From positions 1 through 32,469 of the forward strand of contig JAGCGL010000012.1 of the NCBI GenBank assembly GCA_017649605.1: 32,469 bases of DNA. Reading direction: 5' to 3'. Positions 1 through 32,469 of the stretch are shown piece after piece. Below the pieces are notes generated by a model. It worked only from the letters and a program-made list of their open reading frames with translations, made no database searches and had not been told where the DNA came from. The number at the start of each line of letters is the position of its first letter. Within the stretch, counting starts at the first letter, position 1. The position numbers and the translations under genes are program-made. This stretch comes from Spirochaetia bacterium. Lineage in GTDB: Bacteria; Spirochaetota; Spirochaetia; CADAEX01.

Positions 1-1587
1 ATCCCATTCCTGCTCCTCCTGGCCTTCTTCTATGTGCCGGTGATAACAGTATTTGCCACCGGTTTCTCAAGGGAGGGACTTGGGGCTGTCTTGGGAGACA
101 GCTACTGCAGGAGAATATGCCTTTTCTCCCTTAAGCAGGGGGCACTCAGCACCCTCCTCTCTGCCGCAATCGGCTTTCCAGGAGCCTATATCCTGGCCCG
201 TTATAAATTCCGGGGCAAGAACTTCATCAAGGCACTTATAACTGTACCCTATGTGCTCCCCCCGATTGCGGCAGTGCTTGGAATAGTGCTTCTGATCGGC
301 AACAACGGCATAATCAACAGGGCCCTCATGGCCCTGTCGGGCGCAGAACAGCCGCCGCTGCACCTGCTCTACAACCTCAAGGCCATACTTATAGCCCACA
401 CCTTCTACAACATCCCGCTATTCATCCGCTTTGTATACCCGGTGTGGGAGAAGATACCGGCATCGCTCTACGAGGCAGGCAGAAGCCTGGGAGCAGGCAG
501 ATGGCGGCTGTTCAGGACAGTCACCTGTCCCTGGCTGCTATGTGCCTTCATAGCAGCCTGCGCCCTCATATTCGTACTCTGTTTCATGAGCTTCTCCATA
601 GTTCTTGTGCTTGGAGGCGGCCCACAGTATTCCACGCTGGAGGTTGAGATTTACAAGCTGGCAAGGACTACATCGCAGGTTACCAAGGCATGTGCCCTGG
701 GTGGCCTTGAGTCACTTATAACCCTGCTCTTCATCTCGGTCTATACAGCAGCAGGGCACCAGAGAAGCAGCTACTCCATCCCGCTGGGCAGGCATGGGGC
801 TGTACCAGAGAAAAAGCTTTCTGCACGCAGCTTCCCGGCCTTTCTCTACATTGTCTTCCTTATCCTCTATGTGGCAATGCCGATGGCCACTATCGCCCTC
901 AACTCCTTCACAGGCAAGAGTGGCTGGGGCAAGGAGAAAGGGCTAACCCTGAACTGGTATAAAGCCTTTGCCCAGCCCAATATGTATAACCCAGTGCTCA
1001 ACACCATATTCATAGCGATAGCCACCGTGATATGTGCAATAGTGCTTTCCCTTATAATCTCTGCAGTAATCTCCAGGTGGCCGAAGGGCTCCTTCCTTGT
1101 GCAGATATTCTTCTTTGCCTCGCTTGGAATCTCCTCTATACTTCTTTCCCTCGGCTACATGCTCACAATATCGGCCCTGGGCTTCAGGCCCAATGGAAAG
1201 CTGCTCCTGATAGCAGTGCATACTGCGGCTGTACTCCCCTTCACTATAAAAGCTATTTCCCTGTTCTACAGCAGGATAAACAGAAGGTGCATAGAGTGTG
1301 CCCAGAGCCTCGGGGCAAAGCCGCTGCGTATCCTCTGGACTGTAAAGCTGCCCATGATAAAGAACGGCATATTTACTGCCGGCATCTTTGCCTTTGCAGT
1401 CTCAGCCGGCGAGGTGAACGGAGCACTCATGCTGGCTCCCGAAGGCTTTACCACCATGCCTGTCGCAATCTACCGCCTTATCGGGGCCTACCGGTTCTAC
1501 CAGGCCTGCGCCATGGGAACTGTGCTCCTTCTTATCTGCATAGCAGCCTTCTATGCCATTGACCGTCTTGGAGAGATAAGCCTATGA
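1..1587 (+). CDS. ABC transporter fused permease (thiamine/iron type), 5' truncated
   Basis: Inner-membrane subunit of an ABC importer, of the ThiP/FbpB type in which two permease domains are fused. The frame is open from base 1, so the true start lies outside the window; 528 residues are visible. Many hydrophobic membrane segments occur in two similar halves, and each half carries the EAA loop that contacts the ATPase: EAGRSLGAGRWRLF near base 472 and ECAQSLGAKPLRIL near base 1294. The stop overlaps the next gene (an ATPase) as ATGA, so the two are probably translationally coupled. The binding protein is presumably upstream of the window. Substrate cannot be settled: thiamine, ferric iron or a polyamine are all possible for this architecture. 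Confidence 0.85.
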   Translation: MPFLLLLAFFYVPVITVFATGFSREGLGAVLGDSYCRRICLFSLKQGALSTLLSAAIGFPGAYILARYKFRGKNFIKALITVPYVLPPIAAVLGIVLLIGNNGIINRALMALSGAEQPPLHLLYNLKAILIAHTFYNIPLFIRFVYPVWEKIPASLYEAGRSLGAGRWRLFRTVTCPWLLCAFIAACALIFVLCFMSFSIVLVLGGGPQYSTLEVEIYKLARTTSQVTKACALGGLESLITLLFISVYTAAGHQRSSYSIPLGRHGAVPEKKLSARSFPAFLYIVFLILYVAMPMATIALNSFTGKSGWGKEKGLTLNWYKAFAQPNMYNPVLNTIFIAIATVICAIVLSLIISAVISRWPKGSFLVQIFFFASLGISSILLSLGYMLTISALGFRPNGKLLLIAVHTAAVLPFTIKAISLFYSRINRRCIECAQSLGAKPLRILWTVKLPMIKNGIFTAGIFAFAVSAGEVNGALMLAPEGFTTMPVAIYRLIGAYRFYQACAMGTVLLLICIAAFYAIDRLGEISL

Positions 1588-2621
1588 AACTGATACTTGA
1601 GAACATAAAAAAGAACTATGGGACTTTCACACTGAATGCAGACCTGGAGCTTAACCAGGGGGAATTCCACACATTCTTAGGGCCGTCCGGATGCGGCAAG
1701 ACTACTCTGCTCCGCATAATAGCAGGGTTCACTGCCCCCGATTCGGGCCGCATATACCTGGATGGTAAGGATATAACCGAAGTTCCACCCGAAAAGCGCA
1801 ACATCTCCATAGTGTTCCAGGACTATGCCCTCTTTCCTAACATGACAGTGGCCAAGAACATAGGCTATGGCCCCGAGACAAGGCACTGGAGCAAGGAGAG
1901 GATCAAGGCCAGGACCGAGGAGCTTTTAGAGGCTGTGGAGCTTCCTGGATATGGAAACAGAAAGCCAGATACACTCTCAGGCGGAGAGAAGCAGCGGGTT
2001 GCACTGGCCAGGGCTATTGCGGTGAACCCAGAGCTCCTGCTGCTGGATGAGCCTTTGAGCGCAGCCGACGAGAAACTTAAGGGGGCACTCAAGGCCCAGA
2101 TTGTGGAGACCCACCGGAAGAACAACCTGACCACCATCTATGTTACCCACGACCAGGAGGAGGCCATGACTCTCTCCGACCGGATATCGGTATTCCGCCG
2201 CGGAAACATCGAGTGCACCGGCACACCTCAGGAGATCTATTTCAAGCCCAAAACCCTCTATGCAGCCCAGTTTGTAGGCCAGTCCAACATCTTGAAAGGA
2301 ACAGTAAAAAGCATAGGTGAAATGGTCGAGGTGCAGTGCCAGAACCAGATGATCAGAGTAAAGAACTGCTCTTATAAGTGTGTTCCGGGGGATGAGGTCA
2401 CCCTTTTCTTCCGCCCCGAATGCTGCACCATCGCAACTGGGAACGAGGAGAATATCCTTAAAGGGCAAGTAGAGAGCCGCACCTTCTATGGAAGCCGCTA
2501 CACCTGCACAGTAGAGACAAGCTGCGGCAAAATAAAGGTGTATGACACATACCCATTCCAGATCCAGGATTCAGACTGCCAGATTGCTGTAAAACCGGAA
2601 AACATAATCCTTTTCCAGTAA
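1584..2621 (+). CDS. ABC transporter ATP-binding protein with TOBE domain
   Basis: ATPase subunit (345 aa) energising the permease encoded just upstream. Walker A is GPSGCGKTT (residues 33-41), the signature is LSGGEKQR, Walker B is LLLLDEP and the switch is VTHDQEEA, in that order, so the nucleotide-binding domain is intact. About 110 residues follow with a TOBE-like C-terminal domain typical of the PotA/FbpC/MalK group, which is longer than a minimal ThiQ. The D-loop region reads LSAADEKLK where most relatives have LSALD. The start is the ATG of the ATGA overlap with the permease. Substrate is inferred only as iron, thiamine or similar small molecule. Confidence 0.9.
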   Translation: MKLILENIKKNYGTFTLNADLELNQGEFHTFLGPSGCGKTTLLRIIAGFTAPDSGRIYLDGKDITEVPPEKRNISIVFQDYALFPNMTVAKNIGYGPETRHWSKERIKARTEELLEAVELPGYGNRKPDTLSGGEKQRVALARAIAVNPELLLLDEPLSAADEKLKGALKAQIVETHRKNNLTTIYVTHDQEEAMTLSDRISVFRRGNIECTGTPQEIYFKPKTLYAAQFVGQSNILKGTVKSIGEMVEVQCQNQMIRVKNCSYKCVPGDEVTLFFRPECCTIATGNEENILKGQVESRTFYGSRYTCTVETSCGKIKVYDTYPFQIQDSDCQIAVKPENIILFQ

Positions 2622-2649
2622 TGACAACTGGAAAAAACCATGATATAAT
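2621..2649 (+). promoter_or_regulatory. sigma70-type promoter for the GDPD operon
   Basis: -35 ATGACA (2621-2626), 17-bp spacer, -10 TATAAT (2644-2649). The predicted start is near 2656. A TGGAGG ribosome site at 2667-2672 precedes the ATG at 2679. The -35 abuts the stop codon of the ABC ATPase, so the following operon has its own promoter although it is on the same strand. Confidence 0.7.
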
Positions 2650-2678
2650 TATAAAAACGCAACAATTGGAGGCATAGA

Positions 2679-3428
2679 ATGAAGATTTGGGCCCACAGAG
2701 GGTGCTGCTACACCTGGCCAGAGAATACACTGCAGTCCTTCGAGGCTGCCAGCAAGCTGCCTGTGACAGGAATAGAGCTTGATATCCAGCTGACCAAAGA
2801 CCGGAAGATGGTTGTAATCCACGACGAGAAAGTGGACCGGACCACCAACGGGAAAGGCTGGGTAAAGGACTTCTCACTCGAGGAGATCAAAGCTCTCAAG
2901 ATAGAGACCCATCCTGTAAATGGAGAAAAGCAGTATACCCAGGTTCCAACCATCGAAGAGGTTTTCACCCTTCTCAAGCCTGTATGCCTCAGCAAGGGGC
3001 TTCTTATAAACATAGAGCTCAAGACCAGCGAAGTGCGCTACGAAGGAATCGAAGACATGATTGTTGCGCTGGTCAAGGAATGGGGCTTGGACAAATATAT
3101 TGTCTATTCCTCCTTCAATCCTGACTCCATTGTGCTTATCAAGCAGAAGTACCCGTATGTGAACGCAGGAATTCTCTACGACTCCGAGAAGCTGTGCCTG
3201 GAGTTCTCACAGAAATATCCGGTGAACGCGCTTCATCCTTATGTAGAGATGCTGGATGTTCCAAATATCAGGGAGAAGACAGACCTCCCTATCCGTGTAT
3301 GGAACGAGGAGGAGATCTTCTATCCAGGCAAGGAGCCATGCAAGCACTATGACTTTAAGGCGCTGGAGAAGCTTGGTGTGACCGATATCTTCACCAATAT
3401 CGCCGACTACTATTGCAGCGGGAAATAA
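2679..3428 (+). CDS. Glycerophosphodiester phosphodiesterase
   Basis: Cytoplasmic enzyme of the GDPD TIM-barrel family (UgpQ-like), 249 aa. It hydrolyses glycerophosphodiesters from phospholipid turnover to glycerol-3-phosphate and an alcohol. Visible catalytic elements are HRG (residues 6-8), PENT (14-17), the metal ligands in GIELDIQ (31-37) and H48 in VVIHDEKVDRTTNGKG; INIELK follows near residue 110. No signal peptide is present, unlike GlpQ, so it acts on internal substrates. The start has a good GGAGG ribosome site and its own promoter. It heads a three-gene cluster (7-bp gap to the next gene). Confidence 0.92.
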   Translation: MKIWAHRGCCYTWPENTLQSFEAASKLPVTGIELDIQLTKDRKMVVIHDEKVDRTTNGKGWVKDFSLEEIKALKIETHPVNGEKQYTQVPTIEEVFTLLKPVCLSKGLLINIELKTSEVRYEGIEDMIVALVKEWGLDKYIVYSSFNPDSIVLIKQKYPYVNAGILYDSEKLCLEFSQKYPVNALHPYVEMLDVPNIREKTDLPIRVWNEEEIFYPGKEPCKHYDFKALEKLGVTDIFTNIADYYCSGK

Positions 3429-3435
3429 GGTACAG

Positions 3436-4200
3436 ATGGAAGTAATCTTCTTAGGGACAGGAACATCCCACGGCATTCCGGTGATCGGCTGCGACTGCCC
3501 TGTCTGCACCTCCTCCGACCCCAAGAACAACCGAACCAGGTGCTCGGTCTATGTGCGTGCCGAAGGGGCCAGGATCATCATAGACATGACCCCTGAGTTC
3601 CGCATCCAGATGCTGCGGGAAAAGCTTTCCACAGCCGATGCCGTCCTGATAACCCACACTCACGCCGACCATCTGCACGGTCTGGATGATATCCGCCCCA
3701 TGACTTTCAGGCGTCCTATGCCAGTCTACGGCAGCACCAGGGTGATAGGGATAATCCGCAGGCGGTTTGACTACATCTTCAATGTGACCCAGATGGGAGG
3801 CGGAAAGCCCCATATCCAGCTGAACCCTGTGGAAGGTCCTTTCTATATTCCCACCGTTTATGGAAAGCTTGAGGTGGTGCCAGTCCCTATGCTACATGGA
3901 AAGCTTGAGACCTTCGGCTACCGCATAGGCGATTTCGCATACCTTACCGACTGCAGCTATATTCCCAAGGCCTCCATGCATCTTCTGAACGGCCTTAAGG
4001 TGCTGGTGCTGGATGCTCTTAAGTATAAGGACCACCCTACCCACCTGACTGTTGATAAGGCAATAGCTGTAGCCCAAAAAATCGGGGCAGAGCGCACATA
4101 CTTCACCCATATGTGCCACGACATTGACCATGCCAAGCTGCTGTCGGAGCTGCCGGATGGGATTGAGCCTGCCTACGACGGCCTAAGGATAACACTTTAA
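3436..4200 (+). CDS. MBL-fold metallo-hydrolase, PhnP-like
   Basis: Metallo-beta-lactamase-fold hydrolase, 254 aa, resembling the PhnP/phosphoribosyl cyclic phosphodiesterase subgroup. The N-terminal GTGTSHGIP is followed by a cysteine cluster (C19, C21, C24), and the metal motif HTHADH lies at 74-79. Further likely ligands are the His in MLHGKLE, the Asp in YLTDCSY, and the C-terminal THMCHDIDH. The family acts on cyclic phosphodiesters in PhnP, but there are no phosphonate (phn) genes nearby. The GDPD neighbour supports a phosphodiesterase role by context only. It starts 7 bp after the GDPD stop and is probably co-transcribed. Confidence 0.85.
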   Translation: MEVIFLGTGTSHGIPVIGCDCPVCTSSDPKNNRTRCSVYVRAEGARIIIDMTPEFRIQMLREKLSTADAVLITHTHADHLHGLDDIRPMTFRRPMPVYGSTRVIGIIRRRFDYIFNVTQMGGGKPHIQLNPVEGPFYIPTVYGKLEVVPVPMLHGKLETFGYRIGDFAYLTDCSYIPKASMHLLNGLKVLVLDALKYKDHPTHLTVDKAIAVAQKIGAERTYFTHMCHDIDHAKLLSELPDGIEPAYDGLRITL

Positions 4201-4210
4201 TGGAGAGACT

Positions 4211-4564
4211 ATGAATAACTATATTATTGTACGGCCAGAGCACCTGAACCAGAACGGACACCTTTTCGGAGGGCAGATGCTACGCTGGATAGATGAATTC
4301 TGCTGGATTGCGGCAGCCATAGATTTCCCCGATAAGAAGCTTGTCACCAGGGCCATGGGAGAGACCTCCTTCAAAAGAGGCATTCCAGATGGCGTGATAC
4401 TGCGGTTCCACACCCATCAGGAAAGCGTGGGAAACACCAGCGTCACCTACAGCTGCGATGTATACATTGTGGACAGCAAGGAGGAGAACAAAGCACCGGT
4501 CTTCTCCACCACCATCACATTCACAGCAGTTGGCGAAGATGGTAAAAAGACCTCTATCCGGTAA
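4211..4564 (+). CDS. Acyl-CoA thioesterase, hotdog fold (YciA-like)
   Basis: Small cytoplasmic hotdog-fold thioesterase, 117 aa. The active-site helix HLFGGQMLRWIDE (17-29) matches the N-G-x-x-FGG signature of the YciA/BACH acyl-CoA hydrolase group, with N15 and the helix Asp/Glu as candidate catalytic residues. The end is slightly shorter than E. coli YciA. It follows the metallo-hydrolase by 10 bp with a GGAGA ribosome site, and is the last gene of the plus operon, ending 5 bp from the convergent capA-like gene. Acyl specificity cannot be read from the sequence. Confidence 0.85.
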   Translation: MNNYIIVRPEHLNQNGHLFGGQMLRWIDEFCWIAAAIDFPDKKLVTRAMGETSFKRGIPDGVILRFHTHQESVGNTSVTYSCDVYIVDSKEENKAPVFSTTITFTAVGEDGKKTSIR

Positions 4565-4569
4565 CCCGG

Positions 4570-5703
4570 TTATCTGATTATATCCTTAGTCTCGGTCTGG
4601 TTTATCTTAAGCCTTCTCTCTATGTACCCGGCCCATTTCGGCTGCTTTGTCTCCTTCAGCCACCCTATGAACTCATCATTCATAGGCTTGACAAGGCACT
4701 CTCTCTTAGGGGTGAGATATGTGGTGATAAAATAAGGCTGTGTCCTCTCGATTCTTATTGCTCCGGAATCATCCTTGATCAATCTGACTTCATACAAAAG
4801 CCCGTCCCCTGTGTTATCCCGCTGGGTATTCGGGTCTTCCATGGTGATGTTGGGGCTGGTCCGCTGGCCGCTTATAGTATTCCCGTTTGCATACATGATC
4901 AGGGCTTGTCTTCCTCTCCCCCGATCTTTGATTATCTCCCTGTCTTTGATAAGATGGGTATGGTTTGCCCAGACAATATCGACCCCTGCCTCAATCAGAT
5001 CCTCATAGTACTTTTTCTGTGTGTCAGATACACTCCTGACATACTCAGGCTCATTGGTATGCAGCGAAAGGATGAAAATGTCGCAGGGAACCTTCTCCCT
5101 CAGTCTCCTGACATAAGCGACAAACCGCTCCCTGCTTTCTGCGGCAGGAGAAATATAGTTGATGTATTCATAGGAATCAAAGCTGTTCAGAGACTCAGTC
5201 ACAGGAAAGAAAAGAATTTTCCAACCATTTTTCTCAATGATGTTATAGGAGAAGGGTTCGTCGGGACTGTTCTTAATGCCTGAGAAATAGAGGGTTCTAC
5301 CCTCTTTCCCATACTTTTCTGCAATTATATTGCAGGACTTGACAGTTTCCAGCATTCCCCCCTTCCCCTGGTCGTTGGAATGGTTGTTGCAAAGGGAAAA
5401 GACAGAGAATCCCGCATCTATGGAGGACATAAGATATTCCCGGCTCATGTTGAACTGAGGATAAAACGAGATCTCCCTGGTGGCATCCACAGGAGCCTCT
5501 ATATTGGCAAAAGCAAGATCACCCTTCTGGATAATATCCTTTACATCCTTCCACATCTCAGAAAAATCGGCAACATAATAGTTATTCTTATGGGCCATTA
5601 TATCGCCGCCGAACAGAAGGGTAATCCCGCTGTCGGCTGACACAAGGACAGGAAGAAGGAAAAAAATAAAAACAAATACTTTTTTACTAAGAGTTCTATA
5701 CAA
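4570..5703 (-). CDS. CapA family secreted metallophosphatase-like protein
   Basis: 377-aa protein with a cleavable signal peptide (hydrophobic 8-22, then SADS), so exported. It belongs to the CapA/PGA_cap family, which has a calcineurin-like fold and is named from poly-gamma-glutamate capsule synthesis; many members have no known link to capsule. Metal-site motifs are GGDIMAH (32-38), a NIEAP (67-71), NNHSND (106-111) and WANHTHL in the second half. Translation appears to begin at TTG (5703), which has an AAGAGG ribosome site 5 nt away; no ATG lies near. It is the last gene of the uvrA-led operon, 9 bp after argS. No other capsule genes are nearby, so the substrate is unknown. Confidence 0.8.
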   Translation of the reverse strand: MYRTLSKKVFVFIFFLLPVLVSADSGITLLFGGDIMAHKNNYYVADFSEMWKDVKDIIQKGDLAFANIEAPVDATREISFYPQFNMSREYLMSSIDAGFSVFSLCNNHSNDQGKGGMLETVKSCNIIAEKYGKEGRTLYFSGIKNSPDEPFSYNIIEKNGWKILFFPVTESLNSFDSYEYINYISPAAESRERFVAYVRRLREKVPCDIFILSLHTNEPEYVRSVSDTQKKYYEDLIEAGVDIVWANHTHLIKDREIIKDRGRGRQALIMYANGNTISGQRTSPNITMEDPNTQRDNTGDGLLYEVRLIKDDSGAIRIERTQPYFITTYLTPKRECLVKPMNDEFIGWLKETKQPKWAGYIERRLKINQTETKDIIR

Positions 5704-5712
5704 TTAAGCCTC

Positions 5713-7449
5713 TTACATAGTCTCCAGGAACGGTATTCCGATAAGGTCAAAGCCGTTCTTGAGCACCTGGAGCACCGCCTTGGAGAGGACTACCCTTGCC
5801 TTGGCCACCTCCGGCTCGCTCTTGAGGATCGGGCAGTCGTGGTAGTACTTGCTGTAGTGCTTGGCCAGGTTGTAGAGATACCCTGCTATAAGCATAGGAT
5901 TGTACTCAGCTCCGGCCTGCCGTACAGTCTCGCCGAAGTTTCCGATAAGCTTTATGATCTCCCATTCGTCGTCGGTGGTTGCCAGACTGTAGTCCACAGC
6001 ATCGGTCGAGCCTTCGTACTTGCCCAGCATGGTGCAGATACGGGCGCCGGTGTACTGCAGGTATGGACCTGTGTTTCCGTTGAATGAGAGGGACTCCTTG
6101 GGGTTGAACACCATATCCTTGGTTGGGATTGTGGAGAGGAGGAAGTAGTTAAGAGCACCCAGGGCGATGGACTCGGCAGCTTTGTCTATATCGCCGATCT
6201 CGGATTCCCGCCCTTTTGCGATTATCTCCTCCTTGGCCATCTTCTCAAGCTCATCGATAAGGTCGTCGGCATCCACAACCTTTCCTTCCCTCGACTTCAT
6301 CTTTCCCTCGGGCAGGTTCACCATGCCGTAGGAGAGGTGGTGCAGGTCCTTGGCCCAGTCAAAGCCCAGCTTCTGGAGCACATAGAAGAGCACCTTGAAG
6401 TGATACTGCTGCTCCGAGCCCACCACATAAAAAAGAGCGTCGAAAGGCCAGTCCTTATGACGCGCTATGGCAGTGCCGATATCCTGGGTAATGTATACAG
6501 ATGTGCCGTCCCCGCGGAGCAGCACCTTGGTATCCAGGTTTATCTCGGAAAGGTCGACGCAGATCGCCCCTTTGTCATTCTTATAGAAAAGCCCCTTCTC
6601 AAGCCCTTCCAGGATAATCTCCTTGCCCGACTTGTAGGTCTGGCTCTCGTAGTAGATCTTGTCGAAGGAGATTCCGGTCTTCTTATAGGTCTGGAAGATG
6701 CCGTCTATGGTCCACTTGTTCATAAGCTTCCACAGATCCACAGTCTTCTCATCTCCGGCCTCCCATTTGACCAGCAGGTCGCGGGCAATAGGCTCAGCCT
6801 GCTCGTCGGTCTGGGACCAGGTGTTGTACTTAACATAGTAGTCGCCTACAAAGTGGTCTCCCTTGATATGCTCAGACTCCGGGGTTGTGCCGGCGCCGAA
6901 CTTCTGATAGGCGGCCATCGATTTACAGATATGGATACCACGGTCATTGATCAGGTTGACCTTCTTGACCTCGGCGCCGTTGGCCGCAAAGATTCGGGAT
7001 ACGCTCTCGCCGTAGGAGTCGTTCCTGAGGTGGCCCAGATGGAGAGGTTTGTTGGTGTTCGGGCAGGAGAACTCCACCATGATCCGCTTCCCCTTGAGGG
7101 AATCGGTGCGGCCATAGGTGTCGCCCTGCGAGAGGACAGCGCTCAAAGTCTGTTCTGCCACAGCCTTCCTGTCCACCTTGAAGTTGACGTAGGGGCCTGC
7201 TGTGAGCACCTGGAGGCCAGGAATGCCCTGTATATGGGCTGCAACATCGGAAGCAATCTTGGGCGGTGCAGAGCGTAGCTTCTTGGCATATACAAACATG
7301 GGGAAAGCCACATCTCCCAGCTCAGGCTTAGGAGGGATTCCCGGGATGATGGACTCGGGGGTAAAGTCAACCTCGGCCCCTGCTTCCCTGAACACTGCCG
7401 AAAGGGCATCAAACACTATATTAATAAGCTGTTTTCCTGTATCAATCAT
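5713..7449 (-). CDS. argS: Arginyl-tRNA synthetase
   Basis: Class I aminoacyl-tRNA synthetase (578 aa) charging tRNA-Arg. The N-terminal Add-1 domain is followed by the catalytic core with SCPNTNKPLHLGHLRN (HIGH-type HLGH at 137-140) and the KMSKS-equivalent GKMKSREG near residue 380. A C-terminal anticodon-binding DALR domain contains GPYLQYTGAR and ends at LETM, a slightly unusual tail compared with the common ERM ending. It starts at ATG 7449 after a TTAGGA ribosome site, 10 bp beyond the pgeF stop. It is an essential gene embedded in the uvrA-lptD-pgeF operon. Confidence 0.96.
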   Translation of the reverse strand: MIDTGKQLINIVFDALSAVFREAGAEVDFTPESIIPGIPPKPELGDVAFPMFVYAKKLRSAPPKIASDVAAHIQGIPGLQVLTAGPYVNFKVDRKAVAEQTLSAVLSQGDTYGRTDSLKGKRIMVEFSCPNTNKPLHLGHLRNDSYGESVSRIFAANGAEVKKVNLINDRGIHICKSMAAYQKFGAGTTPESEHIKGDHFVGDYYVKYNTWSQTDEQAEPIARDLLVKWEAGDEKTVDLWKLMNKWTIDGIFQTYKKTGISFDKIYYESQTYKSGKEIILEGLEKGLFYKNDKGAICVDLSEINLDTKVLLRGDGTSVYITQDIGTAIARHKDWPFDALFYVVGSEQQYHFKVLFYVLQKLGFDWAKDLHHLSYGMVNLPEGKMKSREGKVVDADDLIDELEKMAKEEIIAKGRESEIGDIDKAAESIALGALNYFLLSTIPTKDMVFNPKESLSFNGNTGPYLQYTGARICTMLGKYEGSTDAVDYSLATTDDEWEIIKLIGNFGETVRQAGAEYNPMLIAGYLYNLAKHYSKYYHDCPILKSEPEVAKARVVLSKAVLQVLKNGFDLIGIPFLETM

Positions 7450-7459
7450 ATTCCTAACC

Positions 7460-8194
7460 TTATTCTAAAATTTTTATATATGCAAGCATTCGGGAGAAAT
7501 GAGCCCCTGTCGCCATAGCCCTGCGGAAGGAGAAGAATCTGGTGTCGCAGCAGGTGCAGGCGTCAGAAACTGCTATATTTTTCAAATTCAACTTTGATAA
7601 AATGTTATAGTTTATAAGTTTTAAATCTAAACTATAAATATTTTCGCCATTCTCAGCCTCTCTGCAGGTCACCCCCACAGAGCCGAAAGTCTTAAGGAAA
7701 TAGTCATACCTCTCCTTCTCCACCCGGTAACAGCACCCACCTATGGCCGGCCCGATCAGTGCCTCTATATCGGAGAGGCAGCACCCATAGTCTGCTGCCA
7801 TGCGCAGGGCACCCTCGGCCGCTATGCCGGTTCCCTTCCAGCCTGAATGGAATGCCCCCACCGCACCGGTGCGGGTGTCTCGGAGGAAGATTGGGACGCA
7901 GTCGGCCACCGAGACACTCAGGGCTCTCGGCACCCTGGATATAATGCCGTCCCCCTGGAGCAGCCCCTCGGAGGCAGAACCATGGCCAGCAAGTTCCTCT
8001 GCATCGTATATGATGTGGGAATGGACCTGCTCCAGCACCAGCGGGTACTGCTCCGGGCCAGAGAGCCCCGAGGCCTTGAAGAAGGCCTCCCGGTGCGCCA
8101 GGTTGGGCTCGGTGTTTGCCCCCATGTCGCCGGCAGCGGCCAGGGAGATACAGACCGCAGCTTTTCTGTCTGAAAACGGCATAGAAAGATACAT
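7460..8194 (-). CDS. pgeF: Polyphenol oxidase/laccase-domain protein, PgeF (YfiH) family
   Basis: 244-aa cytoplasmic protein of the YfiH/PgeF family (PF02578). Members have been described as peptidoglycan editing factors and as purine nucleoside phosphorylases. Characteristic motifs are VADCVPIF, the HSGWKGT loop, GGCCYRVE and CTCCDTRFFSFRR, including the Cys and His residues used for zinc. I placed the start at ATG 8194 because it overlaps the lptD stop by one base (TGATG). An upstream in-frame start at 8260 would lie inside lptD, with an N-terminus lacking family resemblance. It is followed after 10 bp by argS. Confidence 0.88.
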   Translation of the reverse strand: MYLSMPFSDRKAAVCISLAAAGDMGANTEPNLAHREAFFKASGLSGPEQYPLVLEQVHSHIIYDAEELAGHGSASEGLLQGDGIISRVPRALSVSVADCVPIFLRDTRTGAVGAFHSGWKGTGIAAEGALRMAADYGCCLSDIEALIGPAIGGCCYRVEKERYDYFLKTFGSVGVTCREAENGENIYSLDLKLINYNILSKLNLKNIAVSDACTCCDTRFFSFRRAMATGAHFSRMLAYIKILE

Positions 8195-11100
8195 CACATT
8201 GAATACCTGTCTTCCTTGTTCTTCTTGACCTGTGTCTTGAGCTCCGGTATCGGGTTCCACTGCACCAGGATGCAGAACTCAGACTTCCAGTCCCAGTTAG
8301 GCCGCTGTCCCGAAGAATCCAGCTCCGGATAACCTTTGTAGGTATAGGAAAGGTCCCAGTCCCCAAGGTGATGCACCAGCTTGGTCTCCAGGCTCTTAAG
8401 CTTGAATCCGGACTCGTAGCGTTTGTCCCTGTCCCAGAATGTGAAGGATTTCCACAGGTCTGTGAATGGATTTATATATTCCTCACCCACTGTGCTGGCC
8501 TTGGACTTGGAATATCGGTATGTGTTGTTGTTCTCCGAAGTGGTCTTGAAAGAGATGTCAAACAGCCTGTAGACATTGGCATGGAAGCCGAAGCTTGCTG
8601 TCAGGGCATTGTCGGTGAACTTCTGGAGATCCATGTTGTATCCGATGTTGATATCGGTCTTATACCTTATTCTGTTGCGCCAGAAAGGCTTTCCGTACCT
8701 TGAGAAGTTGAAGGTGGCCACAAACTTGGACGGCACAAACTCCTCGTCATCCTCCTGCACCCAGCCTACTCCATCCTCGTACTCGTACGGGCGCATCCAC
8801 TCTGCCTTGTACATCAGGTTCAGATACCACAGGTTGAGTGTCGAAACAGCCTCCTGGTGGTGCCCCTCATAAATGTTGTACATATAGCTCTGCTTGAAAT
8901 AGACATCATCATCAAAGAAGCTTATCTTTCCCTCCAGCTCGTAATCCTGGGCATAGTTGTGCTGCAGGTTCTGCCTGTAGATTCCCTGGAGATAGCTGCG
9001 TCCATACTCAAGGCGCTCGGTGAACCTGAGCGGATCGTAGAAGATATAGCCGTCATCATCCTCCTTCATCCTGAAGAACATAGATGAAGCAAGAGGACCG
9101 GTGCGGAGGATATCCTCGTTCTCGAACTCCCTGTTCAGAGGCTCCATAACAGTCTTGAAGCGGGCTGTCTGGAACTGCCGCCAGTCGGAAAGGTAGCTGA
9201 GCATAAGCTCGGTCTCGTGCTTCTTGAAGTATTCCTTGTCCCATTCAAAAGTGTCATCAACATAGACAGGGTCGTCTTTCTCGTCGATATAATCAAAGCT
9301 CTTCCTGTACAGGATAATGTCTGCGGTGTAGGAAAGATAGCTTTCGGAGATACGGTCGAACATGAAGAGCGGCATAGTCTTAAGGGTCAGGTCATTCTCT
9401 ATCTGATAGTTGGAGGACATATAATCCTGAAGCCTAAGGTTATCCCACTCGTCATCGGTAAGGGTCTCGTCCCGGTCGGCATGCTTACGGTACTCGCCGC
9501 TGAAAACCAGGTCCTCGTCAACAGTGAACAGAGTGTTCAGCACCCCTGCCCTGTACATGAGCTTTCCCTCGCCGTAGGTACGCATGATAGAATAGGTGCG
9601 GTCAAAGTCCACATCGCTGGGCACCAGCACATCGGCATCCTTGAGACGGTTATCTATGATGAAGTTAGGAGTTATCAAATAACCAAGGTTGTGCTCGAAG
9701 AAGTTACGGTCCGAATAGAGGGTTATAGGGATGTCTTCCACATCATCAGGAGCCCTGAGTCCCCATATCTCCTCCTTCTCCTCTTTTTTCTCATCCTCAA
9801 AAGGAGAATGGACTGTGGCCTTGAGCTGCTCGGCCAGCTTTTTCCTTGCCTCTATCTCCTCCTCGGTCTCCTCCGACTCCTCTGCCTCCTTGGCTTCTCG
9901 GCGCTCCTCAAGTTCCTTCTGGCGGCGCTGCTCCCTTGACTCCCGTGCTGTGTCGCTGTTGAATGTGCGGTCAAAGATAGTGCCGTCTATCTTTACAGCC
10001 AGGTCTGGGAGAACATAGTTCTCAGGATAGTAGAAGGTGGCTTCCGGGAATGTGTAATCGGTTCTGTTACCCGGGTCTATATATCTGTCAGATGCAGGAT
10101 CAAGCCCATTGAAGCCGGTGAAATCCCGCTCCTTGTTCTTCCAGTTCATGTAGAAGTCCAGCTTGGTCACCTGAACATCAAAGTAGTTGCCGAATATCTT
10201 GAAGGTAGGGTCAAATTCGGTATGGAACAGCCAGTAGAGACGGTCTCTGACACCTGTGTATTCATCCTCCACATCCTCAAGATCATCCTCCATGCCCAGA
10301 ATCTTGCCCCAGTTCATGTTCTCGCTCCGGTTCTCGAAATCCCTGAGCAGGTATGGGTCTGAATAGATGTCAAAGGAGAGAGTGGACTTGAAGTATTTGA
10401 AATCAATTCCTGTGTTCAGCTCTGCTCCGTACCGGAACGGCAGTTCGGTGCTGCCGAAATAGCCTTTGTTCCAGTAGTCGTCCAGGCTCCGGTCGTCATA
10501 TTCATAGTATGGGGTGCTGTACCCCGAATAGTCGTATATATTACGGGTCTTGGCAAAGCCGAGGTAGAACTTGGTCTCGTTGATATGCTCGGTCTTGTTC
10601 AGGTCTCCCTCCAGGGCTCCATAGAGTCCCAGGTTGTAGTAGGCATCGGCCATAAGCTTTATGTAGGATTCGTCGTCCGGATTCTCCTTGAGGGTCTCGG
10701 TACGCCTTAAGTAAAGGCCGTTCAGCTCCTTCTCGTACAGCCGGTCCTCGGCATCGGAGGCAGCCAGGAAAGAGAGGTTCTCGCCGCTGGAGGAAGGCTC
10801 TCCCTTGATATATGTGGTGGTCTGGATAAAATGGCCTTTCACATCATGGTATCCTACAGAAGGACGGAATACAAAGCGGTCTCCGGGCTTGAAGAAGAAC
10901 GGGAAGTAGAACATAGGTATGTTGCCGACATAGAGGACAGCATTGCGCACTCCCCACTCTCCCGGAGCCAGGAGCCATATCTTCTTGGCCTTAAGCCTGT
11001 AGTAGGAGGTCTCGGGATCACCGTTGGAGGTGATAGTGGCATTCTCCATCACAGAGACATTCTTGCCCGATTTGAAGATCTTGTCGCCCGAATAGAAGAA

Positions 11101-11694
11101 CTTGGTGTCGTTCCCCTTCATATCGATTGTCTTCTCGGAGATTCCCTGGAAGAAGACGCCGCTCCAGTCGTCCAGGTCAAAGGAGAGCTTGTCGCCGAAG
11201 TATTTCTCGTCCTTATCCTTGACCTTGCGGGTGTAGATGACATTGCCCTCGGCAGTCATAAGCTGCTTCTTCTGGTTGTAGACCAGCTTGTCGGCCTGGA
11301 TCTGGTGCAGGATATTATCCTTTTCCTCGGTCACCTCCAGTGTCACGCCGCCGCTTATGGTGATATAGTTCTCGTCCGCCTGCTCCACATTGAAGTAGCG
11401 GGTCTTGTCCGAGCCCCTGATTATGAATGTGTCACCTTTCTTCTTGGCAGGGGGCTGGCTCTCAAGCTCAAAGTAGTCTAAAAGCCGTTTCCGCAGGGCA
11501 TCGCTTTCGCCATTCTCCGGCACTCCCACAGTCCGGCACCACTCCACCAGCTCGGTGTAGCTGGCTGTCTCTATGTCCCGCACCAGTGTGCGGTAGAACA
11601 GGGTATCCTTCTCATTCTGCTGCTCCGGATCCTGGGCTATAGCCGGGAACACAAAGAGGAGTAGCAAAGCTGTCAGGAGAAGGAGTTTTCTCAT
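8194..11694 (-). CDS. lptD: LptD/OstA-type outer membrane protein with N-terminal SAP-like segment
   Basis: 1166-aa outer-membrane protein. A signal peptide (1-20) is followed by an unusual SAP-like helix-loop-helix (about 44-75: SYTELVEWCRTVGVPENGES, then ALRKRLLDYF). Next is an LptA/OstA-like jelly-roll (about 100-185, with GGVTLEVTEEKDNILHQIQA and MTAEGNVIY), then a large Tyr/Trp/Asp-rich barrel. LptD homologs insert lipopolysaccharide or, in spirochaetes lacking LPS, possibly another lipid. A highly charged Glu/Lys/Arg stretch (about 580-640) interrupts the barrel. It is much longer than E. coli LptD (784 aa). Start ATG 11694 overlaps the uvrA stop by one base. I recall the uvrA-lptD order from T. 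pallidum TP0514-TP0515. Confidence 0.85.
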   Translation of the reverse strand: MRKLLLLTALLLLFVFPAIAQDPEQQNEKDTLFYRTLVRDIETASYTELVEWCRTVGVPENGESDALRKRLLDYFELESQPPAKKKGDTFIIRGSDKTRYFNVEQADENYITISGGVTLEVTEEKDNILHQIQADKLVYNQKKQLMTAEGNVIYTRKVKDKDEKYFGDKLSFDLDDWSGVFFQGISEKTIDMKGNDTKFFYSGDKIFKSGKNVSVMENATITSNGDPETSYYRLKAKKIWLLAPGEWGVRNAVLYVGNIPMFYFPFFFKPGDRFVFRPSVGYHDVKGHFIQTTTYIKGEPSSSGENLSFLAASDAEDRLYEKELNGLYLRRTETLKENPDDESYIKLMADAYYNLGLYGALEGDLNKTEHINETKFYLGFAKTRNIYDYSGYSTPYYEYDDRSLDDYWNKGYFGSTELPFRYGAELNTGIDFKYFKSTLSFDIYSDPYLLRDFENRSENMNWGKILGMEDDLEDVEDEYTGVRDRLYWLFHTEFDPTFKIFGNYFDVQVTKLDFYMNWKNKERDFTGFNGLDPASDRYIDPGNRTDYTFPEATFYYPENYVLPDLAVKIDGTIFDRTFNSDTARESREQRRQKELEERREAKEAEESEETEEEIEARKKLAEQLKATVHSPFEDEKKEEKEEIWGLRAPDDVEDIPITLYSDRNFFEHNLGYLITPNFIIDNRLKDADVLVPSDVDFDRTYSIMRTYGEGKLMYRAGVLNTLFTVDEDLVFSGEYRKHADRDETLTDDEWDNLRLQDYMSSNYQIENDLTLKTMPLFMFDRISESYLSYTADIILYRKSFDYIDEKDDPVYVDDTFEWDKEYFKKHETELMLSYLSDWRQFQTARFKTVMEPLNREFENEDILRTGPLASSMFFRMKEDDDGYIFYDPLRFTERLEYGRSYLQGIYRQNLQHNYAQDYELEGKISFFDDDVYFKQSYMYNIYEGHHQEAVSTLNLWYLNLMYKAEWMRPYEYEDGVGWVQEDDEEFVPSKFVATFNFSRYGKPFWRNRIRYKTDINIGYNMDLQKFTDNALTASFGFHANVYRLFDISFKTTSENNNTYRYSKSKASTVGEEYINPFTDLWKSFTFWDRDKRYESGFKLKSLETKLVHHLGDWDLSYTYKGYPELDSSGQRPNWDWKSEFCILVQWNPIPELKTQVKKNKEDRYSM

Positions 11695-14519
11695 CAGAGG
11701 CGGAACATCTCCTTCAGAAACCGGCCTGTGTAGGACGATTTGCAGGATGCAATCTCAGAAGGAGTGCCTGTGGCCACCACTGTGCCGCCTCCTGTGCCTC
11801 CCTCAGGTCCCAGATCTATGATGTAGTCAGCCATCTTGATGACATCCATGTTGTGCTCAATTATCACCACAGAGTTGCCCTTGGCAACAATCTTCTCTAT
11901 AACTTCCATGAGCTGCTTCACATCGGCAAAGTGCAGTCCCGTGGTAGGCTCATCCAGTATGTAGAGTGTCTTTCCGGTGCTCACCTTGGAAAGCTCGTAT
12001 GCCAGCTTGACCCGCTGGGCCTCGCCTCCTGACAGGGTAAGGGCCGACTGACCCAGCTTTATGTAGCCGAGGCCGACATCATTCAGAGCATTCAGCTTGC
12101 GGCTAATGAGAGGATTGTTCTTGAAGAAGGTGCAGGCCTCCTCCACTGTCATCTCAAGCACCTCGTAGATGTTCTTCCCTTTGTAGCGGATCTCCAGGGT
12201 GTCGCGGTTGAACCGCTTTCCGCCGCAGACATCACAGGTTATGTAGACATCGGGGAGGAAGTGCATCTCGATCTTGATGGTGCCGCCCCCCTCGCAGTTC
12301 TCGCACCGGCCGCCCTTGACGTTGAAGGAGAACCGGCCCGGGCTGTACCCTTTTGCCTTGGCCTCTGGCACTTCTGCGAACAGGCTCCGGAGGGCTCCGA
12401 AGACCTCAACATAGGTGGCGGGGTTGGAGCGCGGTGTCCGCCCGATTGCAGACTGGTCTATGTTTATGATCTTGTCTATGTATTCAAGGCCAGAGATGCT
12501 CTTGTAGGAGCCCTCCGGCTCGGAGGCGTGGTTGAGCCTGTTGTAGGCGGCCGGGAACAGGATGTCGTTGACAAGGCTTGATTTTCCACTTCCGGAGACG
12601 CCGGTGACAACCACCAGCTTGCCCAGGGGAATCTTCACATCTATGTTCTTGAGGTTGTGCTCCTTCGCCCCCTTGATGGTTATGCAATGGGGGTTTTCCA
12701 CCCTCTTCCGGTCGGCAACCTCAACCTTCTCCTGGCCATTCAGGAACCGTGCTGTGATGCTCTTCTTGTTCTTAAGAAGCTCCTTCACTGTTCCCTGGGC
12801 AACTATGCTGCCACCGTGGACACCTGCGCCAGGGCCCAGCTCCACCACATAGTCGGCGGCGCGGATAGTCTGCTCATCGTGCTCCACCACTATCAGGGTG
12901 TTGCCAATGTCGCGCAGGTGCTTGAGGGTGTCGATGAGTTTCTCGTTGTCCCTCTGGTGGAGCCCTATGGTAGGCTCGTCCAGGATGTAGAGGACACCCA
13001 CAAGGGAACTTCCTATCTGGGTGGCCAGCCTTATGCGCTGCGCCTCGCCGCCGGACAGCGTCGCCGCCTTGCGGTTCAAGGTAAGGTAGCCGAGGCCCAC
13101 AGAATCGAGGAACTGGAGCCTTGCCTTAATCTCCTTCATTATCTGGCCGGAGATCTGCTTCTCGGTCTCGGTAAGCTTAAGCTTTTCGAAGAAGGCTTTG
13201 AGCTCCTGCACAGAAGAGGATGTAAGCTGCTCTATATTTTTTCCGCCTATAGTTACAGCAAGGGCCTCGGGGCGGAGCCTTGCGCCGTGGCAGGCTGTGC
13301 ACTCCCGCTGGCTCATGAAGGATTCTATGTATTCCCGCATGCTGTCGGAGAATGATTCCCTGTGCCGCCGCTCCAGCTCCTTAAAGATACCGGGAAAAGG
13401 CTTGTTGTAGTCCGATGTATGGTCTCCGTTCCGGTTCACATAGGAGACATGGAGCACCTTGTCGGAGCCGTAGAGGAGAATCTGCATAACCTTCTTAGGC
13501 AGATCCTTAAGCGGTGTGTCCAGAGAGAAGTTATGCGCCTTTGCAAGCGCCTCGAACCAGCTTGAATACCAGGCCGACTTAGGGGTGAACGGCAATATGC
13601 CCCCCTGATTGTACGAGAGGCTCAAATCAGGCATTATAAGGTGCTCGTCATACTCCATGGTTATTCCAAGGCCGGCGCAGGACGGGCAGGCGCCGTATGG
13701 GTTGTTGAAGGAGAAGAGCCTAGGCTGGAGCTCCGGGATGCTGATGTTGCAGTCAGGGCATGAGTTCTTCTCCGAGAAGTAGTAGTCCTGGCTCTTGCCA
13801 TCATCCCCCACCACAGAGACAATCACACGGCCGCCGCTGGTGTGGACAGCTGTCTCCACCGCCTCGCTCAGGCGGCTCTTGTTCTCCTGGCTCTTCTTTA
13901 TACGGTCCACCACAATGTCGATGGAGTGCTTTTTCTTCTTGTCCAGAGTAATAGTCTCGGAGAGCTCCCTGATCTCGCCGTTCAGCCGGATACGGGCAAA
14001 GCCTGCCTTGGCCGCATCGGAGATAAGCTTCTCGTGCTCCCCCTTCTTGCCGTAGACCATGGGGGCCAGCACAGTCATCTTTGTACCATCTGGGAAGGCG
14101 TAGATGACATCAAGGATCTGGTCAACCGACTGCTCGTGTATCTCTCTGCCGCACTGCGGGCAGTGCACCACGCCGATCCGGGCAAAGAGAAGACGGAAGT
14201 AGTCGTAGATCTCGGTGACAGTTCCAACTGTGGAACGTGGGTTCCTGTGAGTGGTCTTCTGCTCTATGGAGATGGCAGGAGAAAGCCCCTCGATATAATC
14301 CAGGTCAGGCTTCTCCATCCTGCCCAGGAACATACGGGCGTAGGAAGAGAGCGATTCCACATAGCGCCGCTGCCCCTCTGCGAATATAGTGTCAAAGGCA
14401 AGGGAGGATTTGCCGGAGCCGCTCAAGCCGGATATGACTACAAGCTGGTCTCTAGGCAGTTCTACATCGATGTTCTTAAGGTTGTGCTCCCGCGCCCCTT
14501 TTATAATTATTTTATCCAT
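11694..14519 (-). CDS. uvrA: Excinuclease ABC subunit A
   Basis: DNA damage sensor of nucleotide excision repair, 941 aa, normal length. It has two ABC modules: Walker [10 protein letters not shown] (31-39) and GVSGSGKSS (near 640), signatures [10 protein letters not shown] and [10 protein letters not shown], and Walker [10 protein letters not shown] and ILDEPTTGL. Zinc-finger cysteines appear in CPDC...CPSC and CENCEGGG...CDVCGG, plus CPQC and CTAC. Start ATG 14519 has a GAGG ribosome site at about 14524. It is first in a five-gene operon followed by lptD with a one-base TGATG overlap. Its leader contains a repeated octamer, but I see no recognised LexA box. Confidence 0.97.
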
Positions 14520-14531
14520 AATACCTCAATA

Positions 14532-14559
14532 AGCATACTTATACATGATAGAGCATACT
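14532..14559 (+). repeat. Direct repeat of AGCATACT in the uvrA leader
   Basis: The octamer AGCATACT occurs at 14532-14539 and again at 14552-14559, 20 bp apart start to start (about two helical turns). It lies between the predicted uvrA promoter and its start codon. This could be a regulator site or chance in AT-rich DNA. Confidence 0.35.
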
Positions 14560-14579
14560 CTATTATTATTTAATATGCA

Positions 14580-14608
14580 ATAATAGGAGGCTCCTTCAGA
14601 ATTGACAA
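14580..14608 (-). promoter_or_regulatory. uvrA operon promoter
   Basis: Reading the minus strand: -35 TTGTCA (14608-14603), 17-bp spacer, -10 TATTAT (14585-14580). The predicted start is near 14573, leaving a leader of about 54 nt with a GAGG ribosome site. The -35 overlaps that of the divergent EamA gene. Confidence 0.6.
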
Positions 14609-14630
14609 TAGAAATTGTGAGTATTAAAAT
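14602..14630 (+). promoter_or_regulatory. Promoter of the EamA exporter gene
   Basis: Perfect -35 TTGACA (14602-14607), 17-bp spacer, -10 TAAAAT (14625-14630). Transcription is expected at about 14637, only about 3 nt before the ATG at 14640, and there is no Shine-Dalgarno between. This predicts a leaderless or nearly leaderless mRNA. ATG 14649 in the same frame would give a leader of about 12 nt, still without a ribosome site. Confidence 0.65.
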
Positions 14631-14639
14631 ATCCACAGA

Positions 14640-15488
14640 ATGAGCACAATGGTCTTTTTCCTAGTACTTCTAGCGGCTGTGACCCATGCCGGCTGGAACT
14701 TCTTCTCCAAGAAAATCTCCGGAAACCTGCCCACTTTCTGGCTTGGCTCCATGTGCATCGACCTCATTCTGCTCCCTTTCACCATAGTGATAATCGCAAG
14801 GAACGGCTTCAACTGGCAGGGGGCTGCTCCAATCCTGATATCCGCAGTATTCCACTGCTGCTACTACATAACGCTGTTCACCTCCTACAAGTTCGGCGAT
14901 ATATCTGCAGCCTACCCCATCTCCAGAGGCACAGGCGTCGCACTGACCGCCCTTATCGCTGTGTTTGCACTCCATGATTATGTCTCGGGTTTAGGCTGGG
15001 CAGGAATCATCCTTATCGTATCTGGAATCCTTACTGTAGGGCTTTCCAGCACCATGACCAAGGAGGATATCAAAAGCTGTCTGTACGCTTTCCTGACAGG
15101 TATCACCATTGCGGGCTATTCCCTTGCCGACTCAAGGAGCGCCGGGTTCAACCATCCTGTGGTAAGCCTGAATGTGATGAGCATAACATCTCTGCTTCTG
15201 GTATCTCCGATCGCATTCAGAAATGGATTCAGCAAGACTGTGAGGGAGAACCTGGACCACCTTCCATATGCCCCTATAATAGGGCTCGGCTCCATGGGTA
15301 CATATTTAATCATAATGTTCGCATTCAGCCTCTCAAACCATGCAAGCTACATTGTGGCGCTTAGGGAATGCTCTGTCATAATCGCCTCAATCCTGGGCTT
15401 TGTGGTGCTCAAGGAAAAGCCTACCCCACAGAAGATCATAGGCATTATCCTGATAACAATCGGACTTATCCTGATAAAGATGGGCTAA
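14640..15488 (+). CDS. EamA/DMT family membrane transporter
   Basis: 282-aa polytopic inner-membrane protein of the drug/metabolite transporter (EamA, RhaT/YdcZ-like) superfamily. About ten hydrophobic segments fall in two repeats. Supporting features are the HAGWNFFSK element in TM1, the AAYPISRGTG loop typical of EamA first halves, and the matching SYIVALRECSVIIASILGF segment followed by LKEKPTPQKIIGIILI in the second half. Substrate is unknown (metabolite efflux or uptake). The gene is divergent from uvrA with a shared -35 element and no visible ribosome site. The next gene starts 2 bp after its stop. Confidence 0.85.
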   Translation: MSTMVFFLVLLAAVTHAGWNFFSKKISGNLPTFWLGSMCIDLILLPFTIVIIARNGFNWQGAAPILISAVFHCCYYITLFTSYKFGDISAAYPISRGTGVALTALIAVFALHDYVSGLGWAGIILIVSGILTVGLSSTMTKEDIKSCLYAFLTGITIAGYSLADSRSAGFNHPVVSLNVMSITSLLLVSPIAFRNGFSKTVRENLDHLPYAPIIGLGSMGTYLIIMFAFSLSNHASYIVALRECSVIIASILGFVVLKEKPTPQKIIGIILITIGLILIKMG

Positions 15489-15490
15489 AG

Positions 15491-16144
15491 ATGTACAGAC
15501 ATACAAAATTCAGCTTTCTGCTGCTGACCCTTCTGCTGGGCATTTTGGCAGCCTCTCCTCTGACAGCGTCCGAGATTCCAACCCCTGTCACCACCTACAC
15601 AAGAGAAGAGGGATACAACACCCATGGCCAGATTCCAATCTCTGCATCCAAGGAAAAAATAGATGCTGTGCTGTGGAACTATGGAGATTATGAGAACTGG
15701 CTTCTAGACGGCCTTACCAGGGATGACCCCGAGGCAAAGAAACTCACCTGCACACTGAACCGCCTGAAATATCTTGAGGACCAGAACAGCTTCAGGGTCT
15801 ACTTCGCCCTCAACATATGGTTCCTGAAGAACAGGGACTACTCCATCGTCTTCACAGTAAATCCTCTGGATGACGGGACAGAGGGGATCAGGCTCGATGT
15901 GGTCCATGAAAGCAGGATAACAAAGATTATCGATACATTGAGCTACACCATATCAATAAAGCACGAGGACAATAAAGCCACAATCTACTATACAGGCCAG
16001 TGCAGGCTGCGGGGAATTGCGGCACGGTTCTTTACACTTGGGCTTTATAAGAAAAATATTGAGTGGTACATCCGCACCTTTGCGAAAAACTTAATGAATA
16101 AGCTTGAGTCTCAGGATCCTATCTTCTTCGCAAGCAGAGACTGA
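15491..16144 (+). CDS. Secreted SRPBCC/START-like hypothetical protein
   Basis: 217 aa. A signal peptide (about 1-27, hydrophobic core followed by ASPLTAS) indicates export to the periplasm. The mature part has the look of an SRPBCC/START lipid-binding fold: ISASKEKIDAVLWNYGDYENW near the start of the domain resembles the first strand-helix of that fold, several beta-strands follow, and a long C-terminal amphipathic helix ends at MNKLESQD. This fold assignment is by resemblance only; no catalytic motif is present. Start ATG 15491 was chosen because it gives a clean signal peptide 2 bp after the EamA stop. The 3' end overlaps recN on the other strand by 34 bp. Confidence 0.7.
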   Translation: MYRHTKFSFLLLTLLLGILAASPLTASEIPTPVTTYTREEGYNTHGQIPISASKEKIDAVLWNYGDYENWLLDGLTRDDPEAKKLTCTLNRLKYLEDQNSFRVYFALNIWFLKNRDYSIVFTVNPLDDGTEGIRLDVVHESRITKIIDTLSYTISIKHEDNKATIYYTGQCRLRGIAARFFTLGLYKKNIEWYIRTFAKNLMNKLESQDPIFFASRD

Positions 16145-17769
16145 GCATGCTCAAGGGATATGGAATCACGCTTTCCAGAGAGCATACGGGCTATCTCTGC
16201 GACACGCTCTTTTCCAGAGATCTGAACTGCCTCGGTGCAGGTCCTCTCTCCATCCACACGCTTTGACACCAGTATATGGTTGTCGGCATTAACTGCAATT
16301 GTAGCCAGATGTGTTATACAGAGCACCTGCTTCCCTGCAGAGAGCTTTGAGAGATAGTGCCCCAGCTGGACAGCAACCTCCCCTCCTATGCCGGAATCAA
16401 TCTCGTCGAACAGGATAGTCTCCACCGGGTCTGAGCTTGCGAATGCGCTCTTGACTGCCAGCATGATCCTTGAGAGCTCGCCCCCCGACACTGCGCTGCT
16501 TATAGGCCTTAAAGGCTCCCCTTTGTTAGGGGATATCATGAAGTTCACAGTATCTATACCTGTGGATGAGAGCTCCGCCTCCTCCACCGCAATATGGAAC
16601 ACAGCCTTGGGCATCCCAAGCTCCTTGAGGATAGACTCTATCTCCTTCTCAAGGCCACCAGCCGCCTTTTTACGGGTTTTGGAGACACTCATGGCAAGAG
16701 ACATCACCTTATGCTCAAGCTCTTTCTCTTCTTTAAGGAGTGCATCCCTACTGCCACTGAAATCGGAGAGCTGGTTATAGTTTTTCCTGGCCTCTTCGCC
16801 ATAGGCAATCACAGCCTCTACTGTGGGGCCATATTTCTTCTTGAGGCGCCTGATAAGGAAAAGCCGCTCCTGACACCGCTCAAGCTCATCGGGGTCGTAT
16901 GCATCGTGGGCCAGGTATTCCTTGAGGCTCTGGGCTATATCCTCAACTTCGTAGTAGGATTCATCAAGCCTCCTGGAAAGCTCCTCCAGGGACTGGTCTA
17001 TCTTTGCCCCCTGCTCCGCAGCGCTTCTTGCCTGCTTAAGGGCCTGCACTGCGCTTCCGCCTCCGGAGAGGAAGGAAGAGGCCTCCTCCATGAGATGGGA
17101 GAGCTTGTCGTGGCTGTTCAGCACTCTTATACGGTTATCAAGCTCCTCTTCCTCCCCCTCTTTAAGGTCTGCCCTTGAGATCTCATCCATGGCAAAGGCT
17201 AAAAGCTCAAGCTCCCGCTCCCTCTCTGCTGCAGATTTCTCAAGCTCTTCTATGGAGCGCCTGCATGCAAGAAGCCGGCCATACTGTGTCTTAAGCTCAG
17301 AAAGCTCTTTCTCAAGGTTTGCACCGCTGTCTAAAAGACGCATCTGGTTGGTCTGGTTAACCAGGGTATACTGCTCGTGCTGGCCGTGGATATCCAGCAT
17401 AAGGGAGGCAAACTCCTGGAGCTCATCCCTTGTTATGCCTGTCTTCTGGATAGAGATGGAGCCACGGCCGTTCTTACGCAGGGTGCGCTTTACCAGGAGA
17501 GAGCCGTCATCATCTGTTATCTCATGCTCTTTAAGCCATGCGAGAACCTCTGGGTTCTGGGTGAAGAAACGGCCGGTTATCTGGCATTCGTCGGTACCGG
17601 TCCGCACCATCTTGGCATCGCCCTTACAGCCACACAGCATGGCGATGGATGAGGCTATAATAGATTTTCCTGCTCCGGTCTCGCCAGAGAGTATATTGAG
17701 CCCTTCGGTGAAGCTGATGGTGCATTCCTCCACCAGCGCAAAGTTCCTGAGGGCTATCTCATCAATCAT
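16111..17769 (-). CDS. recN: DNA repair protein RecN
   Basis: SMC-like ATPase of recombinational double-strand break repair, 552 aa. Walker A GETGAGKS lies at residues 29-36; the family-specific LDIHGQHEQ is near 120. A long Glu/Lys-rich coiled-coil middle runs about 150-370, then signature SGGELSRIMLA, Walker B TILFDEIDSGIGG and ITHLATIA. All key residues are present. The start overlaps the nadK stop by one base (TGATG). It is last in the argA-DUF1538-PII-nadK-recN operon. Its 3' end overlaps the convergent secreted-protein gene by 34 bp, and no terminator hairpin is apparent there. Confidence 0.95.
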   Translation of the reverse strand: MIDEIALRNFALVEECTISFTEGLNILSGETGAGKSIIASSIAMLCGCKGDAKMVRTGTDECQITGRFFTQNPEVLAWLKEHEITDDDGSLLVKRTLRKNGRGSISIQKTGITRDELQEFASLMLDIHGQHEQYTLVNQTNQMRLLDSGANLEKELSELKTQYGRLLACRRSIEELEKSAAERERELELLAFAMDEISRADLKEGEEEELDNRIRVLNSHDKLSHLMEEASSFLSGGGSAVQALKQARSAAEQGAKIDQSLEELSRRLDESYYEVEDIAQSLKEYLAHDAYDPDELERCQERLFLIRRLKKKYGPTVEAVIAYGEEARKNYNQLSDFSGSRDALLKEEKELEHKVMSLAMSVSKTRKKAAGGLEKEIESILKELGMPKAVFHIAVEEAELSSTGIDTVNFMISPNKGEPLRPISSAVSGGELSRIMLAVKSAFASSDPVETILFDEIDSGIGGEVAVQLGHYLSKLSAGKQVLCITHLATIAVNADNHILVSKRVDGERTCTEAVQISGKERVAEIARMLSGKRDSISLEHAQSLLAKKIGS

Positions 17770-18629
17770 CAGTCAGCTCCGTGGAGACTCATCCGCTCCC
17801 TGAACTTGAAGAAGAACCGCTTGTCGCTGCCGGGCAGAGTTATTACCTTGGCCTTGCATACGCTCTTCTCGAACACGATCTTATCGGTGTTCCTGATCGA
17901 TATGGTGGTCTGACCGTCCAAGGCCAGGATTATATTGCTGTTCCTGGGCTCCAGGGTCACAGTTATCTTTTTCTCCGGCGACACCACTATAGGCCGCACA
18001 ATAAACGAATATGGGCAGATCGGGGTAAGGATTGTGGTATTCATATCGGGATAGACAATCGGACCGCCTGCAGCCGATGAATAGGCGGTGGAGCCGGTGG
18101 TGGTCGAGACAATGAGGCCGTCTGCCATATAGCGTCCAAGCCGCTCATCATCTATATCCACAGCCATACGGACAGTCCTTGAGTCTGGGCAGTTGATGAC
18201 CCCTTCGTTGAGCACAAGGCCATGGGCCACAGTCTCGCCGCCACGGATCACAGAGACATCCAGCATAGTGTGCTCGCGGCATATATATGTGCCGTTCACA
18301 AAGTTTTCCAGAGCGCTCTCCCACTGGTCCCGCTCCACCTCGGTCATAAAGCCTATGGTTCCGAAGTTGATGGCAAGAATCGGGATATCGAACGGAGCAG
18401 CCTTCCTTGCGGCGGCAAGTACAGCACCGTCTCCACCAAGTGTCACAAGGAGGGAGAACTGGCTGCCCACCCTGTAGTGGTCCAGCTGGCTGTTGCGGAT
18501 CACAGTGACAGAATAGCCCCTCTCCATCAGGTACTTCTCCATATCAACCGCGATACGGCCTGCCCCTTCTTTGTTGTAATTACAAACTATAAGAACTTTT
18601 TTAAAACTGTTTTCCATAGCACCTGCCAT
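17769..18629 (-). CDS. nadK: NAD kinase
   Basis: ATP-NAD kinase producing NADP, 286 aa. It shows the family GGDG motif (65-68, in LGGDGAVL), NEGVINCPD, and the TTGSTAYSSAAGGPIV segment. ATG 18629 overlaps the stop of the P-II-like gene (TAATG). A second ATG four codons later (18617) has an AGGT ribosome site at suitable distance and may be the real start. It sits between a P-II-like gene and recN; the nadK-recN order is common in bacteria, while the P-II partner is less usual. Confidence 0.94.
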   Translation of the reverse strand: MAGAMENSFKKVLIVCNYNKEGAGRIAVDMEKYLMERGYSVTVIRNSQLDHYRVGSQFSLLVTLGGDGAVLAAARKAAPFDIPILAINFGTIGFMTEVERDQWESALENFVNGTYICREHTMLDVSVIRGGETVAHGLVLNEGVINCPDSRTVRMAVDIDDERLGRYMADGLIVSTTTGSTAYSSAAGGPIVYPDMNTTILTPICPYSFIVRPIVVSPEKKITVTLEPRNSNIILALDGQTTISIRNTDKIVFEKSVCKAKVITLPGSDKRFFFKFRERMSLHGAD

Positions 18630-19291
18630 TATTTTTTCCCCAATATGGTGAAGTTGTCAACATCTGAGCTGAAAACAATGCCGCTTCCAGGAGTTGCAAA
18701 GCAGTCCAAAGCCCTGACTGCATCCATAATGGCGGCCGACTTCTCCTTCTCGGCTATGATCATGAGAATCTCCTTCTCAGGCACAATAGTTATGCCGAAG
18801 AACTTCACATCCTCCTGCTTTCCTGTGCCCCGGGCATTCAGCACAGTACCTCCGTGGGCACCTGCCTTCCGGGCCGCAGCCATCACATCGTCTGCAAAGC
18901 CTGAGTTCACAATCACAAAAATCATCTCATGAGAAGTCTTTCTATCCATTTCCTGTTCTCCTGTCTTATAATATTCCATCCTGTTGTTTTCTGCCATAAA
19001 CTTCATTACAGAGCTTACCCCTGTCACGGCCGCAAAGCCGCAAAGCCTCTTATCCTCATGCGCAGCATTCTGCATTGCATCCAGGATAGGCTTAAGATTC
19101 TCTCCCTCGGTGACAATAATCACCGCATCCTGGTCGCTCTCCCCCAGGCCGAAGAACTGCAGCACAGCGTTGTCAGAGATCGATCGGCAGGGAATTATAG
19201 TGCCACCCCGGGCACCAGCCCCCTTAGCCGCATTCACAAGCAGCTCTCCGGAATTGCGCCCCACCAGGGCATAGATCATCTTATTTTCCAT
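18629..19291 (-). CDS. Tandem P-II-like (GlnB-fold) regulatory protein
   Basis: 220-aa cytoplasmic protein made of two P-II-like domains (about 4-105 and 125-220) joined by a charged linker. The halves align by eye: both have an A-x-GA-x-GGT element (AAKGAGARGGT and AARKAGAHGGT), then FFG, then an I-I-x-x-E segment and a helix ending in DA. The canonical T-loop tyrosine/RGxEY motif of GlnB is not visible. P-II proteins sense ATP/ADP and 2-oxoglutarate or other effectors and gate membrane transporters. The 5' end overlaps the upstream DUF1538 gene by 11 bp, so the membrane protein is the likely partner. Effector unknown. Confidence 0.75.
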   Translation of the reverse strand: MENKMIYALVGRNSGELLVNAAKGAGARGGTIIPCRSISDNAVLQFFGLGESDQDAVIIVTEGENLKPILDAMQNAAHEDKRLCGFAAVTGVSSVMKFMAENNRMEYYKTGEQEMDRKTSHEMIFVIVNSGFADDVMAAARKAGAHGGTVLNARGTGKQEDVKFFGITIVPEKEILMIIAEKEKSAAIMDAVRALDCFATPGSGIVFSSDVDNFTILGKK

Positions 19292-20729
19292 ACTGCTTCT
19301 CCTTCATACTGAACACAAGGCCCAGAATCTGAATAGTTATGAGAGGTGTCATGGCAACCATGGCAATAACTCCAAAGGCATCGAGGACAGGATTCCCCCC
19401 TACTGCATTGGAAGCCCCCAGGGTAAATGACAATATAAAAGTCGAGGTCATGGGTCCTGAGGCTACTCCGCCCGAGTCAAAGGCTATAGCAGTGAAGAGC
19501 TTCGGGGTGAAGAATGTGAGGACCACAGCCAAGGCGTAGCCGGGGATGATGAATTGCCACAGGCTGGCCCCCGAGAGGACCCGGTACATGGAGAGGCCGA
19601 TAGCCAGAGCTATTCCAACAGAAAGCGAGATAAGCATAAAACGCTTCCTGATATGACCTCCGGAAATCTCCTCTATCTGCTCGTTCAGGACCCACACCGC
19701 AGGCTCTGCACACACCACCACCGCACCCAGCACCAGGCCGATGGGAATAAGGATCCAGCGGTATGAGAGGCCTCCTACAACTGCCCCGATAGTGCTTCCC
19801 ACCATCATAAAGCCCCCCTGCACCCCTGTCATGAAGAGGACCAGGCCGATATAGGTGTAGATAAGACCTGTCACCATTCTCCGTACCTGATACGGAGGCA
19901 TGTGGATAAGGGTAAGCTGGAATATGATGAACATAACTGCCATGGGGAGCAGCGAGGATAGAATCTCCTTGGCCACCTCGGGCATTACTGCGATGAAACC
20001 GTTGAACTCCACCTGGGAGCCTGTTTCTGCACCAGAGGCTGAACCGCCGGTCATAATTCCCAGAAGAAGCACCGCTAGAATAGGCCCTATGGAGGCTACT
20101 CCTGTAAGGCCGAAGCTGGAGTCACGGGTTGCGGCACCACCTTTGGAAGAGGCCACACCCACACCCAGGGCTATAATGAAAGGAACTGTCATAGGCCCGG
20201 TGGTAGCTCCCCCGGCATCGAAGCCAACAGCCATAAAGGCAGGGTCTGTTATACGGGCACAAAGGAAAACAATACCATAAGAGATAATCAGAAGCCAACG
20301 GTATGAAAGGTTGAACACTATACGGAGGAGCCCCACCACCACAAAGAAGCCCACACCTATGGCAATCATCAGTATAAGGGGCATCTTGGGCACTGCCGGG
20401 TTCACCCCCACCACCTGGGTGGCCAGCACCTGTACATCGGGCTCTGCTATAGTTATAAAGAATCCTATGGCAAAGGCGGCACCTATTAAAAGCAGAAGCT
20501 TACGCTTTGCAGTAAGGGCGGCTCCCGCCTTCTGCCCTATGGGGCTTATACCCAGGTCGGCACCCACCAGAAACAGGGTGAGCCCTGCTATAACCAGAAG
20601 GGAGCCGGCCAGAAACCGCACCAGGGTGGCAGAACCCACCGGAGCTATTGTAAAGTTGAGAAGAAGGACTATTACGATGATAGGCACAACTGAGATACAG
20701 GTCTCTTTCAGCTTCACAACTATGTTCAT
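19281..20729 (-). CDS. DUF1538 family membrane protein, internally duplicated
   Basis: 482-aa polytopic inner-membrane protein with about 12 hydrophobic segments. I recognise it as DUF1538, whose function is not established to my knowledge. Two repeats are clear: AEPDVQVL (95-102) with FDAGGATTGPM (170-180), and AEPAVWVL (341-348) with FDSGGVASGPM (417-427). The spacing between motifs is 75 and 76 residues, so the gene arose by duplication of a half-transporter. The conserved Asp and Gly/Ser/Thr-rich GPMT loops look like a substrate or ion site. It starts 9 bp after argA and overlaps the P-II-like gene, suggesting a P-II-controlled transporter. Substrate unknown. Confidence 0.8.
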   Translation of the reverse strand: MNIVVKLKETCISVVPIIVIVLLLNFTIAPVGSATLVRFLAGSLLVIAGLTLFLVGADLGISPIGQKAGAALTAKRKLLLLIGAAFAIGFFITIAEPDVQVLATQVVGVNPAVPKMPLILMIAIGVGFFVVVGLLRIVFNLSYRWLLIISYGIVFLCARITDPAFMAVGFDAGGATTGPMTVPFIIALGVGVASSKGGAATRDSSFGLTGVASIGPILAVLLLGIMTGGSASGAETGSQVEFNGFIAVMPEVAKEILSSLLPMAVMFIIFQLTLIHMPPYQVRRMVTGLIYTYIGLVLFMTGVQGGFMMVGSTIGAVVGGLSYRWILIPIGLVLGAVVVCAEPAVWVLNEQIEEISGGHIRKRFMLISLSVGIALAIGLSMYRVLSGASLWQFIIPGYALAVVLTFFTPKLFTAIAFDSGGVASGPMTSTFILSFTLGASNAVGGNPVLDAFGVIAMVAMTPLITIQILGLVFSMKEKQYGK

Positions 20730-20738
20730 ACGGCGCTA

Positions 20739-22064
20739 TTAAATAGTTTTTATAAAGATACGGCTGTTCCTTGAATAATTGTATGCAGTCCTCTTTTTCT
20801 CGGGCAGGTCGGAGACAACACCTTCCTCGAAGCCCATTCCCATGAACCAGTCGGAGGTGCGGGTTGTGAGGACAAAGATCTTCTTAAGCCCCATCTTCTT
20901 GGCCCGCTCGCACAGGAACTCTATCATCTTGGGACCCACGCCAAGGTGGGAATATGCAGAATCCACAGCCACAGCCGCAATCTCGCCTATCCCCTCAGGG
21001 TAGACATGGAGGGCGCATGAGGCATGGACTGCCCCGTCTATCTCGAACACGATGAAGTCGTTTAAGGATTCCTCTATCATAGCCTCGGTGCGCGGCAGAA
21101 GGATATTCTTGTCCACAAAAGGCTTCATGACACGGAGCACCTCGCTCACCTCGTCGTAGCGCATGGAGCGGATACCGCTGTACTGGTTTGAGTAGACCAT
21201 GGTGCCGGAGCCCAGGTTGGAGAATATCTCCCGCAGGAGGACTCCGTCGCTGCAGCCGTCCAGTATGTGGACTCTTGAGACACCGGCCTCGCACGCACGG
21301 CGTGCCTTGTCCAGCAGGTTGAGCTCCTCCTTCATCTCGTTATCCTTGAAGAACTGCTGGACATCAAGCAAGCTCAGGTTGCTTATGCGGCCGGTGGTGG
21401 CAACCACGGCTCCGGCCGGAAGCTTATAGTCGGCTGCCATAAAGGCGGGCCGGGATGTTATGAAAAAGAGCTTGTCAGCACCAAGGCGCGATGCAGTGAC
21501 CACAGCCAGGTCGTCGGAGAGGAGGTTGTAGGGGCGCCCTATGGAGCTCCACCCTACGCATGGAAGAATAGGAATAAAGCCGTCGTCCAGGATCTTAAGG
21601 AGCTCCTTGGTCAGGATGCGCTCTGCATAGCCGGTGTGCTGGTAGTCGGTGCCATCCACCACTCCGACGCCCCGGGCCCGCACCCAGTTGCCTATTACGG
21701 CCGGACACTCGTAGGCAGAGAGGCTTGTCATTATCCGGTTTGCCACATCAAAGGCCGCCATCTCCACAAAAGGAATGGCATCCTGCCCTGTTACACGCAT
21801 GCCGTCGATCCACTCATACTTTATGCTGTAGTCGGAGAGGACCTCGTCGATCCGCTCCTTGGCTCCAGGCACAAGCACAATACGGATGCCGGCCTCGCGC
21901 AGTTTCACCACATCCCTTATAAGGAGGGGGAACTGTGGGTTGTCGATAATGTCGCAGTCAATCTTTATGACAAAGCACTTGCCCTTGAACTGATGCAGGT
22001 AGTGGAACACCTCCCGGATAGTCTGAACCTGGAGCTGTCCCTGGTTTAATTCACTATTTTCCAT
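20739..22064 (-). CDS. argA: N-acetylglutamate synthase (amino-acid N-acetyltransferase)
   Basis: First enzyme of arginine synthesis, forming N-acetylglutamate from glutamate and acetyl-CoA. At 441 aa it matches E. coli ArgA (443). An N-terminal amino-acid-kinase-like domain (about 25-280; FVIKIDCDII, IVLVPGAKERIDEVL, DGTDYQHTG) is followed by a GNAT domain (about 295-435; VAVDSAYSHLGVGPKMIEFL binds acetyl-CoA). In the family the first domain binds the feedback inhibitor arginine and is not catalytic. Translation starts at ATG 22064, with no ribosome site and a promoter placing transcription on this base. First gene of an operon with DUF1538, P-II-like, nadK and recN. Confidence 0.9.
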   Translation of the reverse strand: MENSELNQGQLQVQTIREVFHYLHQFKGKCFVIKIDCDIIDNPQFPLLIRDVVKLREAGIRIVLVPGAKERIDEVLSDYSIKYEWIDGMRVTGQDAIPFVEMAAFDVANRIMTSLSAYECPAVIGNWVRARGVGVVDGTDYQHTGYAERILTKELLKILDDGFIPILPCVGWSSIGRPYNLLSDDLAVVTASRLGADKLFFITSRPAFMAADYKLPAGAVVATTGRISNLSLLDVQQFFKDNEMKEELNLLDKARRACEAGVSRVHILDGCSDGVLLREIFSNLGSGTMVYSNQYSGIRSMRYDEVSEVLRVMKPFVDKNILLPRTEAMIEESLNDFIVFEIDGAVHASCALHVYPEGIGEIAAVAVDSAYSHLGVGPKMIEFLCERAKKMGLKKIFVLTTRTSDWFMGMGFEEGVVSDLPEKKRTAYNYSRNSRIFIKTI

Positions 22065-22070
22065 AACTTT

Positions 22071-22099
22071 ATTTTATAATGATTTATATATTATTGCAA
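22071..22099 (-). promoter_or_regulatory. argA operon promoter, predicted leaderless
   Basis: Minus strand: -35 TTGCAA (22099-22094), 17-bp spacer, -10 TAAAAT (22076-22071), then six bases and the ATG. The +1 position, seven bases past the -10, is the A of the start codon (22064). No Shine-Dalgarno is present. Confidence 0.65.
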
Positions 22100-22172
22100 G
22101 GGCTGTTCAGCACTTAAATGTCACGCCGAAACAAGTTCAGTGTGACGTGGGCGGCATTCAAAGTCCACTTTT

Positions 22173-22202
22173 AATAAACCTGAAAATTTATCGAAGTTTA
22201 TT
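22173..22202. repeat. Inverted repeat AATAAAC/GTTTATT upstream of the ATPase promoter
   Basis: Perfect 7-bp arms (22173-22179 and 22196-22202) separated by 16 bp, ending 11 bp before the -35 of the AAA ATPase gene. Nearby, GTTCAG is repeated and GTCAC/GTGAC form a second loose inverted pair (about 22117-22145). The 184-bp gap between argA and the ATPase otherwise holds only the two divergent promoters. Possible operator; may be chance in AT-rich DNA. Confidence 0.3.
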
Positions 22203-22213
22203 TTAAAAAGTTC

Positions 22214-22242
22214 TTGATTATTTGAAATTTTTAAATTATAAT
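22214..22242 (+). promoter_or_regulatory. Promoter of the AAA/DUF4143 ATPase operon, predicted leaderless
   Basis: -35 TTGATT (22214-22219), 17-bp spacer, perfect -10 TATAAT (22237-22242). Seven bases after the -10 is base 22249, the A of the ATG that starts the recognisable ATPase. No ribosome site is visible. Confidence 0.65.
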
Positions 22243-22248
22243 CCAAGT

Positions 22249-23451
22249 ATGATTGGAAGAATTCAATACTTGAAAGAACTTGCCCGCTATATGGACAAGC
22301 CTGTTATCAAGGTGGTTACCGGCATCCGCGGATGCGGTAAATCAGTGGTTCTGGAGCTGTTCCAGAAGGTGCTCCTCCAGAAGGGAATCCAAGAGAACCG
22401 CATAACATTTGTCCAACTGGATGAAAGCGCCAATGCCAAGCTCATGGATGCCAAAAGCTTAGAGGATTATATAGTAGAAAGGCTCCAGGAAGGGGTCATG
22501 AACTATATCTTCATCGACGATGCCTACAGGTGCAGCGGCTTCCAGAAAGTGCTTGCATCGCTCCTTGCGAGGGGAAACGCCGACCTCTACATCTCAGGTT
22601 CCAACCGGACTGCCCTTACAGAAGGACTTTCTGCTTTCCAGGTGATCCCTATGCTCCCCTATTCCTTTGCTGAATATCTGGAGGCCCAGAAGCAGAGCAT
22701 GCTGAAGACGGTGGCAGAGCAGAGCCCCGAGCAGCACTTCATGGACTTTGCCCGGTACGGAAACATCCCATTCACACTGCAGCTTTTCAAGAACGCAAGG
22801 AACATCAACCAGTACCTGCTGGGGCTTTATAACACTATAATCGTGCAGGATATAGCCTCTATCCACCCTATCAAGGAGATCAAGGTTCTGGATGCGGCCA
22901 TGAGCTATATGCTTACCCACACAGGTATCTCCTGCTCATCAAAGAAGCTGGCTGACACCCTGACAGAACAGGGATTCAAGACTACCCAGCCGACAGCCGA
23001 GAATTATCTCCAGTTCATGGAGGAATGCGGCCTTATCTTCCGTGTCGGAAGGTACGACATCAAGGCACGGGAAGCACTCAAGAGCCTTCCTACCTTCTAT
23101 GTGGCAGATATGGGTTTAAGCAACATGCTGACCAAGAAGCCTGAGATGAACCCTATCCTCAGAAACCTGGTGTTCCTGGAGCTCAAGCGGCAGCAGTATG
23201 ATGTTTGCGTGGGCAAGGTGGGAAACAACACCATAGACTTTGTGGCATCCAAGGGGGGCCAGACCTGGTACATCCAGGTGGAAGCCTTTGTCAAGGAAGA
23301 TAAAGTGCTCAACAGGAAGCTGCGGCCATTCAGGCAGATCAAGGATTTCTATCCAAGAGTCCTTATATCGCTGGATAAGACAACCGGTACATCAGAGTCG
23401 GGAATACGGTTCTGCAACGCCCTGGAGTTCCTCCAGAACGGACAGCTGTAA
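22249..23451 (+). CDS. AAA ATPase with DUF4143 domain
   Basis: 400-aa cytoplasmic protein of the widespread AAA_14/DUF4143 family, function unresolved. Walker A is GIRGCGKS (near 25-32), Walker B is FIDDA (near 90) and the sensor segment is LYISGSN. A winged-helix-like middle follows, then a C-terminal nuclease-like segment whose pattern (LVFLELKRQ, then NNTIDFVA, then WYIQVEA) resembles the PD-(D/E)XK core common in DUF4143. Start ATG 22249 is preferred over a TTG at 22222 because the promoter -10 would lie inside the longer version. It heads an operon with a glucosaminidase lipoprotein and an AGCS symporter. Confidence 0.85.
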   Translation: MIGRIQYLKELARYMDKPVIKVVTGIRGCGKSVVLELFQKVLLQKGIQENRITFVQLDESANAKLMDAKSLEDYIVERLQEGVMNYIFIDDAYRCSGFQKVLASLLARGNADLYISGSNRTALTEGLSAFQVIPMLPYSFAEYLEAQKQSMLKTVAEQSPEQHFMDFARYGNIPFTLQLFKNARNINQYLLGLYNTIIVQDIASIHPIKEIKVLDAAMSYMLTHTGISCSSKKLADTLTEQGFKTTQPTAENYLQFMEECGLIFRVGRYDIKAREALKSLPTFYVADMGLSNMLTKKPEMNPILRNLVFLELKRQQYDVCVGKVGNNTIDFVASKGGQTWYIQVEAFVKEDKVLNRKLRPFRQIKDFYPRVLISLDKTTGTSESGIRFCNALEFLQNGQL

Positions 23452-23457
23452 GATAGA

Positions 23458-24051
23458 ATGCGGAAACTGCTCTCGGCCAGCCTGCTTACCCTATTTTTAG
23501 GCCTCCTCTTCTCCTGCGCCACCTATGAGAACACCAAACAGAGTTTCTCCAAGGTATGCTCAAGGGATATTGCGGCCATAGGAATAAAGGATGCATACGA
23601 GCTGGAGCAGTTCTTTCTGGCCCATAACCCGAAGGCTGACAAGGCCAAGGTCAAGCGGCTTGCAGGCTACTATGTGACAGAGGGACGGTTTGAGGGAATC
23701 AATTCCGATGTCGCCTTTGTGCAGATGTGCCTTGAGACTGGGTTCCTCCGTTTCGGCGGTCTGGTCAAGCCCTATTTCAACAACTTCTGCGGGCTTGGGG
23801 CCATGAACAAGCAGAACCCCGGAGAGAAATTCCCTTCCGAGGCGATCGGTGTGCGGGCCCATATACAGCATCTGCATGCCTTTGCGACCAAGGATAAGAA
23901 GCTTAGGAACAAGCTGGTGGATCCCCGCTACAAGTATGTGCAGCCCAGAGGAAAGGCCCCCACTATATGGAAGCTGGCAGGAACCTGGGCCATGGATAAG
24001 AATTATGGAAATAAACTTGATGCTCTGTTGAAGGAGCTCGAAAAATATTAA
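23458..24051 (+). CDS. Glucosaminidase-domain lipoprotein
   Basis: 197-aa probable lipoprotein. A short hydrophobic signal ends in a spirochaete-style lipobox (LLFSC, Cys 20), so it is expected to be membrane-anchored. The rest matches the mannosyl-glycoprotein endo-beta-N-acetylglucosaminidase (PF01832) family, which cleaves peptidoglycan: LAGYYVTEGRFEGINSDVAF, then MCLETGFLRFGG with the likely catalytic Glu, then NNFCGLGA and IGVRAHIQHLHAFA. It would act in the periplasm on cell-wall glycan. It starts 6 bp after the ATPase stop with only a weak ribosome site, and lies 12 bp before the AGCS gene. Confidence 0.85.
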   Translation: MRKLLSASLLTLFLGLLFSCATYENTKQSFSKVCSRDIAAIGIKDAYELEQFFLAHNPKADKAKVKRLAGYYVTEGRFEGINSDVAFVQMCLETGFLRFGGLVKPYFNNFCGLGAMNKQNPGEKFPSEAIGVRAHIQHLHAFATKDKKLRNKLVDPRYKYVQPRGKAPTIWKLAGTWAMDKNYGNKLDALLKELEKY

Positions 24052-24063
24052 AGGGAGAAAAAA

Positions 24064-25515
24064 GTGAACGGATTAGATGCTTTTTTAAATGCGATTGATG
24101 ACGTGGTATGGGGAATTCCTACCATTGTCCTGATTCTGGCAACCGGTCTTCTTATGACCATCGCCTGCCGCGGAATTCAGTTTACCAAGAGCAAGCTGGC
24201 TTTCAAGTCTATCTTCAGCAAGAAAGTGAGCGGCCATGGTGAGCTTACAGGATTTGCGGCATTGTGTACTGCCCTTTCGGCAACCATAGGTACAGGAAAC
24301 ATCGTAGGTGTTGCAACCGCTATTGCGGCAGGCGGCCCCGGCGCCCTGTTCTGGATGTGGTTTGCGGCTATCCTGGGTACAGCCACCAAGTATGCGGAGT
24401 GTATGCTTGCAATCAAGTACCGCGAAGTGGATCCTAATGACGGCCATGTTCTGGGCGGCCCATTCTATACCATAGAGAAAGGTATGGGAGCCAATTGGAA
24501 ATGGCTGGCAGTGCTGTTCGCACTCTTCGGCGCTATGGCAGGAATGATGGGTATCGGTACCACCACACAGATCAACGGTATCACATCTGCGATCAACAAC
24601 GTATTTGACCCGCAGAATGCACACATTGCATTTGAGTTTGCAGGAACCTCCTACTCCTGGGCTACAGTTATCGGCGGCATCGTGATCACATTCTTCTCAG
24701 GTCTGGTAATCATCGGCGGCCTAAAGAGAATCTCCAAGGTTGCTTCTATCGTTGTTCCGTTCATGGCTTTCATCTATGTATTCCTGGGACTCAGCGTGAT
24801 TATAATGAATGTCACAGAGATTCCTGCAGCCTTCGCCCTTATCTTCAAGAGCGCATTCGGCTACAAGGCGCTGGCTGGTGGTGCAATGGGCTTTGTATTC
24901 AAGCAGATCACCGACGCAATGCAGAAAGGTATTGCCCGCGGTATCTTCTCGAACGAGGCTGGACTTGGTTCCGCACCTATCGCAGCTTCTGCAGTGCAGA
25001 CCGACGAGCCTGTTGAGCAGGGAATGGTAAACATGACCGGTACTATCATAGACACACTCATCATCTGTACAATGACTGGTCTTGCAATCGTAATCGCAGG
25101 TGCAGACCTGTGGAACTCCCCGGAGATCGGCGGCCAGGGACTCAAGGGTGTGGCACTTACCTCTGCCGCATTCTCCAAGGTTCTGGGCGGCGACGGTGTC
25201 AGCGTTCAGTTCTTCCTCATGCTCTGTCTTATCTTCTTCGCATTCACCACTATCCTGGGCTGGGATTACTACTCAGAGAAATGTCTTGAGTACCTGACAA
25301 AGGGAAAGATGGGCCCGGTGAAGGCTTACAGATGGCTCTACATCCTGGCTGTTGCAATCGGACCTTACTTCACAGTAAATGCAGTATTCACCATCGCAGA
25401 CATCACAAACGGCCTCATGGCAATTCCTAACTGTATCTCCCTGATTGTACTCAGTGGAGTTGTGGCTAAGACCACCAAAGATTACTTTGACAGGAATCCG
25501 AACGGCCGGCTTTGA
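24064..25515 (+). CDS. Alanine/glycine:cation symporter, AGCS family
   Basis: 483-aa polytopic inner-membrane sodium:amino-acid symporter. Family motifs include GTGNIVGVATAIAAGGPGALFWMW (partly visible as GPGALFWMWFAAILG), ATKYAECMLAIKYRE, and FSNEAGLGSAPIAASA in the second half. It takes up alanine or glycine with sodium in known members. It starts at GTG 24064 after an AGGGAG ribosome site. Its codons differ from neighbours: isoleucine is almost always ATC and Gly/Val often end in T, a pattern of highly expressed genes shared with the NSS transporter at 26230-27624. Transcription ends at the 25533-25566 terminator. Confidence 0.93.
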   Translation: MNGLDAFLNAIDDVVWGIPTIVLILATGLLMTIACRGIQFTKSKLAFKSIFSKKVSGHGELTGFAALCTALSATIGTGNIVGVATAIAAGGPGALFWMWFAAILGTATKYAECMLAIKYREVDPNDGHVLGGPFYTIEKGMGANWKWLAVLFALFGAMAGMMGIGTTTQINGITSAINNVFDPQNAHIAFEFAGTSYSWATVIGGIVITFFSGLVIIGGLKRISKVASIVVPFMAFIYVFLGLSVIIMNVTEIPAAFALIFKSAFGYKALAGGAMGFVFKQITDAMQKGIARGIFSNEAGLGSAPIAASAVQTDEPVEQGMVNMTGTIIDTLIICTMTGLAIVIAGADLWNSPEIGGQGLKGVALTSAAFSKVLGGDGVSVQFFLMLCLIFFAFTTILGWDYYSEKCLEYLTKGKMGPVKAYRWLYILAVAIGPYFTVNAVFTIADITNGLMAIPNCISLIVLSGVVAKTTKDYFDRNPNGRL

Positions 25516-25532
25516 TTCTGCCCTATCAACAT

Positions 25533-25566
25533 AAAAAAGCCTGTATCAAGCGATACAGGCTTTTTT
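25533..25566. terminator. Bidirectional rho-independent terminator
   Basis: Perfect 15-bp stem (25533-25547 with 25552-25566) and a 4-nt AAGC loop; A6 on one side and T6 on the other make it work for both strands. It closes the AGCS operon (+) and the convergent YunG-like gene (-), whose stop is 12 bp away. Confidence 0.93.
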
Positions 25567-25578
25567 GTTGTCCATAGC

Positions 25579-26082
25579 TTAACTTAGGAAACGCATAATA
25601 TTGCGCTGCAACTGTTTATATCGTTCATAAGTATTCTTATTCTTACCGCAATATTCTCGAGATATCTCCTGATTCGGCTCATAATTCACAGGCAAGTCAT
25701 ATAGATCAAACTGTTCACGGGTTATATCCACATACTGCCCATTGATTTTATTGAAATAGTGGGTTCCACCACCATCAACCCGTATTTTATGAATTGTGCC
25801 ACCGAACATATCGTGCACAAGCGTTGCTGTAATAGCACACTGTCCATAAGAAGGATCATCAGGAACCCAATCTGCCTGGCAGGATGGATATGCAGTCTCC
25901 CTGCTCCAACACTTCTCCAACACGGCGAAAAGCTCCATAAGCGTAGTAACACCTGGAAACTGAGGAACTGGCTTACACTCGATATCCTTCAGCTGATCCC
26001 CATAGAACAGATAACCGAAGCATCTTCTTTTCTTTTCTGCAGCTATAACTGCCTGTTTAACGATTGGGTTTTCGGTACGCAT
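25579..26082 (-). CDS. YunG-like hypothetical protein
   Basis: 167-aa soluble protein resembling the Bacillus YunG family of unknown function. Matching elements are LEKCWSRETAY, WVPDDPSYGQCAITATLVHDMFGGTI, GGGTHYFNKINGQYVDIT and REQFDLY. The conserved Cys (in GQCA), His (in GTHYFN) and Asp (in YVDIT) are laid out like a transglutaminase/papain-type triad, but that is inference. It stands alone between two terminators and is more AT-rich with more A/T-ending codons than its neighbours, so it may have been acquired. Start ATG 26082 has an AGGGA element 9-13 nt upstream. Confidence 0.65.
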   Translation of the reverse strand: MRTENPIVKQAVIAAEKKRRCFGYLFYGDQLKDIECKPVPQFPGVTTLMELFAVLEKCWSRETAYPSCQADWVPDDPSYGQCAITATLVHDMFGGTIHKIRVDGGGTHYFNKINGQYVDITREQFDLYDLPVNYEPNQEISREYCGKNKNTYERYKQLQRNIMRFLS

Positions 26083-26168
26083 TGTTTGACTTTCCCTAAT
26101 TTTAAGTTTATTCCGAAGTCTACTTCATTTTAAACTAACTTTTTATATCTGTCATTATTATTTCAAAT

Positions 26169-26204
26169 AAAAAAGGCATAACCAGCAAAAATGCCAGTTA
26201 TGCC
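26169..26204 (-). terminator. Rho-independent terminator of the NSS operon
   Basis: On the minus strand a stem of about 12 pairs (26204-26175, GGCATAAC paired with GTTATGCC and extended through G-U pairs) is followed by T6 (26174-26169). It begins 26 bp past the NSS transporter stop. Confidence 0.88.
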
Positions 26205-26229
26205 GCTGAAACCAATCAAAAAAGGTTAT

Positions 26230-27624
26230 TTATTTACCCATGATAAGCGGTTTAAAGATGTTCCAGTATCCTGCGATAAAGATGACTATGATGACAGCAG
26301 GCACCACATAGGTAAGGTAGAACCGGATAGCCTTGCTCTTAGGGAACTTGAGCCCTTTTCCTGCATCAACCTCGGCGATGAAGTTGTCCCATCCCCATCC
26401 CCACTTGCTGCAGCAGAATCCAAGGTAGATCAGAGCTCCGATAGGAAGCAGGTTGTTGCTCACAAAGAAGTCCTCAAGGTCAAGGACGCCTGTACCAGGT
26501 CCCAGAGGCTGGAAGCCTGACCATATGTTGAAGCCAAGGGCGCATGGGATAGAAAGTACTATCATGAGCACTACGTTGATGATTACAGCCTTCTTTCTAG
26601 GAACGCCACGGTCTATCATGAATGCTGCGATGTTCTCGAATACTGCAACTACAGTTGTCAGGGCAGCAAAGCTCATGAACAGGAAGAAGAGAGCTCCCCA
26701 GAATGTACCGCCTGCCAGCTGGTTGAAGATGTTGGGCAGTGTCACAAAGATAAGGCCAGGACCTGCGCCTGGGTTCACACCGAATGCGAAACAGGATGGG
26801 AAGATGATGAAACCTGACATGAGAGCTGCAAAGGTATCAAGACCGATGATGTTGACACACTCGCCTGTAAGGCTTCTGGACTTGTCGATATAGCTTCCGA
26901 AGATAGCCATGGATCCGATTCCGAGGCTGAGTGTGAAGAATGCCTGTCCCAGGGCAGCATAGACTGCTTCCCAAAGACCGCTCTCCACCATGTTGCCGAA
27001 ATCAGGCTTAAGATAGAATGAAAGGCCCTCACCTGCACCTGGCAGTGTGACTGCACGGAATACAAGGATGATCATGATCACCAGAAGACCTGACATCATA
27101 AACTTTGTAATCTTCTCTACTCCCTTCTGCAGACCGAAGAAGCAGGCTGCAAAGCCGATGATGACTACAATGATCATCCAGGAGATCTGGAGAGAAGGAT
27201 TGGATACCACACCGCCGAAGAAAGCCCCTACCTGGTCAGGATTGAGACCGGCAAGCATTCCAGATGCGGTGGCGAAGAAATAGTACAGCATCCAGCCGGC
27301 TACTGTGGTGTAGAACATCATGAGAAGATAGTTTCCGGCCACGCCGAAATAGCCGAAGATATGCCACTTGGTTCCAGCAGGCTCAAGAGTCTTGAATGAC
27401 TGGGCCACACTCTTGCGTGATGCACGTCCTACAGCGAACTCTGCTGCCATGATAGGAAGGCCGAAGATTACAAGGAACACAAGGTACATGAGCACAAATG
27501 CTGCTCCGCCGTACTTTCCTGCGATGAACGGGAACCGCCATACGTTTCCCAGTCCGATTGCGCATCCTGCCGAGAGGAAAAGGAATCCCAACCGGCTTCC
27601 TAGTGTCTCTCTACCCTTTTCCAT
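26230..27624 (-). CDS. Neurotransmitter:sodium symporter (NSS/SNF) family transporter
   Basis: 464-aa inner-membrane sodium-dependent transporter, probably for amino acids. The signature LSAGCAIGLGNVWRFPF in TM1 binds substrate and sodium in LeuT-type proteins; GGAAFVLMYLVF, SLGIGSMAIFGSYI and GLDTFAALMSGFIIFPSCFA also fit. About 11-12 membrane segments are present. The start is ATG 27624, which has a strong GGAGG site 5 nt away; a longer TTG version at 27636 would place that ribosome site inside the gene. Codon use is biased to C-ending Ile and highly expressed style. It is last in the Nudix-hisC-barrel-NSS operon and followed by a strong terminator. Confidence 0.93.
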   Translation of the reverse strand: MEKGRETLGSRLGFLFLSAGCAIGLGNVWRFPFIAGKYGGAAFVLMYLVFLVIFGLPIMAAEFAVGRASRKSVAQSFKTLEPAGTKWHIFGYFGVAGNYLLMMFYTTVAGWMLYYFFATASGMLAGLNPDQVGAFFGGVVSNPSLQISWMIIVVIIGFAACFFGLQKGVEKITKFMMSGLLVIMIILVFRAVTLPGAGEGLSFYLKPDFGNMVESGLWEAVYAALGQAFFTLSLGIGSMAIFGSYIDKSRSLTGECVNIIGLDTFAALMSGFIIFPSCFAFGVNPGAGPGLIFVTLPNIFNQLAGGTFWGALFFLFMSFAALTTVVAVFENIAAFMIDRGVPRKKAVIINVVLMIVLSIPCALGFNIWSGFQPLGPGTGVLDLEDFFVSNNLLPIGALIYLGFCCSKWGWGWDNFIAEVDAGKGLKFPKSKAIRFYLTYVVPAVIIVIFIAGYWNIFKPLIMGK

Positions 27625-27638
27625 AAAAACCTCCAAAA

Positions 27639-28751
27639 TTAAAATTTAAAGCTGAATCCCAGTACCGGCACCACGCGCTTGCGGTCAAGCCGCTCCTGCG
27701 CCATAGGACAAGCCAGGTATCCTGAGATTGATAGTATATCCATAAACGAAACTAGTCCACCCACTCCGCAGGAGCAGATGAATCCGTTGTCTGCCCCGTC
27801 AAGGCAGGCGTAGTATCCCATATCAAAGAAGGTGATACCGCTGAAACGGAGGTATGCCTTCCCCTTGAACAACGAGCTGATAGGGATTTTCTTCATAAGA
27901 AGGCGGAATTCGCTGCGGTTTGCCAGCTTAAGGCCTGAGTCAAAGCGGTAGGTCTCGTAGCCCCTGATAAGGCCTCCAAGACCGCCATAGACGGTAAGGG
28001 AACCGATATGATGCCGCGCATAGATAGGAATCTCTGATCCGGTTACATAGTCCACCATGCTGGAGTTTCCGAAGTAGAGGCAGGATAAGTGGCTCTCAGG
28101 CGCAAACTCGTGCAGCGGCACAAAGAATTTGAACTGGGCATAGTACTTGCGGAAGTCGGCATCCCCAAGATAGCTGTTGAAGAACTCATTCGGGGCATAT
28201 TCAAAGGTAGCGTTGGTGAAGAATCCCCTTTTCATGCCAGACTCACGGTCAGTAAGAACACTGTCCACAGCCAGCTCGAACACCACAGAGTTCTGCAGAA
28301 GCCCCCCATTGTCTGCCCTGTCGCTCTTGAAGAAGACATCCCGGTCCTCGTAGTACCATTCCCTCACCCCTTTATAGAAGATGGAGAAATAGAGCAGATC
28401 GGTATGCTTGCGGGGGTCATCTATAAGCCCCTGGGAGAAGCCCACACCCCAGTTGACATTTGCAGACCAGAAGGAAATTTCGTCGTAGTCGCTTATATGA
28501 ATGTCGAGCTCATCATCGTTCTCGTCCCGGAAGTAGGACAGCTTTGTCCCACGTGCTCCGAATATTGCCCACAGGATTGTGTCGCGGTCCTCCAATATAG
28601 AGAAGCCTTTATAGCCTATGGCGTTGTTCACACCCCATGTGGTGAGGTTTGTCATTATGGCGATATCGCCCTTGCCATAGAGGGTCGCATAAACAGGAGA
28701 AGCAAGGAGGACAGTAAGAAGAATAAGCAGGAAAAGAATCTTTCTCGTCAT
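27639..28751 (-). CDS. Outer membrane beta-barrel protein
   Basis: 370 aa with a cleavable signal peptide (about 1-22, ending PVYA). The mature chain is rich in alternating hydrophobic/polar strands with many Tyr, Phe and Gly, and it ends GFSFKF with a C-terminal Phe, the usual BAM recognition signature for barrels. I do not recognise a named family; the second half loosely resembles the barrel of surface-antigen (BamA/TamA-type) proteins, with no POTRA domains. The start overlaps the hisC stop as ATGA; the NSS gene follows after 14 bp. A treponemal outer-membrane porin or surface antigen is possible. Confidence 0.65.
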   Translation of the reverse strand: MTRKILFLLILLTVLLASPVYATLYGKGDIAIMTNLTTWGVNNAIGYKGFSILEDRDTILWAIFGARGTKLSYFRDENDDELDIHISDYDEISFWSANVNWGVGFSQGLIDDPRKHTDLLYFSIFYKGVREWYYEDRDVFFKSDRADNGGLLQNSVVFELAVDSVLTDRESGMKRGFFTNATFEYAPNEFFNSYLGDADFRKYYAQFKFFVPLHEFAPESHLSCLYFGNSSMVDYVTGSEIPIYARHHIGSLTVYGGLGGLIRGYETYRFDSGLKLANRSEFRLLMKKIPISSLFKGKAYLRFSGITFFDMGYYACLDGADNGFICSCGVGGLVSFMDILSISGYLACPMAQERLDRKRVVPVLGFSFKF

Positions 28752-29845
28752 ACCACCAGTTTTCTCAGCGCCTTGAAGAAGAGTTCATTTTCCCGGTGCT
28801 GCCCGATGGTTATGCGTATGCAGGTGGGGAATCCATAGCTTGCGGCAGGGCGTACTATGATACCCTGCTCCATGAGGGCCTGGGCCGCCTTCTTGGCATC
28901 CATCTTCACTTCGATGAGGATATAGTTGGTCTGGCTTCTGAAGTAAGAGAGCCCTAATTTATCAAGCTCGGCATAGTAATAGGCTTTCTCTTTGGCTGTC
29001 TCGGTCACAGTGCGGCTGTAGAATTCATCGTCTGCAAGGGCCTCGGCTGCAATATTCTCGGCCACAATGGAGAGGTCGAAAGGAGGTTTTACCCGCGAGA
29101 TAAGGGAGATAAGCTCAGGATCGCCGATACCATAGCCTATGCGCACCCCTGCAAGGCCATACACCTTGGAGAATGTGCGGAGGATAAAGAGATTCTTCAT
29201 GCCACCCTTCAGGAGCTCTACAGCGCCTATGTTGTACTCTGGCTCGGTGAAATCGATATAAGCCTCGTCCAGGAAGATGAAGATATTCTCTGGCACCTTG
29301 CGGAGGAATGCCTTGAGTTTTTCAGGCGGAAGGCACTGCCCTGTCGGGTTGTTGGGGTTGCAGATGAAGATTATCTTGGTCTTATCTGTTATGCGGGAAT
29401 AGATGTCATCCAGGTCTATGGCAGAGTCCTTCATGGGAGAGAAGACCGGAACTGCGTGCATTATGCGGGTTATGGTCTCGTATACTGCAAATGTTATCTC
29501 CGGGATTATAGTCTCGTCGCCGGGGTTCAGGACAGCCATTCCCATGTTGTAGATGATGCCGTCTCCGCCGTTGCTGAGTGTTATGTTGTCACGGTGACAG
29601 CCAAGCTTTGTGGCAAATGCGTCTAAAAGATCGCGGTCGTAGATCTCGGGATAGATGTGGAGCTGGTCGGCCAGCTCAAGGTATTTGGCTTTAGCCTTTG
29701 GTGATGCACCGCGGGGATTCTCGTTGGAAGCCATCTTGTAGACTTCCGGCAGGTCTATCTCGGAAAGGGCCTGTCTGACAGATTTCCCAGGCACATATGG
29801 CTTTATGGGAAGGATTGTCTGGTTTGCCAGCTCTTTCATATCCAT
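28748..29845 (-). CDS. hisC: Histidinol-phosphate aminotransferase
   Basis: PLP-dependent class I/II aminotransferase, 365 aa, normal HisC length. Visible are SNENPRGASPKA near the start, NNPTGQ, DEAYIDF, the lysine that binds PLP in TFSKVYGLAGVRIGY, and the C-terminal CIRITIGQHREN typical of HisC. It interconverts imidazole acetol phosphate and histidinol phosphate in histidine synthesis; related enzymes also act on aromatic amino acids. No other his gene is present here, so a broader aminotransferase role is possible. It starts 3 bp after the Nudix stop, preceded by a GGAG ribosome site. Confidence 0.9.
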   Translation of the reverse strand: MDMKELANQTILPIKPYVPGKSVRQALSEIDLPEVYKMASNENPRGASPKAKAKYLELADQLHIYPEIYDRDLLDAFATKLGCHRDNITLSNGGDGIIYNMGMAVLNPGDETIIPEITFAVYETITRIMHAVPVFSPMKDSAIDLDDIYSRITDKTKIIFICNPNNPTGQCLPPEKLKAFLRKVPENIFIFLDEAYIDFTEPEYNIGAVELLKGGMKNLFILRTFSKVYGLAGVRIGYGIGDPELISLISRVKPPFDLSIVAENIAAEALADDEFYSRTVTETAKEKAYYYAELDKLGLSYFRSQTNYILIEVKMDAKKAAQALMEQGIIVRPAASYGFPTCIRITIGQHRENELFFKALRKLVV

Positions 29846-29848
29846 AGG

Positions 29849-30271
29849 TCACTCCTCCAGATACTCAGGAAGTCCTAAAATCATAGCCTGAAGCTTCTTA
29901 TTCCTGATCATACCGGCAGCTTTTTCAACAGAGAACCACTCTCTTTTCCGGAGGATATCCTCGGGCCACTTGTCCAGAACCTGGGTCACCTCCATGGCGA
30001 ACACCTTGATACGGCACTTGCCGTCCCACTTCCTGATGGAATATTTGCCTAAGGATGGCTTATAGATCTTGCCATAGATGCCGGCCTCCTCAAAGGCCTC
30101 CTTCTGAGCCGATTCCGAGGCGGAGAGCCCCTCCTCCACCAGCCCCTTGGGAATGCCCCATTTGTCCTTCTTCTTATTGGTTATGAGAAGAATCTCTATA
30201 TGGTCATCCTTCCGGCAGAAAGGGATAATTCCAGACTGGATATATAATGTAATGCCGTTCTGTGCGTCCAT
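29849..30271 (-). CDS. Nudix hydrolase
   Basis: 140-aa cytoplasmic pyrophosphohydrolase. The Nudix box GLVEEGLSASESAQKEAFEEAG fits GX5EX7REUXEEXGU with the Arg replaced by Lys. The N-terminus (ITLYIQSGIIPFC) and the KKDKWGIPKG strand before the box resemble the diadenosine polyphosphate/diphosphoinositol polyphosphate (DIPP-like) subgroup, but the substrate is not determined. It leads the Nudix-hisC-barrel-NSS operon. There is no Shine-Dalgarno, and the promoter puts transcription on the start codon. Confidence 0.88.
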   Translation of the reverse strand: MDAQNGITLYIQSGIIPFCRKDDHIEILLITNKKKDKWGIPKGLVEEGLSASESAQKEAFEEAGIYGKIYKPSLGKYSIRKWDGKCRIKVFAMEVTQVLDKWPEDILRKREWFSVEKAAGMIRNKKLQAMILGLPEYLEE

Positions 30272-30277
30272 ATTATT

Positions 30278-30306
30278 AGAATATATATATTAAAGCAAAA
30301 ATGCAA
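30278..30306 (-). promoter_or_regulatory. Promoter of the Nudix-hisC operon, predicted leaderless
   Basis: Minus strand: -35 TTGCAT (30306-30301), 17-bp spacer, -10 TATTCT (30283-30278), six bases, then ATG with its A at 30271, the expected +1. The DNA is very AT-rich, so other -10 positions are possible. Confidence 0.5.
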
Positions 30307-30310
30307 GGGC

Positions 30311-30343
30311 AAAAAAAAGGCAACCTGTCGCCAGGTCGCCTTT
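30311..30343 (-). terminator. Rho-independent terminator of the small zinc-ribbon gene
   Basis: On the minus strand AAAGGCGACCTG pairs with CAGGTTGCCTTT around a short GCGA loop, followed by T8 (complement of A8 at 30311-30318). It lies 24 bp past the stop at 30367 and just before the Nudix promoter. Confidence 0.9.
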
Positions 30344-30366
30344 CTGATACAAAACTGAATGCTTCC

Positions 30367-30561
30367 TTAGAGGGCAGCCACCTGCTCCTTAAGCTTGCCG
30401 TTGGCAATAGAAGCCTTGCAGATCTTGCAGATCTTTACTTTCTTGGAGTTGGCTTCGATCTCATAGAGAGTCTTTACACCAGTTCTCTTGCAAACCGGAC
30501 ACTCGCCTCTTCCGCTCTTTGGAAGTTCTCTTACGCCTGCTCCTCTGTGTGCTTTTGACAT
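30367..30561 (-). CDS. Small zinc-ribbon hypothetical protein
   Basis: 64-aa basic protein beginning MSKAHRG, with two CxxC knuckles (CPVC and CKIC) about 23 residues apart, suggesting a four-cysteine zinc ribbon; lysine-rich, so nucleic-acid or ribosome binding is possible. I recall similar proteins in treponemes but not a function. Start ATG 30561 has a strong AAAGGAG ribosome site; a longer reading from 30627 would run through the promoter. It forms a single-gene unit with its own promoter (30599-30627) and terminator (30311-30343). Size and layout resemble a ribosomal-protein gene, though I do not match it to bL33 or bL36. Confidence 0.75.
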   Translation of the reverse strand: MSKAHRGAGVRELPKSGRGECPVCKRTGVKTLYEIEANSKKVKICKICKASIANGKLKEQVAAL

Positions 30562-30598
30562 TATATTCTCCTTTATAAGTTCATTATCAACAGCGGAT

Positions 30599-30627
30599 AT
30601 TGTATAAGAAAAGATTTTACAGGTCAA
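30599..30627 (-). promoter_or_regulatory. Promoter of the small zinc-ribbon gene
   Basis: Minus strand: -35 TTGACC (30627-30622), 17-bp spacer, -10 TACAAT (30604-30599). Predicted start near 30592 gives a leader of about 31 nt with AAAGGAG. The promoter lies inside the left arm of the long inverted repeat 30601-30789. Confidence 0.6.
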
Positions 30628-30789
30628 GAGCCAATAACAGGACTCCCTTCGCAGGTGGCGCTCCCGCAGACATCCACATACCCTTCTGAACTCGTTTCTT
30701 TTGGGTTCAGAAGGGCGTGTATGTTGCTGCGGTCCGCAATGCTCTGGGAGCCCTGTTTTGGCTCTTGGGTGTTACCCCTTTCTTATACA
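30601..30789. ncRNA. Long imperfect hairpin: candidate structured RNA (6S-like?) or inverted-repeat element
   Basis: Outer arms of 11 nt (TGTATAAGAAA at 30601, complement ending 30789) enclose a second 10-bp stem (CAAGAGCCAA at 30625-30634 with TTGGCTCTTG at 30758-30767). Then come ACAGG/CCTGT, CTCCC/GGGAG, an asymmetric bubble, CCGCAG/CTGCGG, ACATAC/GTATGT and an 11-bp apical stem CCCTTCTGAAC/GTTCAGAAGGG. This long rod with a central bubble, about 190 nt, is the architecture of 6S RNA; GTGGCGCTCC on the plus strand also occurs in E. coli 6S as I recall it. Strand is unresolved. A palindromic mobile repeat is the alternative. No protein gene lies in 30562-30852. Confidence 0.45.
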
Positions 30790-30812
30790 GTAAGCGCAAA
30801 AGGATAATGACA

Positions 30813-30835
30813 CACAAACTCGAAGTGGGTTTGTG
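30813..30835 (-). terminator. Hairpin after the WYL regulator gene
   Basis: CACAAAC (30813-30819) pairs with GTTTGTG (30829-30835) around a 9-nt loop, 18 bp past the WYL stop on the minus strand. There is no proper T-run after it, so it is a weak terminator candidate. Confidence 0.4.
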
Positions 30836-30852
30836 GGGCGGTAACTGGAGAA

Positions 30853-31833
30853 TTACTTGGAAACAAGCTTAGCCATGTCCGCAATCTTGTCTTTCCAACG
30901 TTGAACAAAATCTTTTGGCGCAACTGGCCTTGCATCTGCACCACATGAGAGAATCCAAGCAAGAATCCTGTCATCCTGACTTGATGTAAAGGTCAGAACG
31001 GTTTTATTCTCCTTCTCTTCTATCACTTGGTCATCAGCCCATCGGTTCTCTCTTACCCACACCTGAACCTCTCGATAGAACTCAATCTTGTATTTGACTG
31101 GTTCCTTGAAAGTATAGGCCCCGAAGCGGCTGAAACCATGCCGGACGGAAAACTCAAAATCAGCGGGAAGATCAAATGTCTTACCTACAAAGCGTATCTG
31201 CTCCATACGTCTGATAACAAACATGCGGACATCCTGCCGCTCCTCATCATAACCATAAAGATAACAAGTGCCGTCTTCCAGCAGAAGCTGATATGGATGG
31301 ACAATGCGGTTCTTCCGCTCCTTATCATACTTTCCCTTGTAAATGAACTGAATTTTACAGTTGCGGTTCATATAATCAAGAATCCTGGAGAACTTGGCCT
31401 GGTCAGCCTTGCTGTATTCCGGCCGTGGTGGAACTGCAATCCGTGAGAAATCTGATATCGGCATCTCGGTAAGACTTTCGATATATTCAATAATCTTGTC
31501 ATAAACCGGAGTATTCTGATACTGGTTAAGAAGCGACTTAAGAATGGCAAGTGTAGTGTAATTTCTCATGGAATCTGCTGTAATATGCCTTGATTTTTTC
31601 CAGTCCTTATTCATCCTGAAGGTAAGCTGATGTCTGTCATAGGTGATAATCTGCTCTCCCTCATCCCCTATCAGGGCAAGTTCCCGGCCAAGGGTTGCCG
31701 GGCTCCCCAGTCCTGCATTCTTGAGTGTAGTTTTATTAATGACACCGCCCCTTGCATGGGCTTCCAAAACCAGGCGGATAAGCTTGTTTATTCTGGCATT
31801 TCGCTCTGCACTGAGGCTTTTGTTGTAATACAT
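30853..31833 (-). CDS. WYL-domain transcriptional regulator
   Basis: 326-aa DNA-binding regulator. An N-terminal winged helix-turn-helix (about 14-75) is followed by a helical linker, a WYL domain (about 157-215; CKIQFIYKGKYDKERKNRIV then HPYQLLLEDGTCYLYGYD) and a C-terminal WCX-like extension (about 250-320). The name-giving Trp-Tyr-Leu reads Cys-Tyr-Leu (190-192). This wHTH-WYL-WCX order matches regulators such as PafBC and the BrxR/CapW group; the latter repress phage-defence operons. It is divergent from a mini-FGE/Nmad3 gene pair with a palindrome between them, so it probably controls that unit. No ribosome site; predicted leaderless. Confidence 0.85.
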   Translation of the reverse strand: MYYNKSLSAERNARINKLIRLVLEAHARGGVINKTTLKNAGLGSPATLGRELALIGDEGEQIITYDRHQLTFRMNKDWKKSRHITADSMRNYTTLAILKSLLNQYQNTPVYDKIIEYIESLTEMPISDFSRIAVPPRPEYSKADQAKFSRILDYMNRNCKIQFIYKGKYDKERKNRIVHPYQLLLEDGTCYLYGYDEERQDVRMFVIRRMEQIRFVGKTFDLPADFEFSVRHGFSRFGAYTFKEPVKYKIEFYREVQVWVRENRWADDQVIEEKENKTVLTFTSSQDDRILAWILSCGADARPVAPKDFVQRWKDKIADMAKLVSK

Positions 31834-31839
31834 ATCTTC

Positions 31840-31868
31840 ATTCTGAAATATTTTTGTAAAAATTGCAA
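31840..31868 (-). promoter_or_regulatory. Promoter of the WYL regulator gene
   Basis: Minus strand: -35 TTGCAA (31868-31863), 17-bp spacer, -10 CAGAAT (31845-31840, 4 of 6 consensus), six bases, then ATG at 31833. The -35 is the same hexamer and the geometry the same as for argA. The palindrome at 31873-31888 sits 4 bp upstream of the -35. Confidence 0.45.
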
Positions 31869-31872
31869 GTCA

Positions 31873-31888
31873 GTATCATCAATGATAC
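31873..31888. promoter_or_regulatory. Palindrome GTATCAT-CA-ATGATAC, candidate operator
   Basis: Perfect 7-bp arms with a 2-bp centre, lying in the divergent region between the WYL regulator (31833, minus) and the mini-FGE gene (31930, plus). It touches the -35 zone of both directions, as expected of an autoregulatory operator for the adjacent WYL protein. Function is inferred from position and symmetry. Confidence 0.5.
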
Positions 31889-31929
31889 AGACTTGGCTAT
31901 ATATTTTAGATAGAAAAAGGAGAAAAGCT

Positions 31930-32355
31930 ATGGCAATAGCGGTAAAACATCGTGTTACAAAACGGGAATATGCTGAAGTGTACGAAGATTACAAAGAAGT
32001 ATTCAGAGAAGATGAGCTGGATGAGCCTATCCTGCTGAAATGGGCAATAGCTGCTGAGTTCTGCAATGACAAGAGCATCAAAGAAGGTCTGCAGCCCTGT
32101 TATTACCTCAATGGAGAAGTTGTGGACAGCGCTAAAGGTAATTATGATATCAGAGGGGAAAACTATGAATGCCGTACAGAGAATAACGGATATAGGATTC
32201 CACCTTCCAGATTGCTTTTGGATGATGACCAATGGTCAAACGATGAAGGCGAATGGGCTGAATCTTTCACCGTAGTCCGCACTATCAAAATATCGCAAGA
32301 CCCCGAGGAAAGACACGCTTTCAGCATCTGCTATAATCTTCCGTATGGTGCATGA
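31930..32355 (+). CDS. Shortened formylglycine-generating-enzyme-like (SUMF1) protein
   Basis: 141-aa cytoplasmic protein. Residues about 40-100 (AIAAEFCNDKSIKEGLQPCY then YLNG and NNGYRIPPSRLLL) match the middle of FGE-sulfatase/SUMF1 domains, where the pattern is AxxYCN...S..EGLxPxY...NGYRLPTEAEW. The second half of a normal SUMF1 domain (GNVWEW, RGGSW, GFR and the copper-binding cysteines) is absent and replaced by about 35 residues ending LPYGA. It is therefore a mini-domain or remnant and unlikely to be a formylglycine enzyme. A good AAAGGAG ribosome site precedes ATG 31930. It lies opposite the WYL regulator and 41 bp before the Nmad3 gene. Confidence 0.6.
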   Translation: MAIAVKHRVTKREYAEVYEDYKEVFREDELDEPILLKWAIAAEFCNDKSIKEGLQPCYYLNGEVVDSAKGNYDIRGENYECRTENNGYRIPPSRLLLDDDQWSNDEGEWAESFTVVRTIKISQDPEERHAFSICYNLPYGA

Positions 32356-32373
32356 AAAAACCTAAAACTGTGG

Positions 32374-32379
32374 TATAAT
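32374..32379 (+). promoter_or_regulatory. Extended -10 promoter before the Nmad3 gene
   Basis: TGG followed directly by a perfect TATAAT (32374-32379) gives the TGn extended -10 form; no good -35 is seen. Start predicted near 32386, and an AGAGG ribosome site lies at 32386-32390, so the leader would be very short. Confidence 0.45.
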
Positions 32380-32396
32380 ATAACAAGAGGCATAAA

Positions 32397-32469
32397 ATGA
32401 AAGTTATTTTTAGCAGAAAAGGCTTTGACAGTTCCTATGGTGGGTTCCCATCTATTATCTTACCAGATG
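32397..32469 (+). CDS. Nmad3 family putative nucleotide modification protein, 3' truncated by window
   Basis: Only the first 24 residues are in the window: MKVIFSRKGFDSSYGGFPSI then ILPD. I recognise this as the conserved N-terminus of Nmad3 (nucleotide modification associated domain 3), a family proposed from genome context to take part in DNA base modification systems; its biochemistry is not known to me. Start ATG 32397 follows an AGAGG site and its own extended -10 promoter. It is on the same strand as the mini-FGE gene, behind the WYL regulator. The rest, and possible partner genes, lie beyond the window. Confidence 0.65.
   Translation, partial: MKVIFSRKGFDSSYGGFPSIILPD

Follow-up and report, generated by a model that had tools for sequence, protein, structure and literature searches.

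Genes and features at the contig end

The window, that is, the whole stretch of 32,469 nucleotides analysed here, is an entire contig (C29) of a 1.79-Mb spirochaete MAG (genome G000). At its right end, the gene for a WYL-WCX regulator diverges from a gene for a short FGE-like protein and the start of an Nmad3 gene (Table 1), as an earlier note on this DNA had described. That note also gave the regulator a wHTH-WYL-WCX architecture. The WYL and WCX domains both scored above their curated cut-offs; the N-terminal wHTH had no Pfam HTH match, although residues 1–80 show good conservation in seven loci. Orthologues of the regulator are 65–92% identical across six loci.

Table 1 Features of the cassette within the window
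Feature	Position	Strand	Basis or remark
Inserted cassette, left part	30638–32469	.	Continues on contig C53 to ~3172–3242; flank distances in G006/G003 and GC contrast
WYL-WCX transcriptional regulator, 326 aa	30853–31833	-	PF13280 E = 1.6e-15, PF25583 E = 3e-8; six-locus orthologues
Near-palindromic putative operator CAAGTCAGTATCATCAATGATACAGACTTG	31866–31895	.	14-nt arms, 93% complementary; kept in seven loci
Short FGE/C-type-lectin-like protein, 141 aa, without catalytic FGE cysteine pair	31930–32355	+	Family profile against TvpA 2y3c
Start of Nmad3 gene (slot gene), cut by contig end	32397–32469	+	PF18754 E = 7.5e-8 on 24 residues; remainder C53:3–947

Searched alone, the FGE-like protein had no Pfam match. 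A profile of six orthologues matched Treponema denticola variable protein 1 (TvpA, PDB 2y3c; E = 6.5e-9), an FGE-type C-type-lectin protein, and it is this family match that makes the earlier description of a shortened SUMF1-like protein right; the window protein is also shorter than its orthologues (185–201 aa). The match, which points to a shared FGE-type C-type-lectin fold, covers the N-terminal half only. The catalytic C-terminal FGE cysteine pair is absent from the window protein, in which no cysteine lies beyond C81 in the numbering of the L004 orthologue, or beyond the conserved ECR motif, apart from one near the end in another context; we therefore do not class the protein as an enzyme. 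Prompted by the TvpA relationship, we inspected the ORFs of the locus by eye for a diversity-generating retroelement and recognized no reverse transcriptase. The cassette protein thus differs from the TvpA/FGE family in its half-length match, its missing cysteine pair and the fact that no retroelement-based diversification was seen.

As anticipated, the module is cut by the window edge, where the contig ends. The 24 Nmad3 codons in the window match PF18754 positions 1–23, and a gene remainder matching positions 23–246 lies at the beginning of G000 contig C53, from base 3; a search of that genome found this one further Nmad3 match. Together with a full-length match of the L004 orthologue (positions 1–246, E = 4e-45), these halves bear out the assignment of the edge gene to the Nmad3 family. 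The two contig ends have CAGATG in common, a 6-bp overlap that gives an in-frame join and that, taken alone, would be weak support for joining them. The join is nevertheless very likely, because the contigs carry complementary halves of one gene and the gene order around it is found on a single contig in a relative, G005.

After Nmad3, C53 encodes a NUDIX hydrolase that has a small domain fused to its C terminus. A CAT-like acetyltransferase gene comes next, and then an LPD3-like gene, which was assigned by a sub-threshold match. The partner enzymes that the earlier note had expected therefore do follow, as NUDIX and small domain here and as UDG-type proteins in relatives. Of the methylases, nucleases and helicases that it suggested looking for to the right, none is part of the module in this genome, and the in-cassette neighbours are not housekeeping genes either. 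The NUDIX domain is 96% identical to that of the G005 orthologue (PF00293, E = 2.7e-12) and carries RELREETGL, which fits the NUDIX core REUXEEXGU. Its small partner domain is fused or separate among the cassettes. We also observed this domain in two other settings. In the complete chromosome of G292 (L056:8289–13435), a cluster comprises genes for a WYL protein, a macrodomain-like protein, a 306-aa protein, a GIY-YIG-like protein, a NUDIX protein that shares the YKGAG type and a protein with the small domain at its end, with the WYL, macrodomain-like and GIY-YIG-like names given by reading the sequences; this cluster may have the skeleton of the cassette but carry different cargo. In G081 (L057:6270–7788), the small domain is a separate 131-aa ORF that overlaps a Fic-like gene, possibly as its antitoxin-like partner.

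Several further features of the two contigs were recorded. A tract of about 2.5 kb on C53 (943–3403; L046) is 99–100% identical to G005 and bounded by stretches of 81–93% identity, a sign that the NUDIX, CAT-like and LPD3-like genes recently recombined or were transferred. Contamination of the assembly with C53 from the G005 species was considered and rejected, given the identity of ~81–93% outside the 2.5-kb 99% tract. Around C53 positions 2440–2585 and 9980–10140, short stretches (~50–160 bp, 71–97% identical) have counterparts at numerous sites in G000, G004 and G005 and form interspersed repeat families. Downstream of the WYL gene, within the cassette but close to its left edge, lies a large imperfect hairpin (30664–30732; 28-nt arms, 75% complementary, 13-nt loop) that is possibly a two-way terminator. 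Rfam gave no match in 28–32.5 kb, and a promoter scan scored no better than shuffles.

Putative operator and distribution of the cassette

The palindrome that the earlier note had called perfect is present between the divergent genes and conserved in seven loci, but it is near-perfect, with one mismatched pair and a 2-nt spacer. Its core, TATCAtcAaTGATA, lies between the divergent genes in L003–L007 and upstream of the WYL gene in L008. Across 41 genomes, the pattern TCNNTATCATNANTGATANNGA had a single occurrence per genome in the three that bear the cassette and none in the 38 others, and its reversed control was absent from all genomes scanned. Because the pattern was built from the cassette loci themselves, its presence there is expected, and its absence from the other genomes is the informative part. 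This uniqueness to the module points to one promoter region as the likely target of the WYL protein, and the near-palindrome is likely to be a dedicated operator that the protein is predicted to bind. WYL repressors control defence islands (PMC9122601). With the BrxR/CapW-type repressors (PMC9122601, PMC9122589), the regulator shares a WYL and C-terminal WCX domain, a position beside its probable target genes and an inverted repeat in the promoter region; the predicted target here, however, is a small operon of FGE-like, slot and NUDIX genes rather than BREX or CBASS. A search of solved structures by sequence matched no BrxR structure; its sole relative was PafBC, with a weak match (E = 0.0024).

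The locus is not fixed among relatives. A close WYL gene (86–100% identity) was present in G000, G004 and G005, three of seven congeneric genomes, and the cassette occupies the same chromosomal site in G000 and G005 and another site in G004. At the former site, the gap between the flanks is 170 bp in G006 and ~418 bp in G003, leaving it empty, and the sequences that flank the cassette lead into other genes in G002 and G004. The AT-richness pointed out earlier was confirmed: the lowest-GC kilobase of the window is 31–32 kb (42.7%), and GC content falls from 51.3% and 49.6% in the flanks to 43.8% in the window part of the cassette, 33.9% in its continuation (C53 1–3172) and 27% in Nmad3. The Treponema loci are 65–68% identical to the window in WYL. 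Compared with each other, they reach 98–99% identity over stretches, suggesting that exchange between these loci was recent. No common exact repeat of at least 10 bp was found at the cassette ends, either as flanking direct repeats or as a bounding repeat element. Scans of viral contigs with the WYL, FGE-like, small-domain and third-slot proteins gave no match, indicating that these are not common phage genes. The cassette appears to be small, mobile and recently and horizontally acquired.

The exchangeable slot and its genes

The gene after the FGE-like gene, which we term the slot, encodes Nmad3, a UDG-superfamily protein or a member of a third family with glycosylase-like motifs, and it has been swapped between near-identical flanks twice independently. 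Between the window genome and G005, DNA identity is 90–95% up to the FGE start codon, 58–77% in the FGE N-terminal half, at background (~40–50%) through the FGE C-terminal half and the slot gene, and 93–100% from the NUDIX start; the slot holds Nmad3 in the former and an unrelated 245-aa protein in the latter. Between T. porcinum (L005) and another Treponema (L006), sequences mostly 94–99% identical lie on both sides of ~630 bp at ~42%, within which a relative of the 245-aa protein (L005) is replaced by a UDG-superfamily protein (L006; PF03167, E = 8.3e-8 for the L006/L007 version). This second exchange leaves the FGE-like gene unswapped. The 245-aa family carries LGLNPGG and GLPHxS motifs that resemble UDG motifs; profile comparison with UDG gave an hhalign probability of 16%, and the fold model (pLDDT 32.6) offered no usable fold, so that a glycosylase-like nature is a motif-level lead only. 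Different gut spirochaetes thus seem to fill the slot with different DNA-base-handling genes.

Nmad3 is also a phage gene, detected by an alignment search where single-sequence scans of viral contigs and phages had found no match. Its neighbours on phage contigs are DNA methylases (L059, L060 and L062, named by reading the sequences) or a directly adjoining Nmad2 (L064), and it adjoins Nmad2 in a Burkholderia replicon as well. In that B. stagnalis replicon (L050:8475–11031), Nmad3 is followed by an apparently broken Nmad2 and lies directly downstream of a MotA/MotB-like pair that is possibly Zorya-type. These neighbours, and the Nmad3 name itself, would suit a module in which Nmad3 and the NUDIX enzyme contribute to the synthesis or control of a modified base carried by the DNA of the host or of a mobile element. 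We regard such a role as a faint prospect: the cassette contains no base-modifying enzyme, and the place of its slot gene can be taken by a UDG-superfamily protein, expected to remove bases rather than make them. The proposal of a possible regulated DNA-modification or defence module stands in so far as the locus is regulated, variable and accessory and has partner genes, and two of the conditions named to refute it, ordinary housekeeping neighbours and a locus fixed in relatives, turned out otherwise; nothing indicates that the host modifies its own DNA.

A PUA/EVE-like motif had been noted in Nmad3 before folding. In a Foldseek search with the Nmad3 model (pLDDT 68.5, pTM 0.76), the first three and most of the first 15 matches were PUA-like, all with E > 0.1 and individually not significant; EVE, ASCH and the m5C-reading McrB N-domain were among the best PDB matches, at E > 0.1. 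These matches weakly suggest, and are consistent with, a PUA/EVE-like modified-base reader, although they are not proof of one. EVE pairs with YafY (HTH-WYL) regulators in a survey (PMC7641849). The EVE/ASCH readers treated there are the top structural neighbours of the Nmad3 model, with no significant match; Nmad3, however, has about double the length and goes unmentioned in the survey. Our literature search found no tested function for Nmad3. That it and UDG-type proteins are interchangeable at a single regulated site suggests that it acts on modified bases, and the evidence favours action on such bases, by a reader or a glycosylase in the slot, over making them.

Function of the cassette

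UDG and NUDIX are classic sanitation enzymes, and PafBC and DriD are WYL regulators that respond to DNA damage. The UDG-superfamily and NUDIX matches would also suit an operon for DNA-damage or nucleotide-pool repair of the host's own DNA, as would the weak relationship of the regulator to PafBC. This explanation is unlikely in our judgement: presence and absence, relocation and slot exchange are unusual for repair genes, a housekeeping UDG was found elsewhere in all 21 relatives' genomes examined, and Nmad3 occurs in phages. The small domain raises a further alternative, a toxin–antitoxin or abortive-infection locus in which the NUDIX and small domains process a signal derived from NAD or a nucleotide, with the slot gene acting as the toxin or selecting the toxin's target. 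The domain recurs after the Fic protein of G081 and, under a WYL regulator, with the NUDIX, macrodomain-like and GIY-YIG-like genes of G292, and the best NCBIfam relative of the NUDIX protein is NtrR, an ADPR-responsive repressor, far below cut-off. The cassette, however, contains no recognized toxin, and NUDIX and WYL are constant while the gene under exchange is the DNA-related one, which makes such a locus decidedly unlikely.

We favour a WYL-controlled, horizontally acquired accessory cassette with an exchangeable slot, for which anti-phage action against modified-base DNA is the most likely role, at roughly an even chance. Counted in favour of this role are the module-unique putative operator, presence/absence and relocation, slot exchange, the UDG match, the neighbours of Nmad3 in phage contigs and on the Burkholderia replicon and its weak likeness to EVE, ASCH and the McrB N-domain; counted against it, beside the fit of the UDG and NUDIX enzymes to repair, are a PADLOC search that matched no defence-effector model, its matches being limited to a generic WYL model and a weak NUDIX candidate, and the lack of an obvious defence island around the cassette in this genome. 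In an anti-phage cassette, the WYL protein would bind the palindrome as a dimer and hold the operon repressed; the appearance of a nucleic-acid or nucleotide ligand in infection would lift this repression. The slot protein would then recognize the invader's modified bases (Nmad3, as a possible PUA/EVE-like reader) or excise them (the UDG-type glycosylase), with the FGE-like protein as a non-catalytic partner and the NUDIX enzyme hydrolysing a nucleotide product or signal.

The UDG-fold glycosylases Brig1 and Brig3 are a proven defence against modified phages (PMC13160076). One slot protein belongs to the same superfamily, the level at which we draw the likeness, and it too lies in a small operon with a partner gene; here, however, the glycosylase-type gene and Nmad3 can take each other's place beside constant WYL, FGE-like and NUDIX partners. 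The locus in the window does not count as a Brig system, because its own slot gene is Nmad3 and the UDG match is limited to the L006/L007 version. In the DefensePredictor text consulted (PMC13092281), NMAD and UDG domains are among the unvalidated predicted defence candidates, with the Nmad family unspecified; a WYL/FGE/NUDIX cassette does not appear there. Nor was the combination with an exchangeable slot found in our search of open-licence papers, a set without the original Nmad description. Tentatively, the cassette may represent a previously undescribed modular defence, a possibility to which we give somewhat less than even weight, in which a constant WYL protein, operator, NUDIX and small partner would serve a plug-in slot (Nmad3 reader or glycosylase), and the target modification would be changed by a one-gene swap, once together with the FGE-like partner.

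The putative dedicated operator provides a handle for finding more copies of the cassette, which would be a natural case of specificity altered by the swap of one gene. For the Nmad3 family, the interchange at the slot hints at a role in acting on modified bases, in a compact operon that is open to testing.
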